This document shows, piece after piece, positions 1 to 64,000 of a DNA stretch of 64,000 bases. Positions within the stretch are counted from its first letter, which is position 1; each line of letters begins with the position of its first letter. Source of the stretch: Gloeomargarita sp. SRBZ-1_bins_9 (GTDB taxonomy: Bacteria > Cyanobacteriota > Cyanobacteriia > Gloeomargaritales > Gloeomargaritaceae); the NCBI GenBank assembly GCA_039794565.1, contig JAUQVX010000009.1, positions 1 to 64,000 on the forward strand, read 5' to 3'. A program made the translations under genes and the position numbers. A model generated the notes under the pieces. That model saw only the letters and a program-made list of their open reading frames with translations. It was not told where the DNA came from and made no database searches.

Positions 1-842
1 AGTTCATCCGCCAGCTCCTGCAGCACCCGGATCAAAGCCATCCCGGGCCGGTTCGTGGGCGCCGTTGCATCCCCTTCCTCCGGCACCGACACCGTCTGGG
101 CCCAATGGGGATTGCGACTCACCGGCATACTGGCGGCCCGACTAACAGCATTCTGCATCTCCAGCACCCCAATCGGCACATCCCGACTAAACTGGGGTAC
201 TCCATCCACCACAATATTAATCTCCGTGTTGTCGTAACCGATATCCACGACCGCCGCCGCCTCCCGTTCTGTAAACGTCTGGCGCAATTGCTCCCGCAGC
301 ACCCGCAACAGGGCAAAACTGGTAATCTCGACGCTGCGGACCGTCAAGCCAGCCTTCTGGGCCGCCTCCATATAACTATCAGTCGTTTCTTTACGGGTGG
401 CCGCCAGCAGCACCTCTACCAGCTCCTGGTCATCCTCCGTTCGGGACAACCCCAACCTCTGAAAGTCCAAGTCCGCTTCCTCGCGCGGGTAGGGCAAAAA
501 TAACGCCGCCTGCTCGTTCTCCACATTCTCCCGCAACTCCGCATCATCCAGCTCCGCCGGCAACTTCACCAAGCGGGTGACCGTCCGGTGAGCCGGAATC
601 GCCAGAGCCGCCCGTTTCGCCCGCATCTTGTGCTCCTGCAGCAGACTCTTAATCAGCTCCCCCACCCCGTCCGTATCCACAACCAAACCATCTTCCACGT
701 AGCCCTCTGGCATAGGTGCACTAGCCAAAGCCACCAGCTTCAAACCCTGCCGTGACCGCTGCAACTGAGCCACCTGCAACCGTACCGGGGCTATTTCAAT
801 CCCTACGCCAGCCGCACTACCCCTGAAAAGAAACGATGTCAT
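1..842 (-). CDS. pilM: Type IV pilus assembly protein PilM (partial, C-terminus beyond window)
   Basis: PilM is an actin-like cytoplasmic ATPase-fold protein that joins PilN/PilO at the inner-membrane platform of type IV pili. I translated the minus strand from the ATG at 842, which follows a GAGGG ribosome site. It opens MTSFLFRGSS, then GVGIEIAP (the first phosphate-binding strand of the actin fold), AIPAHRTVTRLVKLPAELDD and VVDIGYDNTEINIVVDG (second nucleotide-binding segment). About 280 residues are present without a stop, against a usual length of roughly 350-370, so only the C-terminal part is missing. The reading is fully open and typical of cyanobacterial PilM; pilN, pilO and pilQ would be expected just outside the window. 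Confidence 0.93.
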   Translation of the reverse strand, partial: MTSFLFRGSAAGVGIEIAPVRLQVAQLQRSRQGLKLVALASAPMPEGYVEDGLVVDTDGVGELIKSLLQEHKMRAKRAALAIPAHRTVTRLVKLPAELDDAELRENVENEQAALFLPYPREEADLDFQRLGLSRTEDDQELVEVLLAATRKETTDSYMEAAQKAGLTVRSVEITSFALLRVLREQLRQTFTEREAAAVVDIGYDNTEINIVVDGVPQFSRDVPIGVLEMQNAVSRAASMPVSRNPHWAQTVSVPEEGDATAPTNRPGMALIRVLQELADE

Positions 843-1071
843 ACACCCTCAACCATTAACCTAAATTTAACCTGACGTGTGAGGGCAATAACCTAATTAC
901 TCAAACCAGGCACCAGACCCGTAAATGCTAGCTCCTAAAAGCTGTAGGGAACGGAAAAACTAGGCTCTATTATTACATAAACCTTGCGGTTGCTGTAAAG
1001 TCCCTCGTAGCAAATTCTCACATCCCTTGTGCCGGTCCAGCAACCTGCATGGCGTCGGTGGTTGTGTTAGC

Positions 1072-1077
1072 TACAAT
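1072..1077 (+). promoter_or_regulatory. Possible -10 box for nfi
   Basis: TACAAT lies 30 nt before the GTG start of the endonuclease V gene, in the 264-nt gap separating it from divergent pilM. No good -35 sequence is visible 17 nt upstream, so this is a weak call. I see no other recognisable element in the gap. Confidence 0.3.
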
Positions 1078-1106
1078 GCTGCCAGTGGTTTCGTCCATGC
1101 TGGTCA

Positions 1107-1802
1107 GTGGCGGTTTTTCACTTACCCCCCGATTGGCCCACCACCCCTGAGGCCGCCCAGGCGTTACAGGCCCAATTGGCTGCCCAAGTACGCACCACCG
1201 ACGATTTGCCGCCGATTCATACCGTCGCTGGCGTGGATGTGGGGTTTGTGGAGAACAACCAAGTTGCCCGGGCCGCCATCGCCGTCCTCCGTTACCCCGA
1301 CTTGCAACTGCAAGACCAGGCCATCGCTTATTTGCCGGTGGACTTTCCCTACATTCCCGGGTTGCTGTCCTTTCGGGAAATCCCGGTCATTTTGGCCGCC
1401 CTCAACCAACTTACCCACCTGCCCGACCTGCTTTTGTGTGACGGTCAGGGCATCGCCCACCCCCGGCGCTGCGGTATCGCCTGTCACCTGGGGCTGATCA
1501 CGGACATTCCCGCCATCGGCGTGGCCAAATCCCGTCTGGTGGGCCATCACGCCCCCGTTCCCGACCGCCCCGGCGCCTGGCAACCCCTGATCGACCGCGG
1601 GGAAATCATCGGCGCGGCCCTGCGCACCCGCCCCGGCACCAACCCGCTGTACGTTTCCCCCGGTCACCGCATTAGCTTGACCACCAGCATCGCCCACGTC
1701 CTGAACTGCACCCGCCGCTACCGCCTGCCGGAAACCACCCGCCTGGCCCATAAACTCGCCTCCCGCCGCCCCACCCAACCCTACCAATGTGAACTTTTGT
1801 AA
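1107..1802 (+). CDS. nfi: Endonuclease V (deoxyinosine 3'-endonuclease)
   Basis: Endonuclease V cuts the second phosphodiester bond 3' of deoxyinosine and starts repair of deaminated adenine. The 231-residue protein has the family's motifs in order: VAGVDVGF with catalytic Asp44, the YIPG wedge near 82-85 followed by SFRE (Glu91), LLLCDGQGIAHPRRCG with Asp112 and His118, GVAKSRL near 158, and YVSPGHRISL near 197. Length is normal for bacterial Nfi. The start is GTG at 1107; the ATG at 1097 is in another frame. It is divergent from pilM and appears to be transcribed alone. Confidence 0.93.
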   Translation: MAVFHLPPDWPTTPEAAQALQAQLAAQVRTTDDLPPIHTVAGVDVGFVENNQVARAAIAVLRYPDLQLQDQAIAYLPVDFPYIPGLLSFREIPVILAALNQLTHLPDLLLCDGQGIAHPRRCGIACHLGLITDIPAIGVAKSRLVGHHAPVPDRPGAWQPLIDRGEIIGAALRTRPGTNPLYVSPGHRISLTTSIAHVLNCTRRYRLPETTRLAHKLASRRPTQPYQCELL

Positions 1803-1810
1803 CAAAAATG

Positions 1811-1838
1811 CCGTCAAACCGGCATGCCAGCTTGACGG
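1811..1838. other. Hairpin after nfi
   Basis: A perfect 7-bp stem (CCGTCAA / TTGACGG) begins 9 nt after the nfi stop codon. The loop contains the palindrome GGCATGCC. There is no U-tract on the plus side, so if it ends nfi transcripts it is not a canonical terminator. On the minus side a short T-run follows, but no minus-strand gene there would need it. Confidence 0.3.
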
Positions 1839-1885
1839 TTGGGGGATGGGGGGCTAAAGTAGCAATACCCGGGTATGAGTTGACT

Positions 1886-2194
1886 ATGTCAGACAAACAC
1901 AAGGTAACGGTTTATCTTTCTCCCGAACTCCATCGCCGGTTAAAGATTCAGGCGGCGGTAGTTGCGGAACCGATGTCGGCGATTGTGGAGCAGGCGGTGG
2001 CTTTTTACCTGTCCCATCCCCAGGTGGTGGAGGGCCATGGTGGTCAGACCCATGTGGTGCATCACTGTCCGGAGTGTCAAACGCCGGTGGTGTTACGGGA
2101 GGGGAATTTGGTGTCGGTCCAGGGTATGAGTGAGGCGGTGTTGCCGGACCCGGTGCCCAGTTTTGTTCCCCGCGAGGTGTTGATTCCCTGTTAA
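1886..2194 (+). CDS. Ribbon-helix-helix (CopG/Arc-like) protein
   Basis: A 102-residue protein starting MSDKHKVTVYLSPELHRRLK, the strand-helix opening of ribbon-helix-helix DNA-binding proteins, continuing SAIVEQAVAFYLSHP through the second helix. The C-terminal half carries a CPECQ motif and HVVHHCPEC, which may bind a metal, and ends FVPREVLIPC. I chose the ATG at 1886; an upstream in-frame ATG at 1808 would add 26 residues that do not look like family sequence and would start inside the nfi hairpin. The stop is 21 nt before ycf46, so the two are probably co-transcribed. The fold call is good; the target is unknown. Confidence 0.72.
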   Translation: MSDKHKVTVYLSPELHRRLKIQAAVVAEPMSAIVEQAVAFYLSHPQVVEGHGGQTHVVHHCPECQTPVVLREGNLVSVQGMSEAVLPDPVPSFVPREVLIPC

Positions 2195-2215
2195 GTTCGC
2201 TCAGGCGAGGCGCGT

Positions 2216-3733
2216 ATGTTGGATGAGTTGGTGACGTTGCTGAAGGCGCAGTACCCACTAATCTATGTGGTTACGCCGGAGGAGGAGCGGGCGGAGCAGT
2301 GGATTGTACAGGCGGCCCAGGAAACGCGGGCGGTACAGCGGGTTTTTACCTGGACGGTGACCCATGGTTTGTTGGAGTACGGTCACCCCCGCCACGCCAG
2401 TCAGCACCACAACACGGTTTCGCCGGAAACGGCTTTGGACTGGGTGATTCGCCACAAGGAACCGGGGGTGTTTATCTTCAAGGATTTGCACCCGTTTTTG
2501 GATTCGCCGGCGGTGAATCGGTGGTTGCGGGATGCGGTGGCTAGTTTCCGGGGCACCCGCAAGACGATTATTCTTCTGTCGCCGGTGTTGCAGGTGCCGG
2601 TGGAGTTGGAAAAGGAAGTGGCGGTGGTGGATTTTCCCCTGCCGACGCCGGAGCAGTTGGCCGAGGTGTTGAACCAGCAGTTGGTCCAGATGAAGCAGAC
2701 GCGGCTGGACAAGGCGACGCGGGAGAAATTGATTGCGGCGGCCCAGGGGCTAACGCGGGATGAGGCGGAAAAGGTGTTTCGCAAGGCCCAGGTGGTGGGG
2801 GGAGGGCGTCTGACGGAGGCGGAAGTGGGGATTGTGGCGGCGGAGAAGAAGCAGTTGATCCGGCGCAACGGCATTTTGGAGTACTTGGAGGCGGAAACGA
2901 CGCTGGATCAGGTGGGGGGGTTGGAGGAATTGAAGCGGTGGTTGCGGCAGCGGTCCCAGGCGTTTACGGAGCGGGCGCGGCAGTATGGTTTACCCCAGCC
3001 CAAGGGGATGTTGATCCTGGGTGTGCCGGGGTGTGGGAAGTCTTTGATTGCCAAGACCACGGCCCGGTTGTGGGAATTGCCCCTGCTGCGGCTGGACATG
3101 GGGCGGGTTTACGACGGTTCGATGGTGGGCCGGTCGGAGGCGAATTTACGCAGCGCCCTGAAGACGGCGGAGTCCATTGCCCCGGTGATTCTGTTTATTG
3201 ATGAGTTGGACAAGGCCTTTGCCGGGTCGGCGGGGTCAGCGGATAGTGATGGCGGCACTTCTTCCCGGATTTTCGGCACGTTTTTGACCTGGATGCAGGA
3301 CAAGACGTCACCGGTGTTTGTGATGGCGACAGCCAACCGGGTGGACAGGTTGCCGGGGGAATTCCTGCGTAAGGGGCGTTTTGATGAGATTTTCTTTGTG
3401 GATTTGCCCAACCTGGAGGAGCGCCGGGAGATTTTCCGTATCCATCTATCCCAGCGGCGGCGCGATATTGACCGGTTCGATTTGGATCAGTTGGCCCAGG
3501 TGACGGAGGGGTTTTCTGGGGCGGAAATCGAGCAGGCGGTGGTTGCGGCGATGTACGAGGCCTTTGCCCAGGACCGGGAGTTTACCCAGTTGGACATTAT
3601 TGCGGCGGTGAAAGCGACGTTGCCTCTTTCGCGGACGATGATGGAGCAGGTGACGGCCCTCCGGGATTGGGCCAAGCAGCGGGCGCGGCCGGCAGCGGCT
3701 TCAGTGGCGGAGTACCAGCGACTGGAGTTTTGA
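2216..3733 (+). CDS. ycf46: AAA+ ATPase, Ycf46 family
   Basis: A 505-residue member of the Ycf46 (slr0374-type) AAA+ family of cyanobacteria and red-lineage plastids. Residues 1-225 form the family's N-terminal domain, starting with LVTLLKAQYPLIYVVTPEE. The AAA+ module follows: Walker A GVPGCGKS at 269-276, Walker B ILFIDELD near 325-332, a sensor-1 region MATANRVDRLP, and the arginine-finger stretch LRKGRFDEIFFVDLP. Length and layout are normal. Slr0374 has been linked to inorganic carbon and stress responses in Synechocystis, but the molecular substrate is not established. It sits between an RHH regulator and ycf35. Confidence 0.9.
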   Translation: MLDELVTLLKAQYPLIYVVTPEEERAEQWIVQAAQETRAVQRVFTWTVTHGLLEYGHPRHASQHHNTVSPETALDWVIRHKEPGVFIFKDLHPFLDSPAVNRWLRDAVASFRGTRKTIILLSPVLQVPVELEKEVAVVDFPLPTPEQLAEVLNQQLVQMKQTRLDKATREKLIAAAQGLTRDEAEKVFRKAQVVGGGRLTEAEVGIVAAEKKQLIRRNGILEYLEAETTLDQVGGLEELKRWLRQRSQAFTERARQYGLPQPKGMLILGVPGCGKSLIAKTTARLWELPLLRLDMGRVYDGSMVGRSEANLRSALKTAESIAPVILFIDELDKAFAGSAGSADSDGGTSSRIFGTFLTWMQDKTSPVFVMATANRVDRLPGEFLRKGRFDEIFFVDLPNLEERREIFRIHLSQRRRDIDRFDLDQLAQVTEGFSGAEIEQAVVAAMYEAFAQDREFTQLDIIAAVKATLPLSRTMMEQVTALRDWAKQRARPAAASVAEYQRLEF

Positions 3734-3815
3734 CAGGCTTTTGGTCCTTCGGGGCCAGAAGGCTCGCCACAGCGAGCAGTAAACCCAACCAAGATGATCT
3801 CAGGAGGATAATCTC

Positions 3816-4169
3816 ATGTCTCACTTCAGCACCTTGCGGACCAAAATCACGGACGCCGAAGTGCTCAAGCAGTCCCTGCGGGACCTGGGCTTCCAGGTGA
3901 AGACCAACGCCGACGTGCGGGGCTACAACGGTCAACGGCTGCGGGCGGACATCGTGGCCGTGTTGGAAGGTGAATATGACCTGGGTTGGTCTCGCAACGC
4001 CGATGGCACCTTTGACCTGATCGCCGACCTGTGGGGGGTGGCCAAAAAGTACAACCAAACCGAGTTGATCAACTCCATCAACCAAAAGTACGCCATTAAC
4101 AAGACCCTGGCGGAAGTGAAGCGGCCTGGTCTGCAAAACGCCAACGTGAAGCTGGTGGTGCAAAAGTAA
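3816..4169 (+). CDS. ycf35: DUF1257 protein, Ycf35 homologue
   Basis: A 117-residue protein matching the Ycf35/DUF1257 family of cyanobacteria and plastids: MSHFSTLRTKITD at the start, then VLKQSLRDLGF, DIVAVLEGEYDLGWSRN and YNQTELINSINQKYA. Length is normal. A strong ribosome site (AGGAGG) lies 9 nt before the ATG. The 82-nt gap from ycf46 contains no clear promoter, so it may be read through from the ycf46 transcript. It is followed by a strong terminator. Function is unknown for the family. Confidence 0.92.
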   Translation: MSHFSTLRTKITDAEVLKQSLRDLGFQVKTNADVRGYNGQRLRADIVAVLEGEYDLGWSRNADGTFDLIADLWGVAKKYNQTELINSINQKYAINKTLAEVKRPGLQNANVKLVVQK

Positions 4170-4191
4170 CCATCACGGGCGTTCCCAAAGG

Positions 4192-4230
4192 AAGCGGGTT
4201 GGTTTTCCAGGTCCAGCCCGCTTTTCTTTT
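4192..4230 (+). terminator. Rho-independent terminator of ycf46-ycf35
   Basis: An 11-bp stem (AAGCGGGTTGG pairing with CCAGCCCGCTT, one G-U pair) with a 10-nt loop, followed directly by TTCTTTT. It starts 22 nt after the ycf35 stop. Confidence 0.9.
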
Positions 4231-4274
4231 AGGCACACAAAAACGTCGGGGAACTGGCCTGGATCAGGCTCCAA

Positions 4275-5578
4275 TTAACTATGGGGGCGGGCTAGTCGGT
4301 GGTTGCCAACTCCAAGATGCTGGCGGCCCCCACGTGAAACACATGGTCCTAAGCGGCAAACCAGGGATACTCCCAACTTATCCGGCATGAGCAAAATATC
4401 GCAGGCATCGAAGTGGAACCATTCCCGGTTGCGCACCACCCGCCGTCCGGTGTAATCGGGTACCCCCGGATGGCTCTTCATCCACTCGTCCACCGGGTCG
4501 TAGAGAACTGCTTGGTCCACAACAAACCGGCCAGCGCTTGCCGCATGAGGTTTTTCTAGTCGTCGGGGATGGTGGGGGAGATTACCATATCATAGAGTTC
4601 ATCCGCTTCCCGGCGGCGCTGGTCAAACAGGGCCGATCCCTGTTCAAGATGGAAGAGTCCCGGCTGGTCCCTCAAGGGCAACAGCACCTGCACCAATCCC
4701 TCCGCCAGCACATCCATCGAATAATGCACGCAGGCCTTAGTGCCCATCTGTTCCGGATTCACCGCCCGGCTATCCCCCTTGTAGCGATGAAAGGCATCTT
4801 TGACAAAGGGTTGGGGGCTGATCCGCTCGAAGCTGGTTTTGTTCTCGGTAAACGGTCAGTGGCCCCCCGTTGGCGCCGCTAAGTAGTCGGTCTCTAGCAG
4901 AGGATGCTCGGCCATCACCGTTTGGTGATTCAGTCCTTTTGAGTCCTTTGATCAGGGGCCGGCGTTGGTCTTGGGCCTCGGGCCAACTCCAGGTGTTGCG
5001 GAACCAGAGGGTCGGCATCAGGTGAATAGGCGCCGCTTCAGGACCCCGGTTTTCCGCCCGGATTTTGATCCAGATGTCCCGCGGCCCCGCCTTGACGTAC
5101 TCCACAAACCCATCAAAATAGCGGTCGTCGTTAAAGATGCTGGTGTCGAGCAGTTCATATTCCGGCTTAGAGGTCGAACGATGCCGGTTGGTGTGCACCA
5201 AATCTGCGGAGGGGAAAGGCCGCTGGGGATACTTGTAAAGGAATTTCATGTGGGCATGAGTTCTTAAGTAATACTCCTTGACGTCTTCCCCGTGATTGCC
5301 TTCGCCGTTGGTCAAGCCGAATAATTGCTCCATCAAGATGGGGTCTTGCCCGTTCCACAGGGTCAGGGCAAAGCAGAGTAACTGCCGGTTGTCACAGATA
5401 CCGCCTAACCCATCTGCCCCCCAGCGATAGGCGCGGGAGCGGGCCTGGTCATGGGTGAAATAATCCCAAGCGTTGCCCGTCTCACCGTAATCCTCCCGCA
5501 CCGTGCCCCACTGCCGTTCTGCTAAGGTCCCCACTATTTCCAGGAGGGTTCTGCTAACCATTGCGCCTCGGCGGTCAT
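4275..5578 (-). pseudogene. Decayed MGH1/GH63-like glucosidase gene
   Basis: Remnant of a large family of cyanobacterial 'glucosidase' proteins (MGH1-like, GH63-type fold, normally about 900 residues). From the ATG at 5578 the frame reads [14 protein letters not shown] and hits a stop; after a frameshift [36 protein letters not shown] and [10 protein letters not shown] are clear, up to [13 protein letters not shown]. The reading then drifts out of frame near 4900-4950, resumes as VNPEQMGTKACVHYSMDV near 4760, and again as RNREWFHFDACDILLMPDK near 4400, where WEYPWFAA appears in a different frame followed by a stop. The catalytic (alpha/alpha)6 core is largely deleted. At least four frame breaks and large deletions make it non-functional. 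Confidence 0.85.
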
Positions 5579-5689
5579 GATGGACTGTCCTTTTCTCTTA
5601 GGGGATTAGAAATTCCGAGCAGAATATAACCAATTTCCCGCCGAGATGCTGTAAAGAGGAGATTCAGAGTCGTGGGGTCTAGGCCGGGC

Positions 5690-5695
5690 TATAAT
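5690..5695 (+). promoter_or_regulatory. Putative -10 box of btpA
   Basis: A perfect TATAAT lies 27 nt before the btpA ATG in an otherwise empty 143-nt gap. No convincing -35 hexamer is visible at the usual distance. Confidence 0.5.
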
Positions 5696-5721
5696 GAAGG
5701 GGGCCAGCATACATCCTAGTT

Positions 5722-6606
5722 ATGGATTTGGCGCAGATTTTCGGCACGGCCCACCCGGTCATTGGCGTGGTTCACCTGCTGCCGCTACCGACATCGCCCC
5801 GCTGGGGGGGGAGCCTACAGGCGGTGATCGAACGGGCGGAACAGGAGGCCAGTGCCTTGGCCGCGGGGGGGGCTGACGGTATTATCATTGAGAACTTTTT
5901 TGACGCCCCCTTTACCCAGCACCAGGTGGACCCAGCGGTGGTCAGCGCCATGAGTTTGATTGCTCAACGGGTGCGGGCGCTGGTGGATTTGCCCTTAGGG
6001 ATCAATGTGCTGCGCAACGATGCCCTGAGCGCCATGGCCATTGCCACCAACGTAGGGGCGCAATTTATCCGGGTGAATGTGCTCACGGGGGTGATGGCGA
6101 CGGACCAAGGGTTGATCGAAGGGTGCGCCCATCGCCTATTGCGCTACCGGCGGGAGCTAGACAGTTCGGTAAAGATTTTTGCCGATGTCCTGGTGAAACA
6201 CGCCCGTCCCTTGGGGACCCCCAATTTGACGACGGCGGTGCAGGAGACGATTCACCGGGGGTTGGCGGATGGGATTATTCTGTCGGGCTGGGCAACGGGG
6301 CATCCCCCCACCCGGGAAGACTTGGAACTGGCCCGAGCAGCTGCAGGTGCGGTGCCGGTTTTAGTTGGGAGTGGCGCCAACCCGGATAATGTGGCCCATT
6401 TGTTGGCGGCGGCCGATGGGGTGATTGTGGCCAGTTGTCTCAAACGCAAGGGCCAAATCGATCAGCCCATTGACCCCCAACGGGTGAGTCGTTTTGTCCA
6501 GGCGGTGCGGCGCTGTCTGGAACCGCTCGATTCGCTGTCCAGTCATGCTTCCTCAGACCCCTCATTTACCCACACCTATGAGCAAGTTACGCAACCGTCG
6601 CCGTAG
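5722..6606 (+). CDS. btpA: Photosystem I biogenesis protein BtpA
   Basis: BtpA is a TIM-barrel, thylakoid-associated protein needed to stabilise the PSI reaction-centre proteins PsaA/PsaB in Synechocystis, notably at low temperature. The 294-residue sequence has the family pattern: VIGVVHLLPLPTSPRWGG near the start, ADGIIIENFFDAPF, GINVLRND, FADVLVKHARPLG, DGIILSGWATG and a C-terminal ADGVIVASCLKRKG. Length is usual or slightly long; the last 20 or so residues (SHASSDPSFTHTYEQVTQPS) are poorly conserved and overlap the next gene by 29 nt. The start ATG follows the TATAAT at a sensible distance. Confidence 0.92.
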   Translation: MDLAQIFGTAHPVIGVVHLLPLPTSPRWGGSLQAVIERAEQEASALAAGGADGIIIENFFDAPFTQHQVDPAVVSAMSLIAQRVRALVDLPLGINVLRNDALSAMAIATNVGAQFIRVNVLTGVMATDQGLIEGCAHRLLRYRRELDSSVKIFADVLVKHARPLGTPNLTTAVQETIHRGLADGIILSGWATGHPPTREDLELARAAAGAVPVLVGSGANPDNVAHLLAAADGVIVASCLKRKGQIDQPIDPQRVSRFVQAVRRCLEPLDSLSSHASSDPSFTHTYEQVTQPSP

Positions 6607-7486
6607 TACCCCCTGGTGGCAACGCCATTCCCATCCCATGATGGGCATCCTTGCCAGTATTGGGGCGGTAGAAACGGCCTATATCACCATCACCCACTGG
6701 TTGGGCGGCAGCGTGATTTGCCCGACCACTGGCTGCGACCAGGTGCTCAAGAGTGCCTACGCCCAGTTGTTCGGCATTCCCCTGTCCCTGGTGGGCTTTG
6801 TGTTTTACGGGGCCGTGGCGGTGATTGCCTTTTTTTTGGCGCCGAAACAGGATGAGGATTTCCCCTGGGCCTGGGCCTTATTTGCTCTGACCACGGCCAT
6901 GCTGGTCTCCAGTGGTTATTTCGTGTATTTGATGGCCTTCCCCATCGGCGCTTGGTGTGTCTACTGCGTGACGTCGGCCATTTTGAGTGTTTTGCTGTGG
7001 TTTTTGGCCACCTTTGGTCGCACCTGGCGGGATGTCGGGCAATTGTTGACCACGGCGTTGGTGGTTGGAGTGGTCGCCCTGCTGGGCATCCTGGCTGCTT
7101 ACAATGGTGTGGAGGCGTCTCCTGGTCAGGTCGGTCAAGCGCCGCCGCCGGTAACCACACGCTCAGGACCAGCGGAGATCGCCCTGGCCGAACACCTACG
7201 CAGGGTGGGGGCGCGGGAATACGGGGCCTACTGGTGTCCCCACTGCCATCAGCAGAAGCAACTGTTTGGCAAGGAGGCGGCGGCCAAAATTGATTACGTC
7301 GAGTGCGACCCCAGGGGTGTTAATAGCCAGGCGCAACTGTGCCAGGAAAAGGGCATCCGGGGCTATCCCACCTGGGAGATCAACGGTAAGTTGTACCCCG
7401 GTGTCAAACTGCTGGACCAACTGGCGGATTTGACGGGCTATCGCGGGCCGCGCAATTTTATCAACCAACCGGTGCTGTTGCGGTAA
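6578..7486 (+). CDS. VKOR-thioredoxin fusion (disulfide-forming oxidoreductase)
   Basis: Membrane enzyme that makes disulfide bonds in lumen or periplasm proteins by passing electrons to quinone, the cyanobacterial counterpart of DsbA/DsbB and plant LTO1. Taking the ATG at 6578 gives 302 residues. The VKOR domain has a conserved Cys pair (CPTTGC, 48 and 53) and the active CVYC at 127-130 among four or five membrane segments. The C-terminal thioredoxin-like domain has CPHC at 210-213, GYPTWEING and a further Cys pair. An ATG at 6545 is in frame too. The gene overlaps btpA by 29 nt, so the two are translationally linked and both affect photosystem assembly. Confidence 0.9.
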   Translation: MSKLRNRRRSTPWWQRHSHPMMGILASIGAVETAYITITHWLGGSVICPTTGCDQVLKSAYAQLFGIPLSLVGFVFYGAVAVIAFFLAPKQDEDFPWAWALFALTTAMLVSSGYFVYLMAFPIGAWCVYCVTSAILSVLLWFLATFGRTWRDVGQLLTTALVVGVVALLGILAAYNGVEASPGQVGQAPPPVTTRSGPAEIALAEHLRRVGAREYGAYWCPHCHQQKQLFGKEAAAKIDYVECDPRGVNSQAQLCQEKGIRGYPTWEINGKLYPGVKLLDQLADLTGYRGPRNFINQPVLLR

Positions 7487-7494
7487 GGTACCCT

Positions 7495-7623
7495 ATGACC
7501 AATAGCGAATTAGGCGGTATTAACGGGCGGCTGGATAGGTCGGAAACGGATGTCCGGGACCTGCAGCTGGAACTGAGAGCCGACCGGAAGAGCCTCAACG
7601 GCATGGTGCCTACGGGAGACTGA
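7495..7623 (+). CDS. Possible 42-residue protein, unknown
   Basis: An ATG 9 nt after the VKOR stop opens a 42-codon frame reading MTNSELGGINGRLDRSETDVRD then LQLELRADRKSLNGMVPTGD. Composition suggests a short charged, possibly coiled-coil segment, like the start of small cyanobacterial coiled-coil proteins. It could be the truncated N-terminus of such a gene. There is no strong ribosome site. Real expression is uncertain. Confidence 0.3.
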   Translation: MTNSELGGINGRLDRSETDVRDLQLELRADRKSLNGMVPTGD

Positions 7624-7643
7624 CTGTCCGGTAACCTGAACCC

Positions 7644-8456
7644 ATGGTTTCATCCTTTCCCCAAATCAGCCTGGGCCTGGTGTTGATCCTGACACTGGCG
7701 GGTTGTGCCGGCACGAACTGGGAGCGTTCCCTGGCGCCCGACCCCCGCCTCACCCCTACCCCCAGCCCTTCGCCAGTTGTTGAACCGAGTCCCTCACCGT
7801 CGCCGGAACCGGTGGCCCTCGCTGGTCTAGACCGCATTCCGGCAGCCCTGCAACCTTTGGTGCAAGATGTGATCAACCTGGGGGTCATTCCCGCCGGTGA
7901 GGTGCAGCTCGACCAGCCGGCGACCCGCCGCCAGTTTGCCCGCTGGTTGATGGCCGTGCAGCAGCGCCTGTACCGGGACCAGATCGAACGCCAAGTGCGC
8001 CCTGCCACTTTTGGCACCACACCGGTGTTTGCCGACGTGCCCCGTTCCGACCCCGATTTCACCCTCATCCAGGGGCTGGCCGAAGCCGGCATTATCCCCA
8101 GTCGTTTGACCGGAGGCAGTAGCGGACCCCTGCGGTTTGAACCGGACCGGTTCCTCACCCGGGAAACCCTGATCACCTGGAAGGTGAGTTTGGATATTCC
8201 CGGCAAATTGCCCACGGGCACGGTACAGGCCGTCACGGAAACCTGGGGTTTTGGGGATGCGGCGCAGATTTCTCCCCTGGCCCTGGGGGCGTTGGTGGTG
8301 GATTACCGCCGGGAGCCAAGCACTGTGCGTCAGGTCTGGGGCCGCACCCGTTTGTTTCTGCCCGATAAACCCGTCAGTCAAGCCCAGGCCCTGGCCGCCC
8401 TGTGGTTTTGTGGCACCGGTGATGCCCTGGTGACCGCCCGGGAGGCCCTCAAATAA
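7644..8456 (+). CDS. Lipoprotein with S-layer homology (SLH)-like domain
   Basis: A 270-residue exported lipoprotein. Residues 5-21 form a signal peptide ending in the lipobox LAGC (Cys21). A Pro/Ser linker (PTPSPSPVVEPSPSPSPEP) follows. Residues 60-270 resemble the SLH-containing lipoproteins common in cyanobacteria, with VQDVINLGVIP, ATRRQFARWL, PVFADVPRSDPDFTLIQGLAEAGII and FLTRETLITWK, the F-x-D-V...I..L...GI pattern of SLH repeats. Such proteins tether the outer membrane to the peptidoglycan. The stop overlaps the end of the convergent ylqD-like gene by 8 nt. Confidence 0.82.
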   Translation: MVSSFPQISLGLVLILTLAGCAGTNWERSLAPDPRLTPTPSPSPVVEPSPSPSPEPVALAGLDRIPAALQPLVQDVINLGVIPAGEVQLDQPATRRQFARWLMAVQQRLYRDQIERQVRPATFGTTPVFADVPRSDPDFTLIQGLAEAGIIPSRLTGGSSGPLRFEPDRFLTRETLITWKVSLDIPGKLPTGTVQAVTETWGFGDAAQISPLALGALVVDYRREPSTVRQVWGRTRLFLPDKPVSQAQALAALWFCGTGDALVTAREALK

Positions 8457-8886
8457 CGCCGCGAATTTCCTGCACTACCCCATCCCGCAGCACCACCTCC
8501 ACCTGCATTTTTTCGATCAGGTTCTCCCCGACTTTCACCGTGAAATAGCCGTCTAGTTGACCTTGTAAAACCTCCTGTTCCATCTCCAGGGTTTGCACCT
8601 GGGTTAATTGGGTGAGAATTTGATTTTTTTGGTCCAGGAGCTTGCTCTTTTCGTCATTGGCCTGGAACTGAATGGAATTGATCTGTTCAGTCAACTGGGG
8701 ACTGGCGGGTTGTTTTTTCAATTCGGTGATGGCCCGTTGCACCTGCATATCAATCTGTTGGGTGCGGGCGTCAATTTGATTGATTTGGGACTGGAGAATT
8801 TGCAAGGTTTCCTCTTTCCAGCGGGGGGTCACGATTACCTTAATGTTGACTGACCGTTTGAGAATCAACTCTTGTCCGTCTGCCAT
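8449..8886 (-). CDS. YlqD family coiled-coil protein
   Basis: A 145-residue protein of the YlqD family (cyanobacteria and Firmicutes; function unknown). It starts with a short beta segment (ILKRSVNIKVIVTPRWKEE), then a long coiled coil of about residues 27-105 rich in Gln/Leu heptads, and ends with the family's C-terminal beta domain GYFTVKVGENLIEKMQVEVVLRDG. Length is normal. The ABC exporter gene downstream on the same strand begins well beyond it, so this gene seems separate; its 3' end overlaps the SLH lipoprotein gene tail to tail. Confidence 0.83.
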   Translation of the reverse strand: MADGQELILKRSVNIKVIVTPRWKEETLQILQSQINQIDARTQQIDMQVQRAITELKKQPASPQLTEQINSIQFQANDEKSKLLDQKNQILTQLTQVQTLEMEQEVLQGQLDGYFTVKVGENLIEKMQVEVVLRDGVVQEIRGVI

Positions 8887-8918
8887 CGTTCGACCTAATC
8901 ATGGGAACACCTGCCATC

Positions 8919-10715
8919 TTACCCCGAAGTGAGCAAGCCCGGAAATTGCAACCGGTAGAGGTGGGCATAGAGTCCCTGGCGCGCCAGCAATTCTTCGTGG
9001 GAACCGGACTCGATGATCTGGCCGGCCTTGAGCACCAGAATGCGGTCCACCGCCCGAACGGTCGCCAGCCGATGGGCAATCATCACCACCGTCCGCCCCT
9101 GGGTCAGGGATTGCAGGGCCTGCTGGAGCAGGGATTCGGTAGCCACATCCAAACTGGCCGTCGCCTCGTCAAGCACCAAAATGCGCGGTTGGCGGATGGC
9201 AATGCGGGCAAAGGCAATCAGTTGTTTTTGGCCGGTGGAAAGATTACTGCCCCGTTGGCGTACTGGTGTGTGGTAGCCCTGGGGCAAGCTGGTAATCCAG
9301 TCGTGAATCCCCAACTGCCGGGCCACCGTTTCCACCTGCGCCGGGGTATAGGTTTCCCCCAGGACGATATTGCTGTAGATATCGCCGCTGAACAGAAACG
9401 GCTCCTGGAGGATCACCCCCACATAGCGCCGCAAATCCCGCTGGGCCAAACAGCGAATATCCACCCCATCAATCAGAATCCGACCCACCTGGGGTTCATA
9501 CAAACGACACAGCAAACGGATGACCGAACTTTTGCCTGCCCCCGTCGGCCCCACCAGCGCCACTTTTTCCCCCGGGTGGATCACCAAGTCCACATTTTTT
9601 AATGCCCATTCACCGGGTTTGTAGCCAAAAGAAACCTGTTCAAACCGGATTTCCCCTCGGCCATCCGGGGGCAAGGTCAACGGTTGGGCCGGGTCTTGAA
9701 TACTGATGGGTTGTTCCCGGATTTCTTGAATGCGTTCAACCGCAATAAACCCCGCCTGGATCAGCGTAAACTTTTCCGCCAGTTCCCGCAGGGGGTCAAA
9801 CAACCGCTGGGCAAACAGGATAAAACTAGCCAGCACCCCAAAGGTGAGCTTATTCCCCAGCACCAGCCCCCCCCCTGCCAACAATACCCCGGCAATGGCC
9901 ACCAGAGCTATCCACTCCAAAGTCGCGGAAATGGCCGCATCGTGAAAGATGGTTTTATCCACCTCGCGGATATAGCGGCGGTTCACTTGGCGAAACAGCC
10001 GAGCATTGTAGGATTCCCGGCCAAACAATTGTACGATGCTAATGCCCTGGATGTTTTCTTGAATCAGGCTATTCAGGCGGGATAATTCCTCGCGAGACTG
10101 ATAATTAGCTCGGCGAAATTGGGTCTGGAAATAGGTAATCAAGCCCGCCACCGGCACCAGCAAGGTCAGCAGCAACAGCGCCAGAAACCACTGCTGTTGA
10201 AACATCATGACCCCTAGGGCCATCAGGGTCAAGACATCAATCAAAATCCCCACGGCACCGGTGGCAAACACATCCCCAAGGGCCTCCACATCACTGGTTA
10301 AACGGGTGATCAGTTTGCCGACGGGTGTGCGGTCAAAATAGGCCATCGGTAAAGCTAGCACATGGTCAAATAAGTCCTGGCGAATTTGGGCGGTGATGTG
10401 CTGACCAATTTTTTGCACCAAGTAGCTCTGGACCCCCTGTAAACCTAGGCGCAAAGCAATGGTGATAAACAAAACAACCAGCAGCAGTTGTAAACCCTGC
10501 TCAAGGGGCAATTGGGCCAGAAAGGGGGGGAGCGGTTCCTGACGAATCAGGGAGATGACTTGTCCGATGAGGACCGGCTGCACGGCTCCGGCAAAGGAAA
10601 GGGGCAAAAGTAAAAAAATAGCTAGCGTCAGCCAACGCCGGTAATGGCCCGCATAACGACCGATTTGCTGCAATAATTGCCAGTCATGACGCCGCCGCCC
10701 GACCTCCTTCACCAT
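8919..10715 (-). CDS. ABC exporter, fused permease and ATPase
   Basis: A half-transporter of 598 residues that would form a homodimeric exporter in the MsbA/MDR (ABCB) class. Residues 20-320 hold six membrane helices with the coupling stretch YFDRTPVGKLITRLTSDVEAL; residues 350-590 hold the ATPase with Walker A GPTGAGKS, signature NLSTGQKQ, Walker B ILVLDEATASLD and switch His in MIAHRLATV. Length is typical. Substrates for this class are lipids, peptides or drugs and cannot be told from sequence. No accessory periplasmic gene lies next to it. Confidence 0.9.
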   Translation of the reverse strand: MVKEVGRRRHDWQLLQQIGRYAGHYRRWLTLAIFLLLPLSFAGAVQPVLIGQVISLIRQEPLPPFLAQLPLEQGLQLLLVVLFITIALRLGLQGVQSYLVQKIGQHITAQIRQDLFDHVLALPMAYFDRTPVGKLITRLTSDVEALGDVFATGAVGILIDVLTLMALGVMMFQQQWFLALLLLTLLVPVAGLITYFQTQFRRANYQSREELSRLNSLIQENIQGISIVQLFGRESYNARLFRQVNRRYIREVDKTIFHDAAISATLEWIALVAIAGVLLAGGGLVLGNKLTFGVLASFILFAQRLFDPLRELAEKFTLIQAGFIAVERIQEIREQPISIQDPAQPLTLPPDGRGEIRFEQVSFGYKPGEWALKNVDLVIHPGEKVALVGPTGAGKSSVIRLLCRLYEPQVGRILIDGVDIRCLAQRDLRRYVGVILQEPFLFSGDIYSNIVLGETYTPAQVETVARQLGIHDWITSLPQGYHTPVRQRGSNLSTGQKQLIAFARIAIRQPRILVLDEATASLDVATESLLQQALQSLTQGRTVVMIAHRLATVRAVDRILVLKAGQIIESGSHEELLARQGLYAHLYRLQFPGLLTSG

Positions 10716-10830
10716 TGACGTAATCCCAGATGCACCCTTTTCTAGTATGGGACAGACGCCCGAATCCTGGCCGGAAACAGATTTGTTAAACTAGCGGTCA
10801 GGTTGGGACTCCTGATAGGGGTGTGGGGTG

Positions 10831-11904
10831 ATGGTGACTTCCTGGCGCTGGCGACGACGACCACCCACCAACTTGTGGTTATACGGGGGACTTTCCTTGC
10901 TATTGCACAGTGCAGTCCTGCTGGCCCTGCGGTGGGTGGAGGCGCCGACCGAAACTGCCCCTGTCGCCGAGTTGCCCCCCATCGAAATTGTGGAAGCGCC
11001 CCCGGTGGTCCAAGAAGCTCCCTCTCCACCTGACACGGCCAACCGCGCCGCCCAAAACCTGGTGGACCAGGGGAGCGCGCGCCCGGATTTGCCCCTAAGT
11101 GCAGAAATGACCCGTCGCGGCCCCGACCGCCCGGCCAGTCAACCGACACCGGCGGCATCCGACCACCAGGAGACCGTTTCGCAACCTGCACCCTTGGTCC
11201 CGACAGAACCTTCACCGCAGCCAAGGCCCGTCCTTCCCCTATCTCCCCCGCCTGAACCGCTGGCCCAAGAAACGCCTGCGCCCCAGCCGACGCCTAGCCC
11301 GGTGGTTCGCCAGCAACCTGCCGTGGCGCCAGAACCTGTTGCCCGACCCGCGGTTACGCCGGCCCCGACCCCACCCGTGGCACCTACATCTGATCCCCGG
11401 CGTGTCGCCCGCGCGTCCGAACCGGCATCGCCAGCATCGTCTCCGCGCCCGGCCCCACCACCCAAGGGCAATGCGGGTCTCCTGGGGGGACCGATCCATC
11501 GCGGTGGTTCCCAGGCTTGGTTTGACCAGGAGGCCAATAGCACCCGCAATGCCCCCGGTCCGACGCAACTGGCTGCACGGCAGGATGTGGACTTGGGACC
11601 CTATCTGGCCAACCTGCGCCGCCGGGTGCAGCAAAACTGGCGTCCCCGCACACCCGACCGGCAACGGCAAACGGTGGTGGGTTTTACCATTGACCGCAGT
11701 GGTCAGATTGGCAATTTGCGTGTGTTGCGTTCGTCGGGTTCCCCCCAGACGGATGCGGAGACCCTGGAGGCTATTCAGCGGGCGGCGCCCTTTGGTCCCT
11801 TGCCGGAAAACTTTGCCTACAACCAACTGGAAATCGAATTCACCTTCAACATCTATGTCAATAACGTGGTGATTCAACAGCCCCGGAGTTGGTATGGTTT
11901 TTAG
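10831..11904 (+). CDS. TonB-like energy transducer
   Basis: TonB proteins carry proton-motive energy from ExbB/ExbD across the periplasm to outer-membrane receptors. This 357-residue protein has a basic N-terminus (WRWRRRPP), one membrane anchor near residues 18-36, a very long Pro/Ala/Thr-rich spacer (about 45-225) and a folded C-terminal region: VQQNWRPRTPDRQRQTVVGF, IDRSGQIGNLRVLRSSG and a tail AETLEAIQRAAPFGPLPENF, the pattern of TonB/TolA C-terminal domains. I prefer the ATG at 10831 over the GTG at 10828. exbB follows 18 nt downstream. Confidence 0.87.
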   Translation: MVTSWRWRRRPPTNLWLYGGLSLLLHSAVLLALRWVEAPTETAPVAELPPIEIVEAPPVVQEAPSPPDTANRAAQNLVDQGSARPDLPLSAEMTRRGPDRPASQPTPAASDHQETVSQPAPLVPTEPSPQPRPVLPLSPPPEPLAQETPAPQPTPSPVVRQQPAVAPEPVARPAVTPAPTPPVAPTSDPRRVARASEPASPASSPRPAPPPKGNAGLLGGPIHRGGSQAWFDQEANSTRNAPGPTQLAARQDVDLGPYLANLRRRVQQNWRPRTPDRQRQTVVGFTIDRSGQIGNLRVLRSSGSPQTDAETLEAIQRAAPFGPLPENFAYNQLEIEFTFNIYVNNVVIQQPRSWYGF

Positions 11905-11922
11905 GGGGGAAGGAGGCAGAGC

Positions 11923-12579
11923 ATGGAAGTGGTCCGTCGTCTGTTTGCCGCCGGTGGGGTCGTCATGTGGCCGTTGCTGGGGTTTTCCATCTTGGCCCTG
12001 GCGCTGGTGCTGGAACGCCTGGTGTTTTGGGTGCGGGTGATGACAACGCAACCCCAGATCGTCCAGGAAACCTTGTCCCTTTACGAGCGCAGCCCCCGCT
12101 CGGCCATGATCTTGCTCAAACAAAACAGCCATCTACCCCTAGCGCGGATTTTTTTGGCTGCCCTGGAGCTGGAGGACCCCACGCCGGAGGAGTTTCGTTT
12201 GGCTTTGGAAACGGCCGCCCAGGCGGAATTACCCCTGATCAAGCGCTTCAATACGGTGTTTGAGACGATCATCAGCCTATCGCCGCTGCTGGGGTTGCTG
12301 GGGACGGTGCTGGGATTGATTACCAGCTTGGCCAATTTGCGTCTGGGGGAGGCGGGGGGCACGCAAGCGGTGGCGGTGACCTCAGGCATCAGTGAAGCGT
12401 TGATTTCGACGGCGGCGGGCCTGGTGGTGGCGATGATTACGTTGCTGTTTGCCAATATGTTTCGGGGGCTATACCAGCGCCAGATTGCTTTAATCCAGGA
12501 GTACGGGGGGCAGTTGGAGTTGCTGTATCGCCATTACTACGAAAAAGGAGGGGTCCATGCGGCTGCCCGAGGAGAGTGA
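11923..12579 (+). CDS. exbB: ExbB/TolQ/MotA-family proton channel subunit
   Basis: The pentameric channel part of the TonB motor. 218 residues with three membrane helices: about 14-37, 108-138 (containing LSPLLGLLGTVLGLI, the conserved signature at 119-133) and 155-178. A large cytoplasmic segment lies between helices 1 and 2. Length is typical. It is preceded by the TonB gene and overlaps exbD by 23 nt, so the three are one operon. TolQ or MotA are alternatives by fold, but the neighbouring TonB supports ExbB. Confidence 0.9.
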   Translation: MEVVRRLFAAGGVVMWPLLGFSILALALVLERLVFWVRVMTTQPQIVQETLSLYERSPRSAMILLKQNSHLPLARIFLAALELEDPTPEEFRLALETAAQAELPLIKRFNTVFETIISLSPLLGLLGTVLGLITSLANLRLGEAGGTQAVAVTSGISEALISTAAGLVVAMITLLFANMFRGLYQRQIALIQEYGGQLELLYRHYYEKGGVHAAARGE

Positions 12580-12958
12580 ACCCCAGGCGCACATCAACAT
12601 CGTACCCATGATTGATGTGATTTTTGCCATCCTGGTGTACTTTATGGTCAGTACGCTTTCCCTGACGCGCCTGGAAAGTTTGCCGGTGAATCTGCCGGGG
12701 GCGACGACGGGTCAGGTGCAAAATGCGCCGCCGATCACGGTGAGCCTAGACCGCCAGGGGCGGGTGGCTGTCAATCGGCAGGTGGTACCTTTAGAGCAGG
12801 TAAAACCGCGGGTGCAGGCACTGGCGCCCCCAGGGAAAAGTACGGTGGTGGTGATTTCGGCTGACCGGGATGCGAGTTATGGACAAGTGGTGGCGCTCAT
12901 GGACCAATTGCGGCAAATTCCGGGGGTGCGCCTTGCGGTGGCCACTCAGCGTCCTTAG
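12557..12958 (+). CDS. exbD: ExbD/TolR-family protein
   Basis: Dimeric partner of ExbB. 133 residues: short cytoplasmic N-terminus, then a single membrane helix NIVPMIDVIFAILVYFMVST with the essential proton-carrying Asp at position 20, and a periplasmic domain with ITVSLDRQGRVAVNRQ and VVVISADRDASYGQVVALMDQLR. All family hallmarks are intact. It overlaps exbB at the start and the following secreted-protein gene at the end. Confidence 0.92.
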   Translation: MRLPEESEPQAHINIVPMIDVIFAILVYFMVSTLSLTRLESLPVNLPGATTGQVQNAPPITVSLDRQGRVAVNRQVVPLEQVKPRVQALAPPGKSTVVVISADRDASYGQVVALMDQLRQIPGVRLAVATQRP

Positions 12959-13232
12959 CGCCTTGGTGGTGGGGGCGGTGACGGAGATGGCCTGGGCGCA
13001 GGAGCGGAAACCGGGGGCGGCGGATTTACCTACCCGGGCGCGCACCACCGGTCAGGTGACCTTTGGGACGGGGGGACCGATTCCGTTGGAACTGCGGCAG
13101 ACGCGACCCCGTTGGCCCTTGCCTTTTGAGATTCAGGTGGGGCCAGGACTCAGCGGGGGCGATCCGGGGGCGGGACCGGCGGCCTACGGGGCGGATGCTA
13201 TTCAGGTGGAAATCGTCGTGCCGGTGAACTAA
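12933..13232 (+). CDS. Small secreted protein of the tonB-exbBD operon
   Basis: Not a family I recognise. From the TTG at 12933 the protein reads as a signal peptide (RWPLSVLSALVVGAVTEMAWAQ) followed by about 75 mature residues rich in Gly, Pro and Arg, ending AIQVEIVVPVN. A GGGGGTG stretch before the TTG could serve as ribosome site, and the resulting 26-nt overlap with exbD matches the 23-nt overlap between exbB and exbD. ATG starts at 12870 or 12879 would bury the signal peptide behind a Trp-rich lead. The position suggests a periplasmic helper of TonB-dependent transport; this is inference. Confidence 0.55.
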   Translation: MRWPLSVLSALVVGAVTEMAWAQERKPGAADLPTRARTTGQVTFGTGGPIPLELRQTRPRWPLPFEIQVGPGLSGGDPGAGPAAYGADAIQVEIVVPVN

Positions 13233-13242
13233 AGTGGTGGCT

Positions 13243-13809
13243 ATGGGCAAGGTGGTGTTGCCGGTGATTTTGGGGACAGTGCGCCAGGGACGCCTGAGCG
13301 AGCAGGTGGCCCGCTGGCTCGTTGCTCAAATCCAGGCGCAATACCCGGATGTGGTGACGGAGTTGATCGACATTCGCACGTTGCCGATCCGCACGGATGA
13401 CGCGGGACCGGCGATTAAGTACCCCCCGTTTGCGGCCAAGGTGCAGGCTGCCGACGGTCTGATCCTGGTGGTGCCGGAGTATAACCATGGCTATCCGGGA
13501 ATGCTCAAGCATGTCCTAGACAGCAATTACCCGGAGTATCGGTTCAAGGCGGTGGGGTTGTGTGGGGTGTCGGTGGGGGGCTTTGGCGGCACACGGGTCA
13601 TCGAAGCGCTGATTCCAGTGATGCGGGCCTACGGTTTGTGCATGACCCCCATTGATTTGCAGTTCAGCTATGTGGACCGCCTGTTTGATGCCCAGGGCCA
13701 GTTTTTGGCGGCTGAGGAGTATCAACCGCGCTTGACCCGGTTTATGGATGAGTTGTTGTGGCTGGCGCGCACGTTGCAATGGGGACGTACGACGATACCC
13801 TTGCCCTAG
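13243..13809 (+). CDS. NADPH-dependent FMN reductase family protein
   Basis: Flavodoxin-fold reductase of 188 residues. VILGTVRQGRLSEQVARWL holds the phosphate-binding loop; LILVVPEYNHGYPGMLKHVLD is the conserved P-E-Y-N-H-G-Y-P-G flavin-binding motif; VGLCGVSVGGFGGTRVIE lies near the isoalloxazine. I chose the ATG at 13243; the GTG at 13234 would add three residues. The enzyme would reduce FMN, quinones or metal ions such as chromate or ferric iron. It lies 10 nt after the tonB operon and may share its transcript, which could link it to metal reduction on uptake. Confidence 0.86.
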   Translation: MGKVVLPVILGTVRQGRLSEQVARWLVAQIQAQYPDVVTELIDIRTLPIRTDDAGPAIKYPPFAAKVQAADGLILVVPEYNHGYPGMLKHVLDSNYPEYRFKAVGLCGVSVGGFGGTRVIEALIPVMRAYGLCMTPIDLQFSYVDRLFDAQGQFLAAEEYQPRLTRFMDELLWLARTLQWGRTTIPLP

Positions 13810-14465
13810 GGAATGAGCGTTTTTGCACCCAGACGGGGCTGCCGGTGCCGACGTTGAGCCGGGGACAGGTAGAACGCTGGTGGCGTCTGGTGCAGCAGGC
13901 GGGTTTGACGCTGGAGGCCCTGGTGGAAACGGCAGGGCGCAGTGCGGCCATGTTGACCCTGGGATGGCTGGGGGAGAACTGGGACACGGGTCGGGTGGTG
14001 GTGCTGGCCGGGTCAGGGGTCACGGCAGCTGTTGCTTTGGGGGCGGCTCGCCACATGGCCAACCGGGGGGCGAATGTGCGGCTATGGCCCCAGTCCCTGG
14101 AGTTGCCCATTGTGCAAACCCAGTACCGGCTCTACCGGCAAACCGGGGCGCAGGTAGTAGATGCCAGCGAACTAGTGGGCGAAGGGGCGGCTGTGGTCTT
14201 AGCCGGTAGTGAAACGCCGCTAACGGCGGAGCAGCAACAGTGGATTGCCACCAGCGGGGCAGAGGTGGTGCGCATTGGGGAAACCCTTGATGCGGTGACG
14301 GCGGCGGCGACGTTGGTGCTGGGGCTACCGGTGGCGGAGGCCTGCTACACGGGCCAAGTCTATTTGGCGGATGTGGGGGTGCCCCTGGCGGTGTATGAAC
14401 AGGTGGGGCTATATCACCGCTTTGTCTTCGGTCAGCAATACATCATTCCCCTGTACCCGCGCTAG
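13779..14465 (+). CDS. YjeF N-terminal domain protein (NAD(P)H-hydrate epimerase-like)
   Basis: Stand-alone epimerase-type Rossmann-like domain of 228 residues. After GLPVPTLSRGQVERWWRLVQQAGLTLEALVETAGRSAAML comes VVVLAGSGVTAAVALGAARHMANRGANV (compare the G-x-G-N-N-G-G-D motif of canonical enzymes, here degraded to GSGVTAA), then TPLTAEQQQWI. The catalytic site is therefore only partly conserved and activity is uncertain. Canonical members repair damaged NADHX/NADPHX. The gene overlaps the FMN reductase by 31 nt and its end meets pyruvate kinase tail to tail over 4 nt. Confidence 0.7.
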   Translation: MGTYDDTLALGNERFCTQTGLPVPTLSRGQVERWWRLVQQAGLTLEALVETAGRSAAMLTLGWLGENWDTGRVVVLAGSGVTAAVALGAARHMANRGANVRLWPQSLELPIVQTQYRLYRQTGAQVVDASELVGEGAAVVLAGSETPLTAEQQQWIATSGAEVVRIGETLDAVTAAATLVLGLPVAEACYTGQVYLADVGVPLAVYEQVGLYHRFVFGQQYIIPLYPR

Positions 14466-16246
14466 CCCATATCGCCAATGCGCAGCGCCCCCGTGTACAC
14501 CGTCCCCCGCGCTACATCCAGAGTAATGATGGCCCCGTCGCGAATGATTTGGGTGGCGTTTTTGACCCCCACAATCACCGGCACCCCCAGGCGCAGCCCG
14601 ATGACGGCGGCGTGACCCGTTAAACTTTCGTCTTCGGTAACGATACCGGCGGCCCGGCGCATGGGTTCGACTAAAGACGCATCGGTCTGCTGGACCACCA
14701 AAATCTCGCCGGTCTGGAAATCCGTCAGCCGTTCCTGGGGACGCAGGACCCTGGCCCGGCCACTGACCAAACCTTGGCCGACCCCCACCCCCTGGGCAAT
14801 CTGGGCGCTGACCATCCCCACTTTAATCAAATCGGTGGAACCGGCTACTCCCGGCAAGGTGCCTGCGGTCATTACCACCAGGTCCCCTTCCTTGAGCCAA
14901 CCCCGCTCCTGGGCCATGGCCATCGCCACCTGAAACGTCTGCCCGGCAGTGGGCAACTCCAGTACCAGCAGCGGTCGCACCCCCCACACCAACTGCAACT
15001 GGCGGGCCACTTCGATGTGGGGCGTCACAGCAATAATGGGCGTGCGGGGCCGGAACTTGGAGACATTGCGGGCGGTGGCCCCGGTTTTGGTCAGGGTCAA
15101 GATGGCGCCGGCGGCCAATTCACTGGCTACATCGCTGACGGCCTTGCTAATGGCATTGGCAATCGGTTGCCCCCCCGGCTGGAACGGGCGCGAATAGACC
15201 CCCTGCATCCCCGGCTGTAAACACTCCTGCTCCATATGCCGGGCGATTTTATCCAGGGTCTGCACTGCCAGCACCGGATATTTCCCCGTCGCCGTCTCGT
15301 TGGAGAGCATAACGGCATCGGTCCCATCTAGGATGGCATTGGCCACATCAGAGACCTCGGCGCGGGTGGGGCGGGGGGAATGAACCATGCTATCGAGCAT
15401 CTGGGTGGCGGTGATCACCGGAATCCCCAGCCGATTGGCCGTGGCAATCAGGCGCTTTTGCAACAGGGGCACCTCTTGAGCCGGCATTTCCACCCCCAGG
15501 TCTCCCCGGGCCACCATCACCCCATCGCACACCGACAGCACCGCCTCCATTTGGGCAATGGCCTCGTGTTTTTCGATCTTGGCGATCACCGGCACCCGGC
15601 AGCCCCGCTGGGCAATGATTTCCTTGAGTTCCAGGACATCTTCGGGACTGCGCACAAAGCTCAGGGCCACCCAATCCACCCCCTGCTCCAGACCGAAGAA
15701 CAAATCCTGCCGATCCTTTTCCGTTAGGGGTTTCACCGACAAAGACACACCCGGGAAATTCACCCCCTTGTGGTTGGAGAGCACTCCCCCGACCGTCACC
15801 CGGCAGTACAACTCCTTCCGGTCCCGCCGCACCTCCTCCACCACCATCTCCACCCGGCCATCGTCCAGGAGAATGGTTGCACCAATGGGCACCTCCTCCG
15901 CCAAGCGCTCATAGCTGACATAACCCCGCTCCGTCGTACAGGGCACCGGCTCGCTGGTGAGAATGTAGGTACTGCTGGTGGGCACCACCACACTCCCTTC
16001 AGGAAACGTACCCAAGCGAATTTTTGGCCCCTGCAAATCCTGGAGAATGCCGATGGGTCGGTTCAGTTCAAAAGACAACTGGCGGATCAGGCGGATATGG
16101 CGTTGGTGGTCGGCGTGGGTACCGTGGGAAAAATTCAGGCGAAAAGTATTCACCCCCGCTTCAATCATCGCCCGCAGGACTTCCGGTGTGTTACAGGCAG
16201 GACCCACAGTGGCGACGATCTTGGTGCGGCGAAACGGGACCTCCAT
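14462..16246 (-). CDS. pyk: Pyruvate kinase with C-terminal PEP-utiliser domain
   Basis: Converts phosphoenolpyruvate and ADP to pyruvate and ATP. With the start at 16246 the protein has 594 residues, the length of cyanobacterial/Bacillus-type enzymes with an extra C-terminal domain. Visible motifs: RRTKIVATVGPACNTPE, NTFRLNFSHG, ILQDLQGPKIRLG, VIAKIEKHEAI with the catalytic Lys, MVARGDLGVEMP and ITATQMLDSM. The tail contains EDESLTGHAAVIGLRLGVPVIVG, the swivelling-His domain of PEP-utilising enzymes. A 21-residue upstream extension in frame lacks family similarity. Confidence 0.93.
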   Translation of the reverse strand: MEVPFRRTKIVATVGPACNTPEVLRAMIEAGVNTFRLNFSHGTHADHQRHIRLIRQLSFELNRPIGILQDLQGPKIRLGTFPEGSVVVPTSSTYILTSEPVPCTTERGYVSYERLAEEVPIGATILLDDGRVEMVVEEVRRDRKELYCRVTVGGVLSNHKGVNFPGVSLSVKPLTEKDRQDLFFGLEQGVDWVALSFVRSPEDVLELKEIIAQRGCRVPVIAKIEKHEAIAQMEAVLSVCDGVMVARGDLGVEMPAQEVPLLQKRLIATANRLGIPVITATQMLDSMVHSPRPTRAEVSDVANAILDGTDAVMLSNETATGKYPVLAVQTLDKIARHMEQECLQPGMQGVYSRPFQPGGQPIANAISKAVSDVASELAAGAILTLTKTGATARNVSKFRPRTPIIAVTPHIEVARQLQLVWGVRPLLVLELPTAGQTFQVAMAMAQERGWLKEGDLVVMTAGTLPGVAGSTDLIKVGMVSAQIAQGVGVGQGLVSGRARVLRPQERLTDFQTGEILVVQQTDASLVEPMRRAAGIVTEDESLTGHAAVIGLRLGVPVIVGVKNATQIIRDGAIITLDVARGTVYTGALRIGDMG

Positions 16247-16305
16247 ACCCACCCCAGACGGATACACGCAAGGGATTGTAGGCAATTGTAAACGGAAATT
16301 TACCC

Positions 16306-17193
16306 TCAAGGCACCAGGAAACGGCGGGTTAAATCCTGGTAGCTATCAATACGCCGGTCCCGCCAAAAAGGCCACCCCTGCCGCTGGGTTTCGATGTGGT
16401 CTAGGGATAGGGTTACCGTCAAGACCGCCGCCTGGTCTACTGGTCCCCGCACCAGCACCTGACCATCCGGCCCGCAGACAAAACTTTGCCCCCAAAAGAC
16501 AATCCCCTCCCCTTGACCATGGGGGGTCGGTTCCCAGCCCGCTCGGTTGACCGCCACCACAAAACAGCCGTTGGCGATAGCATGACCGCGCTGGATAGTT
16601 TCCCAGGCCTGGTGCTGCGTCGTTCCCAGCGTATCCCGTTCCGCCGGATGCCAACCAATGGCCGTGGGATAAAACAGGATGTCCGCCCCCTGCATGGCCG
16701 TCAGGCGCGCCGCCTCCGGATACCACTGGTCCCAGCACACCAGCGTCCCGACCCGCCCGTAGGTGGTGGCAAACACCTGGTAACCCAAATCCCCCGGCGT
16801 GAAATAGAACTTTTCGTAATACAGGGGGTCGTCGGGGATATGCATCTTGCGGTACTTGCCCAAGTAACCCTGGCGCCCGTCAAGCACCACCGCCGTATTG
16901 TGGTAAAGTCCCGGCGCCCGCCGTTCAAACAAACTGGCAATAATGACAATATCCAACCGCTGGGCCAAGGCCTGCAACCACGCCGTTGTCGGACCCGGCA
17001 CCAGTTCGGCCAGGGCAAACGCCCCGTAATCCTCCGTCTGGCAAAAGTAACGACTGCGAAAAAGCTCCGGCAGACAGACAATCTGCGCCCCCTGGGCCGC
17101 CGCCTGCTCGATCATCGCCCGCGCTTGGGCATCGTTCACTTGGGGGTCGGCGTCACACACCATCTGCACCAACCCCACCGTCACCCGTCCCAT
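16306..17193 (-). CDS. aguB: N-carbamoylputrescine amidase
   Basis: Nitrilase-superfamily enzyme that hydrolyses N-carbamoylputrescine to putrescine in the arginine/agmatine route to polyamines. 295 residues with the Glu-Lys-Cys triad: Glu43 in CLPELF, Lys116 in GKYRKMHIPDDP and Cys153 in LVCWDQWYPEAAR. FYFTPGDLGYQVF and WHPAERDTLGTTQHQAWETIQRGHA (in two parts) are specific to the AguB subgroup. Length is normal. It stands downstream of tRNA-Leu on the same strand. Confidence 0.92.
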   Translation of the reverse strand: MGRVTVGLVQMVCDADPQVNDAQARAMIEQAAAQGAQIVCLPELFRSRYFCQTEDYGAFALAELVPGPTTAWLQALAQRLDIVIIASLFERRAPGLYHNTAVVLDGRQGYLGKYRKMHIPDDPLYYEKFYFTPGDLGYQVFATTYGRVGTLVCWDQWYPEAARLTAMQGADILFYPTAIGWHPAERDTLGTTQHQAWETIQRGHAIANGCFVVAVNRAGWEPTPHGQGEGIVFWGQSFVCGPDGQVLVRGPVDQAAVLTVTLSLDHIETQRQGWPFWRDRRIDSYQDLTRRFLVP

Positions 17194-17223
17194 CGAGCTA
17201 CTCCCGGTTGCCTACCCCCCCAA

Positions 17224-17306
17224 TGCGGAACCCGAGACTCGAACTCGGAAGCCTTGCGGCACTAGAACCTGAATCTAGCGCGTCTACCAATTCCGCCAGT
17301 TCCGCA
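17224..17306 (-). tRNA. tRNA-Leu (CAG)
   Basis: An 83-nt gene. The acceptor TGCGGAA pairs with TTCCGCA, there is a class II variable arm, and the anticodon stem CTAGA/TCTAG encloses the loop TTCAGGT, giving anticodon CAG. The T-arm contains GTTCGAGTC. CCA is not encoded. It lies between ubiD and aguB, all on the minus strand. Confidence 0.95.
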
Positions 17307-17334
17307 CGACCTGCAATCTTTAATTATCCCCTCT

Positions 17335-18852
17335 CTATTTTAGAGCGTCAAGTTCGTAACCGAACAGGCGCGGGTCCACCTCCGTCAGCGCCAAATCCGC
17401 CAGGCCGTATTCTGCCCAGCGCCGGGTCACCCGAGCGGCAATCTCCGGGTCCGACGTCAGGGGGGGACTCCAGGGGCGGTCCGTCTCCGGCGGGATTTTG
17501 GTCGTCGCGTCAATCCCCATGCGGCTGCCCAACCCCACCTTGGGACAGGCAAAGTCCAAGCTATCAAAGGGCGTCTCCGGCAGGATGAACACATCCCGCT
17601 GCGGGTCCACTTTGGAACTGAGCGCCCAGACTACTTGCCGGGGGTCGCGGATATTGATGTCCTTATCCACCACAATCACAAATTTGGTGTAGGTGAACTG
17701 GGGCAGGGCACTCCAAAAGGCCAGGGCTGCCCGCCGCGCCTGACCCGGATAGGCCTTATCAATGGCCAGAATCGCCACCTTGTAGCTCAGGCCCTCCATG
17801 GGCAGGAAAAAGTCCACGATCTCCGGCACCTGTTTGCGCAGGATGGGGGTGTAGATCCGGTTTAGAGCAATAGCAATGAGCGCCTCTTCCTTAGGGGGCC
17901 GCCCACTAAACGTCGTGGCGTAGATGGGGTGATGGCGGTGGGTGACACAGTGGATGCGAATCAACGGCGATTCCTCCACCCCCCCGTAGTAGCCCATGTG
18001 GTCGCCAAAGGGGCCATCGGGAACCGTCTCCCCCGGCGTAATCGTTCCTTCCAAGACAATCTCCGCGTGGTCCGGCACCTCCAGGTTCAGGGTTTTACAG
18101 CGGGCCAGATGCACCCCACTGCCGCCGTACAGCCCAGCAAACAGCCACTCCGACAACTCCACCGGAATTGGGGTTGCCGCCGCCAAAACCAGCAAGGGGT
18201 CCACCCCCAGGGCAATGGCCACCTCTAATTTTTGCCCCCGTTGGGCCGCCTTGCGCAAATGCCGCGCTCCACCCCGCACCGATAACCAGTGGACCGACAG
18301 GGTGTTGCGGGACTGCAACTGCAACCGGTAAATCCCCACATTGGGCGTACCCGTCTCACAGTCTTTGGTGATCACCAGCCCCAGGGTGATAACCTTGCTC
18401 GCATCCCCCGGATAGGGTCGGATCAAAGGCAGTTGGGTCAAATCCACCTCATCTCCCCGTTTGACCACTTGCTGGCAGACTGGGAAAAAGCTGGTCACCG
18501 GTTTGGCCTTGACCACGTCCCACAGCAACTGGCCGAACGCCAAAAATTCCCCTGGCGTTTTTGGGGGTTTGGGCTGCTGCAACTGGCTGAGTTTTTCACC
18601 CAGGGCTTCTAACTCCTGGGGATGCTCTAGGTGCATAGCCCAGCAGACCCGCTCCAGCGTCCCCAGCAAATTAATCGCCACCGGGATAGACGACCCCTGG
18701 ACATTCTCAAACAATAGGGCCGGCCCTCCCGCCTGCAACACCCGCTGGGCAATTTCGGCCAATTCTAAATCTGGGTCCACCGGGGCCTTGATGCGCCGCA
18801 ATTGCCCCCGCCGCTCCAAAAGCTGCAAAAAGCCCCGCAAATCCCGCGCCAT
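17335..18852 (-). CDS. UbiD-family prenyl-FMN decarboxylase
   Basis: A 505-residue member of the UbiD family, which uses prenylated FMN to decarboxylate aromatic or unsaturated acids; the cyanobacterial version is thought to act on the 4-hydroxybenzoate-derived ring in plastoquinone synthesis. Start MARDLRGFLQLLERRGQLRR is characteristic; further landmarks are NVGIYRLQLQSRNTLSVHW, PIPVELSEWLFAGLYGGSG, DGPFGDHMGYYGG (metal/flavin site) and VPEIVDFFLPMEG. The open frame reaches back to 19332, but the 160 extra residues are only antisense to the glycosyltransferase gene. Confidence 0.87.
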   Translation of the reverse strand: MARDLRGFLQLLERRGQLRRIKAPVDPDLELAEIAQRVLQAGGPALLFENVQGSSIPVAINLLGTLERVCWAMHLEHPQELEALGEKLSQLQQPKPPKTPGEFLAFGQLLWDVVKAKPVTSFFPVCQQVVKRGDEVDLTQLPLIRPYPGDASKVITLGLVITKDCETGTPNVGIYRLQLQSRNTLSVHWLSVRGGARHLRKAAQRGQKLEVAIALGVDPLLVLAAATPIPVELSEWLFAGLYGGSGVHLARCKTLNLEVPDHAEIVLEGTITPGETVPDGPFGDHMGYYGGVEESPLIRIHCVTHRHHPIYATTFSGRPPKEEALIAIALNRIYTPILRKQVPEIVDFFLPMEGLSYKVAILAIDKAYPGQARRAALAFWSALPQFTYTKFVIVVDKDINIRDPRQVVWALSSKVDPQRDVFILPETPFDSLDFACPKVGLGSRMGIDATTKIPPETDRPWSPPLTSDPEIAARVTRRWAEYGLADLALTEVDPRLFGYELDALK

Positions 18853-18872
18853 AGTTCCATTGTAGTGGGCGG

Positions 18873-20138
18873 TTACTGGCCCGGCGACCAGGCCCCCCGA
18901 CGGGTGACCACCCATTCCCGCCGCCCCGTCAGTTGGTGATACACCGCCGCCAGGGACACCAAATTTTTGAACAGCCCATAGACCGGCAGCGCCACACAGT
19001 ACAGCAACGAATCCCAGGCGTTCCAAGGGGAAAGGGCGCTGCGTCCCTGGTAGGCCACAAACACCTGGTAGGGGCCGCTCACCAACAGCAGGGCCGTAAT
19101 CCAACTCAGCCATTGCACTGCCGGCGCCGGTAGGGAATCCCAATTCACCAGCTCCTGCACCAGCACCAGGGGGTAGTAAAGAATCGTAAAGTGCAGGGCA
19201 ATGCCCCCCACCAGCATGCAAAGTAAATAGATTTTTTGTCCCAATCCCAGGTAGGGCGACCGGAGAATCGGCCAGGCATATTTCAGGCCCACCTGCAGCC
19301 ACCCCTGCGCCCAGCGGCGGCGTTGGCACCAAAGCGCTCGTCCATCCACCGGCGCCAATTCCGTAGCTATTACATCCCGGTCGTGGATGATGCGGTAGCC
19401 CTGCAGCAGCAACTTCACCGTCACGTCAATATCTTCCGTGAGCATTTTGGGGTTAAAGCGCACCCGCCGCAGCACCTCGGTACGCCAGTAGCCGTTGGAG
19501 CCGCCAAAAATCCCCAAATCCGCCAGCAGGGACCGGGCCGGATGACTCACCCCGTACAGATGCTCAAACTCCACTGCCACCACCCGGGTTAAGAGATTAT
19601 CGCGGGCGTTGCGGATGATGTTGCGCCCCTGCACCACGTCGTACTGTCCCCCCGCCAGCCAGCGCCAGGCCCGCCGCACGCTCTCCGGCAGGGGTTTCAA
19701 GTCGGCGTCTAATATTAATGTCATTTCCCCCGTCACCCAACAGACCGCCGCATTGAGATTTTCTGCCTTGGATCGGCTCCCTTCCACGTGCAACAGCTTG
19801 AGTTCCGGGTAGGCCTGGGCCAGGGCTTGCAATTGGGTTTCGATGGGCAGGGGTTGGGGGCGGTTATAAGCCAGGATGATTTCCAGGCCCTCCTTGGGGC
19901 GGGGTAGGGTGGTGAGCAAATGGGTGAGCGTATCCAGAATAATCCCCTGCTCATTGGGCAAATAGGCCACCACGATCACCGAATAGCGGGGCAGTTCGGC
20001 ATAACGGCAGCGGGGTTGCCGGCGCAGACGGTAATAGGTGATGGTGCGGTAACCTAACCAGGTGGCAGTGGCTTCGACAATACCTAAAAGGGCGGCCAGG
20101 AGAAACAGGATGGTGGTGACCCACGCTAGGCCGGACAT
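18873..20138 (-). CDS. Membrane glycosyltransferase, family 2
   Basis: A 421-residue processive-type GT2 enzyme. An N-terminal membrane helix (about 5-25) precedes the GT-A domain with VIVVAYLPNE, SRSKAENLNAAV, LILDADLKP (nucleotide-metal Asp motif), MLTEDIDVT and CQRRRWAQGW (QxxRW acceptor motif). At least three membrane helices follow at about 300-400. The set of D, DxD, TED and QxxRW motifs is that of cellulose/hyaluronan synthase-like proteins and N-acetylglucosaminyltransferases. Product unknown. The stop is 20 nt upstream of ubiD's start, so they may be co-transcribed. Confidence 0.85.
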   Translation of the reverse strand: MSGLAWVTTILFLLAALLGIVEATATWLGYRTITYYRLRRQPRCRYAELPRYSVIVVAYLPNEQGIILDTLTHLLTTLPRPKEGLEIILAYNRPQPLPIETQLQALAQAYPELKLLHVEGSRSKAENLNAAVCWVTGEMTLILDADLKPLPESVRRAWRWLAGGQYDVVQGRNIIRNARDNLLTRVVAVEFEHLYGVSHPARSLLADLGIFGGSNGYWRTEVLRRVRFNPKMLTEDIDVTVKLLLQGYRIIHDRDVIATELAPVDGRALWCQRRRWAQGWLQVGLKYAWPILRSPYLGLGQKIYLLCMLVGGIALHFTILYYPLVLVQELVNWDSLPAPAVQWLSWITALLLVSGPYQVFVAYQGRSALSPWNAWDSLLYCVALPVYGLFKNLVSLAAVYHQLTGRREWVVTRRGAWSPGQ

Positions 20139-20285
20139 AACCTCCTCCCCCTTGGCCCACCGTCCTTATGCCGACCGTCCATGCCCTATGGCTCCGTTTC
20201 ACGTCCTCACATCCGTATTTACCTTAACAGATTGCCTTTCCGGTGCATACCGGGATAGGATGAACGGCGGGCTGACCCTGTGGTT

Positions 20286-21464
20286 ATGTCATCGCCATTA
20301 CTGGAGCTGGCACGTTTATTTGGGGTGTTGGGCACAGTGGCCTTTGGTGGTCCGGCCGCCCACATTGCCCTGATCCAAAAGGAAGTGGTCGAGCGGCGGC
20401 AATGGCTCACAGGGGAAGAATTTTTGGACATGATGGGGGCGGTCAATCTCATCCCCGGACCCAACTCTACGGAAATAGTCCTTTTGGTGGGGTTGCGACG
20501 AGCGGGTTGGGCAGGTCTGTTGGTGGCAGGCACGGCGTTTATCCTACCGGCGGCCTTGATCACTACTTTTTTCGCTTGGGTTTATCGGGAATGGGGAACG
20601 TTGCCGCAGCTGGCACCGGTGCTGGCGGGGATGCAGCCGGTGGTGGTGGTGTTGATTGCCCATGCTGGGTGGCGCCTAGGGAAAAAGGCGGTGAAAAGTG
20701 CCTGGTTGCTGGCGGTGGGCTTGGTGACAGCGGGGTTATCGGTGCTGGGGGTGGGGGAATTGCCGGCGTTGTTGATTGGGGGTTTGCTGGGAATACTGGG
20801 GCGACGACGGTCGGCGGGGGTTTTGGCCTGGTGGCCCCCACTGCCCCTGATGACCACAGCACCACCCGCGCCGGCACCCGGCTTGTGGTCCTTGGCCCTG
20901 TTTTTTCTCAAGGTGGGGGCGGTGCTATTCGGCGGGGGGTACCTGCTGATCGCCTTCATTGAAAGGGACCTGGTGGAGCGCTATGGCTGGCTGACGCAAC
21001 AACAGTTACTCGATGCGATTGCAGTCGGGCAATTTACACCCGGTCCAGTGCTATCTACTGCTAGTTTTGTGGGGTTTTTGATTGCCGATTGGCCGGGGGC
21101 ACTGGTGGCAACGGTGGCTATTTTTTTGCCGTCTTTTGGCTTTGTAGCTCTGCTGAATCCGCTAATTAGCTGGTTGCGGCGTAACACCTGGACGGGGGCT
21201 TTTTTGGATGGCCTAAATGTGGCGGCAGTGGCCTTGATTGGGGTGGTGGCGGTGCGGTTGGGCTGGCGCTTAGGGACGGCGGCTTTGGGAACCTCCTGGG
21301 GGTATGGGCTGCGGATGATGGGGATTGCCCTGGTAGCGGCCGTCCTGATGGGGTGGCAAAAGGTGCCAGCGCCCTGGTTGGTTGGATTAGGGGCAGTAGT
21401 AGCCGGCGCGGTGAGCTATAGGGTCGGGATGATCCCGGAGCTACAAGGCCAAATCCAGGGGTAA
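20286..21464 (+). CDS. chrA: Chromate transporter, ChrA/CHR family
   Basis: A 392-residue long-chain CHR protein made of two homologous halves. Each half has the conserved signature: FGVLGTVAFGGPAAHIALI and NLIPGPNSTEIVLLVG in the first; FLKVGAVLFGGGYLLIAFI and AVGQFTPGPVLSTASFVGFL in the second. Ten or more membrane segments are predicted from the hydrophobic blocks. These proteins export chromate, or may carry related oxyanions. I chose the ATG at 20286 over the GTG at 20280. It is the only plus-strand gene between 17 and 23 kb and overlaps cobW tail to tail by 24 nt. Confidence 0.9.
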   Translation: MSSPLLELARLFGVLGTVAFGGPAAHIALIQKEVVERRQWLTGEEFLDMMGAVNLIPGPNSTEIVLLVGLRRAGWAGLLVAGTAFILPAALITTFFAWVYREWGTLPQLAPVLAGMQPVVVVLIAHAGWRLGKKAVKSAWLLAVGLVTAGLSVLGVGELPALLIGGLLGILGRRRSAGVLAWWPPLPLMTTAPPAPAPGLWSLALFFLKVGAVLFGGGYLLIAFIERDLVERYGWLTQQQLLDAIAVGQFTPGPVLSTASFVGFLIADWPGALVATVAIFLPSFGFVALLNPLISWLRRNTWTGAFLDGLNVAAVALIGVVAVRLGWRLGTAALGTSWGYGLRMMGIALVAAVLMGWQKVPAPWLVGLGAVVAGAVSYRVGMIPELQGQIQG

Positions 21465-22421
21465 GTTGCGACCAATACATACCACCTGGGTACGGCGGGG
21501 TTCGTCGGGACGCCAAGGTCGGTCGTAGTAGGTTTGCAGGCGCGTGCCCACTCCCTGCACCACCAAACGCATGGGTTTCCCCGCAACAACTGCCCACCCT
21601 TTGGCCCGGTAAATCTCGTACTGCTGAACCAGGGCCGTCAGGCGCTGCACCAGCCACTCCGGGTGGGGAATGTCGTCAGCCGTAAGCACTACTGCTCTCA
21701 GGCTGGGGTCGTGGTCCTCTTCGTCGTGGTCCTGGTCGTGGTGACTGGGGCGCTCGGCCAGGTGGTCTTCCACCGCCATCCCCAAATCCAGCAGCACGGA
21801 CACCGGCACTTGGCCGTACTGGCAGGGGAGGATGCTCACCCCCGGTCGCACCTGGGTTTTGAGCCAGGCCATGAGCTGGGTTTGTTGCTCCGGCGTCAGG
21901 GTGTCCACTTTGTTGAGCAATACCAGGTCGGCGCAGGCCAGTTGGTCCGCCAGTAGCTCCCCTAGGGGGGTGTCGTGCTCAGTCAGGGGAACACCCTCCC
22001 GGTAATAGCGGGCGAGCTGACCAGTGTGCAGACTTTCCCCATCCACTACCGTGATCACCCCGTCGACTGTCGTGCGGGTGCGTATCCCCGGCCAGGTAAA
22101 GGCCTGCACCAGGGGCTTGGGCAACGCTAGTCCTGACGTTTCGATGACAATGGCGGTGGGGGGTGTTGGGCGGTTGAGCAGCATCTGCATAGTGGGCAAA
22201 AACTCCTCCTGCACCGTGCAGCACAGACAACCGTTGGTAAGCTCCACCACCGGCGTATCGCAACAGTTCGACAGCAGGGAGCCGTCAATGCCCACTTCGC
22301 CAAATTCGTTCACCAGCACCGCCAGTCCTTGGCTTTGAGGGGATTGCAGGAGGTGGCGCACCAGGGTGGTCTTCCCGGCCCCCAGAAAGCCCGTAATCAC
22401 CGTCACCGGAATTTTCCGCAT
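21441..22421 (-). CDS. cobW: CobW-type G3E GTPase (metal chaperone)
   Basis: A 326-residue G3E GTPase. Walker A GFLGAGKTTL near residue 11, the metal-binding LTNGCLCCTV (CxCC), VIETSGLALP, LVLLNKVDTL as guanine-recognition motif and a His/Asp-rich loop (SHHDQDHDEEDHD) near 230, then the CobW C-terminal domain. CobW proteins deliver cobalt to cobaltochelatase; related COG0523 proteins deliver zinc. Its position after DUF1636 and a B12 riboswitch supports the cobalt role. Confidence 0.9.
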   Translation of the reverse strand: MRKIPVTVITGFLGAGKTTLVRHLLQSPQSQGLAVLVNEFGEVGIDGSLLSNCCDTPVVELTNGCLCCTVQEEFLPTMQMLLNRPTPPTAIVIETSGLALPKPLVQAFTWPGIRTRTTVDGVITVVDGESLHTGQLARYYREGVPLTEHDTPLGELLADQLACADLVLLNKVDTLTPEQQTQLMAWLKTQVRPGVSILPCQYGQVPVSVLLDLGMAVEDHLAERPSHHDQDHDEEDHDPSLRAVVLTADDIPHPEWLVQRLTALVQQYEIYRAKGWAVVAGKPMRLVVQGVGTRLQTYYDRPWRPDEPRRTQVVCIGRNLPLDLAL

Positions 22422-22424
22422 CGG

Positions 22425-22811
22425 CTAACCTCCTGTCGTCACCGGCGGCACCCGACCCAGCACCCGGTCTTTGAGCAGTTCCGGGCGTTCGGCGTAGGGG
22501 ATAAATCCATCTTCCTTTTGCTGGTGCAGTTGGGTGAATGCCACTAGGGCCTGTACCGTGGCGGGGCGCTGGTCTCGGGCGGGCAGTTGCCCCAGGATGT
22601 AGGCAAATTTCCCCGGCGCGGTAATGGCCACGGCACAGGGATTCACACAGGCGCTGAGACATTTCACCGGTTGGATTTGCGCCCCCGTCTCCGCCAGAGC
22701 TGACTGCAAATCCTGCAGCAAAAATTCCCCGGCGCTGGTGCCCACCCGCTGGCCGTTTTCCCAGGTGCTCCCACAGGTCGTACACACAAATAACGTCGAG
22801 TGAACCGTCAT
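22425..22811 (-). CDS. DUF1636 metal-binding protein
   Basis: A 128-residue protein with the ferredoxin/thioredoxin-like DUF1636 fold: LFVCTTCGSTWENG at the N-terminus and VKCLSACVNPCAVAITAPGKFAYILG in the middle, giving Cys pairs suited to a metal or Fe-S cluster. I chose the ATG at 22811; a start at 22856 would add 15 unrelated residues. DUF1636 genes recur beside cobW and cobalamin genes. Here it is 3 nt upstream of cobW, behind the riboswitch. Role inferred: cobalt handling. Confidence 0.85.
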   Translation of the reverse strand: MTVHSTLFVCTTCGSTWENGQRVGTSAGEFLLQDLQSALAETGAQIQPVKCLSACVNPCAVAITAPGKFAYILGQLPARDQRPATVQALVAFTQLHQQKEDGFIPYAERPELLKDRVLGRVPPVTTGG

Positions 22812-22964
22812 CGGATTGTTCCTGCTTGCTTTTGTGCAGCTAAACGTAAAACGCAATGAGAATAGCTCGTGACAGGCAAGGGGCCACGATTTTGCCTATC
22901 GAGCATGGGCTGGCACGCAAACTTAGGGTGGTGGCCCTGGGGCATGTTGACGCATACGCTCTGT

Positions 22965-23110
22965 ACCTCGCAGAGACTGGGACTACACCGGCGGGCATCC
23001 TGACTGAGCCATCTCCAAAGGATGGGCATCACAGTTGCGGGACAGCGGTGGATTCGCACCACACTTTCCCCGTTACCTGGCTGGGCTGGTCCCCCAACCA
23101 ACCGGCTGTG
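22965..23110 (-). promoter_or_regulatory. Cobalamin (AdoCbl) riboswitch
   Basis: Read on the minus strand: GGGGAAAGTGTGGTGCGAATCC, then CTGTCCCGCAACTGTGATGCC and AGTCAGGATGCCCGCC, which are the conserved core elements of the B12 riboswitch, including the B12 box near 23033-23046 (reverse of ttgcgggacag). The core is complete; outer limits are approximate. It lies 154 nt upstream of the DUF1636-cobW pair, so B12 would repress both. The stretch from 22812 to 22964 is the expression platform and leader. Confidence 0.93.
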
Positions 23111-23155
23111 TCCGTTATAGCATGGAGGACGACCAGTGGCAGTGATAGACCGGCT

Positions 23156-23962
23156 ATGAAGTTTTCCATCGTCACGCCCTGCTACAATGCGGTGGCCCTT
23201 CTACCGGAAACGGTGGCCTCCGTCCTCGGGCAAAGGGCTGTGCAATCGGGCCAGGTGGAGTTGGAGTACTGGATTTGCGATGGGGGTTCCACGGATGGGA
23301 CGCTGGAATGGCTGCGCCGTCACCCCCACCCGGCGGTGCGGGTCATCTCGGAACCCGACCAAGGGATGTACGACGCCCTGGCGAAAGGGTTGTCCCGGGC
23401 GACCGGGGATGTGGTGGCCTATCTCAATGCCGGTGATATTTACTACCCCCAGGCGTTTGGGGTGGTGGCCGAAATCATGGCGACAGGACAGGTGGATTGG
23501 CTCACGGGCTACCGGGTGATTTACAACCAACATTCCCAGGTGATTCAGGTGGATTTGCCTTACCCCTATCGCCGGGAATTGTTCGCCTTCGGTCTTTACA
23601 ACCGGGCCTGGTGTCGGGTGCAGCAGGAATCCACCTTCTGGACCCAAAAGGTCCACCAAACCCTGGACCTCCGGCAGCTAAAGACCTGGCGCTATGCGGG
23701 GGATTATTTTTTGTGGATGCAGTTGGCCCAGGTGACGGATTTGCAGGTGGTGCAGAGTTATCTGGGGGGGTTCAAACGCCACCCGGGACAGCTGTCGCAA
23801 CAGCGGGAGGCCTATAACCGGGAGGTGGCCCAGATGACCCAACCGGTGCCCCTGTGGGCCAAGGGTGCCCAGGTCTGGGACTGGTGGCAATGGCGTTGGC
23901 GTCGAACCTACCCTGGCGTCTGGCGGTTTGACCCTAAGATAAATAAATGGCGTCGCTGGTAG
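23156..23962 (+). CDS. Glycosyltransferase family 2
   Basis: A 268-residue soluble GT-A enzyme: SIVTPCYNAVALLPETVASVL, WICDGGSTDGTLEWLR, VISEPDQGMYDALAKGLSRATGDVVAYLNAGDIYYP. The NAGD motif replaces the usual DxD. The colanic-acid WcaA/WcaE-like pattern 'DGGSTDGT...EPDQGMYDA' points to exopolysaccharide or glycan synthesis. The true start is the ATG at 23156; the open frame continues 300 nt upstream but that part is antisense to the riboswitch. leuC starts 7 nt after the stop. Confidence 0.87.
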   Translation: MKFSIVTPCYNAVALLPETVASVLGQRAVQSGQVELEYWICDGGSTDGTLEWLRRHPHPAVRVISEPDQGMYDALAKGLSRATGDVVAYLNAGDIYYPQAFGVVAEIMATGQVDWLTGYRVIYNQHSQVIQVDLPYPYRRELFAFGLYNRAWCRVQQESTFWTQKVHQTLDLRQLKTWRYAGDYFLWMQLAQVTDLQVVQSYLGGFKRHPGQLSQQREAYNREVAQMTQPVPLWAKGAQVWDWWQWRWRRTYPGVWRFDPKINKWRRW

Positions 23963-23968
23963 GGGTCC

Positions 23969-25366
23969 ATGAGTCGGGGAACGTTGTTTGATAAGGTCTG
24001 GGCGGAACATGAAGTGGCGGTGCTGCCCTCGGGACAAACGCAACTGTTTATCGCCCTGCATTTGATTCACGAGGTGACCAGCCCCCAGGCGTTTGCCATG
24101 CTGCGGGAGCGGGGATTGCCGGTGCTGTTTCCCCAGCGCACCATCGCCACCGTGGACCATATTGTGCCGACCGACCAGCGCCAACGCCCCTTGGCTGACC
24201 CCCTGGCCGAAGAAATGATCGCCACTTTGGAAAAAAACTGTCAAGAGTTCGGCATCAAGCTGTACAACTTGGGGTCGGGGCACCAGGGGATTGTTCATGT
24301 AATCGCGCCGGAGTTGGGCCTGACGCGCCCAGGTATGACCATCGCCTGCGGGGATAGCCATACCTCCACCCACGGGGCCTTTGGCACGATTGCCTTTGGA
24401 ATCGGCACGTCCCAGGTGCGGGATGTGCTGGCAACCCAAACCCTGGCGGTTAACAAACTCAAGGTGCGCCAGATTCGGGTGGATGGGCTGCTATCACCGG
24501 GGGTCTATGCCAAGGACGTGATTTTGCACATCATCCGCACGCTGGGGGTCAAAGCGGGGGTGGGCTATGCCTACGAGTACGCCGGTAGCACCATCCAGGC
24601 CATGAATATGGAAGAGCGCATGACGATTTGCAATATGTCTATCGAAGGGGGGGCGCGCTGTGGCTATGTCAACCCCGACCCGGTGACCTATGCCTATTTG
24701 CGGGAACGACCCCTGCGCCCGGTGGATTGGGAAGCGGCGGTGACCTATTGGCAGCAGTTCGTCAGCGACCCAGATGCGGAATACGACGATGTGGTGCAGT
24801 TTGACGCCACCCAAATTGCGCCGATGGTGACCTGGGGTATTACGCCGGGCCAAGGGATTGGGGTGGACGAGCGCATCCCCAAGCTGGAGGACCTGCCGCC
24901 GTCGGAACGGGAACTGGCCCAGGAAGCCTACGCCTACATGGGAGTGGAACCGGGACAACCCATTGCCGGGATGCCGGTGGAGGTGTGTTTTATCGGCAGT
25001 TGCACCAACGGACGGATTACGGATTTGCGGGAGGCGGCCAAGGTGGTCCAAGGGCGACGGGTGCAACCGGGGGTGAAGGCCTTTGTGGTGCCGGGTTCGG
25101 AGGCGGTCAAACGTCAGGCGGAAGCGGAAGGACTGCACGAGATTTTCTTGGCGGCGGGGTTTGAGTGGCGCTCGCCGGGGTGTTCGATGTGTTTGGCCAT
25201 GAACCCGGATAGGTTGCAGGGGCGGCAAATCTGTGCGTCCTCGTCCAATCGCAATTTCAAGGGTCGGCAGGGGTCAGCCACTGGGCGCACCTTGCTGATG
25301 AGTCCGGCGATGGTGGCGGCAGCAGCGGTGACAGGCCGGGTGACGGATGTGCGGGAACTGCTATGA
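23969..25366 (+). CDS. leuC: 3-isopropylmalate dehydratase large subunit
   Basis: With LeuD, isomerises 2- to 3-isopropylmalate in leucine synthesis. 465 residues, the normal LeuC length. The three cluster-ligating cysteines are in [11 protein letters not shown] and [13 protein letters not shown]; the aconitase-type patterns [28 protein letters not shown] and [10 protein letters not shown] are present. leuD is not the next gene (a DUF29 gene overlaps the stop by 4 nt), so the small subunit must be elsewhere. Confidence 0.95.
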
Positions 25367-26061
25367 ATTCCCTGTATGAAGCGGACTTTTATGCCTGGAC
25401 CCAGGCGCAAGCCCAAGCCCTGGCCCAACGGGATGTGACCAAGCTGGACTGGCCCCATTTGCAGGAGGAGATTGCAGCGTTGGGCCGGCAGGAGTATCGG
25501 GAACTGGTGAGCTGCCTGACGGTGTTGATTGGCCATTTACTGAAGTGGGACTATCAACCGGATCGGCGCTCCCGCCGTTGGTTTTTGACGATTCGCGAGC
25601 AGCGGCGGGCCATGCGGCGTCATCTGCGGCGCAATCTCAGTCTCCAAGCGTTAGCCGATGCCGCCATGACGGATGCCTACGAAGCGGGGGTGGACCTGGC
25701 CCTGCGGGAAACGGATATACCTTTGCGCATGTTTCCTGAAACCTGCCCCTACAGCTTCGCCCAAGCCCTGGCGGATGATTTCCTGTGCGACACCAGCGGC
25801 GATTGGTCCGGTAACGCTTCTTTTCGGCCGAGGGCTTGTTGTATGTGGACCAGTGCCGACTTGGCCTTGCTCCCGGACAAGGGCAAGCGCTATGAGATCG
25901 TGGATGGGAAGCTGTTGGTGACACCCGCACCCCACTGGAAACATCAGAAGGTCTTGGCGACTCTGCGGTCGGTTGTTTGCGCTACTGGACGCCTGGTCCG
26001 ACGGGGTGCGGCCAAGCCGGCCTCGGCACCAGTTCGGTTCTGGGTGAGTAGGATGACGTGA
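25363..26061 (+). CDS. DUF29 protein, reading through into Uma2 remnant
   Basis: DUF29 proteins are about 145-residue cyanobacterial proteins of unknown function, often in many copies near toxin-antitoxin-like genes. Residues 1-148 match: [64 protein letters not shown] and [14 protein letters not shown]. After that the frame should stop but runs on through [12 protein letters not shown] into an in-frame piece of an Uma2 protein, ending at 232 residues. The fusion looks accidental, caused by loss of the DUF29 stop region. Start overlaps leuC. Confidence 0.72.
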
Positions 26062-26270
26062 TCCCGGATGTGGTGTGGGTCAGCCAGGAACGATACCGTT
26101 GGCTCCTGGATGAGATGGGCCATCTCCGGGGAGCACCAGAGCTGGTCAAAGACGTGACTGGCAGGTCAAACGCAAACTCTACTCGGCGCAGGGTGTCCTG
26201 GAGTATTGGCTGGTGAATTGGATTTTGCCTGCCTGGTTCAGCACGTCTTTGCCTATACCGGCCTATAACC
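25843..26270 (+). pseudogene. Broken Uma2 (DUF820) family gene
   Basis: Uma2 proteins have a PD-(D/E)xK nuclease-like fold. The start reads [32 protein letters not shown] and KHQKVLATL, a classic Uma2 opening. Frame is lost near 25990; [27 protein letters not shown] appears in another frame near 26055, and QVKRKLYSAQGVLEYWLVN in a third near 26163. Part of the nuclease centre is missing. The remnant is non-functional in at least three pieces. Confidence 0.8.
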
Positions 26271-26369
26271 CCGCCTTGGTGTGATGTTGCCCATCAATGC
26301 CCATTGGCCGGCGCCGGTATTGGGGTTTGTGCCCTGGCGGGATATAATAAAAACCATCGTCAAAGCCCT

Positions 26370-26537
26370 ATGCCGTCTATCACGCACTGCGCATTGAGCG
26401 TTTGTACTGCACCTGCGTTGGTCCTGCTGGTGGCGGGGGCAGGCTGGCAGCAGATGAATCATCTATTGGGGCAGTGGGCGCAGGAGGTGTTTCGGGGGGA
26501 ACGTCTGCCCGTGTTGCCCACACCGGTGCCGGAATAG
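26370..26537 (+). CDS. Small one-helix membrane protein, unknown
   Basis: A 55-residue frame: [20 protein letters not shown] continuing [16 protein letters not shown], then a charged tail with [16 protein letters not shown]. Residues 8-25 could span the membrane or act as a signal anchor. It lies 34 nt before ppc in the same direction. The ATG at 26370 is 21 nt downstream of a TATAATAA-like stretch, which fits a promoter for this gene and ppc. No family recognised. Confidence 0.45.
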
Positions 26538-26571
26538 CTGCGCTCAGGAACCAGTCACCGGGAGAGGCTCC

Positions 26572-29460
26572 ATGAGTACGCTTTTGAACCTGGGGACAGC
26601 AGAGACGACGGAATGGCGGGCAAGGACGACCTTTCGCCATCTGCCGCTGGTGGAATCCTTGCTGGAGTCGGTCCTGCGGGAAGAAGGTGGCCAGCACCTG
26701 GTGGATTTGCTGCGCCAGTTGCAGTCGGTATGCCTACTTGAAGGTAAAGCCCAAAGCGTCGCCAGTGCCGAAGCCGCAGCCTTGGTGGAACAACTGGATT
26801 TGCAGGCGGCCATCCGGGCAACCCGGGCCTTTGCTCTGTATTTTCAACTTATCAACATCGTGGAGCAGTACCACGAGCAGTGTGAGAAAAAGCGGCGGCA
26901 GTCCCTGCACAGCACGTTGGATAATGGCCATGCGCTGTCCTACTGGGAACTGGGGGAGGCCGTTGGCAGCCTGCGGTGGCTGTTCCCCTACTTGAAACGC
27001 TTGAATGTGCCACCGGGACGGATTCAAAAAGTGATTGACCAGATGGAAATCCGCCTGGTGTTTACGGCCCACCCCACAGAAATCGTGCGCCATACGATTC
27101 GGGACCGGCAGCGGCGGATTGGTCACCTGCTGGCGAAATTGGACTGGGCGGAGGCGGGCCTGACAACGGGGGTGACGGCGCCCTGGGAGGTGGAGGCCAT
27201 CCGGGGGGAATTGCTGGAGGAAATCCGACTCTGGTGGCGCACGGATGAACTACACCAAATCAAGCCCACGGTCCTGGATGAGGTGGATTACACGCTGCAC
27301 TACTTCCAAGAGGTGCTGTTTGACGCTGTACCGCTGCTGTATGAACGGTTTTGCCAGGCGTTGCACAGTGCGTTTCCCCTGTTGCGGCCGCCCAAGTGGG
27401 ACTTTTGCCAGTTTGGCTCCTGGGTGGGGGCGGACCGGGATGGCAACCCGTCGGTGACGCCGGAGGTGACCTGGCAGACAGCGCTGTTCCAACGGGAAAT
27501 GGTCCTGAAAAAGTACTTGCAATCGGTGGAAAAACTCATTAGCCTGCTGAGCCTGTCACTGCACTGGAGTAATGTGCTGCCGGAGTTGCTGGAGTCCCTG
27601 GAGCAGGACAAGTTGCAGATGCCGGAGGTCTATGACCAGTACGCGGTGCGCTATCGCCACGAACCCTATCGGCTGAAATTGGCCTATATGCGCCAACGGT
27701 TGCAAAACACGCTGCAGCGCAACCGCCAGTTGACCCATCCCGACTGTACGGTGCCGGCAGAAGGGGCCTATTACGCCACAGGGGCGGAGTTTTTGGCGGA
27801 GTTGGATCTGCTGCGCCGTAGCCTGCAGGCCAGTGGCCTATCCTGCCGAGCGCTGGACCATTTGCTGATCCAGGTGGCGACGTTTGGGTTCATCCTGGCG
27901 CGGTTGGATATTCGCCAAGAAAGCACCCGCCATGAACAGGCCTTGGCGGAAATCGCTGACTATGTGCAGGCGTTGCCCCGCAGTTACCTGGAGTTGTCAG
28001 AGGAGGAGCGGGTTGCCTGGTTGCTGAGCGAGTTGCAGACGCGGCGGCCCTTGATCCCGCCCCGCTTGCCCCTATCAGAAGAAACGCGGGAAACGGTGGC
28101 CACCGTCCAGATGCTGGCCCGGTTACAGCAGGAATTTGGGGTGGAGATTTGCCAGACGTACATCATTAGCATGAGCCATTGCCTGAGTGACCTGCTGGAG
28201 GTATGGCTGCTGCTAAAAGAGGCGCAAATCTATGACCCGGTGACCCATCGCAGTACGGTGCAGGTGGTGCCTCTGTTTGAAACGGTGGAGGACCTGCAAC
28301 GCTCACCCCAGGTGATGGAGGCCCTGTTTCGCCTGCCCTGGTATCAAGATTACCTGCGCCAGAGCACGGATTCGCTCCAGGAGGTGATGCTGGGCTATTC
28401 CGACAGCAATAAGGATTCAGGGTTTCTCAGCAGCAACTGGGAGATTTACAAGGCGCAGCGGGCGTTGCAACAGGTGGCGGCCCGTTACGGGGTAACGTTG
28501 CGGTTTTTCCACGGGCGCGGCGGGTCGGTCGGGCGGGGGGGTGGCCCCACCTACGAAGCCATCCTGGCCCAACCAGGAGATACGGTCAACGGCCGCATCA
28601 AGATCACTGAGCAGGGGGAAGTGCTGGCATCCAAGTACTCCCTGCCGGAGTTGTGTTTGTTCAATTTGGAGAATGTGAGCACGGCGGTGTTGCAGGCCAG
28701 CGCGCTCAAGCAGGGCTTTGATGAAATCCTGCCCTGGCATGAGATCATGGACGATTTGGCCCAGCGCTCCCGCCGCCATTACCGCCAGTTGATCTACGAG
28801 CAGCCGGATTTTTTGGACTTTTTCCATCAGGTGACGCCCATTGAGGAGATCAGCCAATTGCAGATCAGTTCGCGACCAGCGCGGCGCAAGGGCAAGCGGG
28901 ATTTTGCCAGTCTGCGGGCGATTCCCTGGGTGTTTAGCTGGACGCAGATGCGCCTGTTGCTGCCGGCTTGGTACGGACTAGGGAAAGCTTTGGAGGAGTT
29001 CGTGGCCGAAAACCCCACCGAACATCTGAAGCTACTTTGCTGTTTTTATACCAAATGGCCCTTTTTCCGCATGGTGATTTCCAAGGCGGAAATGACGCTG
29101 GCGAAGGTGGACCTGAAAATGGCCCGCCACTATCTGGACCAACTGGCGCAACCAGAAGATAAGACCCGGTTTGAACCCCTGTTTGAGCAGATCGTGGCCG
29201 AGTACCACCGCACCCGGGCAATGGTGCTGACGATTACCGGGCACGAGCAGTTGCTGGCGGGGGATGTGGGTTTGCAGCAGTCGGTGCAGTTGCGCAATCA
29301 AACGATTGTGCCCCTGGGGTTTTTGCAGGTGTCGTTGCTCAAGCGGCTACGCCAGACGCAAACCAACGGCCTGACCTCCCGCTATAGCAAGAGCGAGTTA
29401 TTGCGGGGGGCGCTTTTGACCATCAACGGTATTGCGGCCGGGATGCGCAACACGGGCTAG
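26572..29460 (+). CDS. ppc: Phosphoenolpyruvate carboxylase
   Basis: Fixes bicarbonate onto PEP to give oxaloacetate, the main anaplerotic step in cyanobacteria. 962 residues, within the family range. Catalytic His167 in [14 protein letters not shown], Lys614 in [15 protein letters not shown], the glycine-rich [17 protein letters not shown] near 647-663, and a C-terminus ending RNTG (the family ends N-T-G). The PEP-binding and allosteric regions look complete. The last 63 nt overlap the convergent pentapeptide gene. Confidence 0.96.
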
Positions 29461-30078
29461 GTCACCCGCGGGCAAAATGGCATCGGTCAGGTCGGCTCCG
29501 TCGGTGAGCACCTCGACCCAGTAGGCCTGGTAAAAGTTAGCGCCCTGGAGATTGGCCCCGCTCAAATCCGTGCCCAGCAACCGCGCACCTTGGCAGTGGC
29601 TCTGGCGCAAATCTGCTCCCTGCAGGTTGGCTCCCGTCAAATCCGCTTCCACCAATTGCGCCCCCCCGAATTCCGCCCCGATGGCCACACACTCCCGTAA
29701 ATTGGTGCCGAAGCAGCGCGCTTGATGCAGCAGTGCCCCGGTTAAATCGGCGCCCTGGAGACAGGCTGCTGCCAAATCGGCTTCCGGCAAACGCGCCCCC
29801 CCCAACTGGGCCTCTGTCAAATCCGCCCGCACCAGGTCCGCTTGGTCCAACGCCGCCCCCGTCAAATTCGCCTGCCGGAGATAGGCCCCACTCAAATTGG
29901 CCCGCCGCAACTTGGCCCCCCCCAGGTTCGCCCCCTGCAAATTCGCCCCCACCAAAATCCCGTCGCTCAGGTCAATTCCTCGCAAATCCTGGCCCGTCAA
30001 ATCGGCAAAGCTGAGATTGAGACCGGTAAAGTGGCGTTGTCCGGTTTCGTAGGCCAGCAACAGGTCCATGACATTCAT
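29398..30078 (-). CDS. Pentapeptide-repeat protein
   Basis: 226 residues, almost entirely A(D/N)LxG-type pentapeptide repeats from about residue 18 to 200 (for example [39 protein letters not shown]), forming a right-handed quadrilateral beta helix. A short N-terminal lead [17 protein letters not shown] precedes them, similar to the lead in the PATAN-REC fusion protein at 51.6 kb. No signal peptide. It overlaps ppc by 63 nt at the 3' end and the phosphoesterase gene by 4 nt at the start (ATGA), implying coupled translation with the latter. Confidence 0.9.
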
Positions 30079-31136
30079 ATCGCCAAAATAGCCTGGTTAT
30101 CGCCGGGGGGGCGGTCGCTGCAGGCCTCAAAAAATTCCCGCACCGGCGACGGCAAATCCGGGAACTCGAAGTAGGCATCCCCCCAGGCGATGTCCGGCCA
30201 GAAGTGGGCCAAGCGGGGCGCCAGAGCTGCGGCTTGATCCGGCGGCAGGTTCAAGGGCGGGTGCGTCAGCAACTGGGCGATAAATTGGGGGGAACGGCGT
30301 TCCATCCAGGCCCGGGCATCCGCCAGCAGGTGGGGCGCTTGGGGCAGGGCCGTCACCCGTTCGGTGGTGATGTGCATCGCCCCTTCCTCCCAGGTTACCA
30401 GGCGGTAGGCGTGGGGATAGGCCGCCAGCGAACCCGTCGTCACATCAAAAAACCCCTCCTCTTCGGCAATGTCCTGGATGTGCAAATGTCCCGTAAACAC
30501 CACCCGAATCCCGTGCCGCAACAGCAACCGGCGCAACGCCTGACGGTTCTCCAGCAAATAGCGCCGCCCCAACAGACTGCGGGCCTGGTTGGGAATGTGC
30601 TCACACACATTGTGATGCACCATGACCAGCGTATGCCGCCAGGGGGACTCCCGCAGCACTTGCTCCAGCCACTGCCACTGCTGGGGGTCAATGCAACCAA
30701 GCAGTTCCCCCTGGGCATCGAACTGGTTGGAGTTCAAACCGATCAACCCCACCCCCGGCAGGATTTCCTGGGCGTAGTAGAGCCGGTCTGTGTGGCGATA
30801 GCCCTGTTGCCGGTAGTACTCGGGAAATTCCGCCGGGGCAATGGCGCCGGGGTCAGGGGGAATGTCGTGGTTCCCCGGAATCACATAACAGGGAAAGGGC
30901 AATTGACTCAACCGCTTAGAAAGCCAGGTATGGTTAGCCGGTTCCCCGTGTTGGGTCAGATCGCCGGGGATGAGCAAAAAGTCCAACTCGTAACCGCTCA
31001 GGCGCGCCAGGACCGTTTCCAGCACCGGAATACTGTACTCCAGGCGGTGCAGGCGATGGGGGTAGTAGCGAAACGTCTCCGGCGTGGTGACGTGGGGGTC
31101 ACTTAAAACGGCAAAACGACAGATGGGCCTGGTCAT
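30075..31136 (-). CDS. Calcineurin-like metallophosphoesterase
   Basis: A 353-residue dimetal phosphoesterase. Motifs in order: FAVLSDPHV (D-x-H), PGDLTQHGE (GD), IPGNHDIPPDP (GNHD), MVHHNVCEHIP and FTGHLHIQD (GHxH). This pattern fits the CpdA/class III cyclic-nucleotide phosphodiesterase branch. Start at 31136; the open frame runs to 31304 but those 56 residues lack family likeness and overlap the antiporter gene. Substrate cannot be told. Confidence 0.86.
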   Translation of the reverse strand: MTRPICRFAVLSDPHVTTPETFRYYPHRLHRLEYSIPVLETVLARLSGYELDFLLIPGDLTQHGEPANHTWLSKRLSQLPFPCYVIPGNHDIPPDPGAIAPAEFPEYYRQQGYRHTDRLYYAQEILPGVGLIGLNSNQFDAQGELLGCIDPQQWQWLEQVLRESPWRHTLVMVHHNVCEHIPNQARSLLGRRYLLENRQALRRLLLRHGIRVVFTGHLHIQDIAEEEGFFDVTTGSLAAYPHAYRLVTWEEGAMHITTERVTALPQAPHLLADARAWMERRSPQFIAQLLTHPPLNLPPDQAAALAPRLAHFWPDIAWGDAYFEFPDLPSPVREFFEACSDRPPGDNQAILAI

Positions 31137-31144
31137 GGGGACGG

Positions 31145-32890
31145 CTAAACCTGGGTCACTTCTACTGTAACCGTTGGCGTCACGGGTAACAAACAGCGCG
31201 GCTCGCCACCGCTCAAGTCCTGGTAGTGGTGGTTGCGAATCGCCGTCAGTTCCGTCTGGATTTGCTGCGGGGGTACCCCCAGGTCCGCCAACAGATGACT
31301 GCACAAGCCCAAACTGGCCTCAAAGTCCGGATGAATCACCCGCGTCGCGCCCAACCGGTAGAGACACTCAATATGTTCCTTGCGGGGGGCGCACACCAGC
31401 ACCGGCAACCGCGGAGCCAACTGCAACGCTCGCTGCAAACACAACCGAATACTCACCAAATCCGGCAGGGTAATGACCAGCGCCCGCGCCTGGGGTAAAT
31501 TCACCCGCTGCAAAATGGCCCACGCCGTCCCATCTCCCCATATGTAAGGAAAATTCCGCTGGCGTGCCTGGGCCACCGCCCGTTCCGACTGGTCCACCAC
31601 CACCAACGGACAGCGGTGCGCCGCCAACACTTGAGCCACATCCTGCCCGATTTGCCCATAGCCGCAGATCACCACATGATCCCGCCAGGAAGACTCAGCA
31701 TCCCCCACAAGCAACGGTCTTTCTTTTTCTCGCCCCTCCCACCAGCGCACCGCCCAGGGCAGCAGCACCGGACTCACCAGTAAAGTCATCGCCGTCGTAC
31801 TCACCACCAACAAGTAGTGGTAGCGGTCGATCAGGCCCCACTCCTGGGCCGCCGTCGCCAGGATGAACGAAAACTCCCCAATCTGGCTCAGCCCACACCC
31901 TATCAGCACCGCCGTCGGCCAGCCATAGCCAAACAAGCGGGTCACCGGCGCCGCCACCAAAAACTTCCCCCCCATTACCAACAACACCGCCCCAGCAATC
32001 CAGGGCGCTTGTTCCCAGAGAAACCCCGGGTCCATCAACATACCGATACTGGCAAAAAACAGCGCCCCAAACACATCCCGCAGGGGTTCGACATAATCCA
32101 GCGCCTGGTCCGCGTAGTCCACCTCCGCCATCATCAACCCCGCCACAAACGCCCCCATTTCGCTCGACAGCCCCAGCCGTTCCGTCAGCAAGGCGATCCC
32201 CACACATAGGCACACCACCCCCAGCAAAAACAACTCCCGGCTTTCCCGCTGCGCCAGAAACCGCAGTAAGCGAGGCATCCCCCAGCGACCCAAAGCCACC
32301 GCCCCCCCACTAAACAGCAACAACTTCAGCAGGGACTCCCCCAGAGCCGGGCCAACCGCTTCCCCCCTAGACGCCAGCGCCGGCAACACCGCCAAGATCA
32401 ACCCCACCGCCAAATCCTGGACGATCAAAATCCCCAGCATCGCCTTACCCGCCAGGCTATCCGTCTGCCCCGTAGCCGCCAGGGACTTCAGGGCCACCGC
32501 CGTCGAAGACAAGGCCACCGTTGCCCCCAACACCACCCCCGCTTTAGGGGACAACCACCCACTCGCCGCCACCCCATAGGCCGTCACAGCCATCGTCAGC
32601 CCCATTTGCAGCAGGCCACCCCCCAGGGCAAAGGTCCCCACCTGCCGCAGCTTGGCAAAGGAAAACTCCACCCCCAAGGAAAACAACAGCAACGTCACCC
32701 CCAATTGGGCCAGGGTCTCCACCTGCACCACCTCCCGGATCCCCCCCAGGCCCGCCGGTCCCACCAGCACCCCCGCCAGGATGTAGCCCAGCAACGGTGG
32801 TTGCTTGAGCAGCGCCGCCAGCGTTCCCCCCGCCAAAGCCGCCGCCAGCACCAGCACCAAATCAACGATCAAACGCCCATCCGCCTGCAT
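31145..32890 (-). CDS. K+/H+ or Na+/H+ antiporter, KefB/KefC (CPA2) type with TrkA-N
   Basis: 581 residues. The first 390 hold about 12 membrane helices with LGYILAGVLVGPAGLGG, LFSLGVEFSFAKLRQVG, ALSSTAVALKSL, LGILIVQDLAVGLIL and AFVAGLMMAEVDY, typical of CPA2. The C-terminal RCK/TrkA-N domain follows: DHVVICGYGQIGQDVAQVL (GxGxxG nucleotide site) and VVVDQSERAVAQAR, WGDGTAWAIL. The stop is 8 nt before the phosphoesterase start, so these are likely co-transcribed. Ion choice is uncertain. Confidence 0.88.
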   Translation of the reverse strand: MQADGRLIVDLVLVLAAALAGGTLAALLKQPPLLGYILAGVLVGPAGLGGIREVVQVETLAQLGVTLLLFSLGVEFSFAKLRQVGTFALGGGLLQMGLTMAVTAYGVAASGWLSPKAGVVLGATVALSSTAVALKSLAATGQTDSLAGKAMLGILIVQDLAVGLILAVLPALASRGEAVGPALGESLLKLLLFSGGAVALGRWGMPRLLRFLAQRESRELFLLGVVCLCVGIALLTERLGLSSEMGAFVAGLMMAEVDYADQALDYVEPLRDVFGALFFASIGMLMDPGFLWEQAPWIAGAVLLVMGGKFLVAAPVTRLFGYGWPTAVLIGCGLSQIGEFSFILATAAQEWGLIDRYHYLLVVSTTAMTLLVSPVLLPWAVRWWEGREKERPLLVGDAESSWRDHVVICGYGQIGQDVAQVLAAHRCPLVVVDQSERAVAQARQRNFPYIWGDGTAWAILQRVNLPQARALVITLPDLVSIRLCLQRALQLAPRLPVLVCAPRKEHIECLYRLGATRVIHPDFEASLGLCSHLLADLGVPPQQIQTELTAIRNHHYQDLSGGEPRCLLPVTPTVTVEVTQV

Positions 32891-32929
32891 GGTCCACCCT
32901 GCCGATTGACTTTTCCACCATAGCGATTT

Positions 32930-34807
32930 TTACCCTTCCGCCGGATGAAAGTAGCGGTAAATCTGCTCAGCCAAACGGGGTCCAATTCCCGGTGCCTGGG
33001 CCAGTTGTTCCACCGTTGCCGCCTGGATTACCTCCAGGGAATGGAAATGGGCCAGCAACTGCCGCTGCCGCCGTTCCCCCAACCCGGGGATTTGCGCCAG
33101 GGTGGAGTAACGATAGCGCCGCATTCGTTGCTGCCGGTGAAATTTCACCGCAAACCGGTGAGCCTCATCCCGCAACCGCCGCAACAACTGCATTCCCGGG
33201 CGTTCCGGGTCCGCCACCAACGGTTCACGCTGCCCCGGCAGGTACACCTCCTCCTGCCGTTTGGCCAAGGCCATCACCGTCAGCTCCCCTCTCTCCCACC
33301 AGGGTTGCAGCACCTCCAGCACCGCCGACAACTGCCCCTTGCCCCCATCAATCAACACCACATCCGGCCAATCCAGGTCCCCCACCGTCGGTCGTTCCGG
33401 GTTTTCTCGCCAGGGGGCAAACCGCCGGGCCATCACCTCCGCCAAACTGGCAAAGTCATCGCTGTGGCCGGGGCGCACCTGGGGGCTGTGGATGTGGTAG
33501 TGCCGGTAGTGCTGCTTCGCCGGTTGCCCCCCGATAAACACCGCCCGCGCCGCCACCGCATTCGTCCCCTGCAGATGGGAAATGTCGTAGCCCTCCAGGC
33601 GCTGGGGTATATCCGGCAACTGCAACAGCTCCGCCAGGTCCGTCAGCGCCAGCAGGTGGGATTCCCTGGCCCGTTGTCGCCGCTGTAGCTCCAACTGGGC
33701 ATTGCGCATCACCAGGTGGAGCAGTTCCGCCTTTTGGGCGCGCTGGGGTGTGTGAATCCTCACCTTTCCCCCCCGCTTTTCACTCAAAAAATGACTCAAC
33801 CATTCCCCATCGGGCAGCTCATGTTGCACCAGGATCAAAGGCGGAATTTCCACCCCCTCCACCTGGGTGTAATGTTCCTCCAGTACCCGCTGCACAATCG
33901 CCCCCGGTTCATCCCCCTGCCGTTGGGTAAAAAAGCCCAATTGCCCCACCAAGCGCCCCGCCCGCATCTGAAACAGTTGAATACACACATCCCGTTCATC
34001 CATCGCCAGGGCCACCGCATCCAGCACCGCCTGGTCATCCGGCAGATTCACTTTAGGTTGTTCCCCCAAACTCTGCAACCGGCGGATTTGGTCCCGCACC
34101 TGGGCCGCCGCCTCAAACTGCATCGCCTCCGCCAACTGATGCATTCTCTGGGTGAGTTTAGCAATCAGCTCCTCCGTGCGCCCCTGGAAAATCATCGCCA
34201 CCTGGGCCACCGTCTGCCGGTACTCCTCCGGGGAGATCAGCCGCTGGCACACCCCTGGACAGCGCCCAATCTGATAGTTCAAACAGGGCCGGTCGGGAAA
34301 CAGGGGCCTAGGCCGCTGGCGCAAAGGAAACAACCGGTAAATCAGCCCCAGGGTTTGCCGCAGTTGCCACGCATCCACATAGGGGCCGTAATAGCGGTCC
34401 TTGGGGTTCGCCAGCCCCCGTTTCCGGGTGATGAAAATCCGTGGGTACTCCTCCGACCAGGTGATGCAGACATAGGGATAGGTCTTGTCATCCTTAAGCA
34501 GAATGTTGTAGTAGGGCTGGTGCTGCTTGATGAGATTAGCCTCCAACACCAGGGCCTCCGTTTCCGTGTCAGTGACGATGAAAGCAATATCGGCCACCTG
34601 CTGCACCATCAGGGCCATCCGGGGACTCAAACGGGCGTCGGCCCGGAAATAGGACTGCACCCGGCTGCGCAACCGCTTGGACTTGCCAATATACAAAATG
34701 TTGTCCTGCCGGTCCTTGAAAAAATACACCCCCGGCTCTAAAGGCAACTCCGCCAAGCGCTGCTGTAACTTCTCCGGCTGCTGGAGCAACGGACCATCCA
34801 TCCCCAT
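32930..34807 (-). CDS. uvrC: UvrABC excinuclease subunit C
   Basis: Makes the dual incision in nucleotide excision repair. About 625 residues: GIY-YIG domain ([26 protein letters not shown]), the Cys cluster [12 protein letters not shown], a UVR motif near [20 protein letters not shown], the RNase-H-like 3' half ([32 protein letters not shown]) and C-terminal helix-hairpin-helix motifs ([26 protein letters not shown]). I chose the ATG at 34807; the ATG at 34801 or the upstream start at 34840 are possible. Confidence 0.95.
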
Positions 34808-34998
34808 ATACCCATCCCGCCTAGGCAAGGATCGTAGCAACCCCCACCCAAACCCTTCGTCAAACAGCTTAACAAATCTTTACATTTGTTTATCTCATGT
34901 CGGGTAAGGCCGATGGGGTCTAGAAAAACGGGGGTTATGGTTCTAGGCGCAGTCATGATTCGTAATTCTGATTACAGCCATAAGTGGGGTGGGGTGCT

Positions 34999-35319
34999 AT
35001 GGTAGAGGCGAAAAGGTCGGGTTTTAGTAAGCAAATGATGAGCCAGATTCTTGATCCCCCACCAGTGGAAGCCACGGACTGCCTTATTTGTTGTTATGTT
35101 AATGCCACCAGTCAGATTCAGGTGGTACGGATTACAAATGTGCCAAATTGGTATTACGAGCGGGTGGTTTTTCCGGGTCAACGGTTAATTTTCTCGGCGC
35201 CGCAGACTGCTCATTTGCAGGTGTATGCCGGGAGTATGGGGGAGTTGGATGAGGTGATTCCCTGCCAGGAGTTACAGGTATTGGCGGGTGCCCCGGAGCC
35301 GGCGTTGGTTTCGTCCTGA
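34999..35319 (+). CDS. DUF1830 family protein
   Basis: 106 residues. The conserved DUF1830 core reads [25 protein letters not shown] then [13 protein letters not shown]-type sequence (here [16 protein letters not shown]), ending in an IPCQEL motif. The family is nearly confined to cyanobacteria and of unknown function. ATG at 34999; the ATG at 35035 is a possible later start. It is divergent from uvrC and precedes the cyclase gene in the same direction. Confidence 0.88.
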
Positions 35320-35380
35320 AGGCCCCATTAACCATTGCCCTAAAATAGAAGCTAGCGGCTGGGCAAGCAATGGCAGGGGA

Positions 35381-36832
35381 ATGGTCACACTACCATGGCG
35401 CCAGGGGGCACCCCTAATTCTCGTGGTAGATGATGACCGTTCCATTCGTGAGTTGCTCCAAGGGGAGATGGAGCGAGAGGGCTACCGCACTTTAACCGCC
35501 AGCAACGGGATCGAGGCGATTGAGATTTGTCAAAAAACGCTACCGGATATTGTGTTGCTGGATGCGGTCATGCCCCAGATGGATGGGTTTCGCTGTTGTG
35601 CGGAGATTCGCCGCTGGCCGGCCTGTGAGAATTTGCCGGTATTGATGATCACCAGCTTGGATGATGAAGAATCGGTGGCGGAGGCCTTTGCCGCGGGGGC
35701 GACGGATTACATTATTAAACCGGCCAGACAGATTCACTGGAGCGTTCTGCGGCAGCGGGTGCGGCGGTTACTGGAAGCCTACGCGGCCATGCGGGAACTC
35801 CAGCAGCGCAGTGACCAAGACCGCAAGTTGACGCAAATCACGGCCCAGGTGCGGCGGTCACTGAATCTACAGACCATCCTGCAGACGACGGTTCAGGAAG
35901 TACGGGACTTGTTACAAGTGGATCAGGTGGCCATTGGTGAGCGGTATGAACCCGCCGGTTGCCGATTTACGGCCGAATCCACTGCCCCCGGTTGGCCCTC
36001 GGTGATCCAGGCGTCCATTCCAGTCCCCCCCTCGACAACCTGTAGCGCCGATTGGTTAGTGCAGGTGAACGATAGTGACACCGTTGACCCGGCGACCTGG
36101 TATGGTCAAGTGATGGGGCGCTGGGGCATGCAGGCGTTTTTAGCGGTGCCGGTGCTTTTGGGGGAAGCGGTCTGGGGGTTGTTGACGGCGCACCACTATT
36201 CCGCCCCTCGGCTCTGGTCGCCCCACGAAGTCAACATGCTGCAACAGTTAACGATGCAACTGGCCAGTGCTATTCAGCAGGCCCAGTTATACCAGCAGTT
36301 GCAGGCGGCCAACCGGGAGTTGCAGCGGCTGGCGGCGTTTGATGGGCTAACCCAGGTGGCCAACCGGCGGCGATTTGATGAGTACCTGGCCCAGCAGTGG
36401 CAACAATTGGCTGCCGAGGGGGCTAGTCTCTCGCTGATCCTGGCCGATATTGATTTTTTCAAGCGTTACAATGATACCTATGGCCATCTGGCGGGGGATG
36501 ACTGCCTGCGGCGGGTCGCCCAAACGATCGTGCAGGTGGTGAACCGGCCAGACGATTTGGTGGCCCGCTACGGGGGGGAGGAGTTCGCCGTGATCTTGCC
36601 CAGGACTATCCTGTCAGGTGCCGTGATGGTGGCGGAACGGATACGGGCAGCGGTGGAGCAGTTACGGATTCCCCATCCCTGTTCAACTGTTCACGACTGG
36701 GTGACGTTGAGTTTAGGGGTCACGACGATGGTGCCGACGACCCTCAATAGCCCTGCCGAACTGGTTGCCGCGGCGGACCATGCCCTGTACCAGGCGAAAC
36801 AACAGGGCCGCAACTGTGTCGTTCCTTACTGA
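35381..36832 (+). CDS. Response-regulator diguanylate cyclase (REC-GAF-GGDEF)
   Basis: 483 residues with three domains. REC (about 10-130): [10 protein letters not shown] acidic pair, [11 protein letters not shown] phospho-Asp, TDYIIKPA Lys. GAF-like sensor (about 155-300), starting with the helix [30 protein letters not shown] (about 315-480): [31 protein letters not shown] and active site [11 protein letters not shown]. The product-inhibition I-site RPDD sits five residues before GGEEF. All key residues are present, so it should make c-di-GMP under phosphorylation and GAF control. Start chosen at 35381 because upstream codons overlap DUF1830. Confidence 0.9.
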
Positions 36833-36838
36833 GGTCCT

Positions 36839-37613
<775 letters not shown>

Positions 37614-37615
<2 letters not shown>

Positions 37616-37637
37616 AAAAACCAGCCGCGAAGGCTGG
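37614..37637 (-). terminator. Terminator downstream of the class A beta-lactamase-fold gene
   Basis: On the minus strand: CCAGCC-TTCGC-GGCTGG then TTTTTTC. The 6-bp GC-rich stem plus seven T's form a standard intrinsic terminator. It ends the gene at 37731-38816 and overlaps the last base pairs of sppA. Confidence 0.85.
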
Positions 37638-37730
37638 CCCTGACTGCTGTGTTGAGAGGAGAAAAGATCATCCAGTGCTGACCTTTGCTCTGTAAACAAA
37701 TGTAAAGCAATGGCGACCGAAAAACAAGCC

Positions 37731-38816
37731 CTAGGGGTAGAGACGGTTGAGGGCTTGCCAACTCCGGCGGGCCAGTTCCGGCAGGAACTCTTCATCGGCG
37801 CTATAGGCCGGGTCGTCCCCAAACACCACCAGGATAAAGGCCATACGACCGTCGCTGCGGCGGATGATCACCCCGTCATGGCGACAGGTACTGGTGTGGC
37901 CCTCTTTGCCGAGCACCTGGGCATCGGGCGGCAAGTTGGCCCCCAAAAAACCCGGCAGGGGAGAGGTCCGGGTGATCCAGTCCTGGATTTTTTGACTGGC
38001 TGTCGGCGACACGGCTTGCAGGGTGTAGATTTCGTAGAGCAGGCGCGCCGTTTGCCAGGTGGTCAACCGGTTACGGCTGGGTTGTTGGTCACCCCCCCGC
38101 AGTTGCCATTCCCGACCCCAGGGTTCCTCATAGCCATAGATAGGAAAATTTTTATGCATCAGGTTGAGGTAACCGTAGCCCGCCCCCCGAAAAAAGTGGT
38201 TGATCTGTTCCCGTTTTTGTTTCCACTGGGCAAACTCTGCCGGCCCTAGGGCTTCCCCCGATTCCGTTCCCGTAAGGGCATCCACCACCCGGCTGGCCGC
38301 ATCGTTGCTAGACAGTTGCATCATCGCGGTCAACTCGGCAATCGGCACCGCCTCCCCGGTCAATAAACCCGCCTGTTGATAGGCCAAAAACATCACCAGC
38401 CAAAACAACTTCACCACGCTGGCGGGATAGCGCAACTCCTGTTGCTGATACCCGGCAATTTGCGGCGTTTCGGGACGACTGACATCCATCAACGTGATAG
38501 ACAGCGCCGCCGTGGGCAAACCCCGAGCTTGCACCCAGGCCACCATCTGCTGCACCACCGCTTGCAGATCCGGGTTGTACACCGTAGGGGGCGCCGTACG
38601 GACATTGTAGATCAGGGGCGAGGCGACTTCCGCTTGATCCTCCTGTTCATCGGTAGTTGCAACCCATTCAGAATTTGAATTTAAGGTCTGGGGTTGTGCC
38701 CACCGTAGCGCCAGCCACCCGCCTGCCAAAAAACCGAGGCTACCGGCCCCCACAAACAGTAGCAGACCCAGCCTAGGCCATCCCTGCACCCGCCATGCCT
38801 GCTTGCGTCCCGGCAC
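37731..38816 (-). CDS. Class A beta-lactamase-fold serine hydrolase
   Basis: 361 residues. An N-terminal basic segment and a membrane anchor (about 15-38) precede an exported domain. The class A/DD-peptidase motifs are YPASVVKLFW (S-x-x-K), QLSSNDAASR (S-x-N), a region like the Omega loop, and KEGHTSTCRHDG in place of the K-T-G triad. Such anchored cyanobacterial proteins are more likely peptidoglycan-acting or of unknown role than resistance enzymes. Monocistronic, with its own terminator; a TATACT at 38847-38852 (minus) could be its -10 box. Confidence 0.82.
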   Translation of the reverse strand: MPGRKQAWRVQGWPRLGLLLFVGAGSLGFLAGGWLALRWAQPQTLNSNSEWVATTDEQEDQAEVASPLIYNVRTAPPTVYNPDLQAVVQQMVAWVQARGLPTAALSITLMDVSRPETPQIAGYQQQELRYPASVVKLFWLVMFLAYQQAGLLTGEAVPIAELTAMMQLSSNDAASRVVDALTGTESGEALGPAEFAQWKQKREQINHFFRGAGYGYLNLMHKNFPIYGYEEPWGREWQLRGGDQQPSRNRLTTWQTARLLYEIYTLQAVSPTASQKIQDWITRTSPLPGFLGANLPPDAQVLGKEGHTSTCRHDGVIIRRSDGRMAFILVVFGDDPAYSADEEFLPELARRSWQALNRLYP

Positions 38817-38888
38817 CCATTCCTCACACCGAGCTATGTCCGACTAGTATATCAGTATCGGCAAAGAAGATAGGCCCCGTTATCCTAC

Positions 38889-38922
38889 AAAAAAAAACCA
38901 TCAGCCAAACCATGACTGACGG
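38889..38922 (-). terminator. Strong terminator of map-crr6
   Basis: On the minus strand a 9-bp stem (CCGTCAGTC with GGCTGATGG, two G-U pairs) and 7-nt loop are followed by nine T's. It lies 74 nt after the CRR6 stop and separates it from the serine hydrolase gene. Confidence 0.92.
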
Positions 38923-38995
38923 GCTTACCTGTCCTCAAGGATCATCGGAACGAATTCCAGTATAGCACGAACGGCCCTCTGGTGGGTGAGGCCGA

Positions 38996-39478
38996 TCACA
39001 TATCCTGGGTAGCCGCCGCCAGGAGACGAAACAGTTCCGGGTCGAGCTGGTACCCCAGCACTGCCGCCATCTGGGTCAATTTCCCCTCCCAGGCCCAGCC
39101 CCGCTGCCGCAGCCAGCGATACAGGTAAAACACCCGCCCCATGAGGAAGATATCCAGCGCCTCCGGGTTGAATTGAATTCCCTCCCGGGGACTGAACTGG
39201 TGCGGTACCAGCATGGCTACATAGCGGGCCAACTCCTGCTGCCAGTCTAAAAACAACGGCAACCAGGGGTAATGGGTATCTAGCCAGAGGAACCACAGGC
39301 GCACCTCCGGCACCTCCGAGAGTTCCCGGGGGTCGGTGGGGTCGCGGGGGAAATCAATGGCAAACTGCACCTGCAAGTCCGGCGATGGCAGTTGCTCCAG
39401 CGGCAGCACCCGTTGCACTGGTCGCAAATCCAGGCGTTCGATCACCGGTCGCGACACCGCAATGGTCACCAACCCCAT
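38996..39478 (-). CDS. crr6: CRR6-family NdhI maturation factor
   Basis: 160 residues of the CRR6 family. The plant CRR6 is needed to assemble the NdhI Fe-S subunit into the NDH-1 complex that drives cyclic electron flow. Landmarks: VQFAIDFPRDPTDPRELSE followed by VPEVRLWFLWLDTHYPWLP, LARYVAMLVPHQFSPREGI and FNPEALDIFLM. Length and pattern match cyanobacterial members. It starts 4 nt after the map stop codon and is the last gene before the terminator. Confidence 0.9.
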   Translation of the reverse strand: MGLVTIAVSRPVIERLDLRPVQRVLPLEQLPSPDLQVQFAIDFPRDPTDPRELSEVPEVRLWFLWLDTHYPWLPLFLDWQQELARYVAMLVPHQFSPREGIQFNPEALDIFLMGRVFYLYRWLRQRGWAWEGKLTQMAAVLGYQLDPELFRLLAAATQDM

Positions 39479-39482
39479 TGCT

Positions 39483-42076
<2,594 letters not shown>

Positions 42077-42108
42077 GCTCAGGAGCTAGGATAGTCCTTT
42101 GGGACGGT

Positions 42109-42180
42109 GGGTGACTGGCGCAACGGTAGCGCAACGGACTCTTAATCCGCTGGTTCAGGGTTCGAATCCCTGGTCACCCA
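42109..42180 (+). tRNA. tRNA-Lys (CUU)
   Basis: A 72-nt gene, acceptor GGGTGAC paired with GTCACCC and discriminator A. The anticodon stem CGGA/TCCG encloses the loop CTCTTAA, giving anticodon CUU. T-arm GGTTCGAATCC intact. No encoded CCA. Confidence 0.94.
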
Positions 42181-42673
42181 TCAGCAATGGGGGCGGTAGG
42201 GTCAGGTATGGACTACGACCCAGGACCCAACGCTCCACCACCAGGCTAGAGCCAAATGTAAACTTGTGTTTGCCAGTCAGGGGGAGAGTACTGCCAGCAG
42301 ACCATAGTTATGAATTACTATCAGCCCTTGCTCATGGGGTGCCTACGCTTCACGACAATCCGCGCATTGGCATTCTAACTATGCACTGGAATTGGTGATG
42401 GGTGGGGGCAAATTCTTCTGACACCCTCGACTACCGCTTGAGGAAATACCAACCGTTTACAAACTAGCCGGTAAGGGTCTACGGATGGACACCTACCAAG
42501 TGCAACTGGGAATTCCCAGAATCCTGCCTATCAAGGCTAGTTCAACTTGGAAAGCGCGTCTAGCTACTTTACTATCCAGGGTCACTTGGAAGCAGAAGCA
42601 TTTGGTGCCGTAAGGCCCATCACCCAGATGCTTGCTCTACCATAGGAACAACGGTCTGTTGCAGGAGTGACTT
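42181..42673. other. Gene-free stretch after tRNA-Lys
   Basis: About 490 nt with no gene I can recognise on either strand. Short open pieces (for example a frame reading YELLSALAHGVPTLHDNPRIG near 42310-42370) could be a remnant, but I cannot name a family. There is a ribosome site (AGGAG) only at the far end for the M20 gene. The stretch is less GC-rich than its surroundings by eye. Confidence 0.4.
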
Positions 42674-43861
42674 GTGGTTTCCCTGGCCGGTATTCGCCCG
42701 GAGATTCAAGCTCTGCAACCACGGTTGGTAGAGTGGCGGCGGGCGTTTCACCGACGACCGGAACTGGGTTTTCGGGAAATCGAAACGGCGGCGCGGGTTA
42801 CGCGACTGCTGCGCCAGTGGGGCTACCAACCCCAAAGCGGGATTGCCCAAACAGGGGTCGTGGCGGTTTTGCCAGGGGGACGACCGGGACCGGTACTGGC
42901 CCTGCGGGCAGATATGGATGCCCTGCCGATTCAGGAACTCAACGAGGTCCCCTATCGCTCGGAAATTGATGGGGTGATGCACGCCTGCGGCCACGACGGG
43001 CACACGGCTATCCTGCTGGGGGTGGCGCATTACCTGGCCCAACATCAGCACGACTGGCAGGGAACGGTGAAGTTGATTTTTCAACCGGCGGAAGAAGGGC
43101 CGGGGGGCGCTAAACCCATGATCGAGGCGGGGGTGCTGGATCATCCCCGGGTGGAAGCCATCTTTGGCCTGCACTTGTGGAATGATTTGCCGGCTGGGAC
43201 GGTGGGGGTGCGCGCTGGTCCCCTGATGGCGGCGTCGGATTTTTTCCGGTGCCGGATTCAAGGACGAGGGGGCCATGGGGCCAAACCGGAACAGACGATT
43301 GATGCGCTGGTGATTGGGGCGCAGATTGTGGTAGCTTTGCAAACGGTGGTGGCGCGCCAAGTCAGTCCTCTGGAACCGGCGGTGGTCACGGTGGGGGAGT
43401 TTCATGCGGGTTCGGCGCGGAATGTGATTGCCGACCAGGCTTATTTCGGTGGTACGGTGCGCTATTTCCACCCGGATTTGGCGCCGGTGTTGCCCCAGAA
43501 GTTGGAGGCGATAGTGGCGGGGATTTGCCATGCTTATGGTGCGCGCTACGAGTGGAGCTATGAGTATCTTTATCCGCCTTTGGTCAATGACCCGGCAATG
43601 GCAGAATTAGTGCGCTCGGTGGCCCAGCAGGTGGTAGAACCGGACCTGGGGGTGGTGCCGAATTGTCAAACCCTGGGGGGCGAAGATATGGCTTTTTTCC
43701 TGCAGGAGGTGCCGGGGTGCTATTTCTTTTTGGGGTCGGCTAATCCTGCTAAAGGACTGGACTTTCCCCACCACCATCCCCGCTTTGACTTTGATGAAAC
43801 GGTGCTCAGTTTGGGCGTAGAATTGTTAGTGCGTTGCCTGGAGCAGTACCCCGGACGATGA
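42674..43861 (+). CDS. M20-family amidohydrolase
   Basis: 395 residues, a zinc amidohydrolase of the IAA-amino acid hydrolase/HipO/AbgB-like branch. RRAFHRRPELGFRE, LALRADMDALPI, HACGHDGHTAILLG, IFQPAEEGPGGA, FGLHLWNDLPAGT, FHAGSARNVIADQAYFGGTVR and GGEDMAFFLQEVPGCYFFLG are all conserved. GTG start at 42674 with AGGAG at 42663-42667; the stop overlaps the next ATG (ATGA). Exact substrate (N-acyl amino acid) unknown. Confidence 0.9.
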   Translation: MVSLAGIRPEIQALQPRLVEWRRAFHRRPELGFREIETAARVTRLLRQWGYQPQSGIAQTGVVAVLPGGRPGPVLALRADMDALPIQELNEVPYRSEIDGVMHACGHDGHTAILLGVAHYLAQHQHDWQGTVKLIFQPAEEGPGGAKPMIEAGVLDHPRVEAIFGLHLWNDLPAGTVGVRAGPLMAASDFFRCRIQGRGGHGAKPEQTIDALVIGAQIVVALQTVVARQVSPLEPAVVTVGEFHAGSARNVIADQAYFGGTVRYFHPDLAPVLPQKLEAIVAGICHAYGARYEWSYEYLYPPLVNDPAMAELVRSVAQQVVEPDLGVVPNCQTLGGEDMAFFLQEVPGCYFFLGSANPAKGLDFPHHHPRFDFDETVLSLGVELLVRCLEQYPGR

Positions 43862-44445
43862 AACTGGCTAAAAGTACGCTGCTGATTCTGGCACTGGCGC
43901 TGGGATTGGGGACTGGTGTGGCCCTGTGGGAGGGGGTCTTCAAGCCGCAACGTCAACAGGAGGCTACCCGCCGGGCGCGTTTGTTTAATTTCACGGAAAA
44001 GGACGCCACGGCCATCACCATCCGCCAGCCGAACCAAACGCTGCAGTTTGAACGGGTGAAGGCGGGGGAGTGGCGGATGCGGCAACCGGAGAGTAAACCG
44101 GCTAATGAGGCGCCGATTGCCTTTTTACTCAGCCAAATGACGACGGCCCAACGGGTGCAGGACCAGGACATCACCATTGCGGCCAAGGAGAAAGGGAAAT
44201 TCGGCCTGGATAAACCCCTGGCGACGATTGAGGTGACGTTGGCCAATGGCAACCGGCATCGGCTGGTCCTGGGGAATGCGGATTTTACCGGGGTGGCTCT
44301 CTATGCCCTGATTGACCCACCGGTGGAGGGGGAGACGTTGCGGGTGGCACTGGTGCCCGTGGATTTGCGTAATGCGGTGGACCGGAATTTGTCCGAATGG
44401 CAGGCGGCACCCCCCAAGGAAGCTAAACCCAGCTCGCAACCGTGA
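43858..44445 (+). CDS. DUF4340 family membrane-anchored protein
   Basis: 195 residues: MKLAKSTLLILALALGLG, a membrane anchor, then a DUF4340 region with LFNFTEKDATAITIRQPNQ, WRMRQPESKPANEAPIAFLL, KFGLDKPLATIEVTLANG, HRLVLGNADFTGVALYALI and VDRNLSEWQ. The family is widespread in cyanobacteria and linked loosely to gliding/pilus or ABC genes elsewhere; function unknown. Overlaps by 4 nt at both ends with its neighbours, so M20-DUF4340-cobK form one translational unit. Confidence 0.83.
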   Translation: MKLAKSTLLILALALGLGTGVALWEGVFKPQRQQEATRRARLFNFTEKDATAITIRQPNQTLQFERVKAGEWRMRQPESKPANEAPIAFLLSQMTTAQRVQDQDITIAAKEKGKFGLDKPLATIEVTLANGNRHRLVLGNADFTGVALYALIDPPVEGETLRVALVPVDLRNAVDRNLSEWQAAPPKEAKPSSQP

Positions 44446-45311
44446 CGTTGTGGCTCATCGGTGGGACGCGGGAAAGTGCTGAGCTGGCCGCACGGTTGGG
44501 GACGGATGTTCCCTGTGTGATTACGGTGGCCAGCGAACGGGCCAGGCGACTCTACAACTGTCTTGCGGCACCGGTGGTGGTGGGGCGTCTCACGCCGGAG
44601 CAGCTGGACGCTTTTGTGCGAGCCTACCAGGTCACCCACATTCTGGATATGTCCCATCCCCACGCGGTTCAGATTTCCCAACTGGCGATAACCTGCGCCG
44701 AACGGTATCGTTTGCCCTACTTGCGCTACGAACGTCCCCAGATACACAACCCGTCGCCCTCCTGTTTCTACTGGCAGGAGGTGGAGGAGTTGTTTACGCG
44801 CTATCCCCTGGGTCGGGAGCGGATTCTGGTCACGGTGGGGTATCGGCAATTGCCCCGTCTGCGGCCCTATTGGGGCGAACATACCTGGTTTGTGCGGATT
44901 CTGCCGGACCCCGTGGCCCTGAATACGGCTTTGACGGTGGGATTTGCGCCGGAAAACATCGTGGCTATCTGGCCGCCGGTGAGTTATGCCCTGGAACGGG
45001 CGCTGTGGCAACAGTGGCGCATTACCCAGGTGATTGCGAAAGCGTCGGGGGTGCCGGGGGGGGAAGACGTAAAACAGACTTTGGCCCAAGAGTTGGGGGT
45101 GGTGTTGCACCTGCTGCACCGTCCGGCTATCGCTTATCCCCGGCAGACGGCTGATTTACAGGTGGCGCTGACGTTCGCTCAGCAAGGGCAGCTTCCACCA
45201 GCGCCTGGACCACCGTCTGCAACTGCTGGGCCAACCACCCTGGGCGACGGCGATGAAACAGCTCAGCCAAGCGCTGGTAATACCACAGGGTGCCCGTTTT
45301 ACCGCCGCTAA
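44442..45311 (+). CDS. cobK: Precorrin-6A/cobalt-precorrin-6A reductase
   Basis: Reduces the corrin macrocycle in cobalamin synthesis (CobK/CbiJ). 289 residues: LIGGTRESAELAARL at the NADPH site, LDMSHPHAVQISQLAITCAE, YLRYERPQ, LVTVGYRQLP and VIAKASGVPGGEDVKQTLAQELGV. The core ends around LQVALTFAQQGQ; the last 55 or so residues (PPAPGPPSATAGPTTLG and on) are antisense to the HD-domain gene and look like extension caused by a lost stop. Only cobalamin enzyme in the window. Confidence 0.87.
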   Translation: MTLWLIGGTRESAELAARLGTDVPCVITVASERARRLYNCLAAPVVVGRLTPEQLDAFVRAYQVTHILDMSHPHAVQISQLAITCAERYRLPYLRYERPQIHNPSPSCFYWQEVEELFTRYPLGRERILVTVGYRQLPRLRPYWGEHTWFVRILPDPVALNTALTVGFAPENIVAIWPPVSYALERALWQQWRITQVIAKASGVPGGEDVKQTLAQELGVVLHLLHRPAIAYPRQTADLQVALTFAQQGQLPPAPGPPSATAGPTTLGDGDETAQPSAGNTTGCPFYRR

Positions 45312-45765
45312 AGCGCTCCCATAGTTGCTCCCCTCGCTGTTGGTAGTCGCGCCAGATGGCCTGGGCATTGTGCAGTTTGTCGGCATTGGCGACGAGCAAA
45401 ACGTCTGCATCAACCTGCTCTAGGTGCTGCAAATAGTGCTCTTTGCGGGTCCGCCAGTCGCGGGTTTCTTGGTGTTCCCGGTCGGTACAGCCCTCAACAA
45501 TGCGCAGGACGCGCTCGCCAAAGCGAGTAGCAATGTCGGCGGTGATTTGGTCCCGGGTGTAGGGACTATAGCGGGGGCCGTCTTCTAAGCTGTCGTGTAA
45601 CAGCGCAGCAATGGCTTGGTCCTCATCGCCGCCGTTTTCCAGCACCAGGGCACTCACCGCCAACAGATGGCTGAGGTAGGGAATAGCTGTGCCCTTGCGC
45701 ACCTGGGATTGGTGTAGTTGGTGGGCGTAGGCTAAGGCTTGGGCAAAACGTTCGCTCAACATCAT
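45127..45765 (-). CDS. HD-domain hydrolase, small alarmone hydrolase-like
   Basis: 212 residues with the HD pattern of SpoT/Mesh1-type ppGpp hydrolases: HQSQVRKGTAIPYLSHLLAV, then AALLHDSLEDG (His-Asp metal ligands and Glu-Asp catalytic pair) and NADKLHNAQAIW with the last metal Asp. No synthetase domain. Start at 45765 (ATG ATG); codons upstream look unrelated. The tail LVEAALAERTSAPPVNQPSAGDKR runs 185 nt into the convergent cobK gene. Activity on (p)ppGpp is inference. Confidence 0.82.
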   Translation of the reverse strand: MMLSERFAQALAYAHQLHQSQVRKGTAIPYLSHLLAVSALVLENGGDEDQAIAALLHDSLEDGPRYSPYTRDQITADIATRFGERVLRIVEGCTDREHQETRDWRTRKEHYLQHLEQVDADVLLVANADKLHNAQAIWRDYQQRGEQLWERFSGGKTGTLWYYQRLAELFHRRRPGWLAQQLQTVVQALVEAALAERTSAPPVNQPSAGDKR

Positions 45766-45985
45766 GACATCAGTCCGCGATGGCCGGTGTTTGTTTGGCT
45801 GGCAAAGGCACCACCTGGTCCCCGGCGGCCCACAGCTTGCGCAGGTCCCGGAAGACACAGCGGGTTTTCAATGGGGGGGCAAAGACAACCGCCGCTGCTG
45901 CCAGATCATCGCTCCACCACCCAACCGTGCAAGCCATGACAAGGTTTACTCGGGAACCCAATCTTAAATATTTTATTTATGGATT

Positions 45986-46162
45986 TATGGCTTTGGTTCC
46001 ACCTACGAACAGTTATTCCCCGGCAGCCAGCCCCATACCGCCGAAACCCTGGCGACCGCCACCCAATATGTCCAGCAACTGAAGGCCAACCTGGGGGGCA
46101 CCAAAATCTATCCGGTTTGGGAGCAGACCATCCAACAGGTCAGCCATTGGAGCAGGTCCTAA
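45986..46162 (+). pseudogene. Remnant of a VWA-domain protein
   Basis: In one frame YGFGSTYEQLFPGSQPHTAE and TLATATQYVQQLKANLGGTKIYPVWEQ resemble the von Willebrand A domain of cyanobacterial VIT/VWA proteins (F-G-S-T-Y...LF...YVQQLKADLGGTEI). The start and the rest of the gene are missing and the frame stops at 46162. The whole stretch from 45766 to 46430 has no intact gene; beyond this remnant I see only short open pieces (for example KLGWQRKRLETVVAAGCLNP near 46300-46360) that I cannot place. Confidence 0.6.
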
Positions 46163-46430
46163 AGCTGGCGCAGGGCCATCGCAGTCGGGTGCGTGATGCA
46201 GCAGTTTGCCCGCATCGCCGTACCCCACGCTGAACGGGTGCATCTCGATGGGGGTGGTTTGCCCGGGTGTTGCCCCCTCTATTCCACGACCAGCGGTGGA
46301 CCCTAAGTTGGGGTGGCAGCGTAAGCGCCTGGAAACAGTGGTGGCGGCAGGTTGTTTAAACCCCACCTACCACGGCGCAACCGTAGACTTCGACTTCGTG
46401 TTTCCAACAAATCCGATTACCCACCGGAAT

Positions 46431-46502
46431 TGGCAAGCCCCATTGGGGTAGAGCGCCTGCCTGACAAGCAGGATGTCGCTGGTTCGATTCCAGTATCGCC
46501 CA
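46431..46502 (+). tRNA. tRNA-Val (GAC), 5' acceptor damaged
   Basis: The 3' part is intact: anticodon stem CCTGC/GCAGG with loop CTGACAA (anticodon GAC), T-arm CTGGTTCGATTCCAG and acceptor ATCGCCC. A cyanobacterial tRNA-Val would begin GGGCGATTAGCTC, but here the 5' end is TTGGCAAGCCCC, which cannot pair with ATCGCCC. Either a small deletion or decay ruined the acceptor. Probably not functional; a copy elsewhere or tRNA-Val(UAC) would serve. Confidence 0.6.
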
Positions 46503-47120
46503 TTACCAATTAAAGTGACTGATAGCCCAGCGGGTTAATTCCGTGCGGTTATTCAGGCCTACCTTGCTCAAGATATTGCTCACATGGCTTTCCACAGTGC
46601 GCCGCGACACCTTCAATTCATCGGCCACCTGTTGATTGGTCAACCCCTGGGCCACCAGCCGCAACACGCGCCGCTCGGTAGGTGTGAGATAGACATCGGG
46701 TGACGCCTGGGTCAAGGACCCCCCCTGGGCCATCCACCCCAACCGCGCCAGGGAAGCCCGAATTTGGGCCAATAATTCCTCCGGTTCAAAGGGTTTGACC
46801 AAATAGACATCCCCCCCGGCGTTCAACCCCACAATCCGGTCGCTGACATCCCCTTTGGCCGACAGAAAAATCAAAGGAATCGAGCGCAGACGGGGATGTT
46901 GCCGTAGCCGTTGGACAAATTCATAACCGTCCATCACCGGCATCATCACATCGCAAATAATTAAATGGGGATGCACTTGCTCAAGCAGCTCCCACGCCTC
47001 CTGTCCGTTGGCCGCCGTCAAAACGGTGTACCCCCCCTCCATCTCCAGATATTCCTTGGTCAAAAACCGGAGCTGGTCATCGTCATCTATGAGGACAATA
47101 ATGGGTGTATCGGCCGTCAT
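46503..47120 (-). CDS. NarL/LuxR-type response regulator
   Basis: 205 residues. REC domain with LIDDDDQLRF, phospho-Asp in IICDVMMPVMDG, SAK and YLVKPFEPEE; LuxR helix-turn-helix with LTPTERRVLRLVAQGLTNQQVADELKVSRRTVESHV (in full at about 142-178). Resembles the Ycf29/TctD group of plastids and cyanobacteria. The stop abuts the 3' end of the tRNA-Val on the other strand. It lies downstream of rimO (103-nt gap). Sensor partner not adjacent. Confidence 0.87.
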   Translation of the reverse strand: MTADTPIIVLIDDDDQLRFLTKEYLEMEGGYTVLTAANGQEAWELLEQVHPHLIICDVMMPVMDGYEFVQRLRQHPRLRSIPLIFLSAKGDVSDRIVGLNAGGDVYLVKPFEPEELLAQIRASLARLGWMAQGGSLTQASPDVYLTPTERRVLRLVAQGLTNQQVADELKVSRRTVESHVSNILSKVGLNNRTELTRWAISHFNW

Positions 47121-47223
47121 TGTAAACTCCTAAATGCAAAACGGCGATCCCTAGTAAACGTAGTTTATCCCATCCCCACCAGCTTAGTGGTTAGTCAAAT
47201 ATCAGAAAGGTCCGGCGGTAGGG

Positions 47224-48540
47224 CTATGGTGGGACGGCGACTTCCCCGTAGAGGTCATAGACATCGGCTCGGGTGATTTTGACCGGGACAATGGTGCCCA
47301 GGCTGGCCGAGCCGGTCACATAAACCTGACCATCCACTTCCGGTGAAAAACGGGCAGCCCGCCCAATTTTGACCCCTGTTTCCGGGTTTTCCTGCTCCAG
47401 CAACACGTCCACCACCCGACCGATGTACTGCTGGTGCTTGGCCAGGGAAATGGGTTGCTGGCGCTGCATCAAGGCCCGCTGGCGACGACGTTTGGTCCGC
47501 TCCGGTACTTGATTGGGCAGGCGGGCTGCCGGCGTCCCCTCCTCCGGGGAAAACGTAAACACCCCCACATGATCGAACTGGTGATGTTCCACAAACCGGC
47601 ACAGGTGGGCAAAGTGTGCGGACGTTTCCCCAGGAAAACCCACGATAAACGTGGTACGAATCACGGCCTCCGGTAAGGTCTCCCGGATGGTTGCCAGCAA
47701 GCGGTCGTTCACCTCGGGCTGCCAGGGGCGGTTCATGGCCCGCAGGATGTCCGGGTGGGAGTGCTGCAGGGGCAGGTCAATGTAGGGCAACACGTTGGGC
47801 ACATCCCGAAACGCCCGCAAAACCTCCGGCGTCAGACCAGTGGGATAGCCGTAATGCACCCGAATCCAAGGAATGGGCACGTCCCCCAGAGCATACAGCA
47901 AGTCGGCTAGGCGGGGTCTGCCGTACAAATCCAGGCCGTAGTTGGTGGTGATTTGGGAAATCAGGATCAGCTCCTGCACCCCCTGGTCGGCCAACTCCCG
48001 CGCCTCAGCTACGATGGATTCAATAGAGCGGGAACGCTGGTCCCCCCGCAACCGGGGAATGATGCAAAAACTGCAGCGGTAGTCACACCCCTCCGCGATG
48101 CGCAAATAGGCCACCGGTGCACAGGTGGTGCGATAGCGGGGAACCGTTTCATCGGCCAGGTAGGTAGGTTTATCGCTCACTTGCAGAACCCGATCGCCCC
48201 GCTCGACTCGCTCAATTATCTGGGCAATGTGCTGATAATCGCCGGTCCCCACCACCGCCACCGCTTCAGGAATCACCTCCAGGAGTTCCGCCCGAAACTG
48301 CTGCGCCAAACAGCCAGTAATAATCACCTTCTTGTCCGCCTCGGCCAATTCCACCAATGTCCGTACCGATTCCCGGCGAGCCGCTTCGATAAAACTACAG
48401 GTGTTGACCACCACATAATCGGCCTGTGCAGGGTCGCTATCTACCCGGTATCCCGCCGCCGCCAGCAACCCCAGCATGTGTTCCGTGTCAATACGATTCT
48501 TTTCGCACCCCAGATGGGTAAAAGCAATTCGCGGCCGCAC
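47224..48540 (-). CDS. rimO: Ribosomal protein S12 methylthiotransferase RimO
   Basis: Radical SAM enzyme that methylthiolates an Asp of ribosomal protein S12. 438 residues: three N-terminal cluster Cys ([30 protein letters not shown]), the radical [30 protein letters not shown] and [10 protein letters not shown], which separate RimO from MiaB, and a C-terminal TRAM domain. Length is normal. Confidence 0.95.
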
Positions 48541-48577
48541 CCCTGTTAGCTGGTCTCACTGCGTACCCCAGTATAGC

Positions 48578-48802
48578 TTAGGCCTCCGCCTGCCAGCACC
48601 GCTCTAGCCAAGCTGCCTGAGCTGCCCTTGTACTGGTCACCTGGCGCACCACACTCCACACCAACAGGGCCGCCTGGGGTGTATCCACCTCAATCTCTAA
48701 CGGTCCATAGGCCCCACAGCGACAAGGAACCCCCAACTCCTGCAACCGCCGATAAATGAGCCACCGCTGCGGCTCTATTCCCCCCTGCGCCGGCCTTTCC
48801 AT
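48578..48802 (-). CDS. Asr1405/Asl0597 family small protein
   Basis: 74 residues: PQRWLIYRRLQELGVPCRCG, PLEIEVDTPQAALLVWSVVRQ and AAWLERCW fit the small Asr1405/Asl0597 cyanobacterial family, which has no known function. I use the ATG at 48802, with CGGAGGG upstream, since a TTG at 48838 would lie inside the TATAAT promoter box. It precedes rimO on the same strand by 38 nt and may be co-transcribed. Confidence 0.78.
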   Translation of the reverse strand: MERPAQGGIEPQRWLIYRRLQELGVPCRCGAYGPLEIEVDTPQAALLVWSVVRQVTSTRAAQAAWLERCWQAEA

Positions 48803-48837
48803 ATACTGCCGCTGACCCTCCGCGTCCTTTGCTGACA

Positions 48838-48843
48838 ATTATA
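48838..48843 (-). promoter_or_regulatory. -10 box for the Asr1405-type gene and rimO
   Basis: TATAAT on the minus strand, with TTTTCA at 48861-48866 at 17 nt spacing as a weak -35. It rules out the TTG at 48838 as a start codon. Confidence 0.5.
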
Positions 48844-48979
48844 GTCAATAAGGAGATTTTTGAAAATAGATAGCAACAATTAATTGTCCGACTAAAGGGA
48901 TAACCCGGACGGGGGGTGGCTCGTTGCACCGTATCACTTTGGGTTACGATGGAGGTCGTAGTCGTGGGGCCTGGTATTT

Positions 48980-49558
48980 ATGGCGCAAGTAGCCATTGTT
49001 TACTTTTCTGGGATGGGGCATACGCACCTGATGGCCGAGGCCGTGGCTGCTGGTGCCCAGCAGGTACCCGGAACCACGGTGGAACTGTTGCGGATTACGG
49101 GGGAGCAGATTCACCAGGGGCGTTGGCAGGACGAAACCTACCTGGAGCGACTCCACCGAGCGGATGCCATTGTATTTGGCTCGCCGACCTATATGGGGGG
49201 GGTAGCTGCCCAATTCAAGGCGTTTTTAGATGCCACCAGTGGGATTTGGTTCCAACAGCGCTGGAAGGATAAGCTGGCGGGGGGATTCACCCATTCCAGT
49301 TCCCCCAGCGGCGATAAACAGGGCACGCTGCTGTACTTGGTCGTCCATGCGGCCCAGCACGGCATGGTCTGGGTGGGAGCAGCCGATTTACCCGACGCCA
49401 CAGGGGTCAATCGGTTAGGGTCATTTTTGGGGGTGATGGGGCAAAGTCCCATGCCGATGGATGGTCAACCCACCCTGGACCCCGGCGACCGGGAAACAGC
49501 CGTGCGTTATGGCCAGCGCATCGCTCAGTTGGCCCGGCGATGGACTAAGGCTGTGTAG
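48980..49558 (+). CDS. Flavodoxin-fold NAD(P)H:quinone oxidoreductase-like protein
   Basis: 192 residues of the WrbA/flavodoxin superfamily: VAIVYFSGMGHTHLMAEAV (phosphate loop), ADAIVFGSPTYMGGVAAQFKAFLDAT and a Ser-rich loop GGFTHSSSPSGDKQGTLLYL. The family binds FMN and reduces quinones. It is divergent from the Asr1405-type gene; a TTGCAC/TACGAT pair at 48924-48950 (15-nt spacing) could be its promoter. The stop overlaps a slipin remnant by 14 nt. Confidence 0.85.
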   Translation: MAQVAIVYFSGMGHTHLMAEAVAAGAQQVPGTTVELLRITGEQIHQGRWQDETYLERLHRADAIVFGSPTYMGGVAAQFKAFLDATSGIWFQQRWKDKLAGGFTHSSSPSGDKQGTLLYLVVHAAQHGMVWVGAADLPDATGVNRLGSFLGVMGQSPMPMDGQPTLDPGDRETAVRYGQRIAQLARRWTKAV

Positions 49559-50176
49559 AACGAAACCCTGTCGCTTTTGCGCGCCCCAGGGAGGCCAAGG
49601 CATGGCCCAACTCCATGGGGAAGGCTACTGGCCAGGCCGTTTCCGCTATGAGTTTCGCAGCCTCCACCGTCAGCCCCCAGTGGCGCACCTTTTCCCCCAC
49701 GATAGCGGCAATTTGCTCCTGGATTTTCTCCCGCTCCGAGAGCAGTTCATCCACAGGGAAGAGGCCCCCACCACGGGCGGATTGGGCGTACAGAGACGTG
49801 GCAAAGCGGTAGTCCTGCCCCCGAGTCACCGCCGGCGCCGTCAATTACCACCGGCACATTGTCCCGGCTGATGGCCCGCTGGCGGGGAGTGTTGAGTACC
49901 TGTACCCGCAGTCCACAAACCCCACGGTTTCCAGAATGGGTGGGACATAGAACACCCCCAGCCCCCGTACCTCGCTCAAGCGCCCAAAGAATTACCCCCT
50001 TTACTCGCACCCCAGCGACCCATGCCCACCAACGCTGTCACCGGCCAGGGCGTCCGTTCGGGAATTTTGGGTGTTCTCCAGGCCAGCAGCAACAATAGGT
50101 CGTCCCAGGGGTGGGCATACAGCCGCGCACCCTCTCGCTCCTGAATGATTGTCGGTACCTCTGTGGCAGTTACCAT
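49545..50176 (-). pseudogene. Broken slipin (SPFH/band 7) gene
   Basis: Slipins are membrane proteins with an N-terminal helix and SPFH domain. Pieces in order on the minus strand: LLLLLAWRTPKI near 50110, a basic GMGRWGASKG region near 50025, VILWALERGTG near 49990, LRVQVLNTPRQRAISRDNVPVVIDGAG near 49900-49850, then DYRFATSLYAQ and VDELLSEREKIQEQIAAIVGEK in another frame up to 49545. These match slipin landmarks (RGP..., RTQVLEVPPQEVITRDNV, DYRFAT, LDELLSEREKI), but at least two frameshifts and missing segments break the gene. Confidence 0.75.
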
Positions 50177-50185
50177 GAGAAGTCG

Positions 50186-51454
50186 CTAAGACCCGGAATA
50201 GCGGGACCCGCGCCACTGTAATTTACTGCTTTTGCTGTCCTTTCCTGTGCCGGCCTCTCGGGATTGCCGCTGATGGGGGAGCTCAAGCGGGAGGTTCGCT
50301 GGCGCAAATAGGGGTGGTTTGGCGGCCAGAGAGCGCGGCAGGGGGGCGTAATGACTCACAAGGGTCAGTAACTGCTCCGGGGTAAAGGGTTTAAGCAGGA
50401 TGTCGGTCACCGTCGGCGAGGAAATTTGCTGGTCCATCGTATCCTCAACGGGGGCCATGAGAATGAGGGGGGTTTCCTGGCAGACCGGCGTTTTCCGCAA
50501 AAAATTACACAGCTCCTGGCTGTTGACCGTCGCCAGCCCCTTGTCAATCAAAATGACATCGGGGTTGGCCTCCAGCAGCGCCGTGATTTGCAGCATGGGG
50601 TCGGCAATGGCCAGGACGCGATAACCCGCTTGCACCAGTACCGTTTCTAGGTACTTGAGCATCACCGGGCTGGCATCCAAGCAGGCCACGACGGGTTGCC
50701 GGGTTGAGGTTTCTAGGTCTGTAAAGGTCGTGACCGGCGCGCTCTGCCCCATCACCGGACTGGGTAAATCCGGCAATAGTTGCAACTCCACCCAGCCCCG
50801 TTGCACCCACTGTACCACCGGTCCTACTGTGGCCTTGAGGGGTTTGCGGGTCAGATTCATGATGTCCCACAGGGTGTACTGGCCGCTGAGCAGCATGGGC
50901 CACTCTGGACTGGGGATCTGGTGGGTGCGCTGGGCCACTGGTGTCCAGTCGGGGGAAAGTTGCGCGCCGTTCGACAGTTGCCGGACACCGGTGGCCTGCC
51001 ATTGCTCCCGCAACTGCTGGGCCTCCTGCACCACCTGTTCCACCTGTAAAAGGGCAATCTGGCGCTCCAGGCTCTGCCCCATCTGCAATTGAACCGTGAC
51101 CTCATCGGCGGCCAAGACGGCAAATAACACCTCTAAAACACTACTGAGAATAACCGCCTTCGCCTGGGTGGGGGTCAAACGGCCCTGGATTGTGCCCTGC
51201 ACCAGCGCCCAATACTCCCACGGCTGGGTGGCTTCTAAGGCCGACCAATCCGGTTGAAATTGGGGGCAATGGGTTTCTACCGCCCGATACCAGCGGCGCA
51301 CCCGATGGCTCCCCCCAGTGGCGTACAACAACCGCCCCATAAAAAAATACAGCCACCAGTGCTGTTGCCCGGACTCAACCACTAACGTCCCCGTCACCTG
51401 TTGCTGATGCAAAGCCGTCAGCTCACGCCGTATGTCATGGGTGATATTGCTCAT
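50186..51454 (-). CDS. PATAN-REC protein with degenerate receiver
   Basis: 422 residues. PATAN/DUF4388 domain (about 10-230) starts LTALHQQQVTGTLVVESG, with QHWWLYFFMGRLLYATGGSHRVRRWY. A receiver-like domain follows (about 256-370): VVACLDASPVMLKYL, phospho-Asp304 in VILIDKGLAT, KPFTPEQL. The second acidic residue is Ala261, the Thr/Ser switch sits in MAPVED and the Pro-rich loop after the Asp is lost, so phosphorylation is doubtful. PATAN-REC proteins (PixG, LsiR-type) act in phototaxis signalling by binding partners. It is a close paralogue of the next gene. The tail is short and basic. Confidence 0.88.
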   Translation of the reverse strand: MSNITHDIRRELTALHQQQVTGTLVVESGQQHWWLYFFMGRLLYATGGSHRVRRWYRAVETHCPQFQPDWSALEATQPWEYWALVQGTIQGRLTPTQAKAVILSSVLEVLFAVLAADEVTVQLQMGQSLERQIALLQVEQVVQEAQQLREQWQATGVRQLSNGAQLSPDWTPVAQRTHQIPSPEWPMLLSGQYTLWDIMNLTRKPLKATVGPVVQWVQRGWVELQLLPDLPSPVMGQSAPVTTFTDLETSTRQPVVACLDASPVMLKYLETVLVQAGYRVLAIADPMLQITALLEANPDVILIDKGLATVNSQELCNFLRKTPVCQETPLILMAPVEDTMDQQISSPTVTDILLKPFTPEQLLTLVSHYAPLPRSLAAKPPLFAPANLPLELPHQRQSREAGTGKDSKSSKLQWRGSRYSGS

Positions 51455-51518
51455 GTACCTTCCCCTAGCCTAACCCCCACTGTCGGTGTATGATGGTGTA
51501 TGATAGCGACCCCCAGAC

Positions 51519-51556
51519 TTCGTAAGTGTTCTTTTTGTAACAGTTCGTAAATGTTC
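51519..51556. repeat. Direct repeat pair in the promoter region between PATAN genes
   Basis: TTCGTAAGTGTTC at 51519-51531 and TTCGTAAATGTTC at 51544-51556, one mismatch, 25 nt start to start. Between them lies TTTTTGTAACAG. They stand upstream of the 50186-51454 gene and could be a tandem operator. The GGTGTATGAT pair near 51485-51502 is a second, shorter repeat in the same gap. Confidence 0.5.
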
Positions 51557-51580
51557 GGGAACTCCTAGACAGCAGCCAAT

Positions 51581-53353
51581 CTAGGTATCGACCACTTGGG
51601 GTAGGACAGCACCGGTCAAGTTGGCCCCCTCTAAATGGGTCTGTTCCATCTGGGCTTGCCAAAGGTTAGCGCCAGTAAGGTTGGCCCGTTCCAGGTTGGC
51701 CCGATGCAAAACTGCTCCGTGAAGGTTGGTAGCGTACAGGTTGGTTTGCCACAAATCAGCACCGGTGAAATTAGCACCGGCAGCCAGGGCTTCACTCAAA
51801 TTGGCCCCCCGTAGCCGGCTCTGGGAGAAGTTGGCGGAGCTAAGATTACTGTTGACCAATTGGGCGTTACTGAGGTTGGCCTGGCTGAGGTTGGCCCCGA
51901 TCAGATTGGCGCCGCTGAGGTTGGCTTCCCGCAAATTAGTTTTGACCAATTCGGCACCCATCAAATTAGCACCCGTCAGCTTGGCACCGGTCAGCAAACA
52001 ACCGCTTAAGTTCGCCAGCATCAGCTCTGCGCGACAGAGATTGATACCTTCTAGGTTGGCCCCCTGCAGGTTACAGCCAACTAGGCGCATCCCACTGAAA
52101 TCCCGCTCACCCGCAGCGTAGCGTTCCAGCAGTTGCCGGGCCTGGACATCCGGGTCCTCCAGATGGTCCTCCACCTGTTCCGGGTCCGGGGGGGCTGCAG
52201 GGATAGGTTCAAGGGGGATACCAACCTCCCTAGTCATCGGCCGGTGCAAGGGGGCGTAACGACCGACCAATTGCAATAATTCCTCGGGATTCAGCGGCTT
52301 TTTGAGGATTTCCGTAACCCCAGCCAAGCGGGCGCGGGTGCGGTTGACAATGCCCTCATGGGCCGTGATCAGAAAAATCGGCGTATCCCGAAAAGTGGAT
52401 GTTTTGCGTAGTAAAGCACACAGTTCATAGCCGTTGACATGGGGCATCACCCAGTCCATGAGGATGACATCCGGTTTCGCCTCCAGCAGGGCGGCCATCT
52501 GGGTCATCGGTTCCGCCAGCGTCATCACCCGATAACCGGCGCGGGCCAGGGTGCCTTCCACAACTTTGAGCATCACCGGGCTGTCGTCCAGACAAGCAAT
52601 CAGGGGCTGGTCAGGGTTGTCTGGGGTGCGGACAGAGCTAGATTCCTGCACTGGGGCCGGCAAATCCGGTATCACCTGCAGTTCCACCCACCCCTGTTGT
52701 ACCCACCGCACAATCGGCCCGACGGTCTGCAGCACTGACTTGCGGGTTAACCCAACCAAATCCCAGAGGGTCTGTTGGCCCCTAAGCCAAGCCACCCACT
52801 GTTGATCAGGGATACTGTCCGGCCGGCAGGCTATGGGAGCCAAATCAGGGGATAAGTGTTTGGCCACATGCTGCAACTGCCCCCAGCCTGCCGCTTGCCA
52901 TTGGTGCTGCAACTGGGCGACCTCCTCGAGCACCCGTTCCACCTGCAACAGGGCAATTTGACTGCCCAAACCCTGGCCTGCCTGGAAACGATAGGTCACC
53001 TGGTCCTGGGCAAGGATGGTAAACAACACCTCCAAAACGCTATTCCAGATGACGGCTTTGGCCTGAGCCGGCGTCAAACGTCCCTGCTTGGTTCCCTGCA
53101 CCAACGCCCAATACTCCCACGGCTGGGTGGCTTCTAAAGCCGACCAATCCGGTTGAAATTGGGGACAGTGAGCCTTCAGGCTACGATACCAGCGCCGCAC
53201 CCGGTGGCTCCCCCCGGTGGCGTACAGCAAGCGGCCTAGGAAGAAATACAACCACCATCGCTGTCCCCCCGCTTGCACATGCAGGGTGCCCGTTGCTTGC
53301 CGTTGCTGACAGGCCAGGAGTTCCTGCTTGAAATCTTGGTTCACACCAACCAT
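51581..53353 (-). CDS. PATAN-REC-pentapeptide fusion protein
   Basis: 590 residues. PATAN domain (about 8-230) nearly identical in the segment DWSALEATQPWEYWALVQGT to its downstream neighbour; receiver (250-370) with full set Asp256/Asp257, phospho-Asp300 in VILMDWVMPHVNGYE, LITAHEG Thr and Lys351; linker with Pro/Glu; then pentapeptide repeats from about 418 to 585 (SGMRLVGCNLQGANLEGINL and so on). The helix would present a surface controlled by phosphorylation. This domain order is unusual. It begins 40 nt after the kinase stop, so they are likely one operon. Confidence 0.9.
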   Translation of the reverse strand: MVGVNQDFKQELLACQQRQATGTLHVQAGGQRWWLYFFLGRLLYATGGSHRVRRWYRSLKAHCPQFQPDWSALEATQPWEYWALVQGTKQGRLTPAQAKAVIWNSVLEVLFTILAQDQVTYRFQAGQGLGSQIALLQVERVLEEVAQLQHQWQAAGWGQLQHVAKHLSPDLAPIACRPDSIPDQQWVAWLRGQQTLWDLVGLTRKSVLQTVGPIVRWVQQGWVELQVIPDLPAPVQESSSVRTPDNPDQPLIACLDDSPVMLKVVEGTLARAGYRVMTLAEPMTQMAALLEAKPDVILMDWVMPHVNGYELCALLRKTSTFRDTPIFLITAHEGIVNRTRARLAGVTEILKKPLNPEELLQLVGRYAPLHRPMTREVGIPLEPIPAAPPDPEQVEDHLEDPDVQARQLLERYAAGERDFSGMRLVGCNLQGANLEGINLCRAELMLANLSGCLLTGAKLTGANLMGAELVKTNLREANLSGANLIGANLSQANLSNAQLVNSNLSSANFSQSRLRGANLSEALAAGANFTGADLWQTNLYATNLHGAVLHRANLERANLTGANLWQAQMEQTHLEGANLTGAVLPQVVDT

Positions 53354-53393
53354 CCCACCTTGAGGCCCTCTCCCTTCTTAGCGTAACGGTTTT

Positions 53394-54359
53394 CTAAACC
53401 GGTTTACTATGTCCCAGTTCCTGGGCAGAGTGCGCACGGGCCGCCCGGGGCAACTCCAAAACCAACCCCTGGTCCAACAACAACCGCCCCTGGATGCGCT
53501 CCACCAGCATCTGGGTGATGGCCAGTCCCATACTGGGTCGCGTCGGCCCCAAGGGATACCACAATTCCCCCAGCTCTAACTCCGGTACACCAATCTGCAA
53601 ACCACTGCCATCGCGCCAGGAACGCACCTGCACCTGGGCTTGCCCTGGGGTGTGGGTCAAGGCATAGTCCAACACCTGCACCAGAACCGGCACAAGCAAC
53701 TTCGGGTCCGTCCACACCGGCGGTACATCCTGAATGCGCCATACCACCCGTTCGCCACCCTGCCGTCCCTCCAACTCCTGCATGACCTCCGGCACCAAAT
53801 CCGCCAGGTACACGGGCCGGAAATGCCCCGGCGTCATCTGCCAGCGGGCCACCTGCAACACCGTCTCGATCAAATTGGTCAACTGCTGCACCTGCCCCTG
53901 CACAATTTCCAGAAAGTGACGGATTTGCTCCCGGCTCAAGCGGTCCTGGGCCTGCAACAAGGTTTCGACAAAACCCTTGATGCTGGTCAGGGGGGTGCGC
54001 AATTCGTGGCTGACGGTGGCCATGAATTCCTCCTGGGACTGCTCCAAATCCCGACTGTGCTCCGGAATAAAACTCCACACCAACCCGGTGAGGTTCGGCT
54101 GGGTGAGGGGCCGCACCGTGACCCGCATCACCAACCAATTGTCCTGCTGGCCTAAACGCACCCGCCCCCCGGCGTCGCGCCAGCGTAAATAGGGCGTCAA
54201 TTCCGGCCAAAACTCAGTAATGCCATGGCCCTGGAGGCGCTGGGGATCAAAGCAAAACCAATCGGCCATGGCCCAATTGCAGTGCTCAATCCGCCCCTGC
54301 TCTGTGGTCAACACCACCCCAATCGGTAGACAATTGATAAGGTCGGCAGCCAAGGTCAT
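53394..54359 (-). CDS. PAS-HisKA protein with degenerate ATPase domain
   Basis: 321 residues. PAS-like sensor (about 5-100); HisKA with an intact His118 in MATVSHELRTPLTSIKGF; then an HATPase-like region. In the N-box the sequence is VLVQVLDYALTHTP where kinases have NLLxNALKYTP: the key Asn is Tyr232. No DxGxG (G1) motif is present and only SMGLAI resembles the G2 box. ATP binding therefore looks lost. It would serve as a phosphotransfer hub or dimerising partner rather than a kinase. First of three signalling genes on this strand. Confidence 0.85.
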   Translation of the reverse strand: MTLAADLINCLPIGVVLTTEQGRIEHCNWAMADWFCFDPQRLQGHGITEFWPELTPYLRWRDAGGRVRLGQQDNWLVMRVTVRPLTQPNLTGLVWSFIPEHSRDLEQSQEEFMATVSHELRTPLTSIKGFVETLLQAQDRLSREQIRHFLEIVQGQVQQLTNLIETVLQVARWQMTPGHFRPVYLADLVPEVMQELEGRQGGERVVWRIQDVPPVWTDPKLLVPVLVQVLDYALTHTPGQAQVQVRSWRDGSGLQIGVPELELGELWYPLGPTRPSMGLAITQMLVERIQGRLLLDQGLVLELPRAARAHSAQELGHSKPV

Positions 54360-54579
54360 CGCTGGGGGACAAGGAGATTAAATCTAGTCTAACGATCCCC
54401 GGAAAACCCCCAGAAATTATCATCGGAAAAACTTAATGGCTGCGAAGGAATAGTTAAGGACTTTCTGTTGAGTAAATATACCGATGGCCTTGCCCAAAAC
54501 AGGTTGCCCGGACCACCCGCCCTTGGCTAAAGGGGCTGACCGGCACAACCTGTCGTCAAGGGAAATACCCCCCGCCGCC

Positions 54580-54726
54580 CTAGCAGGGACAACCGGCGTG
54601 ACCACAACCCGACCCCTGGGGATGCCCCTGGGCACAGGCCTCGCTGCAATAGACCTTATCCCCTACCCGGATGGCCGTCGCCGGGTCCACCTGGCACACA
54701 CACCGCTCACAGTCGCACTTGACCAT
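54580..54726 (-). CDS. smtA: Bacterial metallothionein (SmtA/BmtA family)
   Basis: 48 residues: MVKCDCERCVCQVDPATAI then VGDKVYCSEACAQGHPQGSG and CGHAGCPC. The nine cysteines and two His are in the SmtA order (C-x-C..C-x-C..CSEAC..GH..GCGH-GC-C), so it can bind about four Zn/Cd ions. GGAGG ribosome site 6 nt before the ATG. The gene is short and easily overlooked. SmtB-type operator upstream; no smtB gene is in the window. It lies 220 nt upstream of the kinase gene on the same strand; I see nothing in that gap. Confidence 0.94.
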   Translation of the reverse strand: MVKCDCERCVCQVDPATAIRVGDKVYCSEACAQGHPQGSGCGHAGCPC

Positions 54727-54775
54727 CACCCAACCTCCACAAGCGAGTCATAAACATACTATACACATACTATAT

Positions 54776-54791
54776 ATGAACATACGTTCAT
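54776..54791. promoter_or_regulatory. SmtB/ArsR-type operator
   Basis: Inverted repeat ATGAAC-ATAC-GTTCAT, 50 nt upstream of the metallothionein ATG, resembling the 12-2-12 ATGAACA/TGTTCAT sites of SmtB, ZiaR and related zinc repressors. TATAGT/TATGTT boxes follow on the minus side and could be the -10. It also lies between metallothionein and divergent transaldolase, so it may affect both. Confidence 0.78.
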
Positions 54792-54892
54792 GTGCAAAGG
54801 GGGGGCGGGTAAAGCTGTAGTTGGTCTTAAGGAGCGGGGGCGACCCGGTTGGCCTAGGCACAATGGAGTAAGGAGATGCAGGAGGGCAGTTT

Positions 54893-56008
54893 ATGGATGC
54901 GACCAATCCCCTGTTAGAGATTCCCAAGTACGGGCAGAGCATTTGGATGGACAATTTGAGTCGCAATCTCATTGTCTCCGGCGAGTTGCAGCGGTTAATC
55001 AGCAGTCGTGGCATTCGTGGGATTACGTCCAACCCGGCGATTTTCCAGAAGGCGATTGCCGGGAATGTCATTTACGACGCCGATATTGTGGCGGGGGTCA
55101 AAGCCGGTTTATCGGTGATGCAAATCTACGAATCCCTGGTGTTCAAGGATGTTCAGGATGCCTGTGACATCTTCCGTCCCATTTATGAGTCCAGCAACGG
55201 TGTTGATGGGTATGTGAGTATCGAAGTCCCTCCCCAGTTGGCCCGGGATACGGAGGGTACGGTGCGGGAGGCGTTGCGTTACTTCCAGGCCATCGATCGC
55301 CCCAATGTAATGATCAAAATTCCGGGGACACCGGAGGGTTTGGTGGCGGTCGAGCGGGTGATTGCGGCGGGTGTGAATGTCAACGTCACTCTCCTTTTTA
55401 GCGTGCAGAGCTATGTGGAAACGGCCTGGGCCTATATTCGCGGATTAGAGGCGCGGGTAGCACGGGGCGAACCCCTTGACCGGATTGCCTCGGTGGCCAG
55501 CTTTTTCCTCAGCCGGATTGACACCAAAGTGGACAAACTCCTGGAGGCTATCGGCACGCCGGAGGCCAAAGCGCTCCTGGGGAAAACGGCCATCGCCAAT
55601 GCCAAGGTGGCCTACGAGCGGTTCCAGGAAATCCTGGCCCATCCCCGTTGGCAAGCCCTGGCCGCCAAGGGAGCAAAAATCCAGCGGTTGCTCTGGGCCA
55701 GCACCAGCACCAAAAATCCCCAGTACAGCGATGTGATGTATGTCGAGGAGCTGGTGGGGCCTAATACGGTCAACACCCTGCCGCCGGAGACCATCGAGGC
55801 CTGTGCGGACCACTGCCAAATCAGCGACCACCTGCGGGATGGCTTCGACCAGGCAGAGGCGGTCTTGGCCCAGGTGCAAGCGCTGGGGATTGACCTGGAC
55901 AAGGTGATGGCGGAACTCCTGGAAGAGGGTATTCAGAAGTTCATTGAGCCGTTTGAATCCCTGCTGAATTCCCTGCGGGAGAAGGTGGCGCAATTGACAC
56001 CAGCCTAG
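54893..56008 (+). CDS. tal: Transaldolase
   Basis: Pentose-phosphate enzyme moving a dihydroxyacetone unit; important in cyanobacteria for the oxidative pathway in the dark. 371 residues, the long TalAB-type form of actinobacteria and cyanobacteria. GQSIWMDNLSRNLI, GITSNPAIFQKAI, NVMIKIPGTPEGL with the Schiff-base Lys, and LLWASTSTKNPQYSDVMYVEELVG. Strong ribosome site (AGGAGG). Its stop shares a base with the next start codon. Confidence 0.94.
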   Translation: MDATNPLLEIPKYGQSIWMDNLSRNLIVSGELQRLISSRGIRGITSNPAIFQKAIAGNVIYDADIVAGVKAGLSVMQIYESLVFKDVQDACDIFRPIYESSNGVDGYVSIEVPPQLARDTEGTVREALRYFQAIDRPNVMIKIPGTPEGLVAVERVIAAGVNVNVTLLFSVQSYVETAWAYIRGLEARVARGEPLDRIASVASFFLSRIDTKVDKLLEAIGTPEAKALLGKTAIANAKVAYERFQEILAHPRWQALAAKGAKIQRLLWASTSTKNPQYSDVMYVEELVGPNTVNTLPPETIEACADHCQISDHLRDGFDQAEAVLAQVQALGIDLDKVMAELLEEGIQKFIEPFESLLNSLREKVAQLTPA

Positions 56009-56484
56009 TGCCCAGCCACGAAGACTGGATGCGACTGGCGCTGCAACTGGCCGTCCGAGCCGGGCAGGGGGGGGATGTGCCGGTGGGCGCGGTGATTGTG
56101 GATGAGCGGGGGGTGTGTATCGCCCAAGGGGAAAACCTGCGGGAGCGCACCCATGACCCCACCGCCCACGCCGAAATCGTGGCTCTCCGTCAGGCGGGGC
56201 AAGCCCTGGGCACCTGGTATCTCACTGGCTGTACGTTGTACGTAACGCTAGAACCCTGTTCCATGTGCGCCGGTGCCCTGGTGAACGCCCGGATCGGCCG
56301 GTTGGTGTACGGTGCGCCGGACCCCAAAGCCGGGGCAATTGACAGTGTGATTCAGATCCCCACTAGTCAGGCCTCGAACCATCGGTTTCCGGTGGTGGGG
56401 GGCGTTTTGGAGGCGGAGTGCCGGGAAGTGCTGCAAACCTGGTTTCGCCAGCGCCGGGGGCAGCGCCCAGAAAATATGGCATAA
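56008..56484 (+). CDS. tadA: tRNA-specific adenosine deaminase
   Basis: Converts adenosine 34 of tRNA-Arg(ACG) to inosine. 158 residues with zinc motifs PTAHAEIVAL (HAE) and TLEPCSMCAGAL (PCxxC), and VYGAPDPKAGA, the TadA-specific stretch. GTG start at 56008 overlaps the tal stop, giving coupled translation. The end region holds a TATAAT-like GCATAATAGG (about 56479) that may serve as the promoter for the tRNA-Ala that follows. Confidence 0.93.
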   Translation: MPSHEDWMRLALQLAVRAGQGGDVPVGAVIVDERGVCIAQGENLRERTHDPTAHAEIVALRQAGQALGTWYLTGCTLYVTLEPCSMCAGALVNARIGRLVYGAPDPKAGAIDSVIQIPTSQASNHRFPVVGGVLEAECREVLQTWFRQRRGQRPENMA

Positions 56485-56502
56485 TAGGCTATGCGCCGTT
56501 CA

Positions 56503-56575
56503 GGGGCTATAGCTCAGTTGGTAGAGCACCTCAATGGCATTGAGGGGGTCAGCGGTTCGAGTCCGCTTAGCTCCA
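56503..56575 (+). tRNA. tRNA-Ala (GGC)
   Basis: 73 nt; acceptor GGGGCTA with TAGCTCC (one G-U), D-arm GCTCAGTTGGTAGAGC, anticodon stem CCTCA/TGAGG with loop ATGGCAT giving GGC, T-arm GCGGTTCGAGTCCGC. CCA not encoded. The following 190 nt (56576-56764) has nothing recognisable. Confidence 0.95.
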
Positions 56576-56764
56576 TAGGGAAAAGGGGGGAAATAAAAGG
56601 GGACTCCAGATTGTTCCTGCTTTCCTGATTGCCAAGTGTTTCCCCAGGGAGAGTCATGTCCGTTTGCCAGTGCCCCTCGTTGAATTCTGTAGGCAAGCGG
56701 AAACACGAACCACACTGCCCTAGCTTGGAATCCTAACTGGCTGGCGGCTAGGACACAACCTATC

Positions 56765-57211
56765 CTAGAGCTGGCCCTTCCGGTCACGTCCATGGGCAGA
56801 TGACCCACACCGACCCTGACACCGCTGAGCCGTTAGGGTGGTCAAATCGGGTCGACCCGTGAGGGTTAGACGATGTTTGGCCCACCAACCGTACAGGCGG
56901 TCCGCCAGGGGTTTTATTAGGGGCCAGCCCGTCCAGGCATACAGCCACCCCAGCCCGAGGACCTCATAAACCCGGCGAAACACCTCCATATCCCGCAGCA
57001 CGGTTCCGTCAGGCAAGATGGCATGGATCCGGCTCATGGCGGTGGCAAAGTCAATCCCGGCATGGGCCTGGGGGTCGTAGTCCGGCGCGGTAATGTCCAC
57101 AAAGGCCACCCACCCCCGACCGGCATCCTGGCGCCGTAAAAAGGCCACTTCCCGCAGACACAGGGGGCAATCGCCGTCATAGAGCAACTTGATCTTCCAG
57201 GTGGGTTCCAT
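56765..57211 (-). CDS. DCC-family thiol-disulfide oxidoreductase-like protein (DUF393)
   Basis: 148 residues. The DGDCPLCLREVAFLRRQD motif (DxxCxxC) marks the DCC family, thioredoxin-like proteins of unknown substrate. GWVAFVDITAPDYDP and RIHAILPDGTVLRDMEVFRRVYE follow, as usual. I use the ATG at 57211; a start at 57238 would add nine residues. Faces tRNA-Ala tail on. Possible role in redox or electron handling. Confidence 0.82.
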   Translation of the reverse strand: MEPTWKIKLLYDGDCPLCLREVAFLRRQDAGRGWVAFVDITAPDYDPQAHAGIDFATAMSRIHAILPDGTVLRDMEVFRRVYEVLGLGWLYAWTGWPLIKPLADRLYGWWAKHRLTLTGRPDLTTLTAQRCQGRCGSSAHGRDRKGQL

Positions 57212-57306
57212 AGCTGTTGGTGTTACACCCGCTTCCATCCTAGCGTTCCCTCGGAGACCCCTGCTGATTTAATATAAATACCTGATATATTCGGGCGGAG
57301 ACCGAG

Positions 57307-57696
57307 ATGGTGGCTTGGCGGGTACCGGCGGCGATCGGCTTGGGGGCCGTGGCGGGGGCGCTTAGCCGTTATGGAGTGGATGGGTTGGCCGACCAGCTGG
57401 GGTGGGGTGTGGCGGTGGCCACGTTTCTGGTGAATATCACCGGCTGTGGGGCGATTGGGCTGATAGCCACCCTGTGCGAGCAACCAGAATGGGCCAGGTA
57501 TCCCGAGCGGCGGCTAGTTTTGGTCACAGGGTTTCTCGGCTCCTATACCACCTTCGCCAGTTATGAGTTGGACAGCGCCCGGCTATGGGCGGACCACCAC
57601 TGGGGAGCGGATTTGCTCTACTGGGCCGGCAGTTGTCTGGCAGGGTGGGCGTGTTTGGAACTGGGGGTATGGTTAGCTCGGCGTTGGACCTCCTGA
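57307..57696 (+). CDS. crcB: Fluoride channel CrcB/Fluc (first of a pair)
   Basis: 129 residues, four membrane helices: VPAAIGLGAVAGALSRYGVDG, TFLVNITGCGAIGLI (with the conserved Asn), LVTGFLGSYTTFASYELD and a last helix. Fluc channels export fluoride. The pair overlap by 28 nt, as in species where two different subunits form one heterodimer. No fluoride riboswitch is visible in the 95-nt gap upstream. Confidence 0.9.
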   Translation: MVAWRVPAAIGLGAVAGALSRYGVDGLADQLGWGVAVATFLVNITGCGAIGLIATLCEQPEWARYPERRLVLVTGFLGSYTTFASYELDSARLWADHHWGADLLYWAGSCLAGWACLELGVWLARRWTS

Positions 57697-58082
57697 GTCA
57701 TCCGGCCTGGGTGCCCCTGTGGGTGGCGATGGGAGCTATCCCCGGTGCTCTGGCGCGGCATTATATCCTGACCTGGTGCAACCGTCAGTGGGAGGGGGCC
57801 TTCCCCTGGAGCACCCTGGGGGTGAATTGCTCCGGTTCGGTGCTGCTGGGCTATTGCGCTGCTGTGGTGCATCCCCACCTGCCGGGGTTAAATGCCCTGC
57901 TGGCGATGGGATTTATTTCCTCCTACACTACGTTTTCCACCTACGCCCTGGAGCTGTCGTTACTGCGCCGGCAAAGGCGGTATCTGACCCTGCTGCTTTA
58001 CGGGTTGGGGAGTCCCCTGGCGGGGTTCCTGGGGGTGGAAGGGGGAATCGCCCTGGGTGGTGGCCTAGTCTCCCACGGCTAG
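57669..58082 (+). CDS. crcB: Fluoride channel CrcB/Fluc (second of a pair)
   Basis: 137 residues: WVAMGAIPGALARHYILTW, TLGVNCSGSVLLGYC, LAMGFISSYTTFSTYALEL, GSPLAGFLGVEGGIALG. Same four-helix fold but distinct in sequence from its upstream partner, consistent with a heterodimer. Start 57669 inside the first gene. The last 18 nt overlap murI tail to tail. Confidence 0.9.
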   Translation: MVSSALDLLSHPAWVPLWVAMGAIPGALARHYILTWCNRQWEGAFPWSTLGVNCSGSVLLGYCAAVVHPHLPGLNALLAMGFISSYTTFSTYALELSLLRRQRRYLTLLLYGLGSPLAGFLGVEGGIALGGGLVSHG

Positions 58083-58874
58083 TCGCTCGCAAACGGGTAG
58101 GGTAACGGCTTCCACCGTCGGCAGGGTGCCCAACCACCGTTGCGCTAGGCGTTGAAAATGACCTGGGTCGCCGCTGACCCCTAACCGGACTTCACCCGCC
58201 GGTCCGTGGTGCCGTAACCCCAGAGCATCCAGTTCTTGGGCCGCCGCCTGCACCAGGGCCACTGCCGGGTCCACCCGCTGCACATGGGCCGGCACCAGTT
58301 CCGCCACCAGGTCGTCCAACAGGGGGTAGTGGGTACAGCCATAAACCAACGTATCCACCCCCACGCTCACTAGGGGGGCTAAGTAACGCCGCAAAAGCTG
58401 GCGCATTTCCGGGGTGTGACTGTGACCTTGCTCAATCAGGGGCACCAACTGGGGACAGGGGACTTGCCACACACCCGCTTGGGGACAGGCTTCCCGAATG
58501 GCCCGGGGATAGGCCCCACTGGCTACCGTTGCCGGCGTCGCCAACACACCGATACGCCGTCCCTGGGCCACCGCCGCCCGCGCCCCTGGTAGGATTAGCC
58601 CCAAAATAGGCCAGGGGAATTCCCGCTGCAACTGATCCAACACCAGCGCCGAACTGGTATTACAGGCCACCAGCACCATCTTGACCCCCTGCTGCCCCAT
58701 CCAGGTGAGGATTTCCCGGCCAAAGGTGAGCAATTCCGCCGCCGAGCGCGTTCCGTAGGGCACCCGGGCCGTATCCCCCAAATACAGCACCGGTTCCTGG
58801 GGCAACTGTTGCCGCAAGGCCCGCAGGACGGTTAACCCCCCCAGCCCGCTGTCATAGATGCCGATGGCGGTCAT
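58065..58874 (-). CDS. murI: Glutamate racemase
   Basis: Makes D-glutamate for peptidoglycan. 269 residues: IGIYDSGLGGLTVLRAL, LGDTARVPYGTRS, LVACNTSSALVLD (first catalytic Cys) and LVYGCTHYPLLDD (second catalytic Cys). Length is normal. Its start overlaps the amidase stop by 4 nt, so cell-wall precursor and hydrolase genes are coupled. Confidence 0.94.
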   Translation of the reverse strand: MTAIGIYDSGLGGLTVLRALRQQLPQEPVLYLGDTARVPYGTRSAAELLTFGREILTWMGQQGVKMVLVACNTSSALVLDQLQREFPWPILGLILPGARAAVAQGRRIGVLATPATVASGAYPRAIREACPQAGVWQVPCPQLVPLIEQGHSHTPEMRQLLRRYLAPLVSVGVDTLVYGCTHYPLLDDLVAELVPAHVQRVDPAVALVQAAAQELDALGLRHHGPAGEVRLGVSGDPGHFQRLAQRWLGTLPTVEAVTLPVCERLAVGD

Positions 58875-60694
58875 GGCCGTACCCGCAGATAGCGCAGGAT
58901 GCCCTGGGCAATCCCCTGAGCCATGGCCCGCCGCCCCTGGGGTGAAGATAAAAAGGCCGCATCCCTGGCCCCCGTTACAAACCCCACCTCCAGCAGGACC
59001 GAAGGCATCGTCGGCGGCGTATGGCGAATTACGTAAAACCGTGCCCGCCGGACCCCCCGGTCTGCCAAGCCGCTGGCCTGCAACATGGACCGGTGCAATT
59101 CCACTGCCAGGGCATAACTACCGGGATGGAAGTAGTAGGTTTCAATGCCGTTGACATCCGGGCGACTTAGGCTGATGGCGTTGGCGTGAATACTGACGAA
59201 TATCGTGGCATTCACCCGTCGCGCCAGGGCCACCCGGGGTTCCAGGTCCACCTCCACATCCGCCGTGCGGGTCATGACCACCTGAACCCCCTGTTGCTCT
59301 AGTAAGGCGGCTACTTGGCGGGAAATGTCCAATACCAGTTCCGACTCCCGCAGGCCGCCAATACCGATGGCGCCAGGGTCCCGACCCCCATGACCGGGGT
59401 CCAAGACCACCACCAGTCGTCCGGGCGTCGGTTGCGGAGGATTCACCGGTGGCGGACTGGGCTGAGGAACCGTGGCAGTGGGCGGTTGGGGACGCCGACT
59501 TAACCAGCGTGCTAGGGCCGATAGGGGGGGTTGGTCTGCCGTCCCCACCGGTAACAGTTGCACGGCCAGCACCTGGGGCGCCAGTTCCTGAATCCCAAGC
59601 AAGCGCATCTGCTGGGAAGGCCGCCAGAGGAGGGTCAGTTGGTTCCCCGGTCCGGATTCAACGGCGACGGTCAAACCGGGAATCCCCTTGAGGGCCTGTT
59701 CTGCCCGTGGCGACAACCGCACCCCCTCCAAAATCATACGCAACGAGGCAAAATTCAAGCCCGGTTCCCGTTCCCAGCTCTGTCTGTAACTGAAGGGTCG
59801 GTTGGCCCGCAACACTATCTGCTGGTGGGTGCGGTCCCACTCCACGTTATCAATCACCGGTATCAGGGAGGGCAACAAAGGACGTAACCGTTGTACGGGG
59901 GGAGCAACGGCTGCTGCTTCTGGGCCGTAGCGTTGAGCTTTAGGGGAAAGCACCAACCCCTGACCCTGGGTTATCACCTGCCAGTCGGGGCTATTTTCGT
60001 CCACCTGGAGCGTCAGGCGGGTGATGGGGGGTTGGTTCTGGACCTGTTGCACCTGAAAGCGTAGGACCCCCAATGACGCTAAATTCAGAGCCTCCGTCTG
60101 CCAACGGGCCGCCAGGGCCGCCGGAATGTCCACCCAAATTTCTTGCCGGTTGGGGGAACGCCGCACCTGAGCTTGGGGGATCTGACCCCGCAGGCGCACC
60201 AGCAAACCCCCATCGGTAACTTGCACCCCTTCAATCAGGATGGGTGGGGGTTCCTCGACCGGGGGACGGGTCACAGGACTGCGGGCGAGCTGCCGAGGCA
60301 AGGTCAATACCCATTGGTTGACCCCCAAGGACTGAACCTGTACCGCCTCCGGGGTAATGCTGTATTCCGGGTACAACTCGAGCACCAGGCGGACCGTTTG
60401 TGGGTCAAATTGGCCTAAACGCACCTGCCGCACGGGGGATTCGCGGCCCAACAACGGTAAAATATCCCGGCTTTCCGGGGGCCGCCCCAAAACGGTGCCC
60501 GGCAAATCCACCACAACGCGGGGGGGGTCCCTTAACACCTGCACCTGGGGTTGGGTGGGCAGCGCCGTACCGAACTCCAAGCGCTGACCTGTGCGGTCAT
60601 AGCGCCAGTTGGTCAGGGTATTAGCCCAAGCCGGTACTGCTACCAAACAACAGCCGATTGCCCCCGCCAACCATACCGTCTGTCCTCGCACCAT
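58871..60694 (-). CDS. amiC: N-acetylmuramoyl-L-alanine amidase with AMIN domains
   Basis: 607 residues. Signal peptide (1-24, ending VPAWA). Two or three AMIN-like segments (about 25-130, 150-240, 280-370) that bind the wall, a Pro-rich linker near 400-430, then the Amidase_3 zinc domain: VVVLDPGHGGRDPGAIG (His), GLRESELVLDIS (Glu), FVSIHANAIS (His) and SVLLEVGFVTG (catalytic Glu). This is the AmiC type used for septum splitting and septal junction pores in filamentous relatives. Confidence 0.92.
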   Translation of the reverse strand: MVRGQTVWLAGAIGCCLVAVPAWANTLTNWRYDRTGQRLEFGTALPTQPQVQVLRDPPRVVVDLPGTVLGRPPESRDILPLLGRESPVRQVRLGQFDPQTVRLVLELYPEYSITPEAVQVQSLGVNQWVLTLPRQLARSPVTRPPVEEPPPILIEGVQVTDGGLLVRLRGQIPQAQVRRSPNRQEIWVDIPAALAARWQTEALNLASLGVLRFQVQQVQNQPPITRLTLQVDENSPDWQVITQGQGLVLSPKAQRYGPEAAAVAPPVQRLRPLLPSLIPVIDNVEWDRTHQQIVLRANRPFSYRQSWEREPGLNFASLRMILEGVRLSPRAEQALKGIPGLTVAVESGPGNQLTLLWRPSQQMRLLGIQELAPQVLAVQLLPVGTADQPPLSALARWLSRRPQPPTATVPQPSPPPVNPPQPTPGRLVVVLDPGHGGRDPGAIGIGGLRESELVLDISRQVAALLEQQGVQVVMTRTADVEVDLEPRVALARRVNATIFVSIHANAISLSRPDVNGIETYYFHPGSYALAVELHRSMLQASGLADRGVRRARFYVIRHTPPTMPSVLLEVGFVTGARDAAFLSSPQGRRAMAQGIAQGILRYLRVRP

Positions 60695-60746
60695 CCCTCA
60701 CACCCCAGGTCGCTGCCTCAGATTTTAACCAAAAAAGAGTTGGTTG

Positions 60747-62027
60747 CTAATGGCTCAACCGCAAATGGGGGAGCACCTGTTGCCAAAGTTTTTCCCCATC
60801 CAGGGGCGGTCGTAACCGTGTACGCAATGACTGCCAAATCCCCGGCGTCAGTTCCCGTGGGGGTGTCTTTTGCAAATTTTCGACAAACGTTTCCCCGGCC
60901 AGATGGGTGACATAAGCGGCGCTCAGGGCCTGCACAGCTCCCCCCAACCCATAGGTTAGCCAATGGGATTTCAGCCATGTACCCGCCCACTGGGTCACCC
61001 ACTCAATGGTCCCCATTTGCACCAGCACCCGCCCCAGGGCCATCACCAGGTCCTTAGCTTGGGACAAGGTTAGGGGCCGCCGATACACCTGGGCCAAATC
61101 CACCAGCATCTGGGCGTTGATGGCTCCCGTCGCCCACAAATCTAAACTCGGCACCGGATTCACACCGGCGGTCACGGCGGCCCACAACCGGTATTTGTGG
61201 ATGATCCGCTGGGCTTGCTGGGCACGAAATGCCTGCCGCCGTTGCTCTAGGGTGGCCTGAAACGCTTTTCCGCGCCGGATCACCGCCCGATACTGCCAAT
61301 GGGGTTCCTGCCGCCGCTGGGCTAACCACTGCACCAGTTCATCTAGGACCGGTGGTGGGATTTCCCATGATTCTTCCCATGTCCCATCCCCTTGCAGTCG
61401 CCGCACCCAAACCGCCGGGGGTTGCGGGGTGATACTGAGTAAAGGCTGAGTATAGCCGATGTGCTGGAGTTGGGCTTGCACCTCCTGCCGCAGGGTGGGC
61501 GGTTGCCAGGGGGCGGTTTGCCAAACCACCTGGACCGGTTGTTCTTGCTGCCGGTAGCGGGTTAGGGTTTCGAGTTGGGCCGTCGCCAGCCGGTCCTGCA
61601 CCCCATAGATCACCCAGGCCGGATGAGCGTCCGTGACGGCAACAGGGGCATTCAGGGTGGGTAAGGTGGTCCAGGTGCCGGCCCAGGCGATGGACAAGGG
61701 TGTATCCAGGGCCTGGTGGAGCGCCTGCCAGTCCTGCTGTAAGTCCGGTTGGGGTTCGCCTAGTTCCTGTTCCAGGTCGGCCAGCTCCTGGCCCAGTTGC
61801 GCTAGGTAGGTCTCGACCTCAGGGCGGGTCAGTCTCGGGCTAGCGGGTGCTCCCGCCGGAGTCTTGGCCACCAGGCACCGCCGTCCCCATAACCAAGCCA
61901 ATGCCAGTCCCCCGACGCCCAAGGTCAGTCCCGCTTCCCAGCCGTGACCCATAACCCACAAACCGGCGCCGACCATCCCCAAACCGATCAACGGGTAACG
62001 CCGCAGTCGTCCCCACCACCCGAACAT
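60747..62027 (-). CDS. DUF697/YcjF-like membrane protein
   Basis: 426 residues. Two N-terminal membrane helices (about 12-50), a middle coiled-coil and soluble region, and a C-terminal DUF697 region (about 275-400) with IIHKYRLWAAVTAGVNPVPSLDLWATGAI (in part), QAKDLVMALGRVLVQMG and YGLGGAVQALSAAYVTHLAG. DUF697 is usually coupled to a GTPase domain, but no Walker A is visible here. Function unknown. It sits between the sigma factor and the amidase on the same strand. Confidence 0.8.
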   Translation of the reverse strand: MFGWWGRLRRYPLIGLGMVGAGLWVMGHGWEAGLTLGVGGLALAWLWGRRCLVAKTPAGAPASPRLTRPEVETYLAQLGQELADLEQELGEPQPDLQQDWQALHQALDTPLSIAWAGTWTTLPTLNAPVAVTDAHPAWVIYGVQDRLATAQLETLTRYRQQEQPVQVVWQTAPWQPPTLRQEVQAQLQHIGYTQPLLSITPQPPAVWVRRLQGDGTWEESWEIPPPVLDELVQWLAQRRQEPHWQYRAVIRRGKAFQATLEQRRQAFRAQQAQRIIHKYRLWAAVTAGVNPVPSLDLWATGAINAQMLVDLAQVYRRPLTLSQAKDLVMALGRVLVQMGTIEWVTQWAGTWLKSHWLTYGLGGAVQALSAAYVTHLAGETFVENLQKTPPRELTPGIWQSLRTRLRPPLDGEKLWQQVLPHLRLSH

Positions 62028-62065
62028 GGCTGCTGCACCGAGAATTGTTCCTTTAATCTACCAGG

Positions 62066-63214
62066 TTAGTTCAGGGAATCCAAATACCCCCGCATCCGGT
62101 TCCGCCGCTTGGGTTGCCGCAGTTTCTGCATGGCCTTGGATTCGATTTGCCGCACCCGCTCCCGGGATAAATTCAACGCCCGCCCGATTTCCGCCAGGGA
62201 GTACACATGCCCATCCTGTAACCCGTAGCGCATGCGGATCACATCCCGCTCCCGCGGGGTTAAGTCGTTCATCAGCTCCTGCAAATCCTGTTGCAACGCT
62301 TCACTGATGAGTCGTTCCTCGGGGGATAGTTCTACCGCCTCCAACAATTCCCCCAGTTCCGTATCCTGATCACGCCCCACCCGCGTCTCCAGGGACACCG
62401 CCCGGGGAATACAGGCCAATAATTCCCGCACCTGTTCCGGCCTCATGTCCATCGCCCGGGCAATGTCCCGCAAACTGGGGGTATGCCCCTGCGCCTGGGC
62501 CACCTGCCGCTGGACCTTTTTCAATTTATTGAGTTTTTCGATCACGTGCACCGGCAGGCGAATGGTGCGGGACTGGGTGGCAATGGCCCGGGTGATGCCC
62601 TGGCGAATCCACCAGTAGGCGTAGGTGCTGAACCGATAGCCCTTGGTGGGGTCAAATTTTTCGACCGCCCGTTCTAGGCCGAGGGTGCCCTCCTGCACTA
62701 GGTCCAGGAGTTCCAGTCCTCGGTTTTGATACTTTTTGGCCACCGAGACCACCAGGCGCAGGTTGGCCTCGATCATGTGTCTTTTGGCCCGCAGCCCGTC
62801 CTGCTCGATTTGGTTCAAGGTTTCCACCGACATCCCTGCCAGTTCCGCCCAGACCGCCCGCCCTTGGCTGATCACCTGTTTCAGGGTGGTGGCCGATAAA
62901 CCGGCGGCTTGCGCCCATTGCTGGGGGGTGGGCCGGTGACCGCACTGGGCCGTCAGTTGGTCCCGCAACTGCACCAAATCGAGATACCGTTGCAGCACGG
63001 CTTGTTGCGCAGGGGAGGCTGGGGTCTTTCCTTGGGCCACCGCCTGGGCCAACTCCAGTAACCGCAGGTAGCGCTGCACCCGCTGGGCTTCGGCGACCTC
63101 CTCATCCCGCCCCAGCAGTTCCACCCGGCCAATCTCCTGGAGATAAAGGCGCACCAAGTCCTGGGGGTTACCGGTCTCCGGCATTTCCAGCCCTGGCCTC
63201 TGTTCTCGATCCAT
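62066..63214 (-). CDS. Group 2 sigma-70 factor, SigC-like
   Basis: 382 residues. Region 1.2 DLVRLYLQEIGRVELLGRDEE; region 2 RHMIEANLRLVVSVAKKYQN, LLDLVQEGTLGLERAVEKFD and YRFSTYAYWWIRQGITRAIA; region 3 RLPVHVIEKLNKLKKV; region 4 LTPRERDVIRMRYGL and LSRERVRQIESKAMQKLR. It lacks the long N-terminal part of the principal factor. Cyanobacterial group 2 factors serve stationary, nitrogen, light or heat responses; SigC is my best guess at the type. Confidence 0.85.
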   Translation of the reverse strand: MDREQRPGLEMPETGNPQDLVRLYLQEIGRVELLGRDEEVAEAQRVQRYLRLLELAQAVAQGKTPASPAQQAVLQRYLDLVQLRDQLTAQCGHRPTPQQWAQAAGLSATTLKQVISQGRAVWAELAGMSVETLNQIEQDGLRAKRHMIEANLRLVVSVAKKYQNRGLELLDLVQEGTLGLERAVEKFDPTKGYRFSTYAYWWIRQGITRAIATQSRTIRLPVHVIEKLNKLKKVQRQVAQAQGHTPSLRDIARAMDMRPEQVRELLACIPRAVSLETRVGRDQDTELGELLEAVELSPEERLISEALQQDLQELMNDLTPRERDVIRMRYGLQDGHVYSLAEIGRALNLSRERVRQIESKAMQKLRQPKRRNRMRGYLDSLN

Positions 63215-63401
63215 AACTGCGTCCCGGCACTGACATCAAACTACCCCGGTTTTAGCAAAAGTGCGGTGCCCCAGGTTACCAGAAAACCACCTTTCTCACA
63301 ACCAACGACCATTTTTAACAAAATCCTCAGATTTGCCCGTTGCCGCGACGCCCTCAAGATTAAGATAAAAATAAGAAAACCTCAGCGCGAATATACCAAC
63401 C

Positions 63402-63500
63402 ATGCTGATGAACATCGTTACCTACTTTGGTCTGTTGGCTGCCCTGGTGGCCCTGGCGGTGGGCGGTAAATTTTTCTTGCAAAAAGTAAAGTTGCTGTAA
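63402..63500 (+). CDS. petL: Cytochrome b6f complex subunit 6, PetL-like
   Basis: 32 residues: MLMNIVTYFGLLAALVALAV then GGKFFLQKVKLL, a single membrane helix with a basic tail typical of PetL, which stabilises the b6f dimer. A second ATG at 63408 is possible. It is divergent from the sigma factor; the gap 63215-63401 presumably holds both promoters. The PetL call rests on length and pattern only, because such peptides vary. Confidence 0.62.
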   Translation: MLMNIVTYFGLLAALVALAVGGKFFLQKVKLL

Positions 63501-63614
63501 TCATGGGTGGAATGGGGCTGTACCTGTCGCCGGGGGTTGGAGGCGGGTGTACCTATAGCCTAAAAAACTTCATAAAGGTTGCGCTGGTTCTGGCTCCCTG
63601 ACCTGCTGGTCACC

Positions 63615-64000
63615 ATGAGTCGTTTTCAGGAATTACAGGCTTATCTGCGCCGGCATTGGCAGGAACTGGAGGCAGCAGCAACTATTTTGGTGGTGCCTTC
63701 CTTGAGTTTGGACCAGCAGGAGATGCGCAAAATTCCCGGCAGCCATCACTACGAGGAGCGTCTCCTGTTTTCCCTGATTCGCCTGCGGAACCCCCGCGCC
63801 CGTCTAGTCTATGTCACGTCCCAGCCCCTGCACCCCAGCATCATTGACTACTACCTGGAGCTACTGCCGGGGATGCCAGCGTCCCACGCCCGCGAACGGC
63901 TGTTGTTGCTGTCCACCTACGATGGGTCGAACCGCCCCCTGACGGAAAAAATCCTGGAACGCCCCCGCCTATTGGCCCGGTTACGTCAGGCGCTGCCCCC
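63615..64000 (+). CDS. PGM1-like ATP-grasp peptide ligase (partial, cut by window end)
   Basis: 128 codons are present, open to the edge: MSRFQELQAYLRRHWQELEA, then ILVVPSLSLDQQEMRKIPGS, HHYEERLLFSLIRLRNP, YVTSQPLHPSIIDYYLELLPG and LTEKILERPRLLARLRQ. This opening is characteristic of the PGM1-related carboxylate-amine/peptide ligases of cyanobacteria, whose ATP-grasp domain follows later. Pheganomycin PGM1 joins amino acids to peptides; the cyanobacterial substrate is unknown. Confidence 0.72.
   Translation, partial: MSRFQELQAYLRRHWQELEAAATILVVPSLSLDQQEMRKIPGSHHYEERLLFSLIRLRNPRARLVYVTSQPLHPSIIDYYLELLPGMPASHARERLLLLSTYDGSNRPLTEKILERPRLLARLRQALP

Follow-up and report, generated by a model that had tools for sequence, protein, structure and literature searches.

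What does a histidine kinase that lacks ATP-binding motifs do beside a PATAN-receiver protein carrying a long tail of pentapeptide repeats? The question is raised by three genes of Gloeomargarita sp. SRBZ-1_bins_9, whose assembly comprises 2.2 Mb in 21 contigs; they lie in a stretch of 64,000 nucleotides that was analysed as a whole and is referred to below as the window. Judged from its sequence and that of its relatives, the kinase became joined to a PATAN effector locus and probably persists as a phosphotransferase or phosphatase that works without ATP.

Gene organization

The three genes are collinear on the minus strand, with open reading frames at exactly the coordinates of the initial annotation: a PAS-HisKA pseudokinase of 321 aa (HK; 53394..54359), a PATAN-REC-pentapeptide protein of 590 aa (PRP; 51581..53353) and a PATAN-REC paralogue of the latter with a degenerate receiver, 422 aa in length (PRR; 50186..51454). 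The gap between PRP and HK is 40 nt and that between PRR and PRP is 126 nt. All domains located in the following sections are likewise on the minus strand.

The family Gloeomargaritaceae was represented by eight genomes, namely seven species of Gloeomargarita (G000 to G006), the genus of the window's closest relatives, and one member of a sister genus, C42_A2020_066 (G007; L102, L103). The contig of Gloeomargarita sp. SKYG116 (L099) is identical with that of G006. Genome searches used one genome per species and covered 194-390 cyanobacterial genomes per query.

The three genes had been regarded as a single signalling system, but as a conserved unit this did not hold: all three are found together only in G000, G001 and G006, three of the seven Gloeomargarita species, and PRR stands beside PRP in those alone. 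HK adjoins PRP in the same direction in five of the seven (G000, G001, G004, G005 and G006), with a short gap in four of these and about 540 nt in G005. Scattering of the genes in close relatives, which would speak against a common system, is therefore seen in part. HK is separated from PRP in G002 and in G003, the latter retaining a permease-HK pair common to four other genomes, and PRP and a complete HK lie far apart in the sister genus.

The PATAN-receiver-pentapeptide protein

Pfam profiles match PRP at 44.6 bits (DUF4388, the PATAN domain; PF14332), 76.2 bits (Response_reg; PF00072) and 148.1 bits (Pentapeptide; PF00805), the PATAN and receiver matches being above their cut-offs. The predicted structure of the 590-residue protein, with a mean pLDDT of 80.5, shows a PATAN fold, a receiver, a low-confidence linker (residues 372-398) and a regular beta-solenoid. 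The PATAN region occupies residues 8-236 (52646..53332). The receiver (residues 250-368; 52250..52606) matches CheY-type receivers in structure and is complete, as had been proposed, with D256, D257, D300, T330 and K352 invariant in seven orthologues. The C-terminal part (residues 416-585; 51599..52108) was thought to hold about 30 pentapeptides; a count of the register gives 34, with a hydrophobic centre in 33 of them, and the model places a strand every five residues with a pLDDT of about 84-96. PRP thus has the tandem A(D/N)LXX repeats forming a beta-helix by which pentapeptide-repeat proteins are recognized. This is the most constrained part of the protein, with a dN/dS of 0.066 (here and below by the pairwise Nei-Gojobori method, with synonymous sites partly saturated).

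Both PRP and PRR show the order of PATAN followed by receiver that is typical of the PATAN-REC regulators PatA, PixG, PixE and LsiR. PRP differs from these in adding 34 pentapeptides beyond a disordered linker, whereas the known members considered end at the receiver (PMC7690835, together with general knowledge of the family). The order PATAN-REC-pentapeptide, noted at the outset as unfamiliar, is real and belongs to one family. PRP is present in all eight Gloeomargaritaceae genomes, although in G003 (L023:7737-10653) a DDE_Tnp_1 transposase ORF splits the part that codes for the receiver, while HK is intact elsewhere in that genome. No PRP was detected in about 380 other cyanobacterial genomes, where scoring was applied to the three best candidates of each. 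The PATAN-REC-matching GTDB loci inspected outside the family have no pentapeptide repeats within the matching ORF, and no pentapeptide gene lies within the 1.5-kb flanks of the closest PATAN-REC genes in other families. The open-licence papers searched, on PATAN with pentapeptide and on Gloeomargarita with histidine kinase, hold no description of this conserved three-domain PATAN protein or of its neighbours.

The sister genus encodes a second copy of PRP (L028:2836-6237) as part of a protein of 1133 aa with the order PATAN-REC-pentapeptide-PAS-GGDEF-EAL, in which turnover of c-di-GMP would be coupled to this same sensor and scaffold. Separately, a second PATAN-REC gene is found divergent to a free pentapeptide gene of about 300 aa in all six Gloeomargarita genomes examined (L191:5587-7999; equivalents in L194-L198). 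Here the two modules are associated a second time; among such close relatives the recurrence of the pair may be simple inheritance.

The type IV pilus apparatus is the supposed target of PATAN-REC proteins (PMC7690835). Motor ATPases of the pilus are present in Gloeomargarita, as is a Che/Pil operon that includes a CheA and a PATAN-REC protein of its own, so that type IV pili would be the default output of PRP, as knowledge of the family suggests. It is conceivable, though we doubt it, that the output lies instead with a target of the pentapeptide helix, bound in the manner of HetL or of MfpA/Qnr, and that PATAN-REC serves as the switch. The strong constraint on the helix would suit this arrangement, and its fold is the beta-helix of HetL and of the MfpA/Qnr proteins; pentapeptide helices, however, all adopt this one fold regardless of their binding partner, so that the match carries little information. 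HetL is moreover free-standing, unlike PRP, which reaches 110.7 against the HetL equivalog cut-off of 260, and Gloeomargarita is unicellular.

The paralogue PRR

PRR matches DUF4388 (PATAN) at 42.4 bits and Response_reg at 37.9 bits. Its receiver is damaged, in agreement with the first reading: the DD pair has become DA in all three species that carry the gene and two of them also lack the switch Thr, while the acceptor Asp and the Lys are kept. PRR thus departs from the PATAN-REC response regulators, in which the receiver is complete. The gene is confined to G000, G001 and G006 and forms a clade supported at 100/100, and judged by this tree it arose from PRP by a tandem duplication specific to that clade. 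The PATAN domains of the two proteins had been said to agree almost word for word. This is true of a local patch only, overall identity across PATAN-REC being 59%. Near codons 60-90 the two genes reach up to 85% nucleotide identity in the window's genome, more than in the two sister species, which suggests local gene conversion.

The degenerate histidine kinase

HK matches HisKA (PF00512) at 65.2 bits and PAS weakly, and a Pfam scan of the window's protein gave no HATPase_c match at E<=1. The original description of a kinase that keeps His118 and lacks ATP-binding motifs was borne out, the absence of the motifs being conserved across seven Gloeomargarita species. His118, the predicted phospho-acceptor (codon CAC, 54006..54008), sits within HELRTP in the DHp domain (residues 105-175; 53835..54047) and is retained in seven of seven. 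The stretch HELRTPLTSIKGF is unchanged in these seven proteins and in ten of twelve complete orthologues, the remaining two showing a single T to I, and the alignment places the His, Glu and Thr of the HExxT motif in every Gloeomargarita HK. In the CA domain (residues 176-305; 53445..53834), by contrast with an active histidine kinase, all seven have Tyr for the N-box Asn, a degraded G2 box, and neither G1 box nor ATP lid. HATPase_c scores are 84-102 bits in three complete orthologues tested versus <=17 bits in the seven Gloeomargarita proteins. An AlphaFold2 model of HK built from a 3-sequence alignment had a pLDDT of 40.

The change in sequence is selective for one domain. Relative to the other complete orthologues, the CA domain is 30% identical in Gloeomargarita versus 48% in the sister genus, so that it has diverged, whereas DHp helix 1 has held, at 73% versus 78%. 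This helix bears the His; in other kinases it also provides much of the surface on which receivers dock. From its sequence HK would be expected to dock receivers yet be unable to bind ATP in the usual way.

Loss of the ATPase motifs might simply mark HK as a decaying pseudogene, a reading that we consider scarcely credible and that is ruled out at the level of the sequence. The ORF is open in all seven species, with 67-78% identity to the window's protein, dN/dS is 0.14-0.25 depending on the domain, and one shared loss was followed by conservation. Even the degenerate CA domain is 77% identical within the genus, and its dN/dS across the seven species (0.155), close to that of the DHp domain (0.137), indicates that it is under purifying selection.

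A new conserved motif, GVPEL-LG-LWYP-GP-RP, stands in place of the G1 box and lid, as if the CA domain had acquired a new binding role. HK might accordingly be a regulator that acts by binding and without ATP, either as a reader of a phosphorylated receiver, like DivL, or as a mixed-dimer partner, like ChrS. Precedents exist in DivL (PMC4211667) and in the frameshifted pseudokinase form of ChrS (PMC9491836), both histidine kinases with a non-working catalytic domain. We regard this as unlikely. DivL has Tyr550 in place of the His and no phosphatase activity, whereas HK keeps His118 along with the remainder of the HExxT triad in seven species; the ChrS frameshift is of laboratory origin, whereas HK is fixed in the genus.

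Transfer or dephosphorylation by HK is favoured because the His, Glu and Thr are kept and because ChpT (PMC3433190) and PhyT (PMC5898713), phosphotransferases of the same anatomy, provide precedents. As far as sequence can tell, HK combines, as they do, a His-bearing DHp domain with a CA-like domain unable to bind ATP, and all three are kinase-derived phospho-histidine proteins without a working ATPase. HK differs from ChpT and PhyT in having a PAS domain and in descending from a PhoR/PnpS-like kinase linked to rpaA, and transfer is in its case a candidate activity.

Ancestry of the kinase

Each Gloeomargaritaceae genome holds a single orthologue of HK. When the sister-genus protein was used as query, close orthologues were found in only eleven genomes outside the family (families f14, f30, f33, f20 and f29) among 194 cyanobacterial genomes. 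Together with the sister-genus protein these make twelve complete kinases, which come from the sister genus and from early-branching cyanobacteria. The kinase tree unites Gloeomargarita with the sister genus (100/98) and recovers the whole group of rpaA-linked orthologues (82/89). The Gloeomargarita branch consists of one long stem (1.3) followed by branches of ordinary length. From this single stem, the later conservation and the low dN/dS it follows that ATP binding was lost once, at the base of Gloeomargarita, and that the product has been kept ever since.

In ten of the twelve orthologues (the sister genus and nine others) the complete kinase lies directly downstream of rpaA on the same strand, while the rpaA locus of the seven Gloeomargarita genomes no longer contains HK. 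HK is therefore a retired RpaA-linked kinase, an origin that is not visible from the window's sequence alone. The name RpaA for the OmpR-type regulator upstream of the orthologues is taken from a PDB match, the Gloeomargarita protein matching the RpaA chain of 9dvt with an E-value of 1.8e-137, since NCBIfam gave no RpaA name; the Gloeomargarita proteins are 85-88% identical to that of the sister genus.

RpaA is the master regulator of the day-night clock. A KaiB-domain match was absent from exactly nine of the 194 genomes, each of which carries the rpaA-HK pair; among the 185 genomes with a KaiB match the pair was seen in the sister genus only. At these nine loci (L071, L072, L073, L074, L075, L076, L077, L078 and L080) a complete PAS-HisKA kinase lies immediately 3′ of rpaA, and a GGDEF-REC gene often comes next; no full-length orthologue of the latter was recovered in Gloeomargaritaceae. 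The nine belong to three neighbouring families in the kinase tree, so that the coincidence may reflect a single event and not an independent correlation. The rpaA-adjacent kinase is nevertheless a candidate RpaA kinase for clock-less lineages, that is, for cyanobacteria without KaiB and SasA. Gloeobacter violaceus is known to be without kaiC (PMC5520375).

SasA acts on RpaA as its kinase and CikA as its phosphatase (PMC5520375). The complete HK orthologues are comparable in being encoded beside rpaA; HK, with a putative action on RpaA, differs in having a PAS domain, no KaiB-like N-terminal domain and a PhoR/PnpS-like similarity. It is quite possible, if not what we would choose, that HK still serves RpaA as a dedicated phosphatase or phosphate sink, in a role like that of CikA, and that its position beside PRP is incidental. 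Such a role would agree with the ancestral position next to rpaA and the conserved DHp helix 1, with the survival of HK in genomes whose PRP is interrupted or lies elsewhere, and with the presence in Gloeomargarita of KaiB and SasA, which would be available to phosphorylate RpaA. It is harder to reconcile with the disappearance of HK from the rpaA locus in this genus and with its linkage to PRP in five of seven species.

Proposed role of the locus

Our best explanation, offered tentatively, is that HK acts as an ATP-independent phosphotransferase or phosphatase for PRP, that PRP is a gated PATAN effector and that PRR is its competitor. HK, formerly an RpaA-linked histidine kinase, would now be a phospho-histidine protein incapable of phosphorylating itself. 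Another kinase, for which the CheA of the Pil operon is a candidate, would phosphorylate a receiver, which would then pass its phosphate to His118 of HK or lose it by way of the HExxT motif. The receiver of the neighbouring PRP would be the most likely client, favoured because of the linkage described above. PRP would be a phosphorylation-gated effector working in the way supposed for other PATAN-REC proteins, namely on the type IV pilus apparatus, with its beta-helix as an added protein-docking scaffold. The receiver of PRR probably cannot be phosphorylated in the normal way, and PRR and PRP would be competitors for the target of the PATAN domain.

Counted against PRP as the client are the two species in which the genes are unlinked, the broken PRP of G003, where HK is intact, and the distance between the genes in the sister genus. 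RpaA is nearly as likely a client, because of the ancestry of HK, its unchanged docking helix and its persistence irrespective of PRP. The sequences show the anatomy of the proteins, their orthology and distribution, the single loss of the ATPase core and the purifying selection; the biochemical activity of HK, its partner (PRP or RpaA) and the output (type IV pili or another) are what we infer. In a bolder and rather improbable version, a kinase that once phosphorylated RpaA in clock-less cyanobacteria was deprived of its ATPase in Gloeomargarita and became part of a new phosphorelay between RpaA-type signalling and the PATAN-pentapeptide effector; if true, the clock or light regulator would be joined to cell movement or surface behaviour. 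HK offers a phylogenetically bracketed case of a kinase turned pseudokinase with complete relatives on hand, in which the step to a phosphotransferase or phosphatase is testable.

Adjacent genes

Upstream of HK lies a small Cys-rich ORF, MVKCDCERCVCQVDPATAIRVGDKVYCSEACAQGHPQGSGCGHAGCPC (54580-54726, minus strand), likely to encode a bacterial metallothionein of the SmtA/BmtA type. The palindrome TGAACGTATGTTCA (54777-54790), just upstream of this ORF, could be an operator of the SmtB type; neither was seen at the equivalent loci of relatives. On the other side, the gene 3′ of PRR (about 49545-50175, minus strand) is intact in G001 and G006 (..FGQPSLDIEKKLQERMPWLVA) and appears to be frameshifted or shortened in the window's genome.

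Follow-up and report, generated by a model that had tools for sequence, protein, structure and literature searches.

The stretch of DNA analyzed here (the window) comprises 64,000 nucleotides of a 2.22 Mb Gloeomargarita genome and carries a gene in which a PATAN (DUF4388) region, a receiver (REC) domain and a pentapeptide-repeat β-helix follow one another (Table 1). Pfam matches to DUF4388 (PF14332; residues 16–153, 1.8e-11, 44.6 bits versus a cut-off of 25), Response_reg (residues 252–363, 2.7e-21) and Pentapeptide (4e-44) all exceed their curated cut-offs within one intact open reading frame, thus establishing that the PATAN-REC-pentapeptide fusion proposed in a preliminary description of this DNA is real. 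The gene lies between a histidine kinase homolog with a degenerate ATP-binding domain and a PATAN-REC duplicate that has no pentapeptides. Promoter and terminator scans returned only chance-level signals.

Table 1. Features of the fusion locus, with positions in the window.
Feature	Position	Strand	Basis
PATAN-REC-pentapeptide fusion gene, 590 aa, ATG start	51581..53353	-	Uninterrupted ORF and Pfam; relatives in 8/8 genomes of the order
PATAN/DUF4388 region with helical insertion, residues 1–235	52649..53353	-	Pfam PF14332 at 16–153; boundaries set by the analyst
Receiver domain, residues 252–366	52256..52600	-	Pfam PF00072; D256, D257, D300, T330, K352
Variable linker, residues 367–400	52154..52255	-	dN/dS 0.21–0.94, 5/5 pairs
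Pentapeptide-repeat β-helix with N-terminal capping helix, residues 401–587	51593..52153	-	Pfam, register, AlphaFold2, PDB match
PAS-HisKA histidine kinase homolog, degenerate ATP-binding domain, 321 aa	53394..54359	-	HisKA 5.4e-18; motif alignment
CA (HATPase_c) remnant of the kinase homolog, residues 180–305	53445..53822	-	Box loss 7/7; dN/dS 0.08–0.17, 5/5 pairs
PATAN-REC duplicate without pentapeptides, damaged receiver, 422 aa	50186..51454	-	D257→A, T330→A; Pfam

The phosphorylation pocket is intact, as Asp256, Asp257, Asp300, Thr330 and Lys352 are unchanged in all eight aligned fusions. The three aspartates and the threonine of LITAHEG, a motif that begins at residue 328, had been named correctly, but the lysine had been placed one position too early, at 351: Lys352, the second lysine of Lys-Lys-Pro, is invariant, whereas residue 351 is Gln or His in both copies from the sister-genus genome G007. 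The earlier view that this protein is unlike ordinary response regulators is upheld. A frameshift or misassembly near residues 390–410 is excluded, since receiver and helix share one open frame in 8/8 genomes of the order, including the single-contig genomes G001 and G005; with the same joint found in every genome, an artifact joining two genes was rejected. In G002, a 331-residue ORF with a likeness, by eye, to transposases (L061:7789–8781) splits the fusion gene at a point within REC that precedes the REC–helix joint.

The order was sampled as seven Gloeomargarita genomes and G007, all of which carry the fusion. When the best three or five candidates per genome were scored in 388 cyanobacterial genomes, matches that extend from REC into the helix came from these eight alone and from none of the other 380; within this sample, the fusion is restricted to the Gloeomargarita order. 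A contig scan for relatives returned two loci: L036, from Gloeomargarita sp. SKYG116, is a true relative, and L037 matches by pentapeptides only. None of the titles and abstract openings found by a literature search of open-licence papers describes a PATAN-REC-pentapeptide protein, and the search found nothing for DUF4388 with pentapeptide or for Gloeomargarita with phototaxis. G007 has two fusions, a 594-residue orthologue and an 1150-residue PATAN-REC-pentapeptide-PAS-GGDEF-EAL protein (G007b; L067:2785–6234), the latter of which ties the PATAN-REC-pentapeptide module to c-di-GMP. Owing to its long branch, the position of G007b is uncertain in our tree, which was built without named PATAN reference sequences and does not imply orthology to PixE, PixG or PatA.

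The preliminary assignment of a pentapeptide helix to residues 418–585 agrees closely with our boundaries (approximately 417–586), and Leu, Phe, Met or Ile occupies the center at 34 of the 37 register positions between residues 405 and 590. A full-length AlphaFold2 model from four rows has a mean pLDDT of 52.6, with PATAN and REC mostly below 50; the helix alone is modeled well, with block means mostly of 73–88 and two blocks at 60–63. The best solved matches of the helix include 2j8k (TM-score on target 0.75) and 3du1, Np275-276 and HetL are among its best solved relatives, and the Alr5209 model scores 125.5 bits against a cut-off of 125. Np275/Np276, HetL (All3740) and Alr5209 share the N-terminal cap and the A(D/N)LXX helix but stand alone, whereas here the helix is fused behind a receiver. 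Because the cap is complete (helix 401–413 in the model) and followed by approximately 8.5 coils, as in Np275 and HetL, a whole free-standing pentapeptide protein seems to have been captured. Pentapeptide tails also occur on cyanobacterial signaling proteins of the SpkB type, although these are Ser/Thr kinases and not two-component receivers; SpkB, a kinase-pentapeptide protein, is reported to affect motility (PMC2176072).

It had been suggested that the helix could mimic DNA or bind a partner. A Qnr/MfpA-like mimic that is exposed on phosphorylation and acts on gyrase or another DNA-binding protein would share its fold class with the helix, as MfpA and QnrB do. The helix surface of such mimics is strongly acidic, whereas residues 405–590 carry a net charge of −1 in the window protein and of −3 to −8 in seven relatives, with the outward faces of the window protein at −1 to 0 and the best-conserved face neutral. 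The NCBIfam Qnr model, moreover, stays far under its cut-off (59.7 bits versus 240), and Np275 and HetL match better. DNA mimicry is therefore very improbable.

Outward positions that are invariant in seven sequences are unevenly distributed, with 18/27 on face 2, 13/27 on face 1, 4/24 on face 3 and 8/24 on face 4 (chi-square P 0.0026; best-face shuffle P ~0.016; positions taken as independent), which amounts to a modest conservation signal on face 2. This face has a net charge of 0 or −1 in all eight sequences and exposes M445, L446, I485, L523, W565, Q566, V583 and P585, and we read it as protein-binding rather than DNA-mimicking. HetL is described as a protein–protein binder that uses faces 2 and 3 (PMC7476756). 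A phosphorylation-controlled β-helix that binds a partner would remain the likeliest functional class for the fusion.

Pairwise Nei–Gojobori dN/dS values (five pairs per domain, with dS high or saturated in several) are 0.04–0.09 for REC (5/5 pairs), 0.04–0.10 for the helix (4/5 pairs, one saturated) and 0.08–0.12 for PATAN (3/5 pairs, two saturated). REC and the helix are under strong purifying selection and the linker between them is not; its sequence is unconserved (19–45% identity), so that a tether fits better than rigid allosteric coupling. The helix could instead be a mere rigid spacer or stabilizer with no partner of its own, and it does sit between REC and PAS-GGDEF-EAL in G007b, in an order whose genomes contain numerous pentapeptide genes. 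In the main protein, however, the helix is terminal and thus spaces nothing, and its conservation equals that of REC (77–83% identity within the genus, 182 aligned residues without gaps) and is uneven among the faces. We regard a spacer as unlikely.

The kinase homolog ends 40 bp before the fusion in the window. It adjoins the fusion upstream and on the same strand in five of the eight genomes (G000, G001, G003, G004 and G006), with the two open frames anywhere from 312 bp apart (G006) to overlapping by 4 bp, and is not adjacent in G002, G005 and G007. All seven copies from the genus keep the phospho-acceptor histidine (HELRTPLTS). In the same copies the N-box Asn is replaced by Tyr, the G1 (DxGxG) and F boxes are gone and G2 is altered, whereas all four boxes are present in the G007 kinase and in 9/9 aligned outgroup copies. 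HATPase_c is matched at 8.7e-24 in the G007 orthologue versus 0.0084 at best in Gloeomargarita, with no match at E≤0.01 in the window homolog. Judged by these motifs, the kinase homolog seems to have no working ATP site in Gloeomargarita. A fold model from two rows (pLDDT 39) was discarded. Upstream of the kinase homolog, loci L060, L062, L063, L065 and L078, in five genomes, have a DppB-like ABC permease gene (named by eye), which is replaced by a transaldolase gene in the window's genome.

Alternatively, the kinase homolog might have nothing to do with the fusion and be either in decay or still active as a kinase through an ATP site of unusual form. Adjacency in just 5/8 genomes would fit this explanation, as would weak sub-threshold HATPase_c similarity in 5/7 genus copies; yet 7/7 copies have an uninterrupted open frame on which purifying selection acts, also in the CA remnant, and none of the seven retains the canonical N-box Asn or DxGxG. 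This explanation is rather unlikely, although it deserves more weight than a spacer role for the helix. An OmpR/PhoB-type regulator gene adjoins the kinase in 8/11 outgroup loci and in G007. This regulator is kept in all eight genomes of the order (85–88% identity with the G007 sequence as query) and sits apart from the kinase in the seven Gloeomargarita genomes, which suggests that the kinase has lost the neighborhood of its old partner as well as its ATP site. Spo0B of Bacillus is a histidine kinase-like phosphotransferase that keeps its histidine without a usable ATP site. The anatomy of the kinase homolog resembles that of Caulobacter ChpT, which is described as having a histidine kinase-like architecture and a retained histidine but no use of ATP (PMC3433190). 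Unlike either protein, the kinase homolog carries a PAS domain at its N-terminus and derives from a PhoR-like kinase of cyanobacteria.

The duplicate lies downstream of the fusion in three of the eight genomes (G000, G003 and G004). Its receiver has Ala in place of Asp257 in 3/3 copies and in place of Thr330 in 2/3, and in the tree it is nested inside the fusion clade of the genus (100/100). Beyond it, SPFH/Band 7 remains occupy window positions 49548–50149 (−) in three reading frames with a stop and are, by their sequence, a pseudogene; the corresponding ORF of G003 is intact (332 codons, L062:3214–4209). In 6/8 genomes, a 296–313-residue pentapeptide gene and another PATAN-REC gene form a divergent pair (for example, L033:204–1121 (−) for the pentapeptide gene and 1450–2610 (+) for PATAN-REC). 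This pairing lends weak support, as the genomes are rich in pentapeptide genes and related by descent. A further pentapeptide stretch at window positions 29470–30102 (−) contains one in-frame TAA stop.

On the strength of its domains, the fusion is best read as belonging with PixE, PixG and LsiR, PATAN-CheY regulators whose target is the type IV pilus motor. Like these Synechocystis proteins, it has PATAN followed by REC with an intact pocket; it differs from them in its C-terminal pentapeptide helix and in lying beside a kinase-dead PAS-HisKA protein instead of in a che/tax operon. PixE is reported to bind PilB1 (PMC7690835), and PixG to bind PilC and PilB1 when phosphorylated (PMC12288463). 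The best PATAN-REC matches outside the order are proteins of approximately 400 residues, and several PATAN-REC homologs lie directly upstream of CheY- or CheW-like ORFs (L038–L041, L057 and L059; by eye). The window's genome has strong T2SSE ATPase matches in frames of 681, 370 and 457 residues, which are candidates for the motor ATPase, and seven CheW matches.

An alternative is a PatA-like regulator of division or the cell pole, in which PATAN-REC would act on the divisome while a DNA-binding regulator would be the target of the HetL-like arm. An interaction with the divisome is reported for PatA, itself a PATAN-REC protein (PMC7380572), HetL is reported to bind HetR (PMC7476756), and the fusion unites one domain of each kind. 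The HetL equivalog model (NCBIfam penta_HetL), however, gives 110.7 bits where its cut-off is 260, and we consider this alternative quite improbable. A HetR_C search of the window's genome gave no match, and its control matched nowhere either.

We tentatively favor, with somewhat short of even confidence, a PixE/PixG-like pilus-motor regulator that carries a protein-docking arm and is fed or drained of phosphate by a kinase-dead partner. Favoring it are the binding of the motor by PixE and PixG, the binding of proteins by HetL and the effect of SpkB on motility; it is weakened by the kinase homologs that are not adjacent in G002, G005 and G007 and by the 312 bp gap in G006. A mechanism is proposed where a complete Np275/HetL-type pentapeptide protein was captured as the C-terminal arm of a PATAN-CheY regulator. 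PATAN-REC would keep its pilus-motor task, with the PATAN part docking on PilB/PilC, while the helix would use its conserved face 2 to bind a further protein and carry it to the motor or pole. Whether motor and further protein come together would depend on the phosphorylation of Asp300. Phosphate could reach the receiver from a separate kinase, for example one of the CheA-type systems encoded in the genome, and the PAS-DHp neighbor, presumably unable to use ATP, may serve the receiver as a phosphotransferase, phosphatase or docking sensor.

More speculatively, a PhoR-like kinase of Gloeomargarita may have parted from its OmpR-type partner and been deprived of its ATP site, and may now serve a pilus-type regulator with a β-helix output as a phosphotransferase or phosphatase under PAS control; the helix-less, damaged-receiver duplicate would be a possible decoy in the hot-spring species. 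We hold this scenario with little confidence; if true, both members of this two-component pair would depart from the textbook. Gloeomargarita is considered the nearest extant relative of plastids. Its kinase homolog presents an apparent ATP-site loss within one genus in a gene that is still under selection, with intact sister-genus copies for comparison. Cyanobacteria have many pentapeptide proteins, for most of which no partner is known, and the lineage-wide fusion of one of them to a class of regulators whose partners in the pilus motor are known provides a handle on what that one binds.
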